Part shown: positions 1 to 64,000 of the stretch, piece after piece
Layout of the letters: each line of letters starts with the position of its first letter
Numbering within the stretch: the first letter of the stretch is position 1
From: Calditrichia bacterium
GTDB lineage: Bacteria > Calditrichota > Calditrichia > RBG-13-44-9 > J075
Assembly: GCA_028284905.1 (NCBI GenBank)
Contig: JANQQU010000029.1
Location: 62,001 to 126,000, forward strand
Reading direction: 5' to 3'
Length of the DNA stretch: 64,000 nucleotides
Translations under genes and position numbers: made by a program
The notes under the pieces: generated by a model
Seen by the model: the letters and a program-made list of their open reading frames with translations, nothing else
Told to the model about the DNA's origin: nothing
Databases searched by the model: none

Positions 1-701
1 CTATCTTCCAGATCCAGAATAGCAAGGGCGTTATTTCCGGCATCGCGATGGTAATATAACCACCGCCGGCCATCAATCGTTTTTAACGACTGTGTAGAAA
101 TATCCACTAAAAACGTCTGAGATTTATCCAGTACATTTAAGAGATATAATTGTCCGATACCAGTAGTGTCATTTCTTGCTCTCTTATAGATCAGCAGATG
201 ATTTTTGATATGAGTCCAATCGACATGTGCACAGTGTTCGTCCTCCGCTTCAGTCAGGAGAATCTCTTTGTTGCTACCGTCGGTATTTACAACATAGAGA
301 TCCCGGCGGGAATCAGTTTTGTTGGTGTTAAAGTAAGCTATTTTTGAACCGTCGGGAGAAAAGCGCGGACGGTATTTAAAACCATCATCATTTGCCAGAA
401 GCAGCTTTTTAACTGAATTTACATCGGTGATGTATAAATCCCAGCGGTTCGAGACCAAATCCGTTTGAACCGCATACGCCAGCTCGGCAGAAACCGGCGA
501 CCAGGTTGGCTGACTGACAATGCCACTGGCAATCATCCGTATCCTTTTCCCCTTCGGGTTAAACAAGTAAAGGTCACCGGTAACGTCTGGCATTGCGGCA
601 ATATTATATTCCGGCTCGCTGACGGTGGTCAGGCTCTTTTCGCATCCCCCGCTCCAGATGCTGATGAGTGCTATGGTAAATAGCGCCAATATCTTTTTCA
701 T
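1..701 (-). CDS. TolB/PD40 beta-propeller lipoprotein (partial, 3' end outside window)
   Basis: The reading frame runs open to the left edge, so only about 233 N-terminal residues are present. A lipoprotein signal peptide starts MKKILALF and ends in the lipobox SGGC near residue 20. The rest shows repeated propeller strands of the TolB/PD40 type: WSPVSAELAYA, then RFSPDGSKIAYF, each followed by a DLYxxxxDG-like blade edge. An AAAGGGG Shine-Dalgarno sits about 10 bases before the ATG. Proteins of this family are envelope-associated and use the propeller for protein or carbohydrate contacts; no enzymatic domain is visible in this part. A dipeptidyl-peptidase-IV-like catalytic domain could lie beyond the edge, but nothing here shows it. 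Confidence 0.75.
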   Translation of the reverse strand, partial: MKKILALFTIALISIWSGGCEKSLTTVSEPEYNIAAMPDVTGDLYLFNPKGKRIRMIASGIVSQPTWSPVSAELAYAVQTDLVSNRWDLYITDVNSVKKLLLANDDGFKYRPRFSPDGSKIAYFNTNKTDSRRDLYVVNTDGSNKEILLTEAEDEHCAHVDWTHIKNHLLIYKRARNDTTGIGQLYLLNVLDKSQTFLVDISTQSLKTIDGRRWLYYHRDAGNNALAILDLED

Positions 702-734
702 ATCATTCTTCCCCTTTAATTCTCGAATGCTCTA

Positions 735-1259
735 TTACAATTCCTGAAAAGTGTAATATTTTTTAGAAGTTTTTACCTTTTTCTTTCCAAAGGTGGATTC
801 CAGATTTGCAATATCACGATCTTTTGCAGCGATAATTTTTTTCGACACGCCTATTTTATAGTTGTTTTCCAGCTGAAAATAGACATTGAAGATTTGTGCA
901 TCGACAATCGCAGCAGTGCACTTCGGACAGGGACGGGTATTAATGAACAGGTAAAAATCTTTTTCTCTGCCGGCAATTGGTTTATAGTTTCCCGCAATAT
1001 CGAACATTTCATCAGTCAGCACTTTTGCCGCCATATTCAGCACATTTACCTCTGCATGGTTATTCGAATTGCCACTGGTTTTTTCCGTATTATAGGCACT
1101 GACAACGATTCTTGTAGATTGATGCCTTCCCAATTTTTTACCTTTATCGACACTATAGAGAATCGCCGCATATGGTTTATTGCTTTCACCAGCTTCTTTG
1201 AGCAGATGCCTGATTTCTTGGTTGATTTTTTTGTAAAATTTCTTCGGAAACTTTCCCAT
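735..1259 (-). CDS. Stand-alone cytidine-deaminase-fold protein, substrate unknown
   Basis: The protein has 174 residues and carries both zinc motifs of the cytidine/deoxycytidylate deaminase fold: HAE at 68-70 (His ligand and catalytic Glu) and PCPKC at 110-114 (two Cys ligands). Such enzymes deaminate cytosine, guanine or related bases free, as nucleotides or in nucleic acid. It does not look like housekeeping Cdd or dCMP deaminase: the N-terminal 60 residues and C-terminal tail are rich in lysine and arginine, which would fit a nucleic-acid substrate, but that is inference. AGGG lies 5 bases before the ATG. It sits 33 bases upstream of the TolB-like lipoprotein gene and on the same strand. 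A deaminase-type toxin or a nucleotide-editing defence enzyme are alternatives. Confidence 0.75.
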   Translation of the reverse strand: MGKFPKKFYKKINQEIRHLLKEAGESNKPYAAILYSVDKGKKLGRHQSTRIVVSAYNTEKTSGNSNNHAEVNVLNMAAKVLTDEMFDIAGNYKPIAGREKDFYLFINTRPCPKCTAAIVDAQIFNVYFQLENNYKIGVSKKIIAAKDRDIANLESTFGKKKVKTSKKYYTFQEL

Positions 1260-1368
1260 GCATCCCTAAAAATTTTCGCTGTTCTTTTGGTGTTTTCAGA
1301 AAAGAAGAGATTCAATCAAAAAACCTTTACTTCCTTCTAACTAGCTTAAATTAACTACTTACCTCCAT

Positions 1369-1394
1369 TCATCCTGAGCTTGTCGAAGGGTGAA
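1369..1394. repeat. Dispersed repeat of the CCTGAGCTTGTCGAAGG type
   Basis: The intergenic gap contains CCTGAGCTTGTCGAAGG flanked by TTCATC and GGTGAA, which pair with each other. This motif is familiar as a dispersed intergenic repeat in many bacterial genomes. No second copy was noticed in the window. Confidence 0.5.
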
Positions 1395-1530
1395 TAGAAA
1401 TGGTGTTTTCAACAGTAATAGTCCAATGCTTTATTAGCCGGTAAAAACAATCAGAATAAGATCTAAAATCTATCGGTAAGAGAGGGAGCGTGTCCGGACT
1501 TTTTCAGCTTACATAAAAATAAGCGATGAA

Positions 1531-2169
1531 TCAACCGTAAGCTTGAATTGTCCTGCTCTTCAGCAGAGCGGCAATATGCGGCAGCACGAGTTCGTGCTTT
1601 AATCCCTGAGTATGTTTTGCAAAGTCCGATGTTGAAGCAGGCATGGCAATAACTTTAGCAGCGTGTTTATCCAGATAAAAATGATTTGTCGCATTTAATT
1701 TGCGGAATCTTTTTTTGTAAGGATTCAGTAGCGGCGAAGGACCTCCCCAAACATACCAGATCCAGGGAAATATTCGTTTTTCCGCGGGGCATTTCCGCAT
1801 CCGGTTATGGGTCTTCAGCTTGTTGATCGCCACCGACAATTTCGGTTCGCAGAGGTAGAAGAGATTTAAAACCTGAATGTAGCTGTTTGGCGGCGGCGGG
1901 CTATTTATTTGCCGGTAAGATTTTAAGATAATACTTTTTATGATCGGCAAACATTTATCGCCATCCAGAGAAATCGGCTGCATTCCGCGGGCGCCGGTCA
2001 GCGGTTTCGCGGAACCGGGATTCTTACCAACAATTGCCCCCAGGCAGCTATCACGATCATCAATACGTGCGACCGGCGTGAGATATACTCTCGTATCATA
2101 GCGAAAAAGGTCATCGCCATACTTTCGAAATTTCGCCCAATATGCATGCGGTATATTTCCGGCGCTCAT
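1531..2169 (-). CDS. DUF1643-like protein
   Basis: The product has 212 residues, is soluble and has no signal peptide. A loop VGKNPGSA near residue 47, a central VLNLFYLCEP and a later WYVWGGPSP match in order the conserved blocks of DUF1643 (NPS/T loop, NLF strand, WG turn), so membership is likely but the match is by eye. The function of DUF1643 is not known. Its ATG overlaps the stop of the upstream lipoprotein gene as ATGA, which points to translational coupling, and RNase Z lies just upstream of that. The call is certain as a gene, moderate as to family. Confidence 0.6.
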   Translation of the reverse strand: MSAGNIPHAYWAKFRKYGDDLFRYDTRVYLTPVARIDDRDSCLGAIVGKNPGSAKPLTGARGMQPISLDGDKCLPIIKSIILKSYRQINSPPPPNSYIQVLNLFYLCEPKLSVAINKLKTHNRMRKCPAEKRIFPWIWYVWGGPSPLLNPYKKRFRKLNATNHFYLDKHAAKVIAMPASTSDFAKHTQGLKHELVLPHIAALLKSRTIQAYG

Positions 2170-3002
2170 TGCGAAAATTCCTGAAAGAATGCAGCAGCAT
2201 CTTTGAGATGATCGAATCCGAAAATCCAGCAGGTTTCGGAGACGTCGGAAAAATCCAGTCCTCCATTGGCAATCGCGGTGTTATTATAACGCCCCTCCTG
2301 ACCATTGTATTTATTTCCGACCGCTAAAGCCATCTCCCAAACTTTCCGAAGTTCCGGTTTAGAGATGGCACCCCGCCAGTCCGCCATGATGTCATCTTTA
2401 AATCCCGGTGTGCCATTGCCGACAGCATTGCCATCAGGAATTTTATGATAATCCGTGTTTGCCTTTACATAAGCGAGGTTTTCCGGTGCAGTCACTTCTT
2501 CATTCCAATTGCTGTGCTGCACCACGTTAATGCGTTCGTTCGTATTAATGTCCGGCAATTTCGACTTCACATTCCGAACAATATCCGCAGAGAAATCCGA
2601 CTGCCCGGCATCGGCAATCCAGATGCTTCCCCCATTCTCTAATGTGCTCACAACCAGCACCATTACTTCATCCAGTGCGTGTTGATAGTCCGAATGCGCG
2701 TCCGACCAATTTTCCCCAAACGCCGCTTCAAAGACCTCATTTGCCGGGACGTATAGACCTTCTTGCGTCCCATAAGCACCGGCAACCGCATGGAAGCGCA
2801 CATCGGCAAAGCGCGGGTCTGCCAACACCGTAGCGACTGCGGCGACGGAATGGACGTCATCCACATCGGTTTTGCAATCAAACTGCGGCAAGTATAAGTC
2901 CTGGCTTATTGAAAATTTCCCGAGCATTCGGGGAGGTTCCGGCGTTGAAGTACAGGAGATGAAAAGCAATAGTGTAATTAGTAATAAACATCGTAGCCCC
3001 AT
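2166..3002 (-). CDS. Nucleoside-hydrolase-like lipoprotein
   Basis: The start was placed at the internal ATG that has AAAGGG 9 bases upstream and gives MGLRCLLLITLLLFISC, a clean lipoprotein signal with Cys 17. A longer frame would overlap the RNase Z gene. After the lipobox comes DCKTDVDDVHSVAA, which resembles the calcium-binding DTDxxxDD loop of inosine-uridine nucleoside hydrolases and of the related Sde182-type domain. Later blocks such as IWIADAGQSDF and NVVQHSNWNE fit the same fold. The first Asp-x-Asp of the classical loop is altered (DCKTD), so activity on nucleosides is not assured. It lies 37 bases after RNase Z and overlaps the DUF1643-like gene by 4 bases. Confidence 0.72.
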   Translation of the reverse strand: MGLRCLLLITLLLFISCTSTPEPPRMLGKFSISQDLYLPQFDCKTDVDDVHSVAAVATVLADPRFADVRFHAVAGAYGTQEGLYVPANEVFEAAFGENWSDAHSDYQHALDEVMVLVVSTLENGGSIWIADAGQSDFSADIVRNVKSKLPDINTNERINVVQHSNWNEEVTAPENLAYVKANTDYHKIPDGNAVGNGTPGFKDDIMADWRGAISKPELRKVWEMALAVGNKYNGQEGRYNNTAIANGGLDFSDVSETCWIFGFDHLKDAAAFFQEFSQ

Positions 3003-3039
3003 AATGATATGCCCTTTCATATTTTCAATAGTCAACATT

Positions 3040-4050
3040 TCAACGCACACTTTCAATCCACCCTACCGGAAAACGGGCATTGGGAAAAATATTCCGCGCT
3101 TCTTTCAGCATATCGGCCCAGTCCTCCTTGCTGTAGCGACTGGAAATGTGGAAGAGTATCAATTCCTCGGCATCGATTGCTTTCGCGAGCATCGCGGAGT
3201 ATTTAACAGTCATATGATAATTCTTTTGCGCTAAAGCCAGGTCAGCATGTTTATATTGCGCTTCGCAGACAATCTTCTTGCAGCCAGTCAATTTCTCGAC
3301 CAATTCCCCGATGGTATTTTCATCCAGGAGAAAATCCGTCAAGTAAGCAATTGTCTCCCCACCGGTAATCGTCAGTATTTCGTTGCGCAACTCATCCAGG
3401 CGAAACGTTCTGCCAGCAACTTCTACTTCGGCTTTTTCAACCGTTAGATCTTTTACTTCCTGCAGCCAGGGGCCTGGCTTAAGCCCAAGTTGAATGACCG
3501 CGTTTCTCTCCACATTCACCTTCTGCTTTTCCTCCACATAAAAAGCAAGCGTTTCGGTGTTATGATTCATAATAAAAGCAGAAACCGTAAACTCCGGCTC
3601 ATCGAGTATTACCTGATTAAAATCTGTAGTGCCTTCATCATAGGCCCTTTCAAACGCTTCTGCCAGTTCGTATCGGGTAGAGACAATTTTTCCGGGAAGA
3701 ACATCCCGGACAGTCCAGCTGCCGGACATCTCCGTATGCAAATTCCAGAGAAAGCCCTGAAATCGATGTTGCATAATCCGCTTGGTTCCCCTGGGTCCCC
3801 AAATGACATTGGGTTTGGATTTTCGGCCAAATGTGCAGCGGAAGAATGCGTCGAACCCGCTGATATGGTCCATATGGCAATGGGAGAAAAACAGGTGATC
3901 GATGTTCAGGATCTCTCCCACCGGGAGCTCGCTGAGACAACCCTCGCCACAATCAAACAATAAACGTTTTTGAGATTGGCCACTGTCGATGAGTACCAGG
4001 AGCGCATTATCCCGATCGGGTTTACCAAGAATCTGAAATGAAATGCTCAT
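3040..4050 (-). CDS. rnz: Ribonuclease Z (metallo-beta-lactamase fold)
   Basis: This 336-residue cytoplasmic protein shows the metallo-beta-lactamase motif SHCHMDHISG (His57, His59, Asp61, His62), an Asp ligand in YLTDF and the RNase Z C-terminal signature LFHISSRY. RNase Z cuts the 3' trailer of precursor tRNA. Length matches short-form RNase Z (about 300-340 residues), although a stretch around residues 150-230 is less familiar. It heads a probable three-gene operon with a nucleoside-hydrolase-like lipoprotein and a DUF1643-like protein. Another hydrolase of the ElaC/arylsulfatase branch is possible but less likely, given the SSRY block. Confidence 0.83.
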   Translation of the reverse strand: MSISFQILGKPDRDNALLVLIDSGQSQKRLLFDCGEGCLSELPVGEILNIDHLFFSHCHMDHISGFDAFFRCTFGRKSKPNVIWGPRGTKRIMQHRFQGFLWNLHTEMSGSWTVRDVLPGKIVSTRYELAEAFERAYDEGTTDFNQVILDEPEFTVSAFIMNHNTETLAFYVEEKQKVNVERNAVIQLGLKPGPWLQEVKDLTVEKAEVEVAGRTFRLDELRNEILTITGGETIAYLTDFLLDENTIGELVEKLTGCKKIVCEAQYKHADLALAQKNYHMTVKYSAMLAKAIDAEELILFHISSRYSKEDWADMLKEARNIFPNARFPVGWIESVR

Positions 4051-4497
4051 AGTTTTTTACTTTTGATATTTACTCTAATTTTCGGGCCAGAATGGTCTCC
4101 GAGGTTTTTCATTCCGAATTCCCCGGTCAACTTTTTAAAGTATTAATCACTACGGTCGAGATCAATCAGGTTTCGAAATAACTGAAGAAATACAAGCTGT
4201 CCATTGGGTTTTCAAAAGATTCATTAACGACATTTTTGAAATGATATTTTCGCCATTAGCAACATAGATAGCAAAACATCAGTTGCTATAACATTTTACC
4301 CAAATCAAAGACAACCATAATCAGAAATCCCAATACTAAAAATATGATCCGAAATACGTCCCCGGCATAATTTCATTGCATAATTAGAAATTGAAGCATC
4401 TTCGCAGGGGAAAATACGCCTTGCTTCAAGACAAGACTTTTTAAACAATTTAGATCCAAATCTACCAAATCACACTATTTATCAGGAATACCTAATT
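4051..4497. other. Intergenic region between divergent genes, no gene seen
   Basis: This AT-rich stretch separates rnz from the plus-strand oxygenase gene and must carry both promoters. No convincing open frame or RNA gene was found. A short inverted repeat, TTGAAGCA (4391) and TGCTTCAA (about 4432), is the only structure noticed. Confidence 0.4.
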
Positions 4498-5334
4498 ATG
4501 GAAAATTTTCAGGAAGAATTTAAGCGGAATGGTTTTCTTGTTCAAAGGGCTTTGCTGCCGGATTCCGCTATTAAGCAGGTGCTAAAAGATTTTCATTTAA
4601 TCTTTACCCAAAAACTAGACCAACTGGGTCTTCCAGTGGATGAAGGGTCGGACAACCTTGCCCTTCGTAACAATATGGGCACGCTTTTATCTCATGATAA
4701 AGATATTTACCTGAGCGCTTTGCGCCTGGCCAGCAGGCTACAATCAATTTACGCAATGATGATGCATGCGCAAATTCTTGAGGTTTTGAAAAGCCTGAAT
4801 ATTGTAACACTTGTTGTCAGCGGTGGTGTGGCTGCGCATGTTGTTTCAGAAGAACTTCGTATTCCCGGCGGCTACCTCGGTTGGTCTCCGCATCAGGACT
4901 GGACGGCAGGTCAGGGAAGTTTGAAGCACATTACCGTTTGGGCACCACTGATGGACATTACCAATGATTTTTATCCGCTGAAGCTAATTCCGGGCAGTCA
5001 TAGAGCAGGGGTATGGAAAGCCAATCGCGACAAAAGCATCTCCCGTGGGGCGTTAATTGAAATTGAGTCCGATCAATACAGTGAAGCGGATTGGGTCTCT
5101 CCGGAATTACAGCGCGGCGATGTTGTTTTTATGAGCGGCTTCACCGTCCACACAACGGGTGCCGGCACTCGCAGCGGTGTTCGGATCGCTTGTGGTATTC
5201 GCTACGAAGATATTAGTGAGCCGACATTTATATCCCGCGGATATCCAACTGCATTTCAAGGTGCGGTTGCAACCCAGAAGAAACTTCATCCAGGGTTTCC
5301 AAAACAGTCAGATATCGATGCTCTTTTCAGATAA
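4498..5334 (+). CDS. Phytanoyl-CoA dioxygenase (PhyH) family oxygenase
   Basis: The protein has 278 residues, typical of the PhyH family of Fe(II)/2-oxoglutarate oxygenases. The iron triad is visible as HQD (His132, Asp134) and His218 in FMSGFTVHTT, and Arg225 or Arg229 is placed to bind 2-oxoglutarate. LIPGSHRAG is a family hallmark. These enzymes hydroxylate lipids, amino acids or natural products; the substrate cannot be read from sequence. A sulfotransferase gene follows on the same strand 85 bases later, so the introduced hydroxyl may be the group that is sulfated (inference). AGGA lies 12 bases before the ATG, a weak site. Confidence 0.83.
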   Translation: MENFQEEFKRNGFLVQRALLPDSAIKQVLKDFHLIFTQKLDQLGLPVDEGSDNLALRNNMGTLLSHDKDIYLSALRLASRLQSIYAMMMHAQILEVLKSLNIVTLVVSGGVAAHVVSEELRIPGGYLGWSPHQDWTAGQGSLKHITVWAPLMDITNDFYPLKLIPGSHRAGVWKANRDKSISRGALIEIESDQYSEADWVSPELQRGDVVFMSGFTVHTTGAGTRSGVRIACGIRYEDISEPTFISRGYPTAFQGAVATQKKLHPGFPKQSDIDALFR

Positions 5335-5419
5335 ATATTCCGGTCTGTTTAAATCTCTGCGACCTTCCTGGAATAATTTCCGGAAAAATATAGGCACATT
5401 AAAGACAAAAACGCACGTT

Positions 5420-6415
5420 ATGAACAATGTAAAAAAAGCTGCAGTATTAGACCGTCAGGAAAGGATGCTAAATTTTAGTGAACAACCATGCATTTTTATT
5501 ATTGGTTCACCGAGAAGCGGGACAACCTGGCTACAAATTATGCTCGGCGCACATGCTCAGGTGGCGACAACTGTGGAGTTAAATCTTTTTGAGCAATATT
5601 TAATTCCCTGGATAAACAGCTGGAAACAGTCGGTTGCTCGTCGCGATGCAACCGGAATGCATCAAGGGCTCCCTTGCGTCTGGCAGGAAGCGGAATTTCA
5701 CAAATACCTCCGCGAATTCCTGAGCCGGGTTTATTTACCACTGATGGAAAGCAAACCGGGAGCGACTCAACTGCTTCATAAAAGTTGTGATAACTCATTT
5801 TACATATCCGAAATTCTTCAACTGTTGCCAGAGAGCAAATTTATTCATTTAATCAGAGATGGTCGAGATGTTGCGGTTTCGATGATGGCTGCAAAACAAA
5901 CGATTGGTGAATGGGGTGGAACAGCCGAAAGGGCTGCGACCTTGTGGAAAGACCACGTCATCGCTGCTCGTAAATCGCAGCAGTATGCGAAAAGATTTAT
6001 AGAAGTAAGATATGAAGATTTAATCGAAAATGGCCCCGGGACCCTGCAAAGAATATTCGGCTTCTGCGAACTCCCTATCACTAGGGAAACGGCTGAAACA
6101 ATTTATACCGACCACGAATTTAGCAAGATGAAAAGAAAAAGACAGGAATCGGATCACCGCTATAAACGGCCGGAAGATCATTATCGCAAAGGGATAACCG
6201 GCAGCTGGGAGAGCGAACTGAATCCCGCAGAAAAATATACGGTTCACAAAATTGCCGGAGATCTACTGAACGAGCTCGGTTATACCTCCGGCAATTGGTG
6301 GGCAACCTCTCAACTGCAACGCCTGACGCTGCCATGGCGCTATAGATTTCATAAACGGTGGGGACAGATTACCGCCGGTATCAGGTCTACCGGAAAAATA
6401 ATGTTAGGCAGCTGA
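5420..6415 (+). CDS. PAPS-dependent sulfotransferase
   Basis: The enzyme moves sulfate from PAPS to a hydroxyl or amine. The 5'-phosphosulfate loop is SPRSGTTWL at about residues 30-38, the 3'-phosphate-binding block is LIRDGRDVAVSMM, and RYEDLI follows, all as in the Sulfotransfer_1/3 family. No signal peptide is present, so it acts in the cytoplasm. The open frame extends back into the oxygenase gene; the start was set at the first ATG that clears it and leaves a normal N-terminus. ATG 5465, with AGGA 4 bases upstream, would shorten it by 15 residues and remains possible. The upstream PhyH-type oxygenase is a likely pathway partner. Confidence 0.84.
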   Translation: MNNVKKAAVLDRQERMLNFSEQPCIFIIGSPRSGTTWLQIMLGAHAQVATTVELNLFEQYLIPWINSWKQSVARRDATGMHQGLPCVWQEAEFHKYLREFLSRVYLPLMESKPGATQLLHKSCDNSFYISEILQLLPESKFIHLIRDGRDVAVSMMAAKQTIGEWGGTAERAATLWKDHVIAARKSQQYAKRFIEVRYEDLIENGPGTLQRIFGFCELPITRETAETIYTDHEFSKMKRKRQESDHRYKRPEDHYRKGITGSWESELNPAEKYTVHKIAGDLLNELGYTSGNWWATSQLQRLTLPWRYRFHKRWGQITAGIRSTGKIMLGS

Positions 6416-6443
6416 AACGTTGACCGATGTTTTCAGAGGCCAA

Positions 6444-6866
6444 TTAACTAATCCAACCCCGCTTCTCCGCCTGCTTCGAATACCAGACCAGCGCCGCACC
6501 AACAACCGCCGGCATCAGCAGGTACATAAAATTTTCGAAGATACTGAATTCGCCGGCCATACCTAACATCGGCACAGCGCCAACCACGACACCAACCAGC
6601 GAGGCGATCAAGACATTCGTCGCGGCAGATTTTCGGAGCAGTAAAAGCAGGCAACCGAGCGCGCCTCCGAAAACCGCAAGGGCAAAAGCGGCCGTTGACC
6701 AGATCGGACGGCTTTCAATAATCGCCCGGTGCTTTTCCGGTAAAGTGGCCGGATCCGCGGTCATCTGCATAAAAAAGTTCATCACCCCAAAAAGATTCCA
6801 GACGAGTGCGACGCCAGCGATAATCCAAAAACTCTTCTTAATATTCGTTGCGGTAGCTTCAGACAT
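6444..6866 (-). CDS. Small four-helix membrane protein
   Basis: The 140-residue product has four hydrophobic helices: about residues 12-33, 53-77, 85-103 and 112-128. Short polar ends suggest both termini face the cytoplasm. No catalytic motif is seen. Proteins like this are often labelled as sugar transporters or DoxX-like without evidence, and no function is proposed here. It begins 21 bases after the GNAT gene, probably in the same transcript. Confidence 0.68.
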   Translation of the reverse strand: MSEATATNIKKSFWIIAGVALVWNLFGVMNFFMQMTADPATLPEKHRAIIESRPIWSTAAFALAVFGGALGCLLLLLRKSAATNVLIASLVGVVVGAVPMLGMAGEFSIFENFMYLLMPAVVGAALVWYSKQAEKRGWIS

Positions 6867-6887
6867 ATTTTCTCCCTATTGATTTGT

Positions 6888-7361
6888 TCATTCATCCTGC
6901 AATTTAAGTGACATATAAACAGCATCATCCAGGGGATTATGGTAATACGCTGCTGTTTCCCGAAAACCAAACGATTGATAGAGCTTTCGGGCGGCTGTCA
7001 TGCTCGCCAGGGTATCCAGGCGCATTTCATTATATTGCAACAATCTCGCTTCGTTTATGATCCTCTCAACAAGCTTTTTTCCAATGCCATGTCCACGATG
7101 CCCGGGTTCGATATACAACCGTTTCATTTCACAATCGCGGGTGTCGAATTTCCGTAATGCCACGCATCCAACGGCGCGATCATCCAGAAAAGCCAGCAAC
7201 AGGCAGCCTTCCGGCGGTCCATAAGTGGTTTCAACCCGCGCCAACTCTGCTTCAAAATTCTGAAAGCTAAGGTCGATATTCAGCCAATTCGCATATAATT
7301 CAAACAAACGGCGGCCTTGGGCATAATGCCCGCTGGTACTGGCCTTAATTATTTTCAGCAT
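6888..7361 (-). CDS. GNAT family N-acetyltransferase
   Basis: The protein has 157 residues and the acetyl-CoA pyrophosphate loop RGHGIGKKL near residue 90, preceded by the beta-4 strand CEMKRLYIEP and followed by ARKLYQSFGF, the usual end of the GNAT fold. The acceptor is unknown. The closest familiar type is a small-molecule or amino-acid acetyltransferase of about 150-160 residues. It is followed by the small membrane protein gene on the same strand. Confidence 0.85.
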   Translation of the reverse strand: MLKIIKASTSGHYAQGRRLFELYANWLNIDLSFQNFEAELARVETTYGPPEGCLLLAFLDDRAVGCVALRKFDTRDCEMKRLYIEPGHRGHGIGKKLVERIINEARLLQYNEMRLDTLASMTAARKLYQSFGFRETAAYYHNPLDDAVYMSLKLQDE

Positions 7362-7427
7362 TCTCTTCTGTCAAATTTGGGTAGATCATATTTTCCGGGA
7401 ATAATCCTTATCTGTCGCTTTCAGAAA

Positions 7428-8273
7428 TCAGTCTTTCTTTTTCCGAAAGAGCTTATTAAAGGCATCATAAACAGCGAGGTGCAAGGCATCCCCATGACTG
7501 AGTTCTTCAAAGAATCCAAAATGAATCTGGTTGTTATCCGCATTCCCGGACTTCAATTTGTCAAAAAGCGCTTTTGCCAGGCGCTCCATAATTTCCCCTT
7601 CTTTCCCGACACCGACATAAATGGATTTTCGGGCAGCGGGTGCCTTGTAATTCGTATCGAGCAGCGATTCATCATCCCACCAAAGACTGGGACTAATAAT
7701 AATGTAATTGTCAAAAAGCGTCGGTTTCCTAAACAACACTTGCGTCGCCAGCAGTCCGCCAAGCGATTGCCCAATCAAGGTGCGATTCGCGCCAATGCGG
7801 TAATTTTCGTTGATTAACGGTTGCAACTCGCTTTCCAGAAATTCAATGAATTTATCCGCGCCTCCGGCAGTGGGAAAATCTTTTTGGTCTTCGGCATTAT
7901 TGGAGGGATAAGTGAAGTCTCTTCTACGGTCGCCATTGGCAATGCCAACGACAATCGTTTCCGGGAGCATATTAATCCAGGAAAATGATCCGAACTGCAC
8001 CAGGCCGGCAATGTGAATAAAATCCTCATCTACCGAACCGTCGAGCAGATAGATAACCGGGTAAACTTTGGTCGAATCATAAGTGTAGCTATTGGGAAGA
8101 TAAACGTTTAGTATTCTCTTTTCATCGAGGACAGCAGACTGAATTTCAATTGTTTCCCCGATAGAAAATTGCGATCGCTGAAGAATTTCCGCCTGCTCCT
8201 CTGCGAAAAGACTGGCAAGGCAACTGATAAGGAAAATTACCAGCAAAAATTGTGTTGATTTGATGACAGCCAA
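7428..8273 (-). CDS. Exported esterase of the esterase-D type (alpha/beta hydrolase)
   Basis: The product has 281 residues and belongs to the putative esterase family (PF00756): VIYLLDGS, then the nucleophile elbow GQSLGG and a late GDALHLAVYD carrying the catalytic His. It starts with a TTG codon that has GAGGAG about 10 bases upstream. The N-terminus TQFLLVIFLISCLASLFAE is a signal peptide, so it acts in the periplasm or outside. Related proteins hydrolyse siderophore, feruloyl or acyl esters. Two further members of the family, each with a C-terminal TPR part, occur near 37 and 50 kb. Confidence 0.82.
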   Translation of the reverse strand: MAVIKSTQFLLVIFLISCLASLFAEEQAEILQRSQFSIGETIEIQSAVLDEKRILNVYLPNSYTYDSTKVYPVIYLLDGSVDEDFIHIAGLVQFGSFSWINMLPETIVVGIANGDRRRDFTYPSNNAEDQKDFPTAGGADKFIEFLESELQPLINENYRIGANRTLIGQSLGGLLATQVLFRKPTLFDNYIIISPSLWWDDESLLDTNYKAPAARKSIYVGVGKEGEIMERLAKALFDKLKSGNADNNQIHFGFFEELSHGDALHLAVYDAFNKLFRKKKD

Positions 8274-8516
8274 TGCCTGGCGCTCCTCATTTTCTATCGC
8301 GAATATTTATTGAAGGCGGCGCTGATTTTATACCACGGACTTCCCAAACTACAAATTTTGATGATCTTATCAAAATATCCGGCCAGGCTGCGGAAAAACA
8401 CCATCACTAACATTTATTTTACCAACCGTAGACGTTCATTGCAGGTATCCATAATATTGCTTCCTCAATTTCCCGGAAAGATTTGCAAAATAAAAAATTA
8501 GCGTTATTTTCATTCC

Positions 8517-9797
8517 ATGAAACGGAAACTACTTTGGCTAAGCGCGCTGTTTTTTTCTCTGGTTATTGGTTGGACACTCGGCTATCTTCGCATGCCCTAT
8601 ATTGAGAACGACGATTCTTTCTGGGTTGGCTTTCTTGCCGGCCTGGGACTGATCGCGCTTTTCATCTCCCTGTTAACGCTTTGGCAAAAACACACATTTT
8701 TACTAGGCATCCTGAACAAACATGATGATGGAGAAGGTGCCGCCGGCCCTGCAAAAGCCTATCGATTGGTTACGCTGCTGGTAGCCCTTTTTATCATACT
8801 CGCCGGTATCGCTATCGCTTTCTTTTCGAACAATTATAATCAACAGCTTGCAAACAAGATTCAGCAGCAGGACGTGACAATTGCCGAGCAGAATAAAATT
8901 ATTGCCTCCGTAAAACAAAGTAATCTGGTATTTCAAACCAGCAGCCTGATGGCGGATATCAAGCGGGAATTGCAAGGGAAACAGTCTAATAAATTAAGCG
9001 ATGAGATGCTGCTTAGAATTGTTTCACTGAGTAAAGCTTTTCAACCCTACCGGGCCTCCGAGGGGGATAGCTTGTCTGATAAGTCTCTCAGCCCGGAAAG
9101 AGGTCAGTTACTTTTGGCCTTAACTACTGTTGTGCGGGACTCAGCGATTTTTGCCCAAATTAAACGCAGCACCTCTTTTGCCGGCGCGGATCTAAATGGT
9201 GCCAACCTGAACGGGGCAGACCTCAGCGGCGCGGATCTGAAAGGGGCGAATTTGCAGGATGCCGATTTAAGCAACGCGAATTTAAGGGGCGCCGCAATGA
9301 AAGGGGCAAACTTATGGGGTGCAAATTTGAACAGCGCAAATCTTAGCAAAGCGGACCTGGAAATAGCCGATCTAAGATGGGCGCGGATGAATGATATTAT
9401 TATAAAAGCAGCGAAGCTAAACGGCGCCGACCTCAGCAACGCGCAACTGATCAAAGCAAATTTAAATCGTTCGACATTTTTATGGGCGAAGTTTAACGGC
9501 GCAATGCTCAATGACGCCAATTTACAGCGGGCGGATTTTCTTGGCGCCAGCATGCAAAAAGCCAATTTAGAAAATACCAATATGCGCGAATGCCGTTTGC
9601 GGAGAACTGATCTCAGCGATGCGAATCTGCGGGGCGCAGTGCTAACGCATTCTGAAATTGATGCCACCTGGTTCGATGATTTGGAAAAGTGGCGAACGAT
9701 TGGCAGGGCAGATATTCAATCAGCATATGAAATTGTTAGCATAGATGCCAGCATATACACTTTTTCGAAATTTCGTCTGGAACAGACCACAGATTAA
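8517..9797 (+). CDS. Membrane-anchored pentapeptide-repeat protein
   Basis: Three transmembrane helices (about residues 5-24, 35-55 and 84-104) are followed by a short coiled coil (106-135) and a linker. About 32 pentapeptide repeats of the A(D/N)LxG type fill residues 221-380 and would fold as a right-handed square beta-helix. Some repeats have Trp or Ser at the stacking site (ANLWGANL). The protein ends with about 45 residues of non-repeat sequence. Pentapeptide helices act as protein-protein platforms or DNA mimics; with this anchor the helix probably lies at the inner membrane, its side set by an odd helix number. No clear Shine-Dalgarno precedes the ATG. Confidence 0.85.
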   Translation: MKRKLLWLSALFFSLVIGWTLGYLRMPYIENDDSFWVGFLAGLGLIALFISLLTLWQKHTFLLGILNKHDDGEGAAGPAKAYRLVTLLVALFIILAGIAIAFFSNNYNQQLANKIQQQDVTIAEQNKIIASVKQSNLVFQTSSLMADIKRELQGKQSNKLSDEMLLRIVSLSKAFQPYRASEGDSLSDKSLSPERGQLLLALTTVVRDSAIFAQIKRSTSFAGADLNGANLNGADLSGADLKGANLQDADLSNANLRGAAMKGANLWGANLNSANLSKADLEIADLRWARMNDIIIKAAKLNGADLSNAQLIKANLNRSTFLWAKFNGAMLNDANLQRADFLGASMQKANLENTNMRECRLRRTDLSDANLRGAVLTHSEIDATWFDDLEKWRTIGRADIQSAYEIVSIDASIYTFSKFRLEQTTD

Positions 9798-9830
9798 TAT
9801 CGCGCAAGCTTAAGCCGCCAATCCCCCTTT

Positions 9831-10799
9831 CTAAAGTGTCCTCCCCGCCATCACCATCCTGATTTTCCGGGAAAAGATTAAAATCGCTTCGTCATCGGGG
9901 CGGAATGGTTTCATGCCAATCTGAAAGGCGCTGCAAAAGTAGCTCTGCAAATCATTCATGTAATCCGCCAGTAACGCCGGGGTCCAAAGCGTATTTCTGT
10001 CGATCTGATATTTTTCTTTCAGCGCTTTGCCGATCTCCTGTCCCCATTCATTGTTAATCAAATCCACATAATGATCGACCGGATTACTCACCGGGTCGGA
10101 CAATTGATCTTCGCTAAAAATGCCAGTCGTCAATTCCGGCATGGACTGCCGCTCATGAACGTCCGCGACAAAATCCGCCAACGCTTCCGAATAACAGGAA
10201 GTAATAAATGCCTGTGCGAAGATATGATTGAAGGAATTCAGATACCCTTTCTCCCCTTTATCCCTCGGATTTTTGAAAGCAATTTCGGCAGTATTAATAT
10301 TCCCGACCGATTTCTCCGCAACCAGGAAAAAAGCGAGATCGTCTGCGCCAAATAAGTCTCCCCGCCGCCGGGCCAGGGTATAAACTTCGGCCAGATCCAC
10401 CCGGTTGATAATCGCATATGGTGCGGACAGGAGCAATGTCAACCGTTCCCAAATGCCTCCATCCCGCGCCGCAACAATATCTCCCTGACTAACCCCGGAT
10501 GTTAACTCACTGACCACTTCCTGCCCGTTGCTGCAATGGCGCAGGCGAACCATGTTATTCCCCCCGCTGTTGAAATATTCGATTTGAACAACCGATTTTA
10601 AATCTTCGAGGGTCTCGAATCTCGATGCCAGTAATGCGCCATTTGTCGGAGGATTCTCAACGCTGCCGGCGCCGCTCATTTTTGGTGGGTGCGAACAAGG
10701 AAGAATCCCGCTATCCAGCGCTACAGGCGTATCATTTGAAGACACACTACAGCCAAACAGCAAGAATAAAAGGAGAATGAAAAATGGGGGTATATTCAT
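9831..10799 (-). CDS. Lipoprotein of unknown function
   Basis: The start was moved 20 codons in from the longest frame to MNIPPFFILLLFLLFGC, a standard lipoprotein signal with the Cys at 17; the longer frame would run into a palindromic repeat. The mature part is about 305 residues, mixed alpha and beta. It contains three or four Cys besides the lipidated one. Blocks such as RVDLAEVYTLARRRGD and LNSFNHIFAQAF did not bring any known family to mind. It converges with the pentapeptide gene, only 33 bases apart. Confidence 0.65.
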   Translation of the reverse strand: MNIPPFFILLLFLLFGCSVSSNDTPVALDSGILPCSHPPKMSGAGSVENPPTNGALLASRFETLEDLKSVVQIEYFNSGGNNMVRLRHCSNGQEVVSELTSGVSQGDIVAARDGGIWERLTLLLSAPYAIINRVDLAEVYTLARRRGDLFGADDLAFFLVAEKSVGNINTAEIAFKNPRDKGEKGYLNSFNHIFAQAFITSCYSEALADFVADVHERQSMPELTTGIFSEDQLSDPVSNPVDHYVDLINNEWGQEIGKALKEKYQIDRNTLWTPALLADYMNDLQSYFCSAFQIGMKPFRPDDEAILIFSRKIRMVMAGRTL

Positions 10800-10833
10800 G
10801 GGCAAAGGTTTATATACATCTTTACAACAGCTA

Positions 10834-11022
10834 TTTATGTCGCCCCTAATAGGACTCAAATGATTTTAATTATTCTTTTTCTATAAATATGCCGTCCCTA
10901 TGGGACGCTTAATACAAAAGTTGTTTGGGCCTGCTCGAAGCGCCCTGTAAGGGCGATATATTTATAGCTCTGGTTGCTATTTAATAAATTCCCCGCCCTG
11001 TAGGGGCGGTATAATTTCTAAT
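10834..11022. repeat. Array of four GTCGCCCCTACGGGGC-type palindromic repeats (array A)
   Basis: Four imperfect copies of a palindrome, centred near 10847, 10900, 10948 and 11001, lie about 50 bases apart. Copies 1-2 read GTCGCCCCT or GTCCCTATGGGAC with ATAAATAT to the left; copies 3-4 are inverted, with ATATTTATAG to the right. The array is therefore itself a large inverted repeat (forward, forward, reverse, reverse). The same arrangement recurs at 39.5 kb. Such REP/BIME-like units are usually mobilised by RAYT-type proteins, none of which is in this window. The remaining space up to 11173 is AT-rich and shows no gene. Confidence 0.75.
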
Positions 11023-11173
11023 AGGTCAAAACAGAACGTTTGAATAATTTTTCAACATTATCGATTATTTTTTGATTAAACGAGACCCGGTTATAACTGA
11101 AAATAGTGACAAAATTAGTATACGATAACGTCCGTTTTATTCCAATTTATTTCTGCGCGCCAGGGCGGCCAGG

Positions 11174-12415
11174 CTAGTTTCCACCTCTGCGGAATTCTTT
11201 CTTCAACACATTCCAGATTGGATTGTCGCCTCTTTTTTTGAAGGGCTCCGCATCAATGCCTTTCTCTACCGCCTTCCAGTATTTCCAGCCCAGTTTGGGC
11301 TCCGTTCCCAGCTCATAATCCAGGCCACCCCATTGCCCATCCGAGCGAAAGCTGTAAAAGACCCAATGCCAACCCTGCCGGTTGTAGATCGTAATCGCAT
11401 CGGCCAGATATTCTTTACATCCGGCAACCCGGCGATCACACCACAATTCGCTGGCAATAATTCGTTCCGCAGGTATTTGATATTTTTTCATAAATTCGCG
11501 AACCGGCTGAACACGTCTTTCCAAATTATTACTGCTCCATGGCACGCCTGGCCCATTCCAGTTTTCCGGCATCCGCCCCGGATATTCATAGCGACCTTTA
11601 TTTGCCCGGAATGCCGCAAATTGCCAGGGTGCGATATTGTGAAACGCATACAGGGTGAAGGGATCATCAACAGGTTCAAGATAGGGAAATCCCTGCGTAT
11701 CTGCATAAAAATAGCCGTCGAGCAGAATCGGGGTTGTTTTATCAGCCGCGCGTATAGCCGCAACCATCTGCCGGTTAAAGCGGTTCAAATCTGCCCGCGT
11801 ATTTTTACTTCGGGCAACCCATTCTGCAAAAGCACTGTCCGCCCTTTCAAATCCGAAGGCTTTTTCCGGGTGCGGTTCATTTAAGGGATTATAAGCGACA
11901 ATTGCCGGATGATCTTTCAGGGCAGCAGCAAGATCGTGCCAGAATTTAAAGGCCTGCGCCTGAAATGCCGCATTCTGCCAGATGCGATAATCATCGACGT
12001 CACCATTTAACTGGCGCCAGCGGCAACCGGGCAGGGAAAACATAGTGAGGACAATTTTAAGATTATTGCTCTCCGCTTCATCGAGAAATTTCTTCAAGAG
12101 TTGTAAATCTGTAGAATTCAGCGCCTGGAAATCATCGGCATCACCAATCAGGAAATCCCGTTCATCTGCCGGTAATACATCCGGATGAAAGCGGATATAT
12201 TCAATCCCGAAACCCGCCGCAGCTTTAAACCATTCCGGACGAAAAGTGAGCAGGCCGCCGTTCGCCCCCTTCCGCTGCGTTTTCCAGAATTCCATTTTTG
12301 CAGTATTAACATTCTGCGCAGCAAGGGAATAAAATATCGCATTGCCAGAGACGATCAACAGGATAAGATACAGCCAGAATTTTCGAGATATTTTTATTAA
12401 GCGAATCTGGCACAT
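11174..12415 (-). CDS. Exported glycoside hydrolase, family 5-like
   Basis: The 413-residue product has an N-terminal hydrophobic signal segment (about residues 12-33) and a TIM-barrel glycosidase region. The acid/base motif is NPLNEPHP, and a nucleophile Glu is probably the one in IIASELWCDR. RFHPDVLP and HWVFYSFRSD fit other strands of GH5-type barrels, the latter including the aromatic platform. It would cut beta-glycosidic links in polysaccharides outside the cytoplasm; substrate not predictable. It follows the enolase-superfamily gene by 63 bases on the same strand. AAGGG lies 11 bases before the start. Confidence 0.8.
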   Translation of the reverse strand: MCQIRLIKISRKFWLYLILLIVSGNAIFYSLAAQNVNTAKMEFWKTQRKGANGGLLTFRPEWFKAAAGFGIEYIRFHPDVLPADERDFLIGDADDFQALNSTDLQLLKKFLDEAESNNLKIVLTMFSLPGCRWRQLNGDVDDYRIWQNAAFQAQAFKFWHDLAAALKDHPAIVAYNPLNEPHPEKAFGFERADSAFAEWVARSKNTRADLNRFNRQMVAAIRAADKTTPILLDGYFYADTQGFPYLEPVDDPFTLYAFHNIAPWQFAAFRANKGRYEYPGRMPENWNGPGVPWSSNNLERRVQPVREFMKKYQIPAERIIASELWCDRRVAGCKEYLADAITIYNRQGWHWVFYSFRSDGQWGGLDYELGTEPKLGWKYWKAVEKGIDAEPFKKRGDNPIWNVLKKEFRRGGN

Positions 12416-12478
12416 GAAGGTTTTACCCTTATCTGATTTCGAATGAATATCGGCGGTGAAATGAGGATATCGGCCCTG

Positions 12479-13579
12479 CTAGCTTAATCGCACTTTTTCC
12501 AGAATTGTTTCATTCAATTCTACACCGAAACCCGGGCCGTCAGGCACCTTAACACAGCCATCGACAATTTTCACTTCATGGGTCAGTATATTTTCTTCCA
12601 GCAGAGAGAGCTCGGTAAATTCGCTCGCCAGCGGATGTATCTTCATCGATGCGGCCAGGTGCAACTTGGCGATCAGGGAAAATCCCGGTTCGATTTCCGT
12701 GCCGGCAATGCAGATCAGTCCGCAGGCTTCGGCAACAGCTTCAATTTTTTTCGCGAGAGCCAGTCCGCAGGATTTGGCAATTTTTATGTTGATGATGTCC
12801 GCGGCCCCTTTTCGGGCAATGTTGATCACATCCTGCGGCGTCCAGATGCTTTCATCCGCCATTAGCGGAATACCGATTTTGCTGCGGATATGCGCCATGC
12901 CGTCGAGGTCCCAGCTGGGCACCGGCTGTTCCAGCAACTGCAAATGGCAATCTTCAACGGCTTTCATCACCTTGATGGCGCCAATGGTCGTCCAGGCGGC
13001 GTTTGGGTCCAGCCGTAACTCCGCACGATCGCCAACTGCTTCCCGCACAGCTTTGATTCGGCGGATGTCCTGCTGCATATCGTCAGAACCTTTTATCTTG
13101 ATGACCTGGATGCCGAGGTCCAATATGCGCAGGGCATTATCTCCCATGGCCTGCGGCGTATCGATGCCAATTTCCGAAGCGACGGGAATGTTCTCCCGGA
13201 AACAGCCGCCAAGGAGATTATACACCGGAGTGTTATGAATACGCCCGACCAGGTCATGCAAAGCCAGATCGATGCCTTCTTTTACGCAGGTGACTTTAGC
13301 GAGGTTCGCATCAATGATCGCCATAATCTTGTGGATATTCAGCGGGTTTTCTCCGATCAATTTCGGCGCGATGTATTTCTCGATGGTCGAAGAGACGGAC
13401 TCGATCGTTTCCCCATAGAATTCCGGTTCCCAGGCACAAGCTTCCCCGATGCCGACAATTCCCGCATCGGTATGAATTTTCACCAGGACGGCATTGGAGG
13501 CAGAAAAACCGGTATAGGCATCGGCAAATTTTTTAATCGGGACGGAAAATGGTATCACTTCTATTTTGCTAATTTTCAT
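12479..13579 (-). CDS. Enolase-superfamily enzyme (dipeptide epimerase / muconate-lactonizing type)
   Basis: The protein has about 366 residues from the internal ATG MKISKIEVIPFSVPI, where the family N-terminus normally begins. The lysine pair is seen in VIKIKGSD, the metal ligands in RLDPNAAW, LLEQPV and MADESIW, and the second base in INIKIAK. This set fits the muconate-lactonizing subgroup (L-Ala-D/L-Glu epimerases, muconate cycloisomerase, N-succinylamino acid racemase). The TEIEPG motif near the C-terminus replaces the usual dipeptide-binding DxD, so dipeptide epimerase is not certain. It is followed by the GH5-like gene and may share its transcript. Confidence 0.8.
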   Translation of the reverse strand: MKISKIEVIPFSVPIKKFADAYTGFSASNAVLVKIHTDAGIVGIGEACAWEPEFYGETIESVSSTIEKYIAPKLIGENPLNIHKIMAIIDANLAKVTCVKEGIDLALHDLVGRIHNTPVYNLLGGCFRENIPVASEIGIDTPQAMGDNALRILDLGIQVIKIKGSDDMQQDIRRIKAVREAVGDRAELRLDPNAAWTTIGAIKVMKAVEDCHLQLLEQPVPSWDLDGMAHIRSKIGIPLMADESIWTPQDVINIARKGAADIINIKIAKSCGLALAKKIEAVAEACGLICIAGTEIEPGFSLIAKLHLAASMKIHPLASEFTELSLLEENILTHEVKIVDGCVKVPDGPGFGVELNETILEKVRLS

Positions 13580-13749
13580 AATATCCGGTATCCTGCGTTT
13601 AAGATAAATATTCATTTAGCTTCATAAAAATCGACTGCCCCAGCTTTTAATATTACTCTAAAATGATAACGCATGAAAGGCAGCCCAAGCAGACCTGCCG
13701 CAAGTTATACGCTATTTAGATTAATTAGAAGAATTACTGAAAATAAATT

Positions 13750-14658
13750 TTAATTTAGATTTCTATATTTTGTCGGAGACATTCCGGTTTTATTTTTAAA
13801 TAGTTTCCCAAACGATTGTGGATAATCAAAACCAAGATTATACGCTATTTCACTTACTGTTTCTTCCGTGCTGAGTAAAATAGTTTTTGCCTTTTCAATC
13901 ACAAAGAAATGGATATGATCCATGGCATTTCTACCGGTTTCTTTCTTTAACAAATCACTTAAATAATTGGGAGAATGGTTAAGCTGTTCCGCACAATATT
14001 TAACGGTTGGCACCCCCTGATTCTGCTGTAAATTCGAAGCATAATAATCTACCAGCAACCGCTCAAAATGAGTAACGATATCCTTATTCATATTGGAGCG
14101 GGTGTAGAATTGCCTATCGTAGAAACGCCTGCAATAATTCAATAAAAGTTCAATATTCGATATAATCAAACTTTGACTATGTTTATCAATATTTTGGGAA
14201 ATTTCTCTTTCAATCTTTTCGATAATATCGGTTAGAACTTTTATTTCGTCTTCAGAAAGATGCAGCGCCTCGTTTGACTCATAGGAGAAAAAATTATAGG
14301 TATCAATATTTCTGCCCAGGCCTGATTTACGTATTAAATCCGGATGAAAATAAAGCGACCAGCCGCCGGTTTCCTGGCTTATCACAGTTTCGGTCATGAT
14401 GATTACCTGCCCGGGTGCGGTAAGAATCATGGAGCCTTCCTGAAAATCATAGGAATTGCGTCCGTAGCCCAGTGAGCCGCTGATGCCATCTTTAAGGGAA
14501 ATCTGATACAAATCAAGTGCGTAGCGACCTTTTTGATATTCGCGTCTGAAATTTTCATGATCATGGTAAATTACAGAAACAAGCGGATGTTTTGGTTTTC
14601 CCACTCCAAGGAACTCATTCGCTTCAGTTACAGTTTTTATTGTTATTATTTCACTCAT
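13750..14658 (-). CDS. AraC family transcriptional regulator
   Basis: The protein has 302 residues: an N-terminal cupin-like sensor part (about 1-180) and two helix-turn-helix motifs in the last 100. The first has HSPNYLSDLLKKETG, the second SEIAYNLGFDYPQSFGKLFK, followed by GMSPTKYR, the usual end. AAGGA is 7 bases before the ATG, and the gene overlaps the SRPBCC gene by 8 bases. It is the third gene of a unit with an alpha/beta hydrolase and the SRPBCC protein and probably controls them. Confidence 0.87.
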   Translation of the reverse strand: MSEIITIKTVTEANEFLGVGKPKHPLVSVIYHDHENFRREYQKGRYALDLYQISLKDGISGSLGYGRNSYDFQEGSMILTAPGQVIIMTETVISQETGGWSLYFHPDLIRKSGLGRNIDTYNFFSYESNEALHLSEDEIKVLTDIIEKIEREISQNIDKHSQSLIISNIELLLNYCRRFYDRQFYTRSNMNKDIVTHFERLLVDYYASNLQQNQGVPTVKYCAEQLNHSPNYLSDLLKKETGRNAMDHIHFFVIEKAKTILLSTEETVSEIAYNLGFDYPQSFGKLFKNKTGMSPTKYRNLN

Positions 14659-15166
14659 TCAAAATCCTTCTTGGAATACTCTCGACTCTTGCCTTTAGTG
14701 CTTCAGCTAATCTTTCATACGCCCTTTCAACCGGAGCGGGATTCCAGAACGGAACCATAATGCCGCGATAATTTTCATGTATAATAACACTTGTGCTGTC
14801 ATCAACTGATTTAAGAATATATTTGTGGTCAAAAGTTAGAACAAAGGGCATTCCACCTGTCTGATTCAGCAGCTTATTTTCAACCATTTGTTTCACCATC
14901 GCCGGGATTACGCTTTTATTCTCCTCATCCTGGTGAAACTCGTATTTTACTGTATTGCCTTCCTTTAATACTCCCTCTACAGGAATTAAAACAGGATTCC
15001 ATTCCTTTATTTTTTCAGCATCTGTTAAGATGGCCCAGACTTCGTGCGGCGCTGCTTTGATAGTAATTTGTGTATGAACGGACTTTGAGCCAGTTAAATA
15101 CAAAATAGCTAAAATAAGAATTAATAAATAAAGCGCCATCATCCATTTTGATGTTAATATTGCCAT
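14651..15166 (-). CDS. SRPBCC (START-like) domain protein with N-terminal membrane helix
   Basis: The product has 171 residues. A helix at about 8-25 (MALYLLILILAILYL) is followed by TQITIKAAPHEVWAILTDAE, the classic opening of the SRPBCC/polyketide-cyclase fold, and a C-terminal helix (AYERLAEALK). The fold holds hydrophobic ligands in a deep cavity; here it would be tethered to the membrane. Two AAGGAG-like sites precede the ATG. Gene order is hydrolase, SRPBCC, AraC regulator. Confidence 0.77.
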   Translation of the reverse strand: MAILTSKWMMALYLLILILAILYLTGSKSVHTQITIKAAPHEVWAILTDAEKIKEWNPVLIPVEGVLKEGNTVKYEFHQDEENKSVIPAMVKQMVENKLLNQTGGMPFVLTFDHKYILKSVDDSTSVIIHENYRGIMVPFWNPAPVERAYERLAEALKARVESIPRRILNE

Positions 15167-15208
15167 TCTCCTTATCTCCTTCAGCTTAAGATGATAAGCA
15201 TTTTTTTT

Positions 15209-16087
15209 CTACGACAAAAATTTTCCAAACCATTCCAAAATTTTGTCAGGATTTTTTCCTAACCAATCATAAGCAGCAGCTCTTTTTTTGTCTAAGTCGA
15301 GCCATAGCATTTCTTTTTCAACTGTCAAGGCATTGTAGTATTGTTTCACCATATCCAGATCTGTCATCGGATCATTGCTATTTTGAATAACTAATGTTGG
15401 TACCGAAATATCTTTCACATATGGTAAAAAGGAGTCTCCTGTAAGGTCTGTGTTCCTTTTATTCTTACTATACTTACTTCCTGCATTTACTAAAAACATT
15501 GGAAGTCCCATATTTGCGACAAAGTAATCATACGTTAAGGGCTGTACCGAGATCATAGCTTTCAGGTTATTAAAATTTTTCATTTCAGGTTCCATACCGA
15601 AAGCAAAAGTACTGATTGCCTGCCCCATGCAAATTGATAGTAAACCAATATTTGCATTTTTGTAATCCTTGTGATTTTCAATGAATTGAATAGCTGCAAC
15701 GATATCCTTTCGTTCATCCTTTCCCCAGGTGATCCAGCCTTTTTTCTCACTGTCACCGTGATTACGCATGTCATACATTAACACAGAATAGCCAGCCTTA
15801 ACCAGATATTTAGCCTGATTCAGAAAGTGAATATCACTATTCCATAGGGATTTTTCCATTATTCCCTTTCCTTCAACTGTAAATCCACAGCGAGAACATT
15901 GTACTCCAAAATGCGACTGAATAATAACCTTATCAGTTCCGCCCTTCACCAACCAGCCGGAAAGCGTTACGCCATCATTCGCTTTAAAAGTGACGTCTTC
16001 GTATTCCAATCCGTATTTCTGCGGTGATTCAAAAACAGGTGATTTCCCCGGCTTGATCATTAAGTCGGATACCATTTTTCCTAACAT
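15209..16087 (-). CDS. Alpha/beta hydrolase with a Cys nucleophile elbow
   Basis: The 292-residue protein has the fold's order of blocks: LSGWLV, oxyanion region QSHFGVQCSRCGFT, VLMYDMRNHGDSEKKG, then the elbow LLSICMGQA. The elbow nucleophile is Cys (SICMG), as in dienelactone hydrolases, not Ser. The acid is probably Asp in NSNDPMTDLD. No histidine is seen at the usual place near the C-terminus (ALTVEKEMLWLDLDKK onward), so normal hydrolysis is uncertain. There is no signal peptide. GGAG is 7 bases before the start; it heads the unit with SRPBCC and AraC. Confidence 0.77.
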   Translation of the reverse strand: MLGKMVSDLMIKPGKSPVFESPQKYGLEYEDVTFKANDGVTLSGWLVKGGTDKVIIQSHFGVQCSRCGFTVEGKGIMEKSLWNSDIHFLNQAKYLVKAGYSVLMYDMRNHGDSEKKGWITWGKDERKDIVAAIQFIENHKDYKNANIGLLSICMGQAISTFAFGMEPEMKNFNNLKAMISVQPLTYDYFVANMGLPMFLVNAGSKYSKNKRNTDLTGDSFLPYVKDISVPTLVIQNSNDPMTDLDMVKQYYNALTVEKEMLWLDLDKKRAAAYDWLGKNPDKILEWFGKFLS

Positions 16088-16289
16088 TTTAATTCTCCTT
16101 TGATTTACTCGATTTATTTAACCAAAGGTAAGCCGGAACTGATCAAGAAACATAAATCAGATTACTGATTCTTTAATCCATATTACTGATTTTCCATTTT
16201 ACAGGTTTGAAAAAGGGATAGCTGGAAGAATATTTAAATGGTCTATTCTACACTTGGCGTACAATCACTTTTAACTGCATCGATATTTT

Positions 16290-17759
16290 TTATTCCGCTG
16301 CTGATGCTTTAAAAAGGCCGAAGTTAGAAATTGCCGGGGTGTTATTTGCGCCGGTTATTACCAGCTGTATTTTGCCCGCTTTCAGGGGCGGCACTCTTAA
16401 CAATCTTTTGTAGCCGATGGTCGTGCCAGTGGCAATGGTCTGCCATTTATCAGCGGAGAATGCTTTGACAGTAAACGCCGAGATGCGCTGCCCAAAGCGA
16501 ATCGGTTCCTGGATCATCACCCGGTCGAACAACACTTCTCCACCCAGGTCTATTTCCAGGGTGGCACCGATAATCTCGTCATCGGTTGCCCAGTAGGAAT
16601 CCGCATCATCGTCAAGAATATTTCCCGGGGCAAATTTGGCATGATTCAAGCGATGATTACTGGCTTTTACCGATTTCCCTTTTGCGAGATTAACCTGAAA
16701 GGTTTCATCGATGATTTTTTTAAATTGTTTTAAAGCTGCAATGTCGTTCTCGTGAAAAAGGCCGCTTCTGTCCGGGGGAATATTGAGGAGTAAAACGCCA
16801 TTTCTTCCCACCGATTTGTAGTAGATATCCATCAGCTGTTGCGGTGTTTTTACTGCGGCATCTTCATCGGCATGGTAGAACCAGCCGGGACGAATAGAAA
16901 CATCACATTCGCCAACCACCCATTTTTCCCCCTCGGGATCACCGGTATTCAAATACTCAACATCAGCAGCACCGATTGTCATGCTGCTGTTGTTCAGCAT
17001 CGACCAGTTGGTTTCGGCAGCGAATCCTCGTTCGTTACCAATCCAACGAATATCCGGACCGGCATCGGAAAAAATGAGCACATTCGGCTGCAGCTCTTTA
17101 ACAAACTGAAATACTGCCGGCCAGTTATAATAAGTTTCGCGATCAATACGTCGCTCTTCATCTGCACCGCCGTAATACCCGGAGCCGCCATTCGCGCCAT
17201 CAAACCAGATTTCCGATATTTCGCCGTATTCCGTTAACAACTCTTTTAGCTGATTTTTGTAATAGGTCAGGTAGTTTTCATTACCGTAATCGCCATGATT
17301 TCGATCCCAGGGAGATAGATACAAACCGACTTTTAAGCCATATTCCCGGCAAGCATCGACGAACTCCCGAACAACGTCTCCCTGACCATTTTTCCAGGGG
17401 CTGTTTTTCACAGAATGTTCGGTGTATTTACTGGGCCACAAACAAAAACCATCATGATGTTTGGCGGTGAGAATCAGCTGTTTCATACCACTTTCTTTGG
17501 CCACTCTCGCCCATTGGCGGGGATCCAACGCGGTAGGATTAAAAATTTCCGGCGATTCGCTGCCGTATCCCCATTCCTGGTCCGTAAAGGTATTCACTGT
17601 AAAATGAACGAAGCCGATCAGCTCCAATTCCTGATAAGCAATTTGCTGTGCCGTTGGCAACACTTTATTCGGCGCTATGTCGGAAGGATTATTCACACAG
17701 GATGTCGCTGTTATTAAAAATGAACCGATCACGAAATTTAGAAATGCACGGATCTTCAA
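16290..17759 (-). CDS. Alpha-L-fucosidase (GH29) lipoprotein with C-terminal discoidin domain
   Basis: The protein has 489 residues. The start is TTG, with AAAGGGAG 4 bases upstream; no other start keeps the signal peptide, which ends in ITATSC, a lipobox. GH29 blocks are GFVHFTVNTF, LTAKHHDGFCLWPS, SPWDRN and EIWFDGANG with the nucleophile Asp; the acid/base is less clear. Residues about 355-485 form a galactose-binding or F5/8-type beta-sandwich (LAKGKSVKASN, DDDADSYWATDDE). It should remove alpha-linked fucose from glycans at the cell surface. A plus-strand neighbour is absent; the next gene on the same strand is an unknown lipoprotein. Confidence 0.87.
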   Translation of the reverse strand: MKIRAFLNFVIGSFLITATSCVNNPSDIAPNKVLPTAQQIAYQELELIGFVHFTVNTFTDQEWGYGSESPEIFNPTALDPRQWARVAKESGMKQLILTAKHHDGFCLWPSKYTEHSVKNSPWKNGQGDVVREFVDACREYGLKVGLYLSPWDRNHGDYGNENYLTYYKNQLKELLTEYGEISEIWFDGANGGSGYYGGADEERRIDRETYYNWPAVFQFVKELQPNVLIFSDAGPDIRWIGNERGFAAETNWSMLNNSSMTIGAADVEYLNTGDPEGEKWVVGECDVSIRPGWFYHADEDAAVKTPQQLMDIYYKSVGRNGVLLLNIPPDRSGLFHENDIAALKQFKKIIDETFQVNLAKGKSVKASNHRLNHAKFAPGNILDDDADSYWATDDEIIGATLEIDLGGEVLFDRVMIQEPIRFGQRISAFTVKAFSADKWQTIATGTTIGYKRLLRVPPLKAGKIQLVITGANNTPAISNFGLFKASAAE

Positions 17760-17932
17760 GATTCTCCCTTTCAGCTTTGCGCTTAACGGACGGCGCCAGA
17801 GGAGAAATGCACACCTTGTACCTTAATTTGCAAAGTTTACAAAAAATCGTTCATTCAGCCAAATACGATCCGGCGGCAATGCGCTGATGATCTCATAATT
17901 AGCATATTGCCGCAAATGATGTTTTACAGATG

Positions 17933-18508
17933 TTAAGGGATTGGTTTTAGCACCAATACGGTATTACCGCCGAGAGTCATCGTAATATGATCAACCTCTT
18001 CCCGCGCTAAATTCAGACTGTTTTCTCCCTTCCAAAAGTCTTCAGTGTAGGCGGCGTTCTGCGATTGCGGGTTTTTCATGCCGATCGTTGACCAAAAGTT
18101 AGTAGGCAGCTCCAGGTTCAGTTCTACAGATTTTTTCGGGGAAATATTCCCAGCCGACGCATACTTAAACGGATCCCCTTTTAACAAGCGGTACTCTTCA
18201 TCTTTGGTGGTTCGAATAATGTATTCATCGCGGTCAAAGCTTAGCTGGAGCGGATAGGTATCCATATTGGTTATCTTGATCAGCAGGTAATTTTCCCGGA
18301 ATTCAGCATAAGCATAGATGGATGGATTCATCTCCGGACTGCTCCGATACTTCACACCTTCCTGGGCAGAATAGGAAACAATCTGAAACTGTTCGGCATT
18401 TTCCGGTTTCATCGCTATCCCGAAGAAGTCATCCACCGTTGCCGGAGAGCAAGCGACGCCAAAAATGATTGGTAATAAAAAGGTGAGTGTTTTTCTCAGT
18501 GATTTCAT
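17933..18508 (-). CDS. Lipoprotein of unknown function
   Basis: The product is 191 residues long with the signal MKSLRKTLTFLLPIIFGVAC (lipobox Cys 20). The mature part is rich in beta strands: YLLIKITNMDTYPLQLSF and VELNLELP suggest an Ig-like or beta-sandwich fold with alternating tyrosines. No enzymatic motif is seen and no family was recognised. GAGGGG sits close to the ATG. It lies 63 bases downstream of the S1/P1-type nuclease gene and could be cotranscribed. Confidence 0.65.
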   Translation of the reverse strand: MKSLRKTLTFLLPIIFGVACSPATVDDFFGIAMKPENAEQFQIVSYSAQEGVKYRSSPEMNPSIYAYAEFRENYLLIKITNMDTYPLQLSFDRDEYIIRTTKDEEYRLLKGDPFKYASAGNISPKKSVELNLELPTNFWSTIGMKNPQSQNAAYTEDFWKGENSLNLAREEVDHITMTLGGNTVLVLKPIP

Positions 18509-18571
18509 ATCCCCTCGTTTCTTTTAGTGAATTTCCAGTAAGACATCCGTATTACCCTGGCAAGTTATCGA

Positions 18572-19687
18572 TTACCTTACCAGCACCATTTTCTTCGTTT
18601 GCACGAATTTCTTACCTACGTGCAATCTGTAAAAATAGATGCCACTGCTTGCATTTGCGGCATGCCAGGTATATTTATAGGTGCCTGCCGTTAAGTTTTC
18701 CGACGCCAGAGTAGCGACCGTTTGCCCCAGCGGATTGAGAATCTGCAAAGTAACTTTTGCGGATTTCGGAATTGAAAATTCGATATGAGTTGTGGGATTG
18801 AAGGGATTGGGATAGGCATCTGCCAACAGATATCCCATCGCCTGGTAATCCTCCAGCGAAAGCCCCAGGGGATCCGGATCGTTGGCATTCTCCCAGGCTG
18901 TTCGCCAGATACTGGCCAGATTTAATATGGAATAATGCATCGTAATAATGGTGAGCTGTTCAAGTTCCTGCCACATAATATTATAGTAAGTGGATCCAAA
19001 GCCGGGATCCTGCGAACGGGCGAGATCGTCGGCAATCATCACACTATCGACATAAGGATAAATTTCCCCGATGTAATAAAACACGGAATCGAGCACATTT
19101 TCCCAGTGCCTGCCCATTCCCGCCGGCAGGGGCATTTGGGAGAGGTTTTGATTTACCATCGTTGTTTCATAGCGGGAATGGATGCCGTTATTTCCGGTCA
19201 GTTGTCCGTTATAGTTTAAAGTGAGATGTAAAGGCTGGCTGGCATCAGCAACGTAATGCCCCAATTCGGCGGCGACCTGCCAGGCGTCATCCCATTGCTT
19301 TGCGGCCATTAGGGCAGTTAAGCTATCTGTCCACTCATCGATAACCCAGGGCACCGTGCCGTTCCCCTCCACGATGCTCAGGCTGTAGAGAGAAACCAGA
19401 CTATCCATATTATGTGGCAGCGTGCCGTTAAAGAACTCCGGATAGTAATCGATATCAATGTAGTGATAAAACCCCGGCTGCGGGTCCGTATCCGGATCCA
19501 CGGCGTGATTTCGTAAAAAGCTGCGCTTCGCCTGGAAAAAGTCCATCTCCGGCGGCAGGTAATCCACGGCGTGTTCGTTGATGTAGCGATGCCCCTGCCA
19601 GCCCCATTCAGCATGGTGATGTTGTGCGAATAATGGCAGGCATAAAAACAGCATAATCAGTATAATCTTATTCAATTGAAATCTCAT
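18572..19687 (-). CDS. Secreted S1/P1-type zinc nuclease or phospholipase C-like enzyme with type IX sorting tail
   Basis: A signal peptide (to about residue 21) is followed by WGWQGHRYINEHAV, then NHAVDPD, FYHYIDIDYYPE and LGHYVADASQPLHL. This spacing of Trp, His and Asp ligands is that of the S1/P1 nuclease and zinc phospholipase C fold with three zinc ions. The last 85 residues are a FlgD-like Ig domain beginning YPNPFNPTTHIEFSIP and ending FVQTKKMVLVR, a type A sorting signal that directs export by the type IX system in this group. The enzyme would degrade single-stranded nucleic acid or phospholipid outside the cell, possibly for phosphate. Confidence 0.82.
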   Translation of the reverse strand: MRFQLNKIILIMLFLCLPLFAQHHHAEWGWQGHRYINEHAVDYLPPEMDFFQAKRSFLRNHAVDPDTDPQPGFYHYIDIDYYPEFFNGTLPHNMDSLVSLYSLSIVEGNGTVPWVIDEWTDSLTALMAAKQWDDAWQVAAELGHYVADASQPLHLTLNYNGQLTGNNGIHSRYETTMVNQNLSQMPLPAGMGRHWENVLDSVFYYIGEIYPYVDSVMIADDLARSQDPGFGSTYYNIMWQELEQLTIITMHYSILNLASIWRTAWENANDPDPLGLSLEDYQAMGYLLADAYPNPFNPTTHIEFSIPKSAKVTLQILNPLGQTVATLASENLTAGTYKYTWHAANASSGIYFYRLHVGKKFVQTKKMVLVR

Positions 19688-19737
19688 CGTTATGGGTAAT
19701 CATTTTTACGTCCCTGGCAATTACGCAACAAGGTTCA

Positions 19738-20235
19738 TCAAAACCACATGCGATCCAGCCCGGCAGCGCGACGCGCATCGGCCAGCTGCCCACGGTGCAT
19801 ATACCAATGGTCTGCAACAAATTGCAGGCAGCGGCGATAGGTGCCGAAAATATCGCCAACATCTTTCGGGTAATTTCTGCTAACTTTGTCCAAATCTGCT
19901 TCGCTGAAATCGGCAAGTAATGCAATAGTCGCAGTACGCATTTCACGACATTTCGCCAGCACGCTTTCGAATGGCGGGTAATCGCTGCGTTCCCCGGAAA
20001 CATCCTTCCCGTCGAAAACGGTTTCCCAATCTGCCAGCGGATTTACTTCCCCAAGCATAAATTTCCGGATTACCAGTCCTTCGATATAGGCGAGATGCCC
20101 CAGCACCCAAAGTGTATGCCCACCACCACGTGGCGTTGGAAAAACCAGGCAATGTGCCTGCATCTCTTCGATACGTGCCAGCACCCGTTCTGCACTTTTC
20201 TCCAGGTTGTCACGAATTAGCTCGATGGATTGCAT
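19738..20235 (-). CDS. DinB/YfiT-like four-helix protein
   Basis: The start was chosen where GGAG lies 9 bases before ATG, giving MQSIELIRDNLEKSAERVL; the longer frame would overlap the oxidoreductase gene by 53 bases. About 165 residues form the four-helix bundle of the DinB family. Metal-ligand histidines fit TLWVLGHLAYIEGL and DHWYMHRGQLADARRA near the C-terminus. Members are thiol transferases or unknown metalloenzymes, often induced by stress. It follows the molybdopterin oxidoreductase gene on the same strand. Confidence 0.77.
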   Translation of the reverse strand: MQSIELIRDNLEKSAERVLARIEEMQAHCLVFPTPRGGGHTLWVLGHLAYIEGLVIRKFMLGEVNPLADWETVFDGKDVSGERSDYPPFESVLAKCREMRTATIALLADFSEADLDKVSRNYPKDVGDIFGTYRRCLQFVADHWYMHRGQLADARRAAGLDRMWF

Positions 20236-20296
20236 TTCAACATCTCCGGCTTCACCATAATTTCTCCTGTCATAATAACGGATAATGGCAAGATTG

Positions 20297-22588
20297 CTAT
20301 ATCGCCTGAACCCGCACCGGAACAAATTTGTGATAAGGCGTTTTCGCAATTGGATCGCAATGATCGCCCGTGGTCAGCAGATTAATACTCGGACCATTCT
20401 GCAGGATGGTATCCGGATTTTCCGCGTCCGGGTACTGCTGCCCGTAGCCATGCGGCAGGGAAACATAGCCGGGAAGCATGCTCTCATCAAACTGCACCCG
20501 CACTTCTATGGCACCGGTCTTCGATTCGCAACGGGCGAGGATGCCGTCACTCAGTCCGGCCTTTTCACCGTCAGCAGGATGAATACGCAGCGCGCCCTCT
20601 TTGTCATTCCGGCGCCAATCCGGATCGCGATAGATTTGGTTCGCATTATAGGAACGGCGCTCTCCGGCAGCCAGGATCAGTGGGAAGGCTTCTGTTAATG
20701 GCGTCGACTCCGATTGCAATGCCTTCATCTCTGCGAACAGTTCAGCGATTTCCAGATGAATTTTGCCGTCCTTATGGCGCACCAATTCCCATACTTCCTC
20801 ATAGGTATGGGTACTGAGGGGCACGGCGGTGCCGGCAGTGATGATGTTATCGAAAAGCGCTTCTCCGAGCATATGTTTCTTGCCTGAATATCCCGCCCGC
20901 CGAACCTGTTTCGTATAGCGATTGGCATAAAAACGGGCAGTTGCCCAAAGCACCGCCGCGGATTGTTTTCCTTCTGGAAGCACTTTTCCCAGGGTTTTAT
21001 AGAGTATTGCCGCCGCATAATTTTTCCACTGCGGACGCAACGCCAGGGTAATGCCCAACGCTTTTGGGAAGAGATCCAGCTTAGGATAGCGCCGCTGCAT
21101 TTTTGCCGCAGTTTCCAATAGCGGGAAGCGTTTAGGCAGCAGTCCCATCGCGCTGACTAAACGCTGATAGATTTCCGGTTCCGGCAGGGTATCACCTTCC
21201 CGCTCAATAATCGCATCCCGGAAGTGAAAATAATTAGTGGGGAAACTTAGGGTGAAGAAGGTCGCCTCTGCTTTTTCAAATTGGGTGCTGGCCGGCAGGA
21301 TGTAGTCCGCCAGCGCGGCAGTTTCGGACATGGCCACGTCCACAACAACCAGCAGGTCGAGCTTAGCGAAAGCCTTGCGATAGGCCTGGGTATCTGCCGC
21401 TGTTTGCATCGGATTGGCGCTATCGACAAAAACTGCTCGCACCCGCTCCGGATGATCGGTATCGATTTCCGCCGGGAGAATATTGGGGGGAAAGAGTTTG
21501 CTGATCTCTTTCATACCGGTTACCCGGGTTCGAACGCCACCGTCTTCCGGCTCCTTTGAATGCCCGATCAAGGCAACAAACTGGGTATGGAGATTATTAC
21601 AGCCTTCCTTTCCAAAATTACCGGTTATCAGAAAAAGGAGTTTTTCCAAATAACAGTTCAGGGTGCTGTGCAGGCTCTGCTCCAACCCAAGATCGTGGCG
21701 AGTACAGCCCCGCTCGGCCGCTGCAAGTCCACGGGCAACTTTTTCGACCAGCGCCACATCGACGCCGGCGCGCTCAGCATAATCGGTAATAGAGACAGAT
21801 TTCAATATCTCAAATAGCGCTTCGTGACCGTTGGTATGTTTTTCGAGGAAATCCGTATCGGCCAATCCTTCCTGAACAATGACGCCCAGCAGCGCCATCA
21901 GTAAAAAAGCATCACTACCCGGTTTCACCGGAATGTGGATGTCCGCCATTTCCGCTGTTCGGGTGCGACGCGGATCGACTACAACCAGGGTTCTGTTGGG
22001 GTCTTTGGCGATCTGTTTCAGCACCTGACGGGCCTGTGGAAATCCATGAGATTGCCAGGGGTTGGTGCCAAGGAGGATTGCATAATCCGCATGCTCAATT
22101 CCCTCGGTAACATGGCAGGTCTGCCGCCCGAATAGTTTCCCGTTCACCCAAAAATCGCCGGTCTTTTCCTGGGCGAGAGAATTGTAAATGTAGGGCGTTT
22201 TCAAGGCTGCCCGAAAGGCACTGGCATAAGCGCCGGGTAAGTGATTGCCCTGGCCGCCGCCGCCATAGTAGGCAATGCTGTGCCCACCATAAGTATCGCG
22301 AAGATGGGTCAACTTTTCGGCGATTTCCGAAATAGCTGTATCCCAGTCAATCGTCTCAAACGAACCATCCGCTTTCCGGCGCATTGGCTGCTTTACCCGT
22401 GAGGCATGGTGTTGATAATAGTTCAGGCGAGCGGCTTTCTGGCATAAATATCCTTCCGATACCGGATGATTTTTATCCCCGCGAATCCGCTTGAATTGCC
22501 GACCGTCGAATTCGATTTCAATACCACAATTGATACTGCAAAGAATACAGGCTGTGGCATGCCAATTCTGCTCAACACCGTTTTTCAT
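20297..22588 (-). CDS. Molybdopterin oxidoreductase, formate-dehydrogenase/nitrate-reductase superfamily
   Basis: The 763-residue protein opens with CILCSINCGIEIEF and GYLCQKA, the cysteine pattern of an N-terminal [4Fe-4S] cluster, then has the Mo-bis-MGD domains (LVVVDPRRTRTAEMAD, VVVDVAMSETAALADYILP) and a C-terminal barrel (YVSLPHGYGQQ). There is no Tat signal, so it is cytoplasmic. At the place where NapA has the Mo-binding Cys, this protein reads NSLAQEKTGDFWV with no Cys or Sec, so its Mo ligand and substrate are unclear. No partner subunit is adjacent. AAGGA and AGGA precede the start. Confidence 0.84.
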   Translation of the reverse strand: MKNGVEQNWHATACILCSINCGIEIEFDGRQFKRIRGDKNHPVSEGYLCQKAARLNYYQHHASRVKQPMRRKADGSFETIDWDTAISEIAEKLTHLRDTYGGHSIAYYGGGGQGNHLPGAYASAFRAALKTPYIYNSLAQEKTGDFWVNGKLFGRQTCHVTEGIEHADYAILLGTNPWQSHGFPQARQVLKQIAKDPNRTLVVVDPRRTRTAEMADIHIPVKPGSDAFLLMALLGVIVQEGLADTDFLEKHTNGHEALFEILKSVSITDYAERAGVDVALVEKVARGLAAAERGCTRHDLGLEQSLHSTLNCYLEKLLFLITGNFGKEGCNNLHTQFVALIGHSKEPEDGGVRTRVTGMKEISKLFPPNILPAEIDTDHPERVRAVFVDSANPMQTAADTQAYRKAFAKLDLLVVVDVAMSETAALADYILPASTQFEKAEATFFTLSFPTNYFHFRDAIIEREGDTLPEPEIYQRLVSAMGLLPKRFPLLETAAKMQRRYPKLDLFPKALGITLALRPQWKNYAAAILYKTLGKVLPEGKQSAAVLWATARFYANRYTKQVRRAGYSGKKHMLGEALFDNIITAGTAVPLSTHTYEEVWELVRHKDGKIHLEIAELFAEMKALQSESTPLTEAFPLILAAGERRSYNANQIYRDPDWRRNDKEGALRIHPADGEKAGLSDGILARCESKTGAIEVRVQFDESMLPGYVSLPHGYGQQYPDAENPDTILQNGPSINLLTTGDHCDPIAKTPYHKFVPVRVQAI

Positions 22589-22615
22589 ATATATCCTGTT
22601 CCTTATTGATATTTC

Positions 22616-23137
22616 TTATTCCGGAATATATTTCCGGCCAAAGCGCAGCAGCATGCTCTGCACGCTACCATCCCCTGCGCGGGTAACAATATACAGCCGA
22701 TCATACTCATTAGCTTCGTTAATTTCCCCGCCGGGCGCTCCCCCGAGCAATTCTGCCATCACCGGGGTAGTATTGCTATGCCCCACCACCAGATGACGTC
22801 CACCAATTTCCCGCAACTTTTTCGCCAGCGCGGGCAGGTCTCGCGGATTATATAATGCCACTTCAAGCCCCAGTGCGGCAGCTGTGGGCGCAGCCGTATT
22901 CCGGGTGCGAATATAATCGGAGCTATGAATGTATTCAATGCCCGCATCCTTGAGCATCTCGGCCAAAAGCGTCGCACGTTCCTGACCGGCTTCGGATAAT
23001 TCCGGATCTTTACTGGCATCGACCTTCTCGCCATGACGTACCAGAAAAACCGTTAGCGGCTGCTCTTCTGAACTACAGCTAATGAGTGGCAATAAAAAAA
23101 CTGAGAGAAGAAAAACTCTCACGATCAACTTTTTCAT
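22616..23137 (-). CDS. Histidine phosphatase (phosphoglycerate mutase fold) lipoprotein
   Basis: The start was placed at ATG with AAAGGA 6 bases upstream, giving MKKLIVRVFLLSVFLLPLISC, a lipoprotein signal. The mature part, about 150 residues, has FLVRHGEK (catalytic His), a conserved Arg in HSSDYIRTRNTA and the second His in LVVGHSNTT. This is the SixA/PGM branch of small phosphatases, here anchored to a membrane facing the periplasm. Its substrate is not known. It follows the DUF3500 gene by 51 bases. Confidence 0.84.
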   Translation of the reverse strand: MKKLIVRVFLLSVFLLPLISCSSEEQPLTVFLVRHGEKVDASKDPELSEAGQERATLLAEMLKDAGIEYIHSSDYIRTRNTAAPTAAALGLEVALYNPRDLPALAKKLREIGGRHLVVGHSNTTPVMAELLGGAPGGEINEANEYDRLYIVTRAGDGSVQSMLLRFGRKYIPE

Positions 23138-23188
23138 GCTGCTTTCCTTTACAAGATCGATTTGCGATACTGGTAATTCGAGCACAAT

Positions 23189-24394
23189 TTAATGCGGATG
23201 TTTCTCGAGATGCTGCCGCAGTAAATCCTTGCCATAATCATTACCATTCGGCGTTCTTACTACCGTGTGGATATGGTTTCGTGTCGGCAAACCACTTCCC
23301 TCCCGTGGCATGCCGATTGGGCGCTGGTGATCAAACTCGACTAAAACGACCGGACTGTGGATTCGATAGTAGAAAACCGCATCCTCAGATGTTTCTCCCA
23401 CCCAGGCAAACCAGGTATTGTCAATATGGGCAAACACTTCCTCCATTTTTACCTGCTGATGCCCTTCCCGCATATTGCCAACATACAAGGCAACCAGGCT
23501 TAGTAATTGCGCTTTTTCCGCATCGGATAATTCACTAACTGCTAATCCTTCATAATCGATCGTTACGTTGTCTTTAAACGCTTCCGTGCGATTATTGCTC
23601 TTCACTTTCCGGTTGGAAATCGTCGCTGCTTTTTGATGTTCCGCGGATAAAGCGCGCATAAATGCCAGGCCGAAATTCTGCTCGTCCTGAAAGAGAACAT
23701 TTCCTTTATACTTCCCGCTGTTTGTGAAAACCGGCTCCGCTCCCATGAACACCGGGGACATTACCACCTGGTCTCCCAGCAGAAAATAATTGATCACCAA
23801 ATGATGACCATCCATCTGCCATCCCCAGGGCTCATTCTCGGCAGGTGTTCCCATTATCGTCAGGAAATACAGTTCTTCATCATAGTCCGGATTACCATTT
23901 TTAACTTCTCGCAGGGTCTGGTCCGTCTTCATAATGTCTTTACTGAGCTTTAGTCCCTTTGCACTTAAGGACTGCGCCATTAGCGCAAAAGCAGCTTCCT
24001 TCTGCGCGGCGTTTAGCTCCTTCAGACTAACGCCCTGTCTTTCGTAAATGCCATTGTCTACGTTGGACCACTTCCGCCATTCATCGTCGTCAACCGCAAA
24101 AATTGTTCGCTGCTGCTGTTCTTTGGAAAGGCTGTTCAAAAATGCCGCAGCAGCCTCCTGGATCTGTTCGGTAGAAACACCGGTCGCCTGCAAGGGGAAC
24201 AAATTCAGAACTTTCCCCGCACTGGTCTCTATGCCCCGGTATGGCTCCGCCAGCGCATCACTTTGCATACCGACAAAATAGGTTTTTGCCGCGCCTTCTA
24301 TAATTGTCTCCTGATAAAACCAGGCAACAGTTATCAACAAAACGATTATGCCCGAAAAATACGCCAGCCACTTTTTAAGTTTTGATTTTTTCAT
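23189..24394 (-). CDS. DUF3500 family protein with N-terminal membrane anchor
   Basis: The protein has about 401 residues from the internal ATG MKKSKLKKWLAYF, which starts a positively charged N-terminus with one helix (about 9-28). The hallmark of DUF3500 is clear: EPWGWQMDGHHLVINY followed by PVFMGAEP, and a later GLPTRNHIHTVVR. The conserved His residues could bind a metal, but no activity is established for the family. The bulk would be periplasmic. A start 11 codons earlier is possible; neither has a strong ribosome site. Confidence 0.76.
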   Translation of the reverse strand: MKKSKLKKWLAYFSGIIVLLITVAWFYQETIIEGAAKTYFVGMQSDALAEPYRGIETSAGKVLNLFPLQATGVSTEQIQEAAAAFLNSLSKEQQQRTIFAVDDDEWRKWSNVDNGIYERQGVSLKELNAAQKEAAFALMAQSLSAKGLKLSKDIMKTDQTLREVKNGNPDYDEELYFLTIMGTPAENEPWGWQMDGHHLVINYFLLGDQVVMSPVFMGAEPVFTNSGKYKGNVLFQDEQNFGLAFMRALSAEHQKAATISNRKVKSNNRTEAFKDNVTIDYEGLAVSELSDAEKAQLLSLVALYVGNMREGHQQVKMEEVFAHIDNTWFAWVGETSEDAVFYYRIHSPVVLVEFDHQRPIGMPREGSGLPTRNHIHTVVRTPNGNDYGKDLLRQHLEKHPH

Positions 24395-24496
24395 CGGTAG
24401 GTATAAGTCCTGTCTTTTCAGTCTCATGGATGGTTTTACGAAAAGCTGCGGGTGAAAGACAGTACGAATTTTTTACGAATTATCCAATCAGTCAGC

Positions 24497-24898
24497 TCAT
24501 TCCAACAAAAAGACCATTTCCATATCACTCCAGTTTGCTCCTGACTGCCGGTTTGGCAGCTGGCGTTGGCAGGGATCGGTCTCCCGCCACCAACGCTGCG
24601 TTTCCGGGTCATTGGCGATTTGCTCCATGTCAGCTTCAAAATCTTCACCGACGTATTCGAAATAACTAAAGAGATATTTCTTTCCTTCGATTTCGGTAAT
24701 GTAAATCGAGTAGTTACGGATATTGGATTTCCGGATACGTTCAATTACCGTCGGCCAGGCGTTCGCATGCAGCTCCCGGTAGTATTGCTCTTTTTCCGGT
24801 TTCAGGCCAATTACCGAACCAAAGCGTTTTATGGGGAGTGATGATGCTGTTTCCGGATCGGGATTAGTGGGGCCGTATTGGGGTTTTGTTTTACTCAT
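24497..24898 (-). CDS. L-rhamnose mutarotase family protein
   Basis: The 133-residue product has the family pattern LKPEKEQYYRELHANAWPTV, then NIRNYSIYITE, a FSYFEYVG strand and QRWWRETDPCQ. Those are the active-site Tyr and His positions of RhaM-type mutarotases, which interconvert alpha and beta L-rhamnose (and related 6-deoxy sugars). It is about 25 residues longer at the N-terminus than classical RhaM (about 104). Its neighbours are not sugar genes, so the sugar is uncertain; a fucosidase occurs at 16-18 kb. Confidence 0.8.
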   Translation of the reverse strand: MSKTKPQYGPTNPDPETASSLPIKRFGSVIGLKPEKEQYYRELHANAWPTVIERIRKSNIRNYSIYITEIEGKKYLFSYFEYVGEDFEADMEQIANDPETQRWWRETDPCQRQLPNRQSGANWSDMEMVFLLE

Positions 24899-24963
24899 AT
24901 GTCGTCGCCCTTTCCGGACAGCAAATTCGGGAATCGGTAGAGAAGAAACGGCCGCTCGATCAA

Positions 24964-26184
24964 TTATTTTTCACGATACCGGACCCGGCCCATTTCAATG
25001 GGAATAGCAATTTTCACCAGCATGGTAAATATGAATAATCCCATCGCCCAGATGCCGGCAGTTACGCCCAGCTCCACCCAGGTCGGAGTATATTCAACCA
25101 CTTTTCCCCATGGGCCCGGAATAAAACCGGGGATGATCAATCCCATCCCTTTTTCAATCCAAATGGCAATAAAAAGAGTGCCACAAGCAATATAAAGCAG
25201 CGAAAGATTTTTACGGAGGCGATGAATCGTCAACACTGCGGTGGCAACGACATTCATGATAATGGCGGTCCAGATCCAGGGAATCAAACCGGTGTGTCCA
25301 TCCAAGCCAAAGAAAAGATAAACCGCACTTTGGCTGTGATGCGTCGGGGCATAAAACTCCTTGAAGATCTCCGAGCCAAGCATTACCAGGTTAATCTGAG
25401 CAGCGACCGTAACAACCATTGCGATCTTCCCAATGGTCACATCTTCTACCCAATAGTCGGTAAATTTCCGGATAACCCCGAGGGTGATAATGATTAGCGC
25501 CGGCCCTGCCGCAAAAGCAGATGCTAAAAAACGTGGGCCGAGCAGCGACGAGTTCCAGAATGGCCGGGAAGGCAATCCCGCATAAAGAAATGCAGTAACC
25601 AGGTGAATGGCAACCGCCCAAAATACTGAGAGAACAATCCCCGGTAAATAGACGTTTTTGTTCGGTTCCTTCCCCCGATAGTGGGCAAATAAAATGTAAA
25701 ACGGAATGGTCAAATTAAGAAAAAGATAACCGTTTAGAACAATGACATCCCAGGCAAGCATCGAACTCGGCCAATTAAAAACCCCGATAATCGGAATAAG
25801 ATGCCAGGCGCGAGCCGGGCCGCCCAGATCGACTGTTACAAAAGCCAGGCACATAATCAGCGCCGCAACGGCGAGACCTTCTCCAATCAACACAGCTCGC
25901 GAAAAGTCAAAATCTTTCAGAATATAAGCCGGCAGCACCAGCATCACCGCTGCGGCGGCAACACCGACCAGAAAGGTAAAGTTTGAAATATACAATCCCC
26001 AACTCACCCGGTCACTCATCCCGGTGACAACGAGTCCTTCATTTAGCTGCACTGAGTAGGCATACACCCCGAATAACATCACAAATGTCAGTGCCGCCAT
26101 CCACAAATGATACGCCAGTCTGCCATGTGTGACGGAGCTAAGCCCGTCCTTAAAAAAACCAATCAACACCGGGAATGTTTTCAT
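24964..26184 (-). CDS. NrfD/PsrC-type membrane subunit of a quinone-linked respiratory complex
   Basis: The 406-residue protein has about ten transmembrane helices and the NrfD/PsrC/HmcC signature: GLYISNFTFLVGVAAAAVML near the start, then WDVIVLNGYLFLN and TAFLYAGLPSRPFWNSSLL. Such subunits exchange electrons between menaquinol and a periplasmic iron-sulfur partner. It directly follows the ferredoxin gene (33 bases) at the end of the nitrate-reductase operon. It probably oxidises quinol in place of the missing NapC (inference from gene order). GGA is 7 bases before the ATG. Confidence 0.86.
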   Translation of the reverse strand: MKTFPVLIGFFKDGLSSVTHGRLAYHLWMAALTFVMLFGVYAYSVQLNEGLVVTGMSDRVSWGLYISNFTFLVGVAAAAVMLVLPAYILKDFDFSRAVLIGEGLAVAALIMCLAFVTVDLGGPARAWHLIPIIGVFNWPSSMLAWDVIVLNGYLFLNLTIPFYILFAHYRGKEPNKNVYLPGIVLSVFWAVAIHLVTAFLYAGLPSRPFWNSSLLGPRFLASAFAAGPALIIITLGVIRKFTDYWVEDVTIGKIAMVVTVAAQINLVMLGSEIFKEFYAPTHHSQSAVYLFFGLDGHTGLIPWIWTAIIMNVVATAVLTIHRLRKNLSLLYIACGTLFIAIWIEKGMGLIIPGFIPGPWGKVVEYTPTWVELGVTAGIWAMGLFIFTMLVKIAIPIEMGRVRYREK

Positions 26185-26217
26185 TATACGTCCATTAAAT
26201 TTAGTCGCGCAATTTCT

Positions 26218-27348
26218 TTAATCCATGAAGTACCAGAATTTCGGCTCGGTCCCGAGATCTTCTTTTAAACGAAAAACTTTTTTGTTCTTTAATATCCAGC
26301 GAATCTCGCTATCCGGATCGAGTAGATTGCCGAATATCCGGGCGCCAGTTGGGCAGGCTTCTACACAAGCGGGATTCTTCCCTTGCCGGGATCGCTGAAT
26401 ACAAAACGTGCATTTCTCCATCACCCCTTTTTTACGCAGGCGATTACCGAGGTAATGCTGATTGTGGTTGACCTCCTCTTTCGGAACCACCGGATCATGC
26501 CAGTTAAATCGCCGGGCATCATAAGGACACGCAGCTTCGCAATAGCGGCAGCCGATGCACCAGTCATAATCCACGACAACAATGCCATCGGTTTCTTTCC
26601 AGGTGGCCTGCACCGGACAAACATCAACACAAGGAGGATTTTCGCACTGAAAGCATTGCGTGCCGATATAAAAATGCCCTTCGACCGGCACTTCATGGAA
26701 AAAATCATCCTGGGCATGTTCGAAGTTGATCTGCCCTTTTTTATGTTCATGAATGCGGATATACTGCATTCCCGATTTACGGTCCTGGTTATTTTCTTTG
26801 ATACAGCCCCGAACACAATCCATGTAACCGCGGCATTTCGAGATATTAAATGCATAGCCATATAGCACACCCGGTTGAGCAGCCGCTGTGGATACTTTGA
26901 TCGTATTTTTATTTTGCAACTGATAACGCCGCTCGATCCGGCGAACGGTAGCGGCTTTTTCTTCTTCGGACATCAAACGGAAATTCCCTTTAAAATATTC
27001 CTCCCAGTTCAATCGGGAAATTTCACTTTTTTCATCATCTGCCAGTGGATTGCAGGCGGTCTGCATCAATCCAAATCCGGCAAACAATCCGGCAGCGATG
27101 CTTTTCATCGCGCTTCGCCGATCTACCTGGCGCTTCATCTCCTGATCGGCGACCGTTGGCGGAGGGGAGGGAACATCTCTAGACGGCAAAGGACAAGAAG
27201 GCTTAGGGTTCTCATCACCATTAAAGCGGCTCCACATGAGCACGCTTAACAAGTTCCCCTCACTTTCAAATCCAGTTGATGCTCCGGCATCCTCGAGATC
27301 TACCTTGAGGATATTTTCCGCTAACATTTCTTCAACTCGCTCTTTCAT
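26218..27348 (-). CDS. Periplasmic four-cluster ferredoxin subunit (DsrO/HmcB/NrfC-like), Tat-exported
   Basis: Four cysteine groups follow a Tat-like motif DRRSAMKSIAAG at about residue 78: ISKCRGYMDCVRGC, TQCFQCENPPCVDVCPV, WCIGCRYCEAACPYD and KCTFCIQRSRQGKNPACVEAC. The first group has Tyr in place of the second Cys of CxxCxxCxxxC, so one cluster may be [3Fe-4S] or differently bound. Unusually, about 75 residues with a Pro-rich stretch precede the twin arginines. The start was put at ATG after AGAGGAA; a TTG lies one codon earlier. It should carry electrons between the NrfD protein and the cytochromes. Confidence 0.86.
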   Translation of the reverse strand: MKERVEEMLAENILKVDLEDAGASTGFESEGNLLSVLMWSRFNGDENPKPSCPLPSRDVPSPPPTVADQEMKRQVDRRSAMKSIAAGLFAGFGLMQTACNPLADDEKSEISRLNWEEYFKGNFRLMSEEEKAATVRRIERRYQLQNKNTIKVSTAAAQPGVLYGYAFNISKCRGYMDCVRGCIKENNQDRKSGMQYIRIHEHKKGQINFEHAQDDFFHEVPVEGHFYIGTQCFQCENPPCVDVCPVQATWKETDGIVVVDYDWCIGCRYCEAACPYDARRFNWHDPVVPKEEVNHNQHYLGNRLRKKGVMEKCTFCIQRSRQGKNPACVEACPTGARIFGNLLDPDSEIRWILKNKKVFRLKEDLGTEPKFWYFMD

Positions 27349-27364
27349 CAAATCTCGTTTCCTC

Positions 27365-28018
27365 TCACTTTACAGGCTTGCTAACATGGGCCGGCCAGCG
27401 GATTTCCCAGGCAGGTTGATGGGGATTATGGCAATCCACACAGTTATTAACAACTCTCGGCGGGGCCCAGCCGGCAATCCGCTTACCATGCGCGCCGCCG
27501 GTCCAATCCTGAAATTGGCGGGAATGGCATTGGGCACATACCTGGTAGCTGTGTTCGAAACTCACCTCCCGGCCGGTGAGGAGCTGTAATTGATCAATCT
27601 TCCCCTCGTTATGGCAGGTGAGGCAATTCATCACATCCGCGTTCGCATGTTGAATGACAATATCCCAGTGGGCCCTGGGGTTTTCCGCTTTTGGCCCAGC
27701 TTTCATTCGGGCTAGCGGTTGGTTATGGCAGGTTGTGCAGGGATATTTTGTAATCTCACTACTTCGTTCCAAAACATAGAATTGGGGCACATCAGCGGCA
27801 TCTTTTACAGGAATACGCTGAGTATTCTCCATGTTGGTTTCAATAGTCAGATTAGTATTGGGGCTAGGCGCAGATTCATGCTCAAGCCGCTCCAGCAAAC
27901 TGTGATGTGTCGACTGTGAATGTTCATCTTCTCCCGTGCAACCGGCCCAAATAAGAGACGCCAAAAGTAGGATGAGCATCTTAATCGATAGAATAATCTT
28001 ATGCGAAGGTATCTTCAT
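27365..28018 (-). CDS. Tetraheme c-type cytochrome lipoprotein
   Basis: Starting at the ATG MKIPSHKIILSIKML, a lipoprotein signal ends in IWAGC. Four heme-binding sites follow: CTTCH, CLTCH, CAQCH and CVDCH. Distal His ligands are available in EHSYQ, GAHGK and PAHVSK. The protein (about 217 residues) has a low-complexity linker after the lipid anchor and no recognised enzymatic domain. Its place between NapB-like cytochrome and the ferredoxin gene suggests it passes electrons from the ferredoxin/NrfD module to the nitrate reductase (inference). A start 10 codons upstream has no ribosome site. Confidence 0.8.
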   Translation of the reverse strand: MKIPSHKIILSIKMLILLLASLIWAGCTGEDEHSQSTHHSLLERLEHESAPSPNTNLTIETNMENTQRIPVKDAADVPQFYVLERSSEITKYPCTTCHNQPLARMKAGPKAENPRAHWDIVIQHANADVMNCLTCHNEGKIDQLQLLTGREVSFEHSYQVCAQCHSRQFQDWTGGAHGKRIAGWAPPRVVNNCVDCHNPHQPAWEIRWPAHVSKPVK

Positions 28019-28069
28019 ATTTTCTTGAGTTCCAAGTGCTTTGCACATGAATGTTAGTTGTATTATTTG

Positions 28070-28783
28070 TTACCGCTGCCACTCCACGTTTGCCTGGACA
28101 AGTGCATGGCACTGCCGGCAATTCACTCTTTCCGGATGAGTGACCTGGATTTCTTTAACCGCGCCGGGGCCGGCATGGCAGGCCAGGCAGTTTTCCCGCA
28201 TTTGCATGCCGTGCGGTATTGGAGGTGGGCTACCGGGAAGCGCCGCTTGCCGAATCTTCGGAGCGGCAGCTTTTTCCCATTCAGATATTTTAAATTTTCC
28301 CGGTGATTTCATCGCGACATGGCACTGGCGGCAGCTGATTAATTCCGGATGGGGAACCACTGGCGCATAGGCATTATACTTCGGCACAAAGCCGCCATTT
28401 TCATGGCATTGCAGACATACCTTCCCGCCAATGCCTTGCTCACTTTCCAGTGGATGGGGAATTGCCGGCGGCGCACCGGGATAGGCACGCAGTTCATAAA
28501 ACTCGTTTAAGCGCCGGGTAGTTTGCCCTTTCCCGGGCGTTTGTAAATAGGAAAGCGCCTGCGACGAACGACGAAAAACGCCTGCCTCTACCGGAATCGA
28601 AGCGACTTCTCCGGTAGCTGGCGCATCCAGCGAGGCTTCCCGTTGACTTTCCTGCAGACTTTCGCCCATAATGTAGACCATCGCGGCCATTAGGGCGACA
28701 CAAATACCGATAAAAATGAAGCGGTGTTTGGCGATTAAAGCGCCACTTTCCGTTGATTGATCTTTTCGACTTTCACTGCGCAT
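28070..28783 (-). CDS. napB: NapB-like cytochrome with four heme sites
   Basis: The 237-residue protein has one N-terminal membrane helix (about 22-41) and NapB-type sequence: [34 protein letters not shown], then a second half with [20 protein letters not shown] and ERVNCRQCH. That gives four CxxCH sites (CLQCH, CRQCH, CLACH, CRQCH), while enterobacterial NapB has two, so the diheme unit seems to have been doubled or fused. Its start overlaps the end of napA by 49 bases. It gives electrons to NapA in the periplasm. Confidence 0.82.
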
Positions 28784-31065
28784 TTTTTATAGTCCGGTTG
28801 TTTGGAGATGGGGCAAAAGGCATCTATTGTCAACTCGTTAATTAGTAAAGACTCATCAAAAAACGGCACAAATACTTGTCCGGGGGTTGGCCGGCCACGT
28901 TCATCAATTGACGCTGGCAAATCGATACGTCCCCGCCGTGAGGTTAGGCGAACCATATCTCCATTGCGAATGCCCATACGCTTTGCATCACCCGGATTTA
29001 GCTCCACGTAAGCACGAGGCACCGCGCGGTGAAGCACCGGAATTCTGCGCGTCATCGAACCGGTATGCCAATGCTCGACAACCCGGCCGGTATTCAGCCA
29101 AAACGGATACTCATCATCAGGCACCTCCGGCGCGGGTTCCCAGGGGCGGGCCCAAATCCAGGCTTTCCCCTCCGGTTTACCATAGAAATCGAAACCGTCC
29201 CCTTTCGCAGCGGGATCATATTCTGCATTATAACGCCAGAGCGTTTCTTTACCCTCTACAAAGGGCCAGATAATGCCGGGGCGGGCCTTCAATTCCTGAT
29301 AAGGCGCCATCCCATGTTTTGCCCCCTCATGGAAGCGGATATATTCTTTCCAGATCTCTTCGATATGCTCGGATTCCGCCCAGGGGAACATCTCCTGAAA
29401 TCCCATACGCCGGGCAACTTCAATAATTTGCCAGGTATCGCTCATTGCTTCGCCCGGCGGTTCGAGCATCTGTTCAAAGTGTTGGGTGCGTCGTTCCGAA
29501 TTACCATACAAACCTTCCCGTTCGATCCACATCGCCGAGGGAAGTATAACATCAGCTATATCGGTTGTTGGGGTGGGGTAGACATCAGAAACGACGATGA
29601 ATCGTCCCTCTTTCAGGGCACCATCACGGTAGCGGTTCAGTTTTGGAATGGTAACCATGGGATTAGTAACCTGGATCCACATAAAGCGGATATCGCCACG
29701 ATCCAGCCCGCGAAACATTTCCACAGTATGGTAGGTCGGCTTGGCAGGAATTCTCTCCACCGGCACATTCCAGATATCCGCTGCTTTCTGCCGGGCTTTT
29801 TCACTCATCACTACGCCATAGGGCAGTTTATGTGTTAAGGTTCCGACTTCCCGCACTGTTCCACAGGCACTCGGCTGCCCGGTCAGCGAAAAGGGACTGT
29901 TACCCGGCGTGGAAATTTTTCCGGTGAGTAGATGAATATTGTAGATGAGATTGTTCATCCAGGTACCGCGGGTGTGCTGATTCATTCCCATGCACCAAAA
30001 GCTGGTCACTTTGCGATTGGGATCGCCATAAAGAGAAGCCAGGTAACGAATATTCTTTGCGGACACAGCGGATATCTTTTCGACTTTCTCGGGTGTATAG
30101 TCATCGAGAAAGGTCTTAAATTCATCAAAGGACATACTACTGGCTTCGTCTTTAAACTGGAAGCCATCTTCCAGGCCATAGCCAATATTGGTTTTGCCTT
30201 TTTTTAAGACACAATGCTTCTCCAGAAAAGTCTCGTTCACCCAGCCATTGCGGACAATTTCATAACATATTGCGTTGGCAATTGCCAGATCGGAATTTGG
30301 GCTAAAGAGAATGGAGCGGTCCGCGGCAGCGCTGGTGCGAGTGGTACGGGTTGCCAGGTCGATAATTTTTATATCGTCGCGACGCAACCGCTGGTCGAGA
30401 ATGCGGGAAAATAATACCGGATGCATCTCCGCCATATTATTTCCCCAAAGCACAAAAACATCGGCATGATCGATGTCTTCATAACATCCCATCGGTTCAT
30501 CCATCCCAAAGGAAGAGATAAATCCGGTGACCGCGCTGGCCATACATAGCCGCGCGTTTGCTTCCAGGTTGTTGGTGCCGATAGCCCCTTTCATGAATTT
30601 CGAAGCAACATATCCGTCGGGGATTGTCCACTGGCCGGAGCCATACATTGACACGGCATCCTTACCATGTTCATCGATGGTTTCCTGCATTTTTTGCGCA
30701 ATGAGGTCCAATGCTTCATCAACTGAGGTTTCTACTAGTTTACCATTCTTACGCACCAGGGCTTTCTTTAAACGGTCCGCGCCGTAAAGCGCCATTACCG
30801 AGTGATAGCCTTTGACGCAGCAAAGTCCTTTGTTAACCGGACTGGCCGGATCTCCTTTAACAGCAACTGCATGATCGCCGGAAAGGCCGATTAACAATCC
30901 ACAGCCAACCCCACAGAAGCGGCAGGGTGCTTTTTTCCAGTCGATATTTCCGTCAGGTAAATTCTGCGCCTGATTTTCTGCAAATAATACACCGGGGAAA
31001 ATAGCTGCAGCTGTAGAAATAGCAGAAGCGGCAGCCGCCTTCTTCAAAAATTCTCTGCGATTCAT
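28735..31065 (-). CDS. napA: Periplasmic nitrate reductase catalytic subunit NapA
   Basis: This is a full-length NapA (about 776 residues from MNRREFLKK). The Tat signal RREFLKK is followed by the [4Fe-4S] motif [11 protein letters not shown] and LCCVKGYH; the molybdenum ligand is Cys in [11 protein letters not shown], followed by [24 protein letters not shown] and [16 protein letters not shown] are further NapA marks. It reduces nitrate to nitrite in the periplasm with electrons from NapB. The gene follows napD by 17 bases. The start with five extra codons upstream is less likely, as the Tat motif would be preceded by a short nonstandard tail. Confidence 0.95.
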
Positions 31066-31082
31066 GTTGGTAGGTCCCATCT

Positions 31083-31322
31083 TTAGTCAGTGATTGGGTC
31101 TTTATATCCGGAAACCAGGGTAAGGCATTGAAGAGAAGATAAATCACGTAGTTTTTTCTCTAACGCCTCCTCCATTTTTGTATCGATGGTATCCGTTACT
31201 AATATGATAATGTCCTGATTGGTCGATGGTATAATCTCGCATTCCGGCATACTGCGAAGCGCCTGCGCTAATTCATCGCGCTTACCATTTACCGGATAAG
31301 CAAGATAGCTCTTGATGGGCAT
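31083..31322 (-). CDS. napD: NapD chaperone
   Basis: The 79-residue product opens with [22 protein letters not shown] and shows the NapD pattern of a ferredoxin-like fold ([17 protein letters not shown], then [12 protein letters not shown]). NapD binds the NapA Tat signal in the cytoplasm during cofactor insertion. It is the first gene of the operon. No FNR box TTGATxxxxATCAA was seen upstream. napF, napG, napH, napC and napL are absent from the window. Confidence 0.87.
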
Positions 31323-31848
31323 GGCCTAATTCCGTTTTCTACTGCTATATAGTAAGTACTACTTAGAAATCAGCCTGAAGAGATTCGAAGGTATAATTAG
31401 TTTAAGTATCTCAAAAATAATTTCCAATAGTTTAATATATTTTCGTGAAAATCATTTCCCGTATTAAAGTTTTCAGCTTAAAAAAATCCGTATAGCTAAC
31501 TTCCTCAACCACGAACAACATGCCACGAGAGTGCTCTTTTTCACAAAATCCACTACCCGGCAATACAATGTTATTAAATAACTTAAATGAAAAAAATTTA
31601 TAACCTTTATTTTTTGGTGGCACCAATCGCTATCCGGCAAAACTTCTTAAACCCAGGTAATTCAACTATCCGAAGATGATTGTTTTTTGGCAAGGAATTC
31701 GCTGCATATTATGGGCGAATCACTTGGGATTTTCTGTAGGGTTTTGGCAGGGTACTTTCATTTCATTGATATTTAATTCAGGCATAATTCTATACATCTT
31801 CCCCTGCCGAATTCTCTTAATATCTTAACCTATCAAAGGAGACAAGCT
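31323..31848. other. Intergenic region between divergent nap operon and membrane-protein gene
   Basis: This gap of about 525 bases is AT-rich and separates two divergent transcripts. It should hold the nap promoter and that of the plus-strand gene, but no clear sigma-70 boxes, FNR box, hairpin or RNA gene was found. A short minus-strand frame at 31432-31626 starts only with TTG, lacks a ribosome site and was not called. Confidence 0.4.
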
Positions 31849-32844
31849 ATGAAAAAGCAACTTCTCCATCCTCTACCTTTTCTGTCCTTTCCATTCATTT
31901 TCCTGATGTTACTCTTTTCAGTGTCGCTGTTTGCTGTTCAGGATCCAACACCAGCGAATTCCGGGTTAAGCGGCGGTGATATTTTCGAGTTCGTGGTTAT
32001 TACCGGCTATTTGCTTGGTGTGTTTGTCTTATTGCCCTGGGTTATTTATACCAATAGAGCCGAGAAATTAGAAGTTGTTGAAATCGGTGCTTCCAGCGAC
32101 GCTCTAGCGGATCCGGAACTCAGTGAATTTGAGCGAAATTCCCGGGCGGCAAAAATTCTGGATGAAATCACCCAAAAGCTAACGCCTTTTGAGGAAGACG
32201 GTGAACTCTTAATGACAATCACCAAGGGATCTCAGGCAAGATTTATGAAAAAGGGGATCGATTACATTCGGGAACACCTGCAACCCACAGATCCGGACAT
32301 TACAGATCGTATGAATGAGCTTATCGCTGTCTACCAAAACCGCACCCAACGATTATTTACCGGTTCTAAATGGATTATTGGATGTGCGATTGCCATGGGA
32401 ATACTTTTCGTCTGGACGGGCGGCATTAGCACCTTTGTATTTATTCATGCGCTGGGCATTGCCTTTTACATCCTCTCCAGCCGCACCCCGCTCTATATTC
32501 TCGATAAACGAATGAACTTATTTGGCGGTGGTGGTGCAATTGTCGGGGCTATTTTCGGCGCGTTTTTTATTGGCGCTGCCGCTAAACACTACAACGTCTA
32601 TAGCGATGGCAGAAAGGAAAGGGATTACAGCTCGGAATTTACCGGCGGCGCAGTTTATTTTCTGTTTATTTTTGTTGCTGCTATGTTCATGGGATTTCTG
32701 GTCGCAGCATTAGGTGTCATAAACTTCCTAATGAATTATATGAACAACGCGGTGATGCCAACGAAAACAGAAACCTGGTATGAAAAGAATTTCCCGGCGA
32801 TGCTTCCCGAAGAAGCCGAACCGACGGAAGAGATGCATGTTTAA
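31849..32844 (+). CDS. Multi-helix membrane protein of unknown function
   Basis: The 331-residue protein has AAAGGAG 8 bases before the ATG, a signal peptide (about 1-29), and helices near 43-66, 175-205, 228-247 and 268-294. A cytoplasmic, charged region of about 100 residues lies between the first and second helix. A Gly-rich helix reads GGGGAIVGAIFGAFFIGAA. The tail is acidic. No transporter or enzyme motif was recognised. It stands alone opposite the nap operon; nothing shows a link to nitrate metabolism. Confidence 0.68.
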   Translation: MKKQLLHPLPFLSFPFIFLMLLFSVSLFAVQDPTPANSGLSGGDIFEFVVITGYLLGVFVLLPWVIYTNRAEKLEVVEIGASSDALADPELSEFERNSRAAKILDEITQKLTPFEEDGELLMTITKGSQARFMKKGIDYIREHLQPTDPDITDRMNELIAVYQNRTQRLFTGSKWIIGCAIAMGILFVWTGGISTFVFIHALGIAFYILSSRTPLYILDKRMNLFGGGGAIVGAIFGAFFIGAAAKHYNVYSDGRKERDYSSEFTGGAVYFLFIFVAAMFMGFLVAALGVINFLMNYMNNAVMPTKTETWYEKNFPAMLPEEAEPTEEMHV

Positions 32845-32893
32845 TACCGAAGGTCTTGTCCCGGAAAAACCTCAATAAGTTTCCCACAGTAGC

Positions 32894-32920
32894 GCCTGCT
32901 CACCGGTAAAGGGCAGGCGT
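32894..32920. terminator. Possible hairpin between convergent genes
   Basis: CGCCTGC and GCAGGCG form a 7-base-pair stem with a 13-base loop about 50 bases after the plus-strand membrane gene. No run of T follows, so termination by this hairpin is doubtful. The rest of the gap to 33155 shows no gene. Confidence 0.35.
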
Positions 32921-33155
32921 TCACTAATTGACTATCGGAAACACCTTTATATAAATCCTCCATTAATTCTCACAATCAATTTTCAACAGATCATCATTCC
33001 TGTGCGTATTTCTCAAATTAGAGAATCGTGATATCTTTTCCAAAAATCCAGATTTCTGTAGGTCTGAGCTTTATCTGGTAACTGGTTTGTCTTAATCGGG
33101 AACCAGGAACAAAGCAAAAATGACAAGAAACTTAGTCCACAATCTACTTAATTTT

Positions 33156-34076
33156 CTATCGCTTCACTTTCCCTGGCCATACTGGTATCGCATCTGACAT
33201 CTCTTTTAATTTATTAACCATTGCCACATCATTTTCATCAACTCGCATCGGAACAATGACAATGTATCCTTTTTGATACCAGGCGACATCACTGTCTTCA
33301 GAAGGGGATTCTTTTAGCCCTCTCTCATGCAATAGCCAGACTTCTTCAGTCTCATCATCACCGTCTTCTCTTTCTTCCCAAACTTTTTCAAAATCAAAAT
33401 CCAGCACTGGGCGAGTTCTGCTGACAATCTTTATACCTTTAATATCCGAAGAATTTGTTCGGGGAATACTCACTGTTAAATATTGTCCGCTCTCCAATTC
33501 TCGCACTATTTTACTCTTGGCGAATTGCACCACCCACTGCGTTACGAACTCAACCATTTCTTCATCATCGTCATCAAGTCCGGATACAGCAATCGCCGGA
33601 TACCCCAAAAAAGCGGCTGTTCGTGCGGCGCCAATTGTGCCGGATTTAAACCAGGCGTCATCTCCTAAATTCGCACCACCATTAATACCGGATATAACGA
33701 GGTCGGGCAGCTTATCTCGCAACAATCCTTTTATTCCGAAGGCCACACAATCCGCCGGATAGCCAGCAACTGCATAGGCAGTTAAATTCTCTCCGAGATA
33801 ATCGCGCTGCACAAAAAGTGAACGGCTGTTTTTTCCGATGTTGGAAAAATTGGAAGTGCCACTTTTATCTTCCAAAGATGCAACAAGATAAGTTTCTGCC
33901 GTTTTAGAGAATGCTTTCGCTAATGCCCATATTCGCTTTTCCTGAATGCCATCGTCATTTGTGATCAGTACTCTTTTCGGCCATTTGTTGTCACCTTCCT
34001 GTCCCGATAAAGAAAACGAGAATACTAAAATATAAACGCCCAATGTGAAAACGAGTATTGTTCTTGATAGTCTCAT
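33156..34076 (-). CDS. surE: Exported SurE-type 5'/3'-nucleotidase
   Basis: The protein starts at ATG with AAGGAA 9 bases upstream. It has a signal peptide (MRLSRTILVFTLGVYILVFSFSLSGQ region, about 1-24), then the SurE opening RVLITNDDGIQEKRI with the catalytic Asp pair and SGINGGANLGDDAWFKSGTI with the metal-binding Asn. SurE cleaves nucleoside monophosphates and some polyphosphates. The family is normally cytoplasmic; this copy is directed outward, so it may release phosphate from external nucleotides (inference). The middle part (about residues 195-235) is acidic and longer than usual. Confidence 0.85.
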   Translation of the reverse strand: MRLSRTILVFTLGVYILVFSFSLSGQEGDNKWPKRVLITNDDGIQEKRIWALAKAFSKTAETYLVASLEDKSGTSNFSNIGKNSRSLFVQRDYLGENLTAYAVAGYPADCVAFGIKGLLRDKLPDLVISGINGGANLGDDAWFKSGTIGAARTAAFLGYPAIAVSGLDDDDEEMVEFVTQWVVQFAKSKIVRELESGQYLTVSIPRTNSSDIKGIKIVSRTRPVLDFDFEKVWEEREDGDDETEEVWLLHERGLKESPSEDSDVAWYQKGYIVIVPMRVDENDVAMVNKLKEMSDAIPVWPGKVKR

Positions 34077-34178
34077 CAGCAAAATTCCTTTGAGTAATAT
34101 TTAATCCTCAATCATCATTGATACTTCGGGATATATCTGAGGGAAAGTGGAAAACGATTCTACTTAAAACGCGGTGAT

Positions 34179-36083
34179 CTAGCCGAGAAAGCCCCAGTGT
34201 TGGAGAAAACCGGTAAAAATTATCGCGACAACAAAATAGCTTGTATAGAACAGCCGCCCGATTAAGCCACCGACTTTCTCTCCCCACATTTTGTATGTGA
34301 AATAGCCCAGTGGGATAAGTAGCAGCAATAACAGGAATGGTATGTAACTAAATTTTATAAACGCATCCGGCACCCCAAAAAGTAACTCTAATCCCAGGTG
34401 ATTCAGCGGGGCAATATACTTGAAAGCATAAACGATAGCTAAAATCCCGAAGAGAAATGCACTAAGATGTGCTGGCAGTGGCAGAGATTTCCCCTGTAAA
34501 AAATCCTTCTTTTTCAGCTGAATCGCTTTAATCGCTAGCCAAACCAGGGGAAAGAGAAGGTAGAGTAAGAGGTGCATGGGGACGTAAGAGAGGAAGAATT
34601 CATTGACAAAATGCGGCGCGGAATACCAGGCCACTTTCTCATAACTTTGCGGTAAGGAAATACCAGCGAAAGTGCCGTTAAAATACATCGCATTTATGTT
34701 TCCGGCGTCATCTTCCTTGAATACCAATAAATCATCACTATCCTCACGGTTCCGGAATGTTAGCGGAGATAAAGCCTCATATTGTTGATAACTGCCGGAA
34801 CGGTAGCAGGACAAATAGCCTTCCGAATCAATCTGAAAAGTCAGGTTATCCCGAAAGAGAGCAAACAGATTTTCGATGCTATCATGGTTATAGCGATTAC
34901 TTCGGTAGGCACCTGCAAAACGATTTAAATCGATAGCGATCTGCGGAGCGGTAGCAAGTGTCGGGGTATTTTGGGCAGGAAGCAGTTCCCGGGTAAGATG
35001 TTCGAGCAATAATTCGACAAACTTGCCCGAGCGAATATTTACAGAAATGAAAACACCGCAGTTCTGCGCAGGCACCAGCAATAACGCGCTGGTAAAACCG
35101 AAGGTCTGCCCTCCTTTGGCGACAGCAGGAAATCCGTTGATTCGTTGCTCTTCAAACCCGAAGGTATATCCGGTTAAATCAGGATGATTGGAAAACTGCC
35201 GCTGCAGAAGCAAATCGAGGCTTTTTTCTGACAACACCTTTTCTCCCATAAAGCGACCATTGTTCAGGAACATCGCCATTAAATTTGCCATGTCAGCTGC
35301 GGTCGCATTTAATCCACCGGCCGGCTTGGGATGGGTGTAAATCGGTTCCTGCTCAACAAAGCCTTCCCGGGTTGGGTAATGCCCCACGGCGTAATTAGGA
35401 CTGTTTGCCGGATTATCCGGCAGCAGATAGGTGCTTCTTTCCATTCGCAGTGGCGCAAAAATTTGCGTATTCAAAAAGTCGGGAAAAGGCATTCCGGAGA
35501 CGCGTTGCACGATCAATCCAGCCAGGGCGTAGCCAATATTGGAATAACTAATTGATTTTCCCGGGGACTGAAAAAAACCGGGAAAGTTTTCCTCCAGATA
35601 TTTTTCCAGAGGTTTAACATCTGCTGCGGAGCGAGCTGCATAGCCAATCACCTGTTCATTGATCCCCGCTGTATGGGTCAATAAATGCCGTAAGGTAACC
35701 GGGGACTGAAAAGATGCTGTTAAGGATAATCCTGTTAAGTATTCACGGATATCGGCATCCGGATTCAATGCCCCACTTTCGACTAATTTCAGCACGGCCA
35801 TCGCTGTCAGCACTTTTCCCACTGAACCGATTTGAAAGAGCGTTTGCCCGGCATTCACCGGAATATTATTCTCAACATTGGCGAGGCCATATCCTTTGCT
35901 AAACAAAATTGTATCATTTCGAACAACAGAGACAATGCCGCCCGGCAGCATTTTTTCCGTTAGGCCAACGTTAAATAAGGAATCTGCGATATGGGCAATT
36001 CTGCCATCATCGCGGGCATTCAGACTGGAAAATGAGCAGACGAGTATTATTAAGCAGTTGAGTATGAGCGATTGAAATTTCAC
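34179..36083 (-). CDS. Beta-lactamase-family serine hydrolase with C-terminal membrane domain
   Basis: The start is GTG with AAAAGGA 5-7 bases upstream. A signal peptide (about 1-23) leads into a class C/serine peptidase fold: SVGK (Ser87, Lys90), YSN in SISYSNIGYALAG and a KGGQTFGF block in place of the KTG motif. Residues about 380-480 form a beta-rich lipocalin-like part. After residue 490 come four or five helices, so the enzyme is tethered. Members are esterases or D-amino-acid peptidases; it is unlikely to destroy antibiotics. It is one of several exported hydrolases here. Confidence 0.86.
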   Translation of the reverse strand: MKFQSLILNCLIILVCSFSSLNARDDGRIAHIADSLFNVGLTEKMLPGGIVSVVRNDTILFSKGYGLANVENNIPVNAGQTLFQIGSVGKVLTAMAVLKLVESGALNPDADIREYLTGLSLTASFQSPVTLRHLLTHTAGINEQVIGYAARSAADVKPLEKYLEENFPGFFQSPGKSISYSNIGYALAGLIVQRVSGMPFPDFLNTQIFAPLRMERSTYLLPDNPANSPNYAVGHYPTREGFVEQEPIYTHPKPAGGLNATAADMANLMAMFLNNGRFMGEKVLSEKSLDLLLQRQFSNHPDLTGYTFGFEEQRINGFPAVAKGGQTFGFTSALLLVPAQNCGVFISVNIRSGKFVELLLEHLTRELLPAQNTPTLATAPQIAIDLNRFAGAYRSNRYNHDSIENLFALFRDNLTFQIDSEGYLSCYRSGSYQQYEALSPLTFRNREDSDDLLVFKEDDAGNINAMYFNGTFAGISLPQSYEKVAWYSAPHFVNEFFLSYVPMHLLLYLLFPLVWLAIKAIQLKKKDFLQGKSLPLPAHLSAFLFGILAIVYAFKYIAPLNHLGLELLFGVPDAFIKFSYIPFLLLLLLIPLGYFTYKMWGEKVGGLIGRLFYTSYFVVAIIFTGFLQHWGFLG

Positions 36084-36228
36084 GGTTATCCTTTTTTACC
36101 AGAAATGACCGGCGTAAAGGATAAATTGTTGCAGGCTGTAGCGGATATCTTTACGGTTTCTTTTTTCCGTAAAAATTGCAACGATGGAATGCATTTAAAT
36201 GATCGAAATAGATCGCAGAGGATAGAAC

Positions 36229-37062
36229 TTATCGCCGGAAAGAAATGCCAATCCCTCCGCCGGGATACCAGTGATCTTTCGGCTTTTCCTGAAAGTAGAT
36301 GAACTGTCGGTTGGTCTGTATTGAGAATTGAAAGAGTTTATCGGTGCAATGGGAATTGTCCCCGAGAATAACTGCTTTTTCTGACAGCTTATCCGCAATT
36401 GTCAGATACTCCTTCGCCTCATAGCTTGCCGAATGGTCACTGTCATTAATAAACAGATCTATCTGATCGGTAAATTGCTCGAGAGAAGTTATAGAATCTC
36501 CATAAAGAATCTCCCCGAAGTTCTCATAATCCCCGCTCAGTAGATAGCCGGCTTCCGGATTGATATCGGTGCCATAATATTTCCCCGGCTGGCCTTCCTT
36601 CGCATTTTGCCTTAAAGCCGCTGTTAGCAGGCAAGCGCCCAAACCTTTATCCACACCAGTCTCGATGATGACTTTCGGTTTTAGCACTCGCGCCAATGCA
36701 TACCAGCCCACCCGCCGTCCGAAGCGCACTTCCCGGTCTGCCATGAAACGCCACTCGCTCCCGGCTGTAGCATCCTGAATATGCTTTCGCAGTTCTGTGT
36801 CGTTTTCTATCTCGTCGATATAATCCATAATTACAGAAATTTTTCCGTCAGTAATATCGGCAATCAGGGCAGCCAGGTACTGTTTGTTATCGTCTGTCAG
36901 ATCGTAAGTAAAATTGGTGGTTTCCCGGGAGGAGAAAAGCCATGTAAAGAGGTTGGCAAACGGTTTTAGAAAATAGCTTAAGCCGATTTTTGCCCGATGC
37001 AGCATAAGCAGCATGCGCCCCAACAGCGGTGTTTTGATTATCATGCGTTTGTATTTATTCAA
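36229..37062 (-). CDS. SAM-dependent methyltransferase (Methyltransf_24-like)
   Basis: The frame starts with TTG, which has GAGGG 7 bases upstream; an ATG six codons later lacks one. The product has 277 residues. An amphipathic N-terminal region (about 10-45) may touch the membrane. The methyltransferase core is IIETGVDKGLGACLLTAAL (motif I) and LYGDSITSLEQF, then LFINDSDHSASYEAKEY, which resembles class I enzymes that modify small molecules or glycans. The substrate is unknown. It follows the esterase-TPR gene by 27 bases. Confidence 0.77.
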   Translation of the reverse strand: MNKYKRMIIKTPLLGRMLLMLHRAKIGLSYFLKPFANLFTWLFSSRETTNFTYDLTDDNKQYLAALIADITDGKISVIMDYIDEIENDTELRKHIQDATAGSEWRFMADREVRFGRRVGWYALARVLKPKVIIETGVDKGLGACLLTAALRQNAKEGQPGKYYGTDINPEAGYLLSGDYENFGEILYGDSITSLEQFTDQIDLFINDSDHSASYEAKEYLTIADKLSEKAVILGDNSHCTDKLFQFSIQTNRQFIYFQEKPKDHWYPGGGIGISFRR

Positions 37063-37089
37063 TTATATTCCCTCGCTCCTGATATGATC

Positions 37090-38205
37090 TTATTTGCTTT
37101 CCATCTGCATCAGCAAGGTCTCGTATTTTAGCCGATTAACAGCGTTGTTCCCGGATTTTTCTTTCGCAAGTTTATAATATTGAATCGCCATCTCTTTTTG
37201 ACCTGAATATTGATAAACTTCTCCCAGTGATCCTGGTAATTCTGAAGACGCCGGATGCAACTGAATGCCGAAGGTAAGCAACTTGATCGCCTCTTCCGGT
37301 AGGGATGCCTGAAAGAGCTTACCGGCAGATTCGTTTATAGCGCCAACAGGCATTTTAACCGCGAAACTATAATGCTTCTTCAATCCTTCATAATAGGCAA
37401 TGCACTCATCCGCTCCTTTAACAGCAATGGAATCCGGGATATAAAAATCTTTAAAGATAAACTGCAAACCATCGTACAACCCCTGCGCCATTACACCGAC
37501 GTGACTGGTATTTTTCTCGATAGAAAACTGCCAACGCAACCCTTTCGGTTTTAGATCCCGGATAAGCGCTTCGTATTTTTCCAGGGCAGCGACACGTGGC
37601 CCTTCTCCTTCAGTGGCAGCATACAAATATGTATTGGCGTAATTCTGCGCTGGTATATTTTCGGCCATGAAAGCAGCAGTCTTCGGACCAATGCCGGTAC
37701 CGGTTTCAATATATCCATCGAAAAGCTGCGGGTTGATCGCTAACAGATAACTACAAATACCGGCACTGGACGACCATCCGGAGAGCAGCCTAAAGTCGTT
37801 GGATCGATAGTTTTTATTGATATAAGGAACGACTTCACTTTCGAGGAACTTGATAAAATCGAGGTATCCACCATCCGGCGCGAAGTTTACGTACATGTCT
37901 CTGCCCCGATCAGTATTCGCAATGCCGACAACGATTAAATTGGGCAAATAGCCAAATGCATTGGAGAGAAAATCTGCCGCGCCCGCCGCAAAGCTGAACG
38001 CATACTCGCCATCCAGGACGTAAAGCACCGGGTAAGTGCCTCCACTACTTTCATAATCCGCCGGCGTGGCGACAAAAATCGCCCGCGACTCTCCAAGCGT
38101 TTCGGATTCAATGACATGCATTTTGGCCTCAGGGGCAATTTGGGAAATGGCTGGTGTAAATAACAGGAATAAAAACAGGGCTACTTTCAGGAATAAAACT
38201 CTCAT
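37090..38205 (-). CDS. Exported esterase-D-type hydrolase with C-terminal TPR region
   Basis: The 371-residue protein has a signal peptide (1-22), then the putative esterase fold (PF00756): FVATPADY, VLYVLDGEYAF, LIVVGIANTDRGRDM and the elbow SGWSSSAG. The catalytic His is probably in NTSHVGVMAQ. From about residue 290 two TPR-like helix pairs follow (EEAIKLLTFGIQLHP, MAIQYYKLAKEKSG). Its organisation matches another protein at 49.8-51 kb, so the two are paralogues. It precedes a methyltransferase gene. Confidence 0.84.
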   Translation of the reverse strand: MRVLFLKVALFLFLLFTPAISQIAPEAKMHVIESETLGESRAIFVATPADYESSGGTYPVLYVLDGEYAFSFAAGAADFLSNAFGYLPNLIVVGIANTDRGRDMYVNFAPDGGYLDFIKFLESEVVPYINKNYRSNDFRLLSGWSSSAGICSYLLAINPQLFDGYIETGTGIGPKTAAFMAENIPAQNYANTYLYAATEGEGPRVAALEKYEALIRDLKPKGLRWQFSIEKNTSHVGVMAQGLYDGLQFIFKDFYIPDSIAVKGADECIAYYEGLKKHYSFAVKMPVGAINESAGKLFQASLPEEAIKLLTFGIQLHPASSELPGSLGEVYQYSGQKEMAIQYYKLAKEKSGNNAVNRLKYETLLMQMESK

Positions 38206-38269
38206 CTCAAAATCACTTTTCCAGTTTAAGCTTCAGTATTTTTTCTCTTTAAATAAATTAATCATCGAA

Positions 38270-39358
38270 TTAATCAGTTTCGTGAGGGACGTATTCCCAG
38301 GTTTTTTTTGCAGCACTTCTCCGCGCTGCTGCGATCGCCTTTTGCGCCAGGAGACCATCATGAAATGTCGCGGCATGGCCCGGGAGATTTTCCGGATCGC
38401 TGAACATCTTTTTTATTTCCCGGCCCAAATGATAAGTGCCATATGCAAAAGCACTTTGCTCCTCGGAAGGTATCACGTCTTTGGCGCCATCCGCAATATC
38501 GAATGCCACTCGGTTGCCATCTTTCTCCAGATGCCAGAGGGTCTCGTTGCTATCCAGCAACAAACTGCTCTTTTCTCCATGAATAACTGTGCGCAATCCC
38601 TCGCTGGCAACCTCCGGATGAACAGCGCTGATCCTCAAGGTTCCCTGCGCGCCATTTTGGAATTGTAAAAGCAGATTGGCCTGGTCGTCCCCGCTGACGG
38701 TCCTATGATCCCGGGAATTAGCAACCGGCCGGGAGCGATGCAGCGTTGTAAATTGCGCAGTCAGTTTTTCTATCGGTCCGGCAAACCAGCGGGCTTGATC
38801 GAGCAAATGGCCACCGACCAGATTGAGCACGCCACCACCGCTTTCCAGGTCATTTTCCCAATGCCAGGGATTGCTGCCATCGAGGTTCCAGCCAAAATTA
38901 TAGCTTAAATGAAGGGAGGTAATTTCGCCGAGTGCTTGCGCGTTCAGGAGCTCGACTATTTTTTGGCGTTGCGGGGTATATCTTAATTCATAGTCGATTA
39001 AAGCCAGTTGGTTGGGATATTTTTTTGCTGTTGCCAGCATGCTTTCTGCCTCGACCACGGTCAGCGTTGGCGCCTCGCAAAGGACGTGCTTGCCGGCCTG
39101 CAATGCAGCGATGGCAATTTCGCTGTGCAGCCAGGTCGGCGTTACGATGCTTACCAGGTCGATGTTTTCCGAGGCAATCAACGCTTGCCAGTCTTCATGA
39201 ACTTCCGGAATATCATGCTGGCGGGCAATGCGCCGGGCATTTTCGATTTTGCCGGAGCAAATTCCCTGTGCGCTTAACCCGGCATTTTTGAATGCGGCAA
39301 TTTGTACCCGCCCGGGCCATCCGCTACCAATAAACCCAACCCTGATTTTTGAATCCAA
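38270..39358 (-). CDS. Gfo/Idh/MocA-family oxidoreductase
   Basis: The 362-residue protein begins with a TTG start that has AAAGGGG 5 bases upstream. Its N-terminal Rossmann loop is GFIGSGWPG, and the second domain carries GGGVLNLVGGHLLDQARW as in sugar dehydrogenases of this family. At the usual EKP site it reads CEAPTL, so the conserved lysine is missing, which weakens a simple sugar-oxidation role. There is no signal peptide. No neighbour shows the substrate. Confidence 0.84.
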   Translation of the reverse strand: MDSKIRVGFIGSGWPGRVQIAAFKNAGLSAQGICSGKIENARRIARQHDIPEVHEDWQALIASENIDLVSIVTPTWLHSEIAIAALQAGKHVLCEAPTLTVVEAESMLATAKKYPNQLALIDYELRYTPQRQKIVELLNAQALGEITSLHLSYNFGWNLDGSNPWHWENDLESGGGVLNLVGGHLLDQARWFAGPIEKLTAQFTTLHRSRPVANSRDHRTVSGDDQANLLLQFQNGAQGTLRISAVHPEVASEGLRTVIHGEKSSLLLDSNETLWHLEKDGNRVAFDIADGAKDVIPSEEQSAFAYGTYHLGREIKKMFSDPENLPGHAATFHDGLLAQKAIAAARRSAAKKTWEYVPHETD

Positions 39359-39498
39359 AACTGCCCCTTTCGTCAGGAATCCTCGTGAACCAATCTTAAG
39401 CCGAGATAAAAAACATATGTAATGTTATAAATGCTGTTGTATGCTATTATCGCCCCAAAAGTCTTTGGTTTTTATATATAAGTTTATGAACAACAAAA

Positions 39499-39684
39499 CA
39501 TGTCGCCCCTACGGGGCTTAACCAACATTTCGATCCCATTTAGCTATAAAGATGTCGTCCCTATAGGACTTGTTTTGTATAACCCCTTGATAAAATCATA
39601 TCTGACGCCCCGTAGGGGTGGAATATTTATAGCTAATAAAATCCGTAAACATCCAGAAGCCCTGTAGGGGCGACATATTTATAT
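39499..39684. repeat. Array of four GTCGCCCCTACGGGGC-type palindromic repeats (array B)
   Basis: Four palindromes are centred near 39510, 39562, 39612 and 39664, 50-52 bases apart. The first is the perfect GTCGCCCCTACGGGGC. Copies 1-2 face one way and copies 3-4 the other, each outer or inner pair being complementary, with ATATTTATA flanks. Order, spacing and orientation match array A at 10.8-11.0 kb. The surrounding gap from 39359 to 39781 contains no gene. Confidence 0.8.
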
Positions 39685-39781
39685 AAGCTCAGATTGGATA
39701 TAAAGATGTGTATAAACAATCCCCTTTACAATGGTGACGGCCCAAATAGCATTTTATGTTTAACACTACCGAACATATTAC

Positions 39782-41305
39782 TCAACGATCGCCCAATTGT
39801 TCGAACTTAAATTTTTCATTTTCCGCGGGCTGATGTTCGCGAATCATAATTTGCTCAATTTCCTGAACGATCTCCGGAAATTGCGCTGCAAGATCATTGG
39901 ACTCCAGCGAATCCACGGATAGATCATACAGTTCAACTTTCATATTGCCCTCAAAGATATTCTTGCGAATCCCTTTCCAGTTTCCCATTCGCACCGCCTG
40001 CTGCCCCTTGTAGCTGGGGAATTCCCAGTAAAGAAATTCATGCTGTTCCTGCGTGTCTTCGCCCAGCAGCGTTGGCTTAAAACTGATGCCGTCGATACCT
40101 TCCGGTGGCGCTATCCCGGCGATCTCACTTAAGGTTGGCATCCAGTCATAAAAAACGGAAATATGATTGGATACCGAGCCGGATTCAATATGTCCCGGCC
40201 AGCTGGCGATCAGCGGTACCCGAATGCCCCCTTCGTGGGTAAATCCTTTTGTGCGGCCATAGTCATTGGAAAACGGACGGGCGCTGTTAAAATAATCTGC
40301 ATCGACGCCCCCCAAATAGGTCGGGCCATTATCGCTGGTAAAAATAATCAGGGTATTTTTGTAAATGCCTTCCGCCTTCAAGGTAGCGATCAATTCGCCA
40401 AGCTGGTCATCGATATAACTGATCATTCCGGCATAAGCAGCATTGGGATAGCGATGGGGGAAATACCCGCGGTCCCCGATATATGGTGCTTCCTCGCCGA
40501 AGATTTTTCGATACCGCTCAACATAAGGGCGAGGCACCTGCAACGGTAAATGGGGTAACGGAGAAGCGTAATACATAAAGAAAGGTTTCTCTTTATGGTC
40601 TCTGATGAACGCCAGTGCCTTTTCCTGCATTTTTTCCGGGGCAAAATCCTGCTGCTCGTACTTCGCATAGCTCTCCTCCGCATTTGGATCAGCTCCTTCA
40701 TCGAACTTTGTTCCCGGTGGCACCAGCGCATTGTTTAACAAATCTTTTTCCGTATTTTCCCAGAGGTGCACGGGATACAAATTATGGGCCTGCCGCTGGC
40801 AATTATAGCCGTAGAAATAATCGAAACCTTGTTTGGTAGGAATACCTTCAGAGAGCGGCCCACCTAATCCCCATTTGCCGATAATCGCGGTTTTATAACC
40901 GGCTTTTTGCAGCTGTCTTCCTAAGGTAAGCGTATTGGCGGGAATTGGGCGCTGCCCCTCCAGACTGGGATCTGCGACCGCTTTTGCATAGTTCCAAACT
41001 TCTCCGCGCTCCCTCCACTCATCATTACCGCGAATGTATGCGTGCCCGCTGTGATATCCGGTTAAAAGAATGTAGCGAGCGGGGGCGCAAACCGGGGCGC
41101 CGGAATAGTGCCGGGTAAAACGCATGCCAGCATTGGCCAGCGCGTCCAAATGTGGAGTTTGGATTTTCTCCTGGCCGTAAGTGCCTAATTCGCCATATCC
41201 CAAATCGTCCGCCAGAAAGAAAATGATGTTCGGTGGCGATTTTTCTTCTGTATTGCAACCTGCAGCTAAAAACACAATAACAACGATTAACAGTAGCACT
41301 TTCAT
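39782..41305 (-). CDS. Type I sulfatase lipoprotein
   Basis: The start was placed at ATG with AGGAAAGGAG before it; a longer frame lacks a ribosome site. The signal ends in the lipobox LAAGC. The formylglycine motif is CAPAR in PVCAPARYILLTG, so activation needs a Cys-type formylglycine-generating enzyme. Metal-binding DDLGYGELG and the central TSDNGP block are present. The protein has 507 residues, normal for arylsulfatases acting on sulfated polysaccharides or steroids. It could work with the fucosidase on sulfated fucans, but no cluster supports this. Confidence 0.91.
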   Translation of the reverse strand: MKVLLLIVVIVFLAAGCNTEEKSPPNIIFFLADDLGYGELGTYGQEKIQTPHLDALANAGMRFTRHYSGAPVCAPARYILLTGYHSGHAYIRGNDEWRERGEVWNYAKAVADPSLEGQRPIPANTLTLGRQLQKAGYKTAIIGKWGLGGPLSEGIPTKQGFDYFYGYNCQRQAHNLYPVHLWENTEKDLLNNALVPPGTKFDEGADPNAEESYAKYEQQDFAPEKMQEKALAFIRDHKEKPFFMYYASPLPHLPLQVPRPYVERYRKIFGEEAPYIGDRGYFPHRYPNAAYAGMISYIDDQLGELIATLKAEGIYKNTLIIFTSDNGPTYLGGVDADYFNSARPFSNDYGRTKGFTHEGGIRVPLIASWPGHIESGSVSNHISVFYDWMPTLSEIAGIAPPEGIDGISFKPTLLGEDTQEQHEFLYWEFPSYKGQQAVRMGNWKGIRKNIFEGNMKVELYDLSVDSLESNDLAAQFPEIVQEIEQIMIREHQPAENEKFKFEQLGDR

Positions 41306-41486
41306 AGCACTCCTTTCCTGATAAATGAGCAAACAGGGATATCTCAGCAAAACAGTTTGATGAAGGATGAAAATAATTACAAGCTACGAGCAGTTTAAGA
41401 ACAGATTTGAATATCTGCAAATCCGGGGCTTTTTCCCGGAATAAGGTTAAAAAAGGTAGTATAAACATGTAATGCTAATTTTTTAG

Positions 41487-41576
41487 CTGTCATCGCGAGG
41501 CGCTTTTTGCCGAAGCGATCCCTTCGTTGCTTGCACCCTAGAGATTGCTTCGGCAAAAAGCGCCTCGCAATGACAG
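41487..41576. repeat. 34-base inverted repeat, TGTCATTGCGAG type
   Basis: Two 34-base arms (41487-41520 and 41543-41576) pair with only two mismatches around a 22-base loop. Each begins CTGTCATCGCGAGGCGC or its variant and continues through TTTTTGCCGAAGC. The motif TGTCATTGCGAG with GAAGCAATC is a known kind of dispersed repeat in many bacterial genomes. A second copy, less perfect, lies at 46.57 kb. It looks like a small non-autonomous element. Confidence 0.8.
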
Positions 41577-41613
41577 AAGCTAATTGCATTACTTCTTCAA
41601 CACAACCAAAAAG

Positions 41614-41659
41614 AAAGCTCCGACGGCAGCGTATAATACGCCGTTCGCCGGAGCTTTTT
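41614..41659 (-). terminator. Factor-independent terminator downstream of katG
   Basis: The stem AAAGCTCCG with the inner ACGGC pairs to GCCGT and CCGGAGCTTT and is bounded by A and T runs on both sides, so it can act in both directions. On the minus strand it lies about 35 bases after the katG stop. It also separates katG from the sulfatase gene region. Confidence 0.68.
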
Positions 41660-41694
41660 CAGATTGAATCTAGCTTAGAAATTGCCGGAGCTTT

Positions 41695-43902
<2,208 letters not shown>

Positions 43903-43961
43903 TCATATAAACTGTTTCCGGAATCGTAAATATTTCATTGCCTGTCCGGGCAAATTTTTGT

Positions 43962-43990
43962 TAAAAAAGCAACCGGCAGAACAGGTTGCT
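43962..43990 (-). terminator. Hairpin with U-run at the 5' end of the katG leader
   Basis: On the minus strand AGCAACC pairs with GGTTGCT over a 9-base loop and is followed by TTTTTT. It lies between the predicted promoter and the katG gene, 87-115 bases before its ATG. It could stop transcription early as an attenuator, or protect the mRNA 5' end. No upstream gene needs it, as the O-methyltransferase gene has its own terminator. Confidence 0.5.
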
Positions 43991-43997
43991 CCGATGA

Positions 43998-44026
43998 ATT
44001 ATAATCACCAAAATGAGGTTGTGCAA
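43998..44026 (-). promoter_or_regulatory. Sigma-70-type promoter for katG
   Basis: On the minus strand TTGCAC and TATAAT are separated by exactly 17 bases. The start of transcription would fall near 43991, at or just before the leader hairpin. Upstream, on the same strand, two more hairpins are present: CCCGGCA/TGCCGGG (44095-44122) and CGAGATGTCTCG (44153-44164). No OxyR or PerR site was recognised. Confidence 0.55.
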
Positions 44027-44267
44027 GGAGTGAGAATTAATCTCCGATGTTCTCAAAACAGACTGTCGATCCTCACTGTTAGAAGCGGTTAAATCCCGGC
44101 ATTTTATAGCGATATTGCCGGGCTAATCTATGCCCGAAGAAATAAAACGGCGAGATGTCTCGGCTATAGTCTCTCTTCTATCATCGCAGTATCCTTTATA
44201 CAGTTATAGCATATTCCGGACTCAAGACCTCCGCAAAGATTACCGAAACTCTCCTGTATATTAAATG

Positions 44268-44314
44268 CAAAAAGCCATCACCCATTCTAACTATAACAGG
44301 CGATGGCTTTTTTA
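44268..44314. terminator. Bidirectional terminator downstream of the O-methyltransferase gene
   Basis: AAAAAGCCATCACC and GGCGATGGCTTTTTT form a stem of about 12 base pairs, with A and T runs on opposite sides. On the minus strand it lies about 60 bases past the stop of the O-methyltransferase gene. It isolates the katG leader region from that gene. Confidence 0.7.
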
Positions 44315-44375
44315 ATAATACTTACTGGGGACTTCTGTGAATGCTTGTGATCCGGGAAATAGATATTTTCAGGCG

Positions 44376-45284
44376 TTAATCTCCGAGATATTCAGATGCC
44401 AACACAATATCAGGAATCACCGACTGGTATTCGACAGTGGATTTATGTTCGGTTGACTGCCAGTGTTTTCCTTCCTGCGCTTTCATGTATCCATGATACT
44501 CCGGCGCACCGGGAAACTTGATATTATCTGCAACGACAACACTTCCCTTACGCAACCAACCTTTCTCGAGAATCAGTTGCAGGTCGGAGAGGTACACTTC
44601 CTTGTCATGATCAACAAAAACGAAATCCAGTGAACCGGCGGAGAAACCACATTCTTTTTCCAGAAAGCTGACGGTTTTTCCACCATCGCCAAGTGTGCCG
44701 ACGATGACTTCTATCTGTTCACTTAATCCGGCATGGTCGATAATTTTCCGGGCGAGTTTTGCATTTGCTTCGCTAAATTCCAGGGAGTAAATACGGCCGC
44801 CTTCCGGAAGCTGCCGGGCCATTCGCAGGGCGCTGTATCCGACGTAAGTGCCAAGCTCCAGCACAACCTTTGGCTGCGCTTGCTGCAGGGTATTATCGAG
44901 GATTGCCCCTTTTCGATCACCGACATTGATCAGCAAACTTTCTTTATAGCCGAAATCATCAATTGCCCGGATAACATCATCCACATCGCCTCGCCGGGCA
45001 TTCGTCAACACTTTTTCAGCCACCCGGTCCTCGCGCCCATCACCGACCTGCCATTCTTTCAGGAGCGTTTTCATACCAAACATTAATCGCAAAAATGACC
45101 AACGGAAAAAGGGAATCGGTTTGCCAAGAAGTTCATTACCGGCGATGGACGTTGCGAAAAAAGCAACGGTCGCGAGTAGCCAATTGGGCAACGGCAGCCA
45201 TGCCGGATTCGGAACGGTGCCAGCAAGCAAACTAGTTGTTAATAAAAGAATCAGAACAGCAAGAGTTAAGGGAAACCAACGCAT
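44376..45284 (-). CDS. Catechol-O-methyltransferase-like protein with N-terminal membrane segment
   Basis: The ATG used has GGAGG 6 bases upstream; a TTG four codons earlier overlaps that site. The product has 302 residues. One or two hydrophobic helices lie at about 3-50. The COMT-like core follows: VVLELGTYVGYSALRMA (SAM loop), IYSLEFSEANAKLA, DFVFVDHDKEVY and VVVADNIKFPG, with the metal-binding Asp and Asn. It resembles vertebrate COMT in domain order, which also has a membrane anchor. The acceptor is unknown. Confidence 0.85.
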   Translation of the reverse strand: MRWFPLTLAVLILLLTTSLLAGTVPNPAWLPLPNWLLATVAFFATSIAGNELLGKPIPFFRWSFLRLMFGMKTLLKEWQVGDGREDRVAEKVLTNARRGDVDDVIRAIDDFGYKESLLINVGDRKGAILDNTLQQAQPKVVLELGTYVGYSALRMARQLPEGGRIYSLEFSEANAKLARKIIDHAGLSEQIEVIVGTLGDGGKTVSFLEKECGFSAGSLDFVFVDHDKEVYLSDLQLILEKGWLRKGSVVVADNIKFPGAPEYHGYMKAQEGKHWQSTEHKSTVEYQSVIPDIVLASEYLGD

Positions 45285-45694
45285 AAAATCCTCCAAACTA
45301 AACGGTTAATGAGTAATTACTTTCAAAGGACGAATAATTTTTTCCTTTGCCCTTCATCGCAATCTTTCGGCTTAGTGACCATAACAGATCGAGTGCCATG
45401 ATGAAGACAGGATAAAGTTATGAAGTACCACGGATTTCTGTTATAACTGATGGGCCAAAGATTTGCACAGATCGGACAAAAGTGATCAAACCGCTTCCTT
45501 TAAACACCGTCTGCAATACATTGGCAGTAGTAAATGAATCCGGATAGTTTCTTATCAGTCTCCTTGTGGAAAAGTTATGCGCCTGATATCAACATATAAA
45601 TTTCAGCGCCGGCCGGTTATCAATAACCCGGCAAGAATTATCAATAATCGCGCAAATGTTTGGATTTGGGAGGTTATTGGTAGAGATGAGAGAG

Positions 45695-45776
45695 GCAAAT
45701 GAGCAGATGAGCAAATGAGCAAATAAGCAATGGTAGAGTGCCTTACAAATTCCGAATTCAGCATTCCGCATTCCCC
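45695..45776. repeat. Tandem GCAAATGA octamers and an adjacent ATTCCG-rich repeat
   Basis: Four near-identical 8-base units, GCAAATGA, GCAGATGA, GCAAATGA and GCAAATAA, run from 45695 to about 45726. They are followed by ATTCCGAATTCAGCATTCCG from 45749, built of short variants of ATTCCG. Slightly left, TTATCAATAA occurs twice (45618 and 45639). The octamers are not a multiple of three. The rest of the gap 45285-45782 holds no gene; a 65-codon frame through the repeat was rejected. Confidence 0.6.
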
Positions 45777-45782
45777 AATGGG

Positions 45783-46382
45783 TCAACTTGAACTTGAATC
45801 AACCATCCGATACGGCCGATAGACATAATACTTCGGCCAGTCGTCCAGGCGGACATGCAGCCAGCTGACGCCTCCCCCGGCAGTACTTAACCAAACCGGT
45901 TTGGCGCTGACGCGCTTTAGCATTGCCGTCGCAACTGTTTGCCAGAGTTCCTGCCACTGCGCTTCCGGCGCTTCTCTGACAAATGCAGCCAAATGGCCAT
46001 AGGCAGAAACGGATGTTTTTTGACTTGGCACGACCATAATCGCATCGCGGCCAAGATTGGGGAAAACCAGGATATCTGCCTCCGGGGAAGCCTGAAAATG
46101 TTCGGCAAAAACTGCCGGCTCCGGTGCGCGTGCGAGATAGGGGCTATCGAGCACGACAAATTCAAATGGCTGCGAGAGCGAATCGCTCGTCACGCAAGGC
46201 GTTTCCCAGCGAATGGCAGTGAACGGGCAATCAGCCAGCAGCGTATTGAACATTGCCCGAAACGTTTGGTCATTTTGCCAGCCATGCAAAACATCGTTGA
46301 AAGTTGCTGCTTTTGCATTAAGCTCAATAAAAAATTTCAGCCCCTGCTTAGCAGGCAACTTTTCCTGGAGTGAACGCCACAT
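45783..46382 (-). CDS. Uncharacterised protein, DUF6940-like
   Basis: The 199-residue product is soluble and has GGAG 8 bases before the ATG. Its sequence pattern (NDVLHGWQNDQTFRAMFN, FTAIRWETPCVT, EFVVLDSPYLARAPEP, DILVFPNLGRDAIMVVP) recurs in a bacterial family that I recall as DUF6940; the name is from memory. The family has no known function. The C-terminus is WLHVRLDDWPKYYVYRPYR. It stands alone among repeats, with dispersed elements on both sides. Confidence 0.65.
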   Translation of the reverse strand: MWRSLQEKLPAKQGLKFFIELNAKAATFNDVLHGWQNDQTFRAMFNTLLADCPFTAIRWETPCVTSDSLSQPFEFVVLDSPYLARAPEPAVFAEHFQASPEADILVFPNLGRDAIMVVPSQKTSVSAYGHLAAFVREAPEAQWQELWQTVATAMLKRVSAKPVWLSTAGGGVSWLHVRLDDWPKYYVYRPYRMVDSSSS

Positions 46383-46568
46383 TAGTTTTTCTCCGCTATT
46401 CTTAGGGATGACACTTTTGCCGGCTAATCCGCCATCATTTTACAAAGATTCGCTCAATTTATCAAACCAGAGAACATATACTGGTGAGACGGAACTGTGA
46501 AGATTATGCCGGCAACTTATTCTTTCCACAATCGTCTGATGGAATGTAAAGGAGTAATGCTATTTGAT

Positions 46569-46659
46569 CTGTCATTGCGAGGAATGCAATGACGAAGCAA
46601 TCTCATGAAGTGCGTTGGCAAAGGAGATCGCGTCGTCGTTGCACTCCTTGCGATGACAG
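46569..46659. repeat. Second TGTCATTGCGAG-type inverted repeat
   Basis: CTGTCATTGCGAGGA and TCCTTGCGATGACAG close a hairpin-like element of 91 bases, with GACGAAGCAATCTC in the left arm. It is the same family as the one near 41.5 kb but with a more diverged interior. The gap from 46383 to 46756 has nothing else that could be supported. Confidence 0.72.
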
Positions 46660-46756
46660 TCAGAACCGTATTCAACATTATATGTTTAACACTCCATGAT
46701 TTTTTGATATCTTTATTCCACAAAACTGAAAGAAAAAATAATCCGGTAATGTTTCA

Positions 46757-47881
46757 ATGAAGCTACATGCTTTCCTAATGCTAATCGGCGCACTTCACGG
46801 CTTCTTCCTCGCCGCCGTTCTCTTATCCACTAAAAAGTTGAGAACTACCGCCAATTTGCTGCTGGTAATTATCCTGCTTATTTTTTCCGGTTATCTACTC
46901 AAACATTACCTCACGCTGGAGGGTCTTCTCAAATTTTTCCCACATCTTTCTGCGGCATTTGTGCCGCTACTTTATCTGCTGGGCCCACTATATCTTTTTT
47001 ATGCCCGGTCAATGCTGGATCAATCATTAAAGTTCCAGGCGAAAGATGCTGTGCATATCGCTCCGGCGTTAATTTGCTTTCTCACCATCGTGCCGTACTA
47101 CTTGCAGTCGGCAGCTTATAAAATTGCCAAAATCGAGGCCTGCGACCCCAATAATTTTCATTTACCGGCAAATCGCGCCCTCTATTTCGGGATACTGTTT
47201 ATTCAGATGGCCGGATATATTTTTACGACCTGGCAATACCTGAAACAGCAACAAGCCGAAACTGATCGGCGCAGTTTCAAGAACAGTACTACCGTTTTTA
47301 GCTGGCTGCGTTTTTTCACTATCGGTTTTGCCAGCTTTCTCCTCTGTTTTCTAGCGGTTTTTCTTTTATTCTTCTTCACCAACTTTCATCTTTATTTTGC
47401 ATTGTTCACCCTGTTATTGGTGCCGGCGTTTATGATTCATGCCATTGGATATTGGACGATCAGAGCATCGGCCATTTTTCACGGGAATGGCGATCGCTCA
47501 GCCGGCAACCGTTATGAGGGCTCGGCTTTAACAGCATCACTCGCAAGTCAAATGAAAGATGGTTTGCTGGATTTAATGGAAAGCGAAAAAATCTATCGGG
47601 ACAGCGCTGCCGGTCTTAGCGAGATCAGCAAACGTTTATCGGTAAATTCGCGGTATTTATCGCAGTTAGTGAACCAGGAATTTCACTGTAATCTCACCGA
47701 CTTCATAAATGGTTACCGAATCAGTGAAGCGAAGAAATTGCTACGCGAAGAAAAATACAGGCATTGGAGTTTGCTCGGCATTGCCATGGAAGTGGGATTT
47801 AACAGCAAGAACACTTTTACCCGGGTGTTTAAACGCCATACCGGACAAACTCCTTCCAGCTTTCGCAAATCCCTCTCCTGA
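46757..47881 (+). CDS. AraC-type regulator with an N-terminal multi-helix membrane domain
   Basis: The 374-residue protein has about seven transmembrane helices in its first 250 residues (for example LLLVIILLIFSGYLL and FASFLLCFLAVFLLFFFTN). The last 110 residues are an AraC DNA-binding domain: VNSRYLSQLVNQEF in the first helix-turn-helix, IAMEVGFNSKNTFTRVFKR in the second, then GQTPSSFRK. The membrane part probably senses a ligand or lipid and keeps the DNA-binding part at the inner membrane. The phosphodiesterase lipoprotein gene begins 127 bases later. No Shine-Dalgarno precedes the ATG. Confidence 0.85.
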   Translation: MKLHAFLMLIGALHGFFLAAVLLSTKKLRTTANLLLVIILLIFSGYLLKHYLTLEGLLKFFPHLSAAFVPLLYLLGPLYLFYARSMLDQSLKFQAKDAVHIAPALICFLTIVPYYLQSAAYKIAKIEACDPNNFHLPANRALYFGILFIQMAGYIFTTWQYLKQQQAETDRRSFKNSTTVFSWLRFFTIGFASFLLCFLAVFLLFFFTNFHLYFALFTLLLVPAFMIHAIGYWTIRASAIFHGNGDRSAGNRYEGSALTASLASQMKDGLLDLMESEKIYRDSAAGLSEISKRLSVNSRYLSQLVNQEFHCNLTDFINGYRISEAKKLLREEKYRHWSLLGIAMEVGFNSKNTFTRVFKRHTGQTPSSFRKSLS

Positions 47882-48008
47882 CAACTCATTTTCCAAAAAC
47901 AACAAGCCCCAATTTATGAATTGTGGCCGGAAACGGTTCCCAGCAGCTTATTTTGGTTACGAGCTGATGTGTATTTCCGGTTTAGTGACATTGAATATGG
48001 GGCTGCTT

Positions 48009-49709
48009 ATGCAAACCAAAACTTTCAAACTTTTTATTGCAAAATATCTGCTGTTATTCCTTTTATTCATTTCCGGTTTATCCTGTTCGGAGTCGGGCAA
48101 TGGGGAAAAGACAAAACTGGTTGTACTGATCGGCATCGATCAGTTCCGCTCCAGCTATCTGGAGGAATATGGAGCGGCATTTTCCGGTGGATTTCAGCGG
48201 TTGCTGGCGCAGGGCCATTATTATCCCCGGGCAGTCGTTGACCATGCCCCGACTTTGTCCATGCCGGGACATACCACCCTGGCCACCGGTGCACATCCTG
48301 GCCGTCATGGGATCAATGCAAACGACTGGTTTGAAACCCTGCCGAATGGCAAACGACGGCGGGTGATTATTTTCCGGGATACGAACTTCAACATCGTCGG
48401 GCATCCGCAATTGACCGGCATCTCCCCGCAGCATTTGCGCGTCACCGGATTGGCGGACTGGATTCGCGCCACAGAGCCCGATGCACGAACCGTCGCGTTA
48501 AGTACCGGCAATGCCCTGGCAATGTTTTACGGCGGACGCGCGCTGCCGGATACCTCTCGTAATCATGCCTACTGGCTTTCGCACAGGGCGGGAGAATTTA
48601 TTACCTCCAGCTATTTTCGCCCGGATTATCCGGCCTGGGTCGCAGATTTCAACAACACCCATCTGCCACTGTTGCGGCGGAATCGCGCATGGAAAAGTAA
48701 AGTTCCTGCAGCGCATCGCTCACTGGCGAGAGCCGACGACGTGCCGTACGAAAACAACGGTATCGCTGTTACATTCCCTCATGTTTTTGAATATGCGGAC
48801 AGTAGCAATAGTGAAATTCTCGCCGGGAAAAACGCCGCGTACAATCGCTGGTTCGCAAACTCGCCTTTTGCTGATGAAGCATTATTTGCCCTCGCCAAAA
48901 AAGCAGTTGAAGCCCGGGAACTGGGGCAGCGGCAGTCAACGGATTTTCTGGCGCTGGCGATTAAGTCGGTCGACCGTATTGGTCACGATTTTGGCCCCGC
49001 CAGTCAGGAACAACTGGATATTCTTTTCCGGCTCGATCGCTTACTGGGGGATTTCTTTCAATATCTGGATGATACGATTGGCAAAGACAATTACCTTATC
49101 ACCCTGTCCGCCGATCACGGTGCGCTCAACATCGTAGAGTATGAGCAGGAAGCAGGGCGTCCGGGCAGGCGAATTTCCGAAGCAGACATTCAGAACCTCT
49201 TGAATGAAGTCGATCAATTCGTGAAAACATATGACGGAGCACCAGAGGAATTAGCGGAAAAGGTTGCGGCGGAATTAGAGAAATCAGACTTTGTCGCCCG
49301 GGCGATGACACCGAAAATGCTCAGCAGCAAAGATCCAGCAGACGATATTCTCCATTATTACCGAAATTCCTACATTCCCGGCCGCAACACGACCTTTCCG
49401 CTCTGGACCAGGAAGGTGCTCTACAGAAAATTTTCCGAGACCCATCCAGTAAACTGGGGAATTATTGTGGAGTTTGCGGAATATACCTCGCTCTGGACGG
49501 CCCGCGCCAATCATGGCTCATCACATCGATACGATCGGGAAGTGCCGATTATTTTTATGGGGGATGGTGTTGATCCGGGCATTGCCACAACCCCGGCCCG
49601 CACAGTCGATGTCGCACCGACACTGGCGGAACTCGCCGGTATCGCCTTTCCTGATAGCGTGGACGGCATTGTATTACCGGTTCACAGGGAGCATTCGTCC
49701 GAGAATTAA
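48009..49709 (+). CDS. Alkaline-phosphatase-superfamily (phosphodiesterase/PafA-like) lipoprotein
   Basis: The start chosen gives MQTKTFKLFIAKYLLLFLLF and a lipobox at LSC; the frame stays open 100 codons upstream into the AraC gene, but that part has no signal. An ATG four codons earlier is an alternative. The catalytic region reads LIGIDQFRSSYL (metal Asp), then APTLSMPGHTTLATG with the nucleophile Thr and HPGRHGI; later LSADHGALNI and RANHGSSHRYD supply further ligands. This is the nucleotide-pyrophosphatase and PafA branch. It would take phosphate or a nucleotide off substrates in the periplasm. Confidence 0.85.
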   Translation: MQTKTFKLFIAKYLLLFLLFISGLSCSESGNGEKTKLVVLIGIDQFRSSYLEEYGAAFSGGFQRLLAQGHYYPRAVVDHAPTLSMPGHTTLATGAHPGRHGINANDWFETLPNGKRRRVIIFRDTNFNIVGHPQLTGISPQHLRVTGLADWIRATEPDARTVALSTGNALAMFYGGRALPDTSRNHAYWLSHRAGEFITSSYFRPDYPAWVADFNNTHLPLLRRNRAWKSKVPAAHRSLARADDVPYENNGIAVTFPHVFEYADSSNSEILAGKNAAYNRWFANSPFADEALFALAKKAVEARELGQRQSTDFLALAIKSVDRIGHDFGPASQEQLDILFRLDRLLGDFFQYLDDTIGKDNYLITLSADHGALNIVEYEQEAGRPGRRISEADIQNLLNEVDQFVKTYDGAPEELAEKVAAELEKSDFVARAMTPKMLSSKDPADDILHYYRNSYIPGRNTTFPLWTRKVLYRKFSETHPVNWGIIVEFAEYTSLWTARANHGSSHRYDREVPIIFMGDGVDPGIATTPARTVDVAPTLAELAGIAFPDSVDGIVLPVHREHSSEN

Positions 49710-49753
49710 GAATTTTATTAGGTTATTAAGCGTCGGAGAAAGTGGCGGTCGAC

Positions 49754-49802
49754 AGTGGCAGAAAAAAATAGCTGCCACCTGCTACTGCCCACTGCCACTT
49801 TT
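49754..49802 (+). terminator. Possible terminator between convergent genes
   Basis: AGTGGCAG and CTGCCACT pair as an 8-base stem with about 30 bases in the loop, followed by four T. The loop also contains a GCTGCCAC repeat that could pair alternatively. It lies between the phosphodiesterase gene and the convergent esterase gene. Confidence 0.4.
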
Positions 49803-49811
49803 ACATAGTTG

Positions 49812-51065
49812 CTACTGCCCTGCGCCTAAGGCCTTCAGCCTTGCCTGAAACCGCTCCAGCTGCGGATCTTCATTTTTCGCAGCCAAGGCCGTCGCTTTTT
49901 CATAAGCCGCTAAAGCTTTCGGAGTATCGCCCATTTTTTCAAAAGTATCGCCAAGACCGGCATAAAGCAATGGTGCATCCGGTAAACGCTGTATCCCTGT
50001 TTCAAAAAAAGAACGGGCTTTTTCCAGCTTTCCATGCTTCAAATAAAATTGCCCGTAGCGATGATGCCAGCGCACCGGGTATAAACCGGCAATCCTTCCC
50101 TTGAAGTAATTCATAAAGAAATCAAAAGAATCAAAGTCATCGGCACGCATGGAAAGTGAGAGCAAATTAAAGATGGTGGCATGATGAATTTCCGCTGCGG
50201 TATTATATTTCTCACTACGATTTTGATAGTGCTGCGTCAATTGTTCGATACCACCGGCACCTTCGAACGCTTGCAAGCTTTCAAAAGATATCGGCTTAAA
50301 GTCGCGATAGTATTCCGTTACTCCCCGGTAAATGGTGCGATAGGGCGTCGACCAGTGGTCTTCCTCCGGCAGCGATTCTTTTTTCCAGCGTAATTGCGCC
50401 GGGGCTTTTTTCTCCAATAATTCGGTGAATCCGGCAACACTTTTGGATAGCCAGGTCTCATCCGGACTGGTAGCAAAGTAGAGGAATTTTTCTGCTGGTA
50501 AACCGCGATTAGCAAACTCGCTGAAAGCGACAGAATCTGCCGTTGCCGCACTCGCTGCAAAATAGGCGTTAAAGAGATCAGGTCTTTTTAATAAAATCTC
50601 TATAACGGAATAGCCAGCCGATTGCCAGCCGAAAATCATTCGGTCATCGGATGCACGATAGTTATTCTCGATGTACGGAAGTAATTCTTTCTCCAGGAAA
50701 TCCCGGTATTTCAGAAAACGCTGCGCCGAACCAAAATCCAAGCGACGCAGTTGCTTGTCATCGCTCCTGATGCCGACAACGATAAAGCGAGGAGATTTAT
50801 AGCGCCACTCCGCTGTCTGTTGAAAGGCGACGCCGTAGTAGAAATAATAGTGCCCATCTAAAATATACAGTACCGGATAATCCCGGGAGGTTTGTGAATA
50901 GTCTTCCGGCAGATAAATTTGTAGCGCTAAATCCCGCTGCAAGATTGCGGAATGAATAGTTTGATTTTGAATATTGCTTTGCTTATTCATCTGCTCCTGT
51001 GCGACGATTGTAACGCCGGAAAAGATGAATAATAAGGTGAGAAAAAACGTAGAAAGATGTTTCAC
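49812..51065 (-). CDS. Exported esterase-D-type hydrolase with C-terminal TPR region (paralogue)
   Basis: The start is called at GTG, because AGGAG lies exactly 6 bases before it; the ATG two codons upstream touches the AGGAG directly. The signal peptide is KHLSTFFLTLLFIFSG. The esterase fold has VLYILDGHYYFYYG, FIVVGIRSDDKQLRR and the elbow FGWQSAGYS. The catalytic His is probably in EEDHWSTPY. From about residue 310 TPR-like repeats follow (LEKARSFFETGIQRLPD, TPKALAAYEKATALA). It matches the protein at 37-38 kb in order of parts. Confidence 0.85.
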   Translation of the reverse strand: MKHLSTFFLTLLFIFSGVTIVAQEQMNKQSNIQNQTIHSAILQRDLALQIYLPEDYSQTSRDYPVLYILDGHYYFYYGVAFQQTAEWRYKSPRFIVVGIRSDDKQLRRLDFGSAQRFLKYRDFLEKELLPYIENNYRASDDRMIFGWQSAGYSVIEILLKRPDLFNAYFAASAATADSVAFSEFANRGLPAEKFLYFATSPDETWLSKSVAGFTELLEKKAPAQLRWKKESLPEEDHWSTPYRTIYRGVTEYYRDFKPISFESLQAFEGAGGIEQLTQHYQNRSEKYNTAAEIHHATIFNLLSLSMRADDFDSFDFFMNYFKGRIAGLYPVRWHHRYGQFYLKHGKLEKARSFFETGIQRLPDAPLLYAGLGDTFEKMGDTPKALAAYEKATALAAKNEDPQLERFQARLKALGAGQ

Positions 51066-51233
51066 TGGCATCTCCTGTTTTATCGCGATCGCTTCTGCCA
51101 ACAACAATTCTTCGAGATTAAACGCCAACGTAATCTATCTTGTAATGTTTCAGTCGGTTAGTGATAGTCGGGAAAGGGAAAATATTTTGCTGCAATTCAA
51201 GGTTGGCAAACAGATGTGAATAAAATACAACTA

Positions 51234-51421
51234 TGTGACCCTTTCAGGGTAAAACGCTTTCGAGGGTTTTAACCCTGGGCTCCCAGGGTTAAACCTGTAA
51301 CCGGTTCTCCCTTTGGGGCTTTGCGTTAAAAATACGCCGAAGGCGTTGCATATCTCAACCGGGGGGCATACATGAGCCCCCTGGTTGAGATAACTTTTAT
51401 ACCAACCCTGAAGGGGTTACA
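51234..51421. repeat. Cluster of palindromes based on ACCCTTTCAGGGT
   Basis: The outer pair, TGTGACCCTTTCAGGGT (51234) and ACCCTGAAGGGGTTACA (51405), are inverted copies. Between them are TTTAACCCTGGG paired with CCAGGGTTAAA (51268-51293) and a long hairpin TATCTCAACCGGGGGGC with GCCCCCTGGTTGAGATA (51351-51392, loop ATACATGA). It is a different family from arrays A and B, and lies between two minus-strand genes, where any of its stems may act as a terminator. The rest of 51066-51488 is AT-rich without a gene. Confidence 0.75.
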
Positions 51422-51488
51422 GAATTTTTGATGTTAAATGTTACCAGTGAATACATTTTCACAAAATTTGTCAAAGAACGATAATTTT

Positions 51489-53078
51489 TTAATCGGTCGC
51501 GAGAAACCGCGGCGCCTTACGATGTTTCGTGCCCTGCTCATAGGCGTAGGCGATTTCCAGCAATAGCGGCTCACTCCAGGCCCGGCCGAAGAATGAGATC
51601 CCTAGCGGCACCTCACCGACAAAACCCATCGGCACATTAATGTTTGGATAGCCGGAGAGCGCCGCATTTACGGAAGTAGAGAGTACAAAATTATCGCCAT
51701 TGATCAAATCCGTTTTCCAGGCCGGGCCGCCGGACGGTGCAACAATTGCATCCAACTGATGTTCATTCATTACCCGGTCGATGCCGTCTTCCCGGTAAGC
51801 TTTTAGCATTGCGCGGACAGCAGTTTTATAATCTTCGGTTTCCAAATCGCCTTTAGATTGCGCGTTCTCCATTCTCCCCAGGTTAAAATGGCGCATTTCA
51901 ATACTATCCGCCTCGGTCGCTGCAATTGCTTCGGCAAGATTCTTCACCGGCGCATTTTCTCCCAGCCGGGCAAAATATTTTCTCAGTCCATCTTTAAATT
52001 CATAAGCAAGCACTTCGATCGAATTTGTATAAGGAGTGCCTTCAACCAGTTGATCCAGCTCGACAATCTCAACTCCCTGACTCTTTAAAAAACGAACGGC
52101 CTGATGCATTAACGAATCTACTTTAAAATGGGTGCCTTCTGCAGTCTTCAGATAACCGATCCGTTTTCCCTGCAATCCTTCCTTCTTCAGGAATTGGGTA
52201 TAATCGGTATGGAAATTTCCCTCGCTGGCCAATGTTCTCGCATCGCTGGCATCCACACCGGTGATCGCCCCGAGCAGAATTGCCGCATCCGTTACGTTGC
52301 GGGCCATCGGTCCGGCAGTATCCTGCGTTTCACTAATCGGCACAATGCCGGAACGGCTCCAGAGCCCTACCGTTGGTTTGATGCCGACAATGCCATTGGC
52401 GTTGGAAGGACACATAATCGATCCCCAGGTTTCCGTACCGATAGAAACTGCACACAAGTTTGCCGAAACCGACACCGCCGAGCCGGAGCTGGAGCCACAA
52501 GGGTTTCTATCCAACACATAAGGATTTTTCGTCTGCCCACCAACACCGCTCCAGCCACTGGAAGAAAAGGAACCGCGATAGTTGGCCCACTCACTAAGAT
52601 TTGCCTTCGCGAGAATCACCGCGCCCGCTTCCCGCAGTTTTTTGGCGACGTGGCTATCCTCTGGCGGATAGGAATCTTTTAACACCCGGGAACCGGCAGT
52701 TGTGGGCATTTTATCATGGGTATCGATATTGTCTTTTAAAATCACCGGAATACCATGCATCGGTCCGCGGCTGTTGCCCTCAGCTAATTCCTTATCCAGT
52801 TCATCGGCGATTGCCAGTGCATCGGGATTAACGATGATGATCGAGTTTATCGCCGGTCCGTTGCGGTCAATTTCTTCAATCCGGTCGATATACAGCTGAA
52901 CGATGCTTCGCACGGAATAGGTGCCGTCCTGATATCCCTGCCGGATTTCCGGGATGGTAATTTCATCCAACTCAAATGGGGCAATTTCTTCCGGTGATTT
53001 TTCGGTTTGGCAAGCAGATAACAGCAGTGAAATAATTAAAAGCGGCAATATTCTAAAAAAATAGCGAAATAACTTCAT
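51489..53078 (-). CDS. Amidase-signature-family lipoprotein
   Basis: The start with AAGGGAA 6 bases upstream gives MKLFRYFFRILPLLIISLLL and the lipobox LSAC. The Ser-cisSer-Lys triad is in GIPVILKDNIDT (Lys), NPCGSSSGSAVSVSAN (cis-Ser) and GTETWGSI (Ser). The family (GatA-like) hydrolyses amides; with a lipoprotein signal this one works in the periplasm, and does not serve tRNA amidation. It has 529 residues, a normal size. No partner is adjacent. Confidence 0.9.
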   Translation of the reverse strand: MKLFRYFFRILPLLIISLLLSACQTEKSPEEIAPFELDEITIPEIRQGYQDGTYSVRSIVQLYIDRIEEIDRNGPAINSIIIVNPDALAIADELDKELAEGNSRGPMHGIPVILKDNIDTHDKMPTTAGSRVLKDSYPPEDSHVAKKLREAGAVILAKANLSEWANYRGSFSSSGWSGVGGQTKNPYVLDRNPCGSSSGSAVSVSANLCAVSIGTETWGSIMCPSNANGIVGIKPTVGLWSRSGIVPISETQDTAGPMARNVTDAAILLGAITGVDASDARTLASEGNFHTDYTQFLKKEGLQGKRIGYLKTAEGTHFKVDSLMHQAVRFLKSQGVEIVELDQLVEGTPYTNSIEVLAYEFKDGLRKYFARLGENAPVKNLAEAIAATEADSIEMRHFNLGRMENAQSKGDLETEDYKTAVRAMLKAYREDGIDRVMNEHQLDAIVAPSGGPAWKTDLINGDNFVLSTSVNAALSGYPNINVPMGFVGEVPLGISFFGRAWSEPLLLEIAYAYEQGTKHRKAPRFLATD

Positions 53079-53178
53079 GGGATTCCCTTGTGATTTACTC
53101 AAATAACAGATTCATCATATTTTAGTGAATTTCCGGCAATCTGCCAAATTTAAGAGCGAAGCAGTATAATAGTGAATA

Positions 53179-53961
53179 TCAGGAAAAAAATGCCGGTAGA
53201 ACGTGGATGACCAGGTCCACAGAAAAATGCGCCATCATGGCGGCGATGAGGCTGCGGCGCCAATAGCACCAGCCATACAAGGCACCGACAAGCGTGTTTC
53301 CGATAATCGTCCCGCCAATGGCAAACGGAGAACCGGCGCCATGGGAGATGAGTTGTGGCAGGTGCGCCAGTCCAAAACCGATGCCCGCCAAGATAATCAC
53401 TGGCCAGGCAACTGCCGGCCGTATTTCATCATGCCCGAGTGCACGGGTGATCAGCCAAAGGAGAAGGGTCATTAAACCGAGGCGAAACCAGACCTCTTCG
53501 CCGATGGCAGCGCCCGTCGAGGCAAGCAGTCCTCCAATGACACCGAGGTGCCCAAAGGCGGGGAGCTCCGCCGGTAAATAAGGCGCGGTAAAAAACCTGA
53601 TGATGATAAGTATAGCCCCCATCAATATTCCGAGAATCCCGGCGAGTTTCAGATCTTGAAACAACCAATTTTTTGCGCCGGGTGTTTTCGCAAGCAGTGC
53701 GGCCATTAAAGGTGCGCCGAGCCCAACCTGACGACCTAGCCAGATCCCCAATCCACATAACGGAATCGTTAGCAAACTCAGTATTATCAGGCTCTGTAGA
53801 AAGACATCCTGAAAATTTTCTCCGGATTGAGCAGTGCTGTAAGCCAGAGCGCCCAGTTGTGAAATAGCAGTCAACAACCAGAGGATGACTAATAGTGTGA
53901 AAAACGGCTGAGTGACTTTTGGCTTATCAAACACTTGATTAAAAATGGTATTTGCATCCAT
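53179..53961 (-). CDS. CPBP-family intramembrane metalloprotease
   Basis: The 260-residue product has about seven helices. Motif 1 is GAAIGEEVWFRLGL (EExxxR), motif 2 GFGLAHLPQL, motif 3 NTLVGALYGWCYWRRSL, and the last His lies in MMAHFSVDLVIH. Such CAAX-like proteases cut membrane or lipidated proteins, and some act in immunity to peptides. It stands alone on this strand. GGGATC lies near the ATG, so the start is moderate. Confidence 0.85.
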   Translation of the reverse strand: MDANTIFNQVFDKPKVTQPFFTLLVILWLLTAISQLGALAYSTAQSGENFQDVFLQSLIILSLLTIPLCGLGIWLGRQVGLGAPLMAALLAKTPGAKNWLFQDLKLAGILGILMGAILIIIRFFTAPYLPAELPAFGHLGVIGGLLASTGAAIGEEVWFRLGLMTLLLWLITRALGHDEIRPAVAWPVIILAGIGFGLAHLPQLISHGAGSPFAIGGTIIGNTLVGALYGWCYWRRSLIAAMMAHFSVDLVIHVLPAFFS

Positions 53962-54053
53962 AGATTATTAGATCCCATTTCTTTCTAAAAAATTAAGAGC
54001 AAAACATCTACTTCCATTCATCAGGGCTTAATTCAGCTTACAAAACAGCATCA

Positions 54054-54102
54054 GCCCGCTAAGGGCGCCCTAAACTAGCCCAGGACGTCAGTCCAGGGCG
54101 GG
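54054..54102. repeat. Single GC-rich palindromic repeat
   Basis: GCCCGC near 54054 pairs with GCGGGT at the right end, and AGCCCAGGACGTCAGTCCAGG lies inside with self-complementary ends. The AGCCCAGGAC-x-GTCCxGGGC type is another familiar dispersed form. It lies just before the DUF1697 stop codon on the minus strand side, and could also end its transcript. Confidence 0.4.
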
Positions 54103-54110
54103 TAAAACGT

Positions 54111-54638
54111 TTATTCTATCATTGTCGCCAGTTTATTCACGGTATTCCAGTTACGGGCGGTGGCGGGCACGCCCAGCGCCTTTTCGACAACCGTCGCCAA
54201 TTTCGAGCGGCCGATCCCATCCGGCGCATATACATAAAACACTTTTCCTTTCAACAGGAATTGCTCCGAATCTTTTTTGACAGATTCAAGCAAATCCAGA
54301 TCGGGCTGATTTGCCGGTGATGTCAGAAAATTAAAATGTAAAGTCTTACCATTGTCTGTCGGAAAGGGGTTATTGTTTATCGCTTCCTGAAATGCTGCCA
54401 CATCCAACAATAAAACTCGTGGCTCAAATCCTTTATTTGCCAGAATCGCTTTGCTGATTGCATCAGCATCAATATCCTCCATCCTTTTACTACTCTGAAA
54501 AACCACGTTGCCACTCTGGATATACGTCCGGACGTTTTTGCAGCCCATTGTCTCCAGCATTGCAGCAAGCTCTTTCATGGGTAAAATGTTTTTACCACCG
54601 ACGTTAATTCCGCGAAAAAGCGCAATATAGGTGTTCAC
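54111..54638 (-). CDS. DUF1697 family protein
   Basis: The start is GTG with GGAG 5 bases upstream; the overlapping ATG runs directly into a stop. The 175-residue product opens with the family hallmark YIALFRGINVGGKNILPM and YIQSGNVVFQS. DUF1697 has a ferredoxin-like fold and no agreed function. It is probably cytoplasmic. The neighbouring GNAT gene lies 66 bases upstream on the same strand. Confidence 0.86.
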   Translation of the reverse strand: MNTYIALFRGINVGGKNILPMKELAAMLETMGCKNVRTYIQSGNVVFQSSKRMEDIDADAISKAILANKGFEPRVLLLDVAAFQEAINNNPFPTDNGKTLHFNFLTSPANQPDLDLLESVKKDSEQFLLKGKVFYVYAPDGIGRSKLATVVEKALGVPATARNWNTVNKLATMIE

Positions 54639-54704
54639 ATAATCTCCAGTTTATATTTCGTTATTTCGGTTGAGTGCATCCGCATATAACTAATGGCACC
54701 GAAA

Positions 54705-55250
54705 CTATGACTCACTACGGATGATGGAAAAGCACAGGACATCCCGAGGTTCCGGGCCCACATTGGGATGAACGGTCCAACGCCTGAGCACCCCTTCGCA
54801 CTGAAAACCAGCCCGTTCCAGCACTCGCGCGGATGCCAGGTTCTCGCAATCGCAGATCGCCCAAATTCGATGTACATCGGGCTGCGCTAAAAACCAACGG
54901 GTAAGTTCGGACACTGCTTCTGTCATAAAACCGTTGCCACAGGCGTCAGGCTTGAGGACGTAGCCAAGACCGACGCGATGTCCCGCAGGATGAGCGGCGA
55001 TCGCCCCTAATGCTTCCCGGGACGCCCGGTCTTCCAGCATCCACGAATAGCGTTTCCCATTATCCCAATCCGCCTCACAACGGGTAGCGTGCGCGATGGC
55101 ATCGTTTATCGTCTCATGCGGTTTCCAGGTGAGATATCGCGTCACTTTTGGATCCTGGGCCCAGCCTTCGAAAATCCGATCGGCGTCAGGCATTCGCAGC
55201 CGGCAAATCCGGAGGCGTTCAGTATTAAGGACTTCAGGTGGGGTCTGCAT
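54705..55250 (-). CDS. GNAT family N-acetyltransferase (RimJ/RimL type)
   Basis: The protein has 181 residues and the RimJ/RimL pattern: LNTERLRICRLRMPDADRI at the start, GLGYVLKPDACGNGFMTEAV (acetyl-CoA loop DACGNGFMTEA), then ENLASARVLERAGFQCEG. This group acetylates protein N-termini or small molecules and gives some resistance traits. The acceptor cannot be assigned. It is followed by DUF1697. Confidence 0.86.
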   Translation of the reverse strand: MQTPPEVLNTERLRICRLRMPDADRIFEGWAQDPKVTRYLTWKPHETINDAIAHATRCEADWDNGKRYSWMLEDRASREALGAIAAHPAGHRVGLGYVLKPDACGNGFMTEAVSELTRWFLAQPDVHRIWAICDCENLASARVLERAGFQCEGVLRRWTVHPNVGPEPRDVLCFSIIRSES

Positions 55251-55516
55251 ATGTTTACCTCAAGAAAGAGCCAGCTAACAGCTGACTTCAGTATGCTTGA
55301 TTCGTTTTTTTGTTCGGCACTTAAATTAGCAAGGAATAAGACAAGATGCAATAACGCCCGGGGCAATCATCAAAGTATTAGCGGGTGAGCTAAATTTGCA
55401 AGTATTGGGGGAAACGTCTATATTAGGCCGATTCGGGCATTTTGCTCTACTAAAACTATTTGACGAAACGCTCGGATCATTCACAAACCACTGGGGCACC
55501 AGTATGGAGGTATTGT

Positions 55517-56014
55517 ATGTCATACGTAAAGGTCTTGCGTATCGGTTTTATAGCAATTTTATTTTGCAGTTTTACCGCACTCAACGCCCAGGATAAAGAT
55601 CTGAAATCCCTGGCAGAAGCATATGTGGCAGCATGGAATAGTGGTTCTACGGATGGATTTGATGCACTTTTATCTGCGGATTTTAAACGCCATGCGCCCC
55701 CTTCGTCAGCCGCACCGATGACTGATGGCCTGGAAGCAATGAAGCAGGTAGTGAACGGGGCACATGCAACATTTGAAGGTTTTAATGTCGTTATTGACGA
55801 GGTCATCGTTGGCGACAATCGCTACGTCATGCGCTGGACGTATAGCGGCACGCATACCGGTGAGGGCAACCCGGGATTAGCGGGCAAGCAAGTGAAAGAT
55901 ACCGGGATTAGCGTTGTGCATGTTGCCGATGGTAAGATGGTTGAAGAATGGGCTGTCTGGGATAACCTCGCTACAATGATGCAACTTGGTATGACTGTTG
56001 TACCGAAAGAATAA
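55517..56014 (+). CDS. Exported SnoaL-like/ester-cyclase-fold protein
   Basis: The start was set at the ATG with GGAGG 7 bases upstream. A signal peptide runs to about residue 25 (LCSFTALNAQ region). The remaining 140 residues follow the SnoaL-like fold: AEAYVAAWNSGSTDGFDALL, then RWTYSGTHTGE and GISVVHVADGKMVEEWAVWD. Such proteins are polyketide cyclases, isomerases or ligand-binding shells; an exported one has no set function. It stands alone, with a terminator after it. Confidence 0.81.
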   Translation: MSYVKVLRIGFIAILFCSFTALNAQDKDLKSLAEAYVAAWNSGSTDGFDALLSADFKRHAPPSSAAPMTDGLEAMKQVVNGAHATFEGFNVVIDEVIVGDNRYVMRWTYSGTHTGEGNPGLAGKQVKDTGISVVHVADGKMVEEWAVWDNLATMMQLGMTVVPKE

Positions 56015-56039
56015 TTAGCAGCACACGACAAATTTCTAT

Positions 56040-56096
56040 AAAGCTGTAATAGAAGCAAGCGAAGAAACGTTCATGCTATCTGTTACAGCTTTTTTC
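56040..56096 (+). terminator. Terminator of the SnoaL-like gene
   Basis: AAAGCTGTAA and TTACAGCTTT form a 10-base stem around a 32-base spacer that may fold further, followed by T6. It lies between the convergent SnoaL-like and unknown protein genes, and could also serve the latter less well. Confidence 0.6.
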
Positions 56097-56132
56097 TTAT
56101 TTTTTGCCAATCTAATTCGCGGCTCAACACAC

Positions 56133-56690
56133 TTAACTTTCGCCTCGCTTTTTTTGCTCTGCCTCCCATTGTTTAAGCAGCTCGGCAAATGCTTTTTCTC
56201 TCTTTACTATATAATCTTCAATTCTTGATTTTTCACTTAAAGGAGAAACAAATTTCCAGCCCCAATCCACCAAAAGTAGATGATTGATTTTCGGCAACAG
56301 GTAAAGTTCCCGGGAAGCGTCACTACACCAGATCGAAACGACTGCTTCGTTTTCATCAATTTCTACAAATATTATTGCCTGTTCATCTTCGCCAAAAGCA
56401 TGAACATTGCTACATAAGTCTCGTACGGAACTGTAACCGGTATACACTGCGTCATATTCCGGGCACTTTCCGGAAAGGGATTTCCTTATTTCCGCCAATG
56501 TTATTCCCAGTTCAGATAACTTCCGGGGTGAATCTTCCCTTAAGAACATATCATCCCAGCCGGCGCCACTTTGATGCTTTTTGGAGAAATTTGTTATTTC
56601 TTCGATTTGCATCTGGCAAAATTTCAGGGCTTCGATTGGTAATACTTCAATCTGGCAATAATCGTCTTCATGGAAATAAGCTTCTCGCAT
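56133..56690 (-). CDS. Soluble protein of unknown function
   Basis: The product has 185 residues, is acidic in the first half and Lys/Glu-rich at the end, and has AAGGA 6 bases before the ATG. Blocks include REAYFHEDDYCQIEVLP and IIFVEIDENEAVVSIWCSDASREL with LVDWGWKFVSPLSE. No signal peptide, membrane helix or known motif is visible. The pattern of alternating strands suggests an SMI1/KNR4-like or immunity-type fold, which is only an impression. Confidence 0.62.
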   Translation of the reverse strand: MREAYFHEDDYCQIEVLPIEALKFCQMQIEEITNFSKKHQSGAGWDDMFLREDSPRKLSELGITLAEIRKSLSGKCPEYDAVYTGYSSVRDLCSNVHAFGEDEQAIIFVEIDENEAVVSIWCSDASRELYLLPKINHLLLVDWGWKFVSPLSEKSRIEDYIVKREKAFAELLKQWEAEQKKRGES

Positions 56691-56869
56691 GTTTTTCCTT
56701 CTAATTAGCGAAACTCAATAATTTCTTACAGTAAGGGAAAGAAAATCGGATCAATTCGCAGAAATAATTTGTTTTTTTTCTCCAATATCCGTTAACTCTT
56801 TTGACCGTTCGGTTTCTTGAATGACCCTACTATGATGATGTTATAAAACATACTCCGAAAGGAGACGCT

Positions 56870-57667
56870 ATGCAAAAAATTTTAGTCACATGTTTGATCA
56901 TTGGCGGACTGCTCTACTCGCTGAGTGCATTTGGTCAGGAAGCTGTTGGCAATATGGCCGATATTAAGAAGAAACGGGGCGGCATAGCTCCCGAGGTTAC
57001 CCGCCAGGCTGGTCCCACCGGCACTGCCAGTGCGATTGCGAAAGAAGCCGCGGTAAACGCCCAGGATATCTTACAACTGGGTGATAATACCCTCGCCTCT
57101 ATCACATTCAACGACGGCGGCTTTGTGAAAATGCGCGAAGGCACTAAAATGGAAGTGCTTGGCATCGACGAAATATTCCTGATCGACGGGCATCTGTTTA
57201 TCAATAATAAGTGGCAAAGAAAAGGCGGGCGAAAACTTACCATAAAAACCAAGAGTGTCTCCGCCGGTACCATCGGTACAAAATTTTACGTGTACTATTG
57301 CGAAGCGATTGATTCGTTAATGCTTGCCGTTTTTGAAGGCGCAGTTTTGCTGGAGAGTGCCGATCCTTCCAATCCCGTCGAAGGCGCCCCGCTGGAAGTT
57401 CTTGCCGGGCAGGCGGTTACGGTAACACAAAACAAGGTCAACAGAGAGCCAAAAGCGGGCTTTCTGCCAGTAAAGCGCAGCGCAAATGCCTGGCAAAAAA
57501 CGATTGGCCCGAAACCATTTCCGGTTTGGGGGATGTTTGTGCCTGCCGCTGCCGCTGCAGTTGGCATCGCCGCTGGTATCATCGCTATAACAGCTGATGA
57601 AAGTCCTGCCGATGTCAGCACCACCGCTACCGGAACGATTGTAGTGGGCATTCCCCCGGGTAATTAG
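56870..57667 (+). CDS. Exported FecR-domain protein
   Basis: The 265-residue protein has AAAGGAG before the ATG, a signal peptide (1-22, ending AFGQ) and a FecR domain at about 55-180: DNTLASITFNDGGFVKMREG and SAGTIGTKFYVYY, then LAVFEGAVLLESA and LEVLAGQAVTVTQ. A helix at about 225-247 (MFVPAAAAAVGIAAGIIAI) may attach it to the inner membrane, leaving the FecR part in the periplasm. No sigma factor gene is adjacent, so it is not a classical FecIR anti-sigma. The lipoprotein with CARDB-like domains follows 34 bases later. Confidence 0.86.
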   Translation: MQKILVTCLIIGGLLYSLSAFGQEAVGNMADIKKKRGGIAPEVTRQAGPTGTASAIAKEAAVNAQDILQLGDNTLASITFNDGGFVKMREGTKMEVLGIDEIFLIDGHLFINNKWQRKGGRKLTIKTKSVSAGTIGTKFYVYYCEAIDSLMLAVFEGAVLLESADPSNPVEGAPLEVLAGQAVTVTQNKVNREPKAGFLPVKRSANAWQKTIGPKPFPVWGMFVPAAAAAVGIAAGIIAITADESPADVSTTATGTIVVGIPPGN

Positions 57668-57701
57668 CCCGATAATAAGCTATCATGAGAGGAGACCTGA
57701 A

Positions 57702-59345
57702 ATGTTTAGCAAAATAGAATTGAGATCTCACCCCTCAATCGTTCTTTGTTTACTACTGCTTTTCTTTTTACTGTTCCCAACCTGTTCAGAGAATGATCCT
57801 TCCGGGCTTGACGAAAATTTTAGCGTTCAGCTGGATCTGGTATTGCCAAAGCTGGAAAACGCCGCTGATCCCAATGCAACAATTGATGCCGTCACCGTAA
57901 CAGTTACTGCGGAGGGGGAGCCGTTTTTCGACGAATTTACGGAAACATTGGTTATTAGCGGTAGTACTGCAACAGGGTCGATTGAAGTATTAAAGGGCGA
58001 AGATAGAAAATTTAATGTTCTCCTGCTGACCAGCGGCGTGACAATTTTCTGCGGATCGCAGACGATTGATATTCTCGGTGAAACCTTTGATCTGGATTTT
58101 CAATTTTCACAAAAGTGTAAGGATGTCACAGCATCGATATTCAATAATAGCCCCTTTTCCAGCGCGGGTAATAGCATTGCCGTGGACTGGATCACCAGTA
58201 ACACCGGCGTGGAACCCATCCCCGAAGCCTTTGATGATGAAGTCTGGTTGAGTACCACGCCGGGCACTGCAAACAAGGATGTTCTCCTGGGCACTTTTCG
58301 CCACTCAAGCGGACTCGCAGTAAATACCGACGTGCCTGTTTCGCTTGATGTAACCATTCCAAATCCGCTGCCGGGCCCCGGCGGTATCTATTCGATTTTT
58401 GTAGAGAATGATGCCAATGGCGAAGTTGAAGAAAGTGATGAAACCAATAATTATTTTCTTAACGATATCACTTTACTCGGCACCGGAGACCTGCGGGCAA
58501 CTTTAACCTGGGATACAGGCATCCCGCTGACGGACTCTACAGATATAGATATTCACGTCATTGAACCGGATGGCAGCGAGATCTATTGGGGTAATGAGAA
58601 TGGAACGACAGCTAACCTGGATGTCGATAATACAGCCGGACTTGGACCGGAGAATATTTTTGTAGAGGCAGGAACCGCGGCAGCCGGCGTCTACGAAGTC
58701 TTTGTTGTCTACTTCGATGCTATCGCTCCTGCGCCGACGACGGAAGCGACGGTTAGTTTAACGCTGTTTGAAGGTACTGCACAAGAAGAAAATCAAACTT
58801 TTACCCGCACATTAACAGTCGCGGATGATGCTACCGGCTTTAATGTTGCCACGGTAACTTTCCCAGGCGGTGTAATTACCGAAACATTTGGCACTCGCAG
58901 CACGGACCCTCCCATAGATTTAAATATCACATCATCCTGGGATAACGCCGCCCTGAATTTAGACGTCTTTTTATTACACCCGATGGTGTTGGATACTATC
59001 GGCATTGGCGCAGATCCTGTAGTAATCGATACTGCCCTGGACGGTACCTATTTGGTCTTTGTGGGGGCTAACGATATAGGTGTTACAAATGCTGAATTCA
59101 ATATTACTGTTTTTGCGAATACGATGAGTGAAAACTCGCAGATAATTAACCGAACAATAAACTCTACCGGTTCTGATTACGTAGAACAGATTGCGACCGT
59201 TGAATACCCGGCCGGCACAATAACAGAAATTCCTGCACCAAATAGCGTCAGTAGCAATGGGTTTTCATCCGGCATCAAAGCAAAAGCGTTGATACGTCCA
59301 AAATCCAGTAAAAAATTAAGAAAAATGGCCAAAAAGCGACGGTAA
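57702..59345 (+). CDS. Surface lipoprotein with CARDB and DUF2135-like domains
   Basis: The protein has 547 residues and GAGGAG 7 bases before the ATG. A signal ends in the lipobox FPTC (Cys28). A first beta-rich part (30-135) is followed by a CARDB-like Ig domain (about 140-255; SIFVENDANGEVEESDETNNY). A DUF2135-like block follows at about 260-350 (TDIDIHVIEPDGSEIYWGNE, LGPENIF, YEVFVVY). A second such block extends to about 500. The last 20 residues are basic, ending KKLRKMAKKRR. It probably binds proteins or glycans at the surface. Its end overlaps the opposing CHAT gene by 30 bases. Confidence 0.82.
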   Translation: MFSKIELRSHPSIVLCLLLLFFLLFPTCSENDPSGLDENFSVQLDLVLPKLENAADPNATIDAVTVTVTAEGEPFFDEFTETLVISGSTATGSIEVLKGEDRKFNVLLLTSGVTIFCGSQTIDILGETFDLDFQFSQKCKDVTASIFNNSPFSSAGNSIAVDWITSNTGVEPIPEAFDDEVWLSTTPGTANKDVLLGTFRHSSGLAVNTDVPVSLDVTIPNPLPGPGGIYSIFVENDANGEVEESDETNNYFLNDITLLGTGDLRATLTWDTGIPLTDSTDIDIHVIEPDGSEIYWGNENGTTANLDVDNTAGLGPENIFVEAGTAAAGVYEVFVVYFDAIAPAPTTEATVSLTLFEGTAQEENQTFTRTLTVADDATGFNVATVTFPGGVITETFGTRSTDPPIDLNITSSWDNAALNLDVFLLHPMVLDTIGIGADPVVIDTALDGTYLVFVGANDIGVTNAEFNITVFANTMSENSQIINRTINSTGSDYVEQIATVEYPAGTITEIPAPNSVSSNGFSSGIKAKALIRPKSSKKLRKMAKKRR

Positions 59346-62300
59346 AAACTTTGCTTTAACCACTAAGGTAAGCACCTGGATAGACCAAATGATTGCGGCG
59401 ATGGCGACGGCAATTGGCAGCAGCACATAAAAAATGTTATAGATGAATATTGCCAAACCGACAAAAGCGCCGCTTTCAATTAAGGTTAGCAAAGTAGGAT
59501 CAATCCGCCGCTCCCGGAACTTCACGAAGTAAAATACATTCAGTGCGATGATCAACAAGGCAATAATGATCTGCCAGTGAAGGCCACCGAGCGGCGCCTG
59601 CAGCAGATTGTTCACTGCATTGGCCTGTACATCCAGCCCGTAACGCCCCTCCTCCATATTCTGCGGAATATAATAATTTGGCGCCAACTTAAAGCCGACA
59701 ATGGCAATTTTACCTTCCCAGAAACCAGCAGGCGCTGCATCCTGCAGCACTTCGTAATAAGAGTAATTTTGCAAATTATCATCTTCCCCGAGGAAGCTGA
59801 TATAAAGGGTATTACCGTTCTCGAGTAAGCGGCCAAGTTGGGTAGAATCGGTTGCTTCCGGATAGAGCACCTTCACTGCGAATGGCGAGAGGTCATCATC
59901 TTCATCGTAGAGACGGATGGCCAGATCGTCGCCGGTATCCAGGAACTTCACTGAGCCGTAGCTTTCGCCTACCGCCTCCAGGGAATAAGTTGGTTCGTAA
60001 TCATCATCGCAATCGACCCCGAATACGATTTGGGTACCGCGCTCTTTTGCCCGGGCAATTGCCAGATTAAAGAGTGAATCATGTTGCGAGGAGTCGATAA
60101 AGCAGATGTTAAAGGCAATTACGCTCGCCCCGTTCTCGGAAAGCATATCGACTAACGTGGCATGGTGTTTTCGAAAAGCGAGAAAGTTTTCTCCTCGCAA
60201 AGGCGCCAACTGCAAAGAGTTAGCAGTCGTGTCATCAATAGCCACTGTCACCAGATCGGAATGGGGCTGCAGCATAAAATCTTTCACAATGGTGTCCAGC
60301 TTGGCAAAGAGGTCCATCCGGAAAAGGAGATAAATAACAAAAGTGATCAATACGATCCCGGCGGCCATCAGTCGTTGCATCTGGCGCATGCGCTGCTGCT
60401 GTGCCTTTTTACTGGCGGCCAGCATCCGCTTTTCATCGCCGTCCAGATCCCGGCGGCCGGCAGCGCCCGCTTCTAAAATATTAATATCCTGTTCGTCCAG
60501 CAGTTCCCCGGTTTTCCCCTCCTGCCAGCCGCTGCTGCGATTGGCCAGCACCCGCATCGCCTTCTGCCCCGGGCGGTCGGAAATGTTAAACTCCCGGATT
60601 ATCACCGGGGCCAGAATATCGTGCGCAAGGATGGTATTGTTCTTATCGATACGCAGCAGCAGGTTATGTTCAATACATTTATCGATAAGTTCGTCGATGG
60701 TTTTCAGGCGTTTGCCATAATAGGTTGTCAGCGTTTCCCGGCTGCAGCGCCCGGCGGTACCGAGGTCGGTGGTGTGATGCTTGAGCAGATCCAAGGCCAG
60801 TCCGGCATTTACAGCGGCCGGCATTTCTGCCTCCACCCGGGCCATTTGCTGCTCAAAGAATTCCCCCATGGAGATGCCGGCTTTCTTCAGCTCCTGATAC
60901 TGTTCCGGCGTAAAGCGAGGCGCTTCTTCGTCTTTCTCCCGAGCACTTTCCCAGAGCTTTTTCAGGATAATTTGCAACACTGGCGCAATCGGTGATTCCC
61001 GGTCAGCCAATAGGTCGTCGGCGAGGGTTTCCGGCAAGCTTCCGCTCTGGCTGGAGGCAATCTCCAGACGATATTTTGCCTGAACATCAGCATCGGCAGT
61101 GACCCCGGTAATCGCTTCGACAACCCCTTCCCGGTCGAGCCGTTTCAGGAAAACTTCCGCATAAGGGAATTTCAGGGCCTGGAAAGTATCGCGGATCTCC
61201 GGGTGATATTCCTTACGATAGCTAAGGATCAGCTTCCCCTGAATCGCTTTCTCATCACCGCTAAACAAGGGGTGAATGGCATGGAGGAAGCTAATCAATT
61301 CATCCACACCGTCGTCCCCCTCCATCGGGCGGGTGTAATGTTCTTCTAACTGGTCGAGAATGACAACCAGCGGCTTTCCTTCCCGGGCTTCAATCGATTG
61401 CCAGGTGTCGAGAATGTTCGTCAACTCCGCCCCCGGTATCGCGGGATTTTCTAAACGGCGGATGATGCCGGCAATGTCTGCGGCAATCGCTTTCTCCGGC
61501 AGTGCAGCTTTCAGCTGGTCCAGCAGGTCAATGATTTTCTGTTGACTTTCCGGATCTTCTTTCTCCACATCCGGGGCGGAGAGATCGGTGCCTAATCCTT
61601 TGGCGAGCGTACCACGCAGCCCTAGGGACTGATCCCGCCGCAGGTAGAGAATAGTGAATTTATCCTTGATCCGCGGCAGCAATCCGGCATAAAGCAAGGA
61701 AGATTTCCCCACGCCGGACTTGCCGTAGAAGAGGATGATCGGATGGACGCCGTCGATATGACTGCGCAGCGCACGAATTTGCGCACCGCGACCGAAGAAG
61801 AGCGCAGCATCATCTTCTTTAAAATAGTTCAACCCAAGGAATGGCGCTGGGGGCAGATTGGCATAATATCTTTCCGGCAATGGTAAACCAAAGAGCGGAT
61901 TGCGGGAAGCGCGCGGTAAATTCCATTCGGTCACCGCTTCGGAACCGGGGCGGACATAGAGCTCCCAGGGAAACTCTACCCGTGGTTTATCTTTCGATTT
62001 ATGGCCTGGCCAAACTGCCCGATAGCCTTCGGAGGCGTCTGTGCGCGTCTTTACTTTCGCGGCGGCGGCTTCCCAGGATTGGGCGATCGTGCGCCCGGTG
62101 GCAAGACTTTCATAAAATTGGGTGGAAAGAATAGTGGCAGCGGCATCGTCGATCGGCTGGGAAGTACCTACGACGACCGGTATGCCGAGGCTGCGTAATT
62201 TCTCCGCCTGCTGCTTGGAAGAGCAGCCATTGATAAACACCAGCTGTAATCCCTTTTGTGCAGCGAGAAAATTCATCAGGCCGTCACTGTTGGCATATTG

Positions 62301-62576
62301 GCGGCTGCCATCTGCCGCTTTTAAGAGCAAGGTATAATCTTCGGCATGACCACCATAGTGGAAAATTGCGATACGGTCCTGGTATTTATCGAAAACACGG
62401 AAAATTTTATCGACATCGGTATCGGTCTCGTAAACGACTTCACAGAGGCCTTTTTCTTCCGCCTTATCCAAAGCAGCGCGAATACCGTCTTGTTCTTCAG
62501 TAAGTTTATAGAGGTAGGATTGATGATCGTTGGCAAAGGCCAGGAAGATGACCGGTTTTCCATTCTGCATATTCAT
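59316..62576 (-). CDS. CHAT protease-STAND ATPase-CHASE2 sensor fusion protein
   Basis: One protein of 1086 residues holds a complete signalling chain. Residues 1-200 are a CHAT caspase-like protease with catalytic His77 in FHYGGHAED and Cys118 in FINGCSS. Residues about 245-660 are a STAND ATPase of the nSTAND1 type: PFLGLNYFKEDDAALFFGR, Walker A GKSGVGKSS (Lys291), Walker B VVILDQLEEHY (Asp408), and a winged-helix part to about 660. Helix 736-753 leads to a CHASE2 domain (757-993) outside the membrane, and three C-terminal helices follow. Topology puts protease and ATPase inside, sensor outside. No DNA-binding or kinase output follows CHASE2. AAAGGA lies 11 bases before the ATG. Confidence 0.9.
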   Translation of the reverse strand: MNMQNGKPVIFLAFANDHQSYLYKLTEEQDGIRAALDKAEEKGLCEVVYETDTDVDKIFRVFDKYQDRIAIFHYGGHAEDYTLLLKAADGSRQYANSDGLMNFLAAQKGLQLVFINGCSSKQQAEKLRSLGIPVVVGTSQPIDDAAATILSTQFYESLATGRTIAQSWEAAAAKVKTRTDASEGYRAVWPGHKSKDKPRVEFPWELYVRPGSEAVTEWNLPRASRNPLFGLPLPERYYANLPPAPFLGLNYFKEDDAALFFGRGAQIRALRSHIDGVHPIILFYGKSGVGKSSLLYAGLLPRIKDKFTILYLRRDQSLGLRGTLAKGLGTDLSAPDVEKEDPESQQKIIDLLDQLKAALPEKAIAADIAGIIRRLENPAIPGAELTNILDTWQSIEAREGKPLVVILDQLEEHYTRPMEGDDGVDELISFLHAIHPLFSGDEKAIQGKLILSYRKEYHPEIRDTFQALKFPYAEVFLKRLDREGVVEAITGVTADADVQAKYRLEIASSQSGSLPETLADDLLADRESPIAPVLQIILKKLWESAREKDEEAPRFTPEQYQELKKAGISMGEFFEQQMARVEAEMPAAVNAGLALDLLKHHTTDLGTAGRCSRETLTTYYGKRLKTIDELIDKCIEHNLLLRIDKNNTILAHDILAPVIIREFNISDRPGQKAMRVLANRSSGWQEGKTGELLDEQDINILEAGAAGRRDLDGDEKRMLAASKKAQQQRMRQMQRLMAAGIVLITFVIYLLFRMDLFAKLDTIVKDFMLQPHSDLVTVAIDDTTANSLQLAPLRGENFLAFRKHHATLVDMLSENGASVIAFNICFIDSSQHDSLFNLAIARAKERGTQIVFGVDCDDDYEPTYSLEAVGESYGSVKFLDTGDDLAIRLYDEDDDLSPFAVKVLYPEATDSTQLGRLLENGNTLYISFLGEDDNLQNYSYYEVLQDAAPAGFWEGKIAIVGFKLAPNYYIPQNMEEGRYGLDVQANAVNNLLQAPLGGLHWQIIIALLIIALNVFYFVKFRERRIDPTLLTLIESGAFVGLAIFIYNIFYVLLPIAVAIAAIIWSIQVLTLVVKAKFLPSLFGHFS

Positions 62577-62749
62577 TTACCAGATGGTCCTTTCAAGAAG
62601 CGCCTAAGGTAGTTGAGCGTTTTCTGCAACCCTGCATATTTCACTCTATTTTACAAAAAATCGGCCAATCAACCAAACAACAAAAGCTCAGAATCTACTT
62701 CAGAAGATTCGTTGGCAATCGTTTTACATTTCAGAAACGGAGATGAAGA

Positions 62750-63715
62750 TCAAGTTTGATGGTTGGAGACGAATTGCCCGGCCTGGATTGATGCCGTCTT
62801 TTTCACCTCACCATCAACTGATAACTTTGAAAATACTATTGGGAGGCCCATAGCGCTGAAAAAATTCTCTGTATCCTGGAGATGAAAATGGAGATGTGGC
62901 TCCGAGCTATGACCACTATGGCCGCATTTGCCAATAACCTCACCGCTTTTTACCAAGTCCCCTACGGCAACCGGAATACTCCCTTTGATGAGGTGCGCAT
63001 ACAATCCATATTCATTAGGCGCATGTTCGATAATGACGTGGTTGCCGACGAAATTTGTCCCGGTAAAATCGACGATGCCATATCCAAGGAAAGGCGCATC
63101 TTTTATACCACTAACAACTTTCACGACTTTACCATCAGCCGCTGCGCAGATATTTTTACCATAACAAGCGTAATCCTGCAGCGCTGTTCCCCGGGAGGTA
63201 TGCCTTACTTTGTTGCTATCCGCAATAACAAAATCGTAGGCATATCGTTGGGTAATTACTTCCCAGGAATGCGAATTTGCCTGCTCTCTACCGCCATTAT
63301 AAACAAACCATTCATCTTCAAATGGCAAGCTGTAATCTACCTTGTTTTGATAATTGATATATTTATCAGGATCATCTTTTAAGCGCGCCTTCAAAACAAA
63401 GTTACCCATTCCCTGGCGAATAATTTGAAGCAGCAGAAACGGATTTAACAAACACAAAAATCCGCTGACGGTAAAGGTGAAGATCAAACCTTTTTGGCCG
63501 TATTTGCCGATTGGTCCGGAAGTCGGCCATTCCACTGCTTCCGCCGACTCGTCTTCATGGTCTGATGATCCGGCCAAAGCGGATACCAGGAAGTAAATCA
63601 ACAAATATAGTACGATTGACCACACCAGGGATAATCGGTAATTCCAGATATAATCCAGCCCCAGAAAAATGATCAGGAAAATAGTAATCGGAATGAAGGT
63701 TTTCGCTGCTGGCAT
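62750..63715 (-). CDS. Membrane-anchored M23-family metallopeptidase
   Basis: The 321-residue protein has three helices (about 8-24, 28-47 and 75-100), then an M23 peptidase at about 145-285: NSHS with His149 and DFVI with Asp161 as probable zinc ligands, YGLYAHL with His241 and HLHFHLQD with His274 and His276. The classical HxxxD is lost (RYAYD), and the first ligand is taken to be His149 from spacing. It should cut peptidoglycan cross-links in the periplasm. GGGGAG is 10 bases before the ATG. It lies 173 bases upstream of the CHAT-STAND-CHASE2 gene on the same strand. Confidence 0.84.
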   Translation of the reverse strand: MPAAKTFIPITIFLIIFLGLDYIWNYRLSLVWSIVLYLLIYFLVSALAGSSDHEDESAEAVEWPTSGPIGKYGQKGLIFTFTVSGFLCLLNPFLLLQIIRQGMGNFVLKARLKDDPDKYINYQNKVDYSLPFEDEWFVYNGGREQANSHSWEVITQRYAYDFVIADSNKVRHTSRGTALQDYACYGKNICAAADGKVVKVVSGIKDAPFLGYGIVDFTGTNFVGNHVIIEHAPNEYGLYAHLIKGSIPVAVGDLVKSGEVIGKCGHSGHSSEPHLHFHLQDTENFFSAMGLPIVFSKLSVDGEVKKTASIQAGQFVSNHQT

Positions 63716-63739
63716 AAGTGCTTGCTCCCCGTCCTCAAA

Positions 63740-64000
63740 TTAAATATCAGCATTCAGTTGTCTGCGTAAATATTCCGCAATATTCGGACCTTGCGGGTTA
63801 TTTAAAACCGTATCAATCCAGGCCTGGCGCTCAAATCCGTGAACGGCGAGTTCCCAGGTACAAGCCAGTAAATCATTATCAACCCGGGTAATATCACCCG
63901 GCGCATCCAGGGGAGATGAATACATATATTGCTTTATGATTTCCTGATCGTACCACCAGTCCAGCAACAGCCAGTTGCGGTGCTCTCCCTGGTTGATAAT
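63740..64000 (-). CDS. C-terminal part of an unrecognised protein (5' end outside window)
   Basis: Eighty-six residues are open to the window edge and end in NIAEYLRRQLNADI. The visible part is soluble and mixed in charge, with NWLLLDWWYDQEIIKQYMYS and LLACTWELAVHGFERQAW. No domain was recognised. The stop lies 24 bases before the M23 gene start, so the gene is probably the first visible member of the M23/CHAT-STAND-CHASE2 unit. Confidence 0.6.
   Translation of the reverse strand: MINQGEHRNWLLLDWWYDQEIIKQYMYSSPLDAPGDITRVDNDLLACTWELAVHGFERQAWIDTVLNNPQGPNIAEYLRRQLNADI

Follow-up and report, generated by a model that had tools for sequence, protein, structure and literature searches.

A CHAT-nSTAND1 gene of a Calditrichia bacterium with CHASE2 in an interchangeable C-terminal slot: a candidate transmembrane NLR-like receptor protease

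Introduction

Bacterial NLR-like proteins are mostly regarded as cytosolic sensors. In CHASE2 receptors the output domain, a cyclase or kinase, usually lies C-terminal to the fourth transmembrane (TM) helix, and their ligands are largely unknown. One gene within a 64,000-nucleotide stretch of a Calditrichia bacterium contig (the window) appears to combine both worlds, since its predicted product carries a caspase-like CHAT protease, a STAND ATPase and a CHASE2 domain in a single chain. An earlier note on this DNA had read the protein as a sensor in the envelope by which a protease in the cytoplasm is switched on, and as a candidate for an undescribed system. Here we ask how the three parts came to be joined, whether the combination is new and what such a protein might do.

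Results

Domain organization and predicted topology

The open reading frame 62576-59316 on the minus strand is intact, encodes 1086 amino acids and has a ribosome-binding-like GAAAGGA a short distance 5' of its ATG. No promoter or terminator signals above chance were found around the gene. The following features were assigned (positions in the window):

59316..62576, minus strand: whole gene, CHAT - nSTAND1 - helical region - TM - CHASE2 - three TM, 1086 amino acids
61947..62576, minus strand: CHAT caspase-like protease domain, residues ~1-210 (PF12770 and 8tl0 match)
62346..62348, minus strand: predicted catalytic His77 (FHYGGHA), present in 11/11 aligned family members and aligned with 8tl0
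62223..62225, minus strand: predicted catalytic Cys118 (FINGCSS), present in 11/11 aligned family members and aligned with 8tl0
60519..61844, minus strand: nSTAND1 ATPase and downstream helical region, residues 245-686 (PF20703, E=2.5e-31)
61701..61724, minus strand: Walker A, GKSGVGKS, residues 285-292
61350..61367, minus strand: Walker B, VVILDQ, residues 404-409
60297..60380, minus strand: predicted TM helix 1, residues 733-760, preceded by a basic patch (hydropathy peak 2.27)
59556..60344, minus strand: CHASE2, predicted extracytoplasmic sensor domain, residues 745-1007 (PF05226, E=8.5e-18)
59511..59606, minus strand: predicted TM helix 2, residues 991-1022, followed by the basic loop KFRERR (hydropathy)
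59343..59498, minus strand: predicted TM helices 3 and 4, residues 1027-1078, with no output domain after them (hydropathy)

In a single Pfam scan, residues 108-175 matched CHAT at E=1.2e-4 and 22 bits, against a curated cut-off of 24. In the whole-genome search the CHAT domain of this gene reached 25.7 bits, above the cut-off of PF12770, which most of its paralogues also exceed, several of them clearly. Residues 5-182 align to the CHAT part of the structure 8tl0, a SAVED-CHAT protease (PMC11417357), with H77 and C118 lying on its GH and NxC motifs. Because of this alignment and the scores of the paralogues, residues 5-182 of the predicted protease can be firmly assigned to CHAT. Every homologue aligned across these positions keeps H77 and C118 as well as both Walker motifs, so that the proposal of a caspase-like protease with an intact His/Cys pair, linked to a STAND ATPase with intact Walker motifs, was borne out. 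PADLOC returned a weak match to mad8 alone, confined to the ATPase (E=1.2e-4). An AlphaFold model of the whole protein, computed from a two-sequence alignment, had a pLDDT of 39.6 and was left uninterpreted.

The profile search did not assign residues 757-993 to another fold, the Pfam CHASE2 match extending from 745 to 1007. The hydrophobic stretch 1027-1078 comprises 52 residues, sufficient for two helices, and is read as such, giving one predicted TM helix before CHASE2 and three after it. Basic residues stand before TM1 (KKAQQQRMRQMQR) and after TM2 (KFRERR). Judged by hydropathy and the positive-inside rule, these residues fit with a CHASE2 domain outside the membrane, in agreement with the topology suggested earlier. 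The protein ends eight residues past the last hydrophobic stretch; its output domain is N-terminal instead.

CHASE2 occupies a variable C-terminal slot

Searching all 8.55 Mb of the genome revealed seven paralogues that share the CHAT-nSTAND1 module (residues 1 to ~750), including the dyad and the Walker A and B motifs, at up to 76% identity. In place of CHASE2 they carry HEAT (contig C2), WD40 (C2, C66), Lcl_C (C92 twice, C21) or a histidine-kinase-like ATPase, HATPase_c (C79). A WD40-like version of the gene is present in the KSB1 MAG QEVD01000008.1. Near relatives of this chassis were found in one other genome among 98 searched, plus one KSB1 MAG.

The HEAT paralogue is the closest relative (76% identical). 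In the chassis tree the two genes are sisters (support 100/100) and a WD40 gene comes next, hence C-termini have changed between near relatives. At the DNA level, similarity to the HEAT gene amounts to 73% over nt 1-2218 and ends at the start of TM1 (blastn). The C-terminal tails of the two genes showed no significant similarity in the tail comparison. The breakpoint maps as follows:

60359, minus strand: breakpoint at nt 2218 of the gene (codon ~739), where the HEAT paralogue ceases to match in DNA (blastn and tail comparison)

CHAT is the best conserved part relative to the HEAT gene (86% amino acid identity, dN 0.086, dS ~2.6, the latter saturated), its dN being lower than that of the STAND part. 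The chassis is thus under purifying selection, and CHAT is conserved to the degree that a functional catalytic domain, which it is predicted to be, would lead one to expect.

At the junction between module and C-terminal part, a basic patch (four to six Lys/Arg on the N-terminal side) followed by one TM helix is found in six of the family's eight members in this genome, the CHASE2 gene included. The junction helix is absent from the HATPase member on C79 and from one Lcl_C member (C92b), and in the KSB1 gene the hydrophobic stretch lies slightly below threshold. Under the positive-inside rule and from hydropathy, this pattern suggests that the module is usually membrane-anchored, with the C-terminal domain, probably the sensor, outside. 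Since the cytoplasm is the usual place of WD40 and HEAT domains, a junction helix is no proof of outside sensing in all paralogues. In the copy studied here, the first TM helix of CHASE2 seems to replace the module's own. CHASE2 is placed, on comparison of the sister genes, in the interchangeable sensor slot of a predicted NLR-like protein, the swap having occurred at the membrane border. No orthologue with CHASE2 was found; this copy is a single case.

Some members of the family have neighbours of their own. On C79, the CHAT-nSTAND1 gene fused to the histidine-kinase-type ATPase and a convergent neighbour (L073:8669-11470 and 11878-15183) end in a near-identical motif (IYLPSYLK). The WD40-type loci of this genome (L068:573-11866) and of KSB1 (L009:4589-18181) have in common an exported neighbour marked by the motif NRFEGIKTKKWKPV; both also have caspase-type neighbours, and a trypsin-like protease is encoded at the KSB1 locus as well. 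In total the genome has 19 CHAT matches, of which eight are strong full-length CHAT domains outside the CHAT-nSTAND1 family.

Pairing of proteases with CHASE2 is already known

A Trichodesmium metacaspase with a C-terminal CHASE2 domain, one plus three TM helices and the same inferred topology was described in 2010 and 2012 (PMC2853523, PMC3501461). A cell-death model was built on the Trichodesmium caspase-CHASE2 protein in a 2020 review (PMC7475262), and Kaur et al. (2021) list CHASE2 as one of the parts that can stand at the variable C-terminus of EACC2-caspase proteins (PMC8195603). Consequently, to call the present gene an undescribed system was too strong.

We retrieved nine further cyanobacterial proteins. 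Eight have CHAT and CHASE2 by Pfam, all nine retain the GH and SC/CC dyad motifs, and DUF1822 was present upstream in both of the two cases scanned. Like the Trichodesmium erythraeum caspase-CHASE2 protein (IMG 638105709), the cyanobacterial EACC2 proteins resemble the gene studied here in their N-terminal caspase-like protease, predicted to be cytoplasmic, their C-terminal CHASE2 and the one-plus-three helices. However, no nSTAND1 was detected by Pfam in the eight cyanobacterial CHAT-CHASE2 proteins scanned, which thus lack the STAND ATPase of the present gene. They also start with a different domain, which places ~100 residues or more ahead of CHAT, whereas here CHAT similarity begins at residue 5. 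Across the genomes listed for both domains, among them those of a cyanobacterial search with a profile that covered the chassis only (705 positions, too short for the CHASE2 columns), no nSTAND1 frame among the matches listed was equal in length to a CHASE2 frame of the same genome. A single chain of nSTAND1 and CHASE2 is likely rare, and nSTAND1 between a caspase-like protease and CHASE2 was found nowhere else in the sequences searched.

Source of the CHASE2 domain

The best match of the CHASE2 domain is the CHASE2 of an adenylate cyclase of the same genome, on contig C93 (25.6% identity over 367 amino acids, E=2e-12). A cyclase-type CHASE2 profile matched the domain at E=2e-17; some rows of this profile were short or misread, and corrected rows were used for the domain tree. 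No match was obtained with a profile of CHASE2 from the cyanobacterial, EACC2-type CHAT-CHASE2 proteins. In the domain tree the CHASE2 of the present gene is very divergent (~3 changes per site) and falls on other branches than those of the cyanobacterial proteins, outside both supported EACC2-type clades, its long branch leaving the exact place unsure. The match to the cyclase type rather than the EACC2 type suggests a separate origin, with CHASE2 having joined caspase-like proteases more than once, as far as so divergent a domain can be placed. The cyanobacterial CHAT-CHASE2 proteins (L124-L133) themselves have CHASE2 in two separate supported clades, one of them nested among other CHASE2 proteins, on long branches, suggesting that the domain joined a protease more than once in cyanobacteria too.

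The CHASE2 adenylate/guanylate cyclases, for example those of Sinorhizobium (CyaD1, CyaD2 and CyaK, PMC13001267) and the one on C93, have a CHASE2 of the same type as found here, but their cyclase output follows the last TM helix, whereas here the protease stands before TM1. At the C93 locus (L062:5842-10840), the CHASE2 adenylate cyclase gene is separated by one base from the end of a TPR-CHAT gene whose product has a lipoprotein-like signal. After the cyclase come genes for a TPR protein with weak FecR similarity and for a CsgG/SH3 protein. The TPR-CHAT product is possibly a CHAT protein of the periplasm, encoded next to a CHASE2 receptor.

Genomic neighbourhood

According to the Pfam scan, the gene is surrounded by envelope and metabolic genes, not by defence genes, and neither a defence island nor a conserved partner was found around it. 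The M23 peptidase gene 62750-63715 is on the same strand but lies 173 bp upstream and does not recur next to the sister genes; it is not counted as a component. Two genes lie on the other side:

56870..57667, plus strand: exported FecR-domain protein (PF04773, E=3.7e-7), on the strand opposite to the CHAT-nSTAND1-CHASE2 gene
57702..59345, plus strand: secreted CARDB/DUF2135-like protein (both Pfam scores below cut-off)

The latter, read from the other strand, extends with its 3' end 30 bp into the CHAT-nSTAND1-CHASE2 gene. FecR genes number only seven in the 8.55-Mb genome. Among the matches listed for the host's class, FecR and CHASE2 genes stand side by side on the same strand in 26 pairs from 26 genomes. 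These genomes (for example L134, L135, L136, L137, L063:3819-10385) hold a conserved one-strand cassette encoding, in order, an exported protein of ~380 amino acids, FecR, an exported protein of ~800 amino acids ending in Phe, possibly an outer-membrane barrel, and finally a CHASE2 protein of ~715 amino acids. The arrangement recalls the outer-membrane input, NsrA, to the CHASE2 cyclases of Sinorhizobium. By blastp, the FecR protein of the window showed no similarity to the cassette FecR proteins, nor the CARDB-like protein to the ~800-residue proteins. On these grounds, and since both neighbours are encoded opposite to the CHASE2 gene, FecR and the CARDB-like protein are a weak lead as its possible ligand partners.

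Discussion

The anatomy of the protein is best read as that of a transmembrane NLR-like receptor protease, in which an envelope signal acts through nSTAND1 on CHAT; we put the probability of this reading at roughly 60%. The domains, the conserved catalytic and Walker motifs, the purifying selection on the chassis and the sensor swap with its breakpoint are its observed basis. To this extent the earlier interpretation, an envelope sensor governing a cytoplasmic protease, stands, and the sister genes add that CHASE2 sits in the sensor slot; the description as an undescribed system does not. The chassis would consist of CHAT, nSTAND1, a helical region, a basic patch and one TM helix, with eight copies in the genome, six of them with the helix. 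The variable C-terminal parts would sit where NLR-like proteins carry their sensor, CHASE2 having been gained through an exchange at the membrane border. From this anatomy we infer a possible course of events. An envelope signal would alter CHASE2, perhaps via a partner protein of the envelope or outer membrane, as the Sinorhizobium CHASE2 cyclases receive their signal through the outer-membrane protein NsrA (PMC13001267). The change would pass via TM1 to nSTAND1, which in its ATP-bound form would oligomerize at the membrane. The CHAT domains thus clustered would be activated by proximity, SAVED-CHAT serving as template for an oligomeric protease (PMC11417357), and would cut a cytoplasmic target, most likely in an alarm or regulated-death response.

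Antiviral STAND (Avs) and bacterial NLR-like proteins have the same order of effector, STAND and variable C-terminal sensor (PMC10907252). However, the ligands of the characterized members are phage proteins produced inside the cell, whereas here the sensor is predicted to be outside and the effector to be a CHAT protease. SAVED-CHAT 8tl0 is the closest solved CHAT domain and was seen as an oligomer, but its SAVED domain senses cyclic oligoadenylate in the cytoplasm, and it lacks STAND, TM helices and CHASE2 (PMC11417357). Against the receptor reading stand the low confidence of the structure model, the single CHASE2 case, the quiet neighbourhood with neither a defence island nor a conserved partner, and the order of the parts, since CHASE2 output normally comes after TM4, and here before TM1.

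Alternatively, CHASE2 and the four TM helices might be mainly an anchoring or dimerization device. The trigger would then be cytoplasmic, as it is for cytosolic NLR-like proteins, and would be sensed by nSTAND1 or by the helical region that follows it. The ligand site of so divergent a CHASE2 may be lost, and the paralogues C92b and C79, having no junction helix, are presumably cytoplasmic. We nevertheless give this alternative little credence, since the domain matches the profile across nearly its full length and keeps the core motifs VAIDD, GASVIAFNICF, GKIAIVG and GLDVQANAVNNLL at their counterparts in the cyclase of the same genome. An outside domain of ~230 residues is superfluous for a mere anchor, and in all sister genes the same position is where the variable part sits. 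Still less can be said for the gene being a plain member of the published EACC2 protease-CHASE2 systems. The pairing of CHAT with a C-terminal CHASE2, and the topology, are as in the cyanobacterial proteins (PMC8195603), but the EACC2 domain before the protease is missing, DUF1822, TRADD-N and an ECF sigma partner are all absent among the neighbours scanned by Pfam, nSTAND1 is present and CHASE2 is of the cyclase type. We rejected this membership as very improbable.

The purpose of the receptor, granted that it is one, is a separate matter. CHASE2 proteins are generally environmental sensors (PMC5192318, PMC13001267), the neighbouring genes speak of envelope and metabolism, and the CRISPR-associated protease CalpL cuts the anti-sigma factor CalpT (PMC11417357). 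The present protease might likewise serve ordinary envelope-stress or developmental signalling: on an envelope signal it would make limited cuts in a regulator, for example an anti-sigma factor, and have no part in death or defence. We consider this rather unlikely, as an expanded, patchy paralogue family with swapped C-termini is more typical of conflict systems, and close relatives of the chassis occur so sparsely in the genomes searched. Between immunity, regulated death and signalling, the patchy distribution and the turnover of C-termini would thus favour conflict, whereas the quiet neighbourhood does not.

The receptor protease may belong to a wider class of transmembrane NLR-like receptors, membrane-anchored CHAT-nSTAND1 proteins whose outside sensor (CHASE2, Lcl_C, WD40 or HEAT) is exchanged as a cassette; we advance this class tentatively, as a plausible idea that falls somewhat short of an even chance. 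With the pairing of protease and CHASE2 already known, the reasons to follow up this locus are the evidence for a swap slot and the possible family of membrane-borne NLR-like proteins. If the junction helix is real, an NLR switch would be borne on the membrane with its sensor outside, and CHASE2 would be coupled to a protease, with cleavage as a directly measurable readout. If the class proves true, bacteria would possess NLR-like alarm proteins directed at the periplasm or the cell surface, not at the cytosol.
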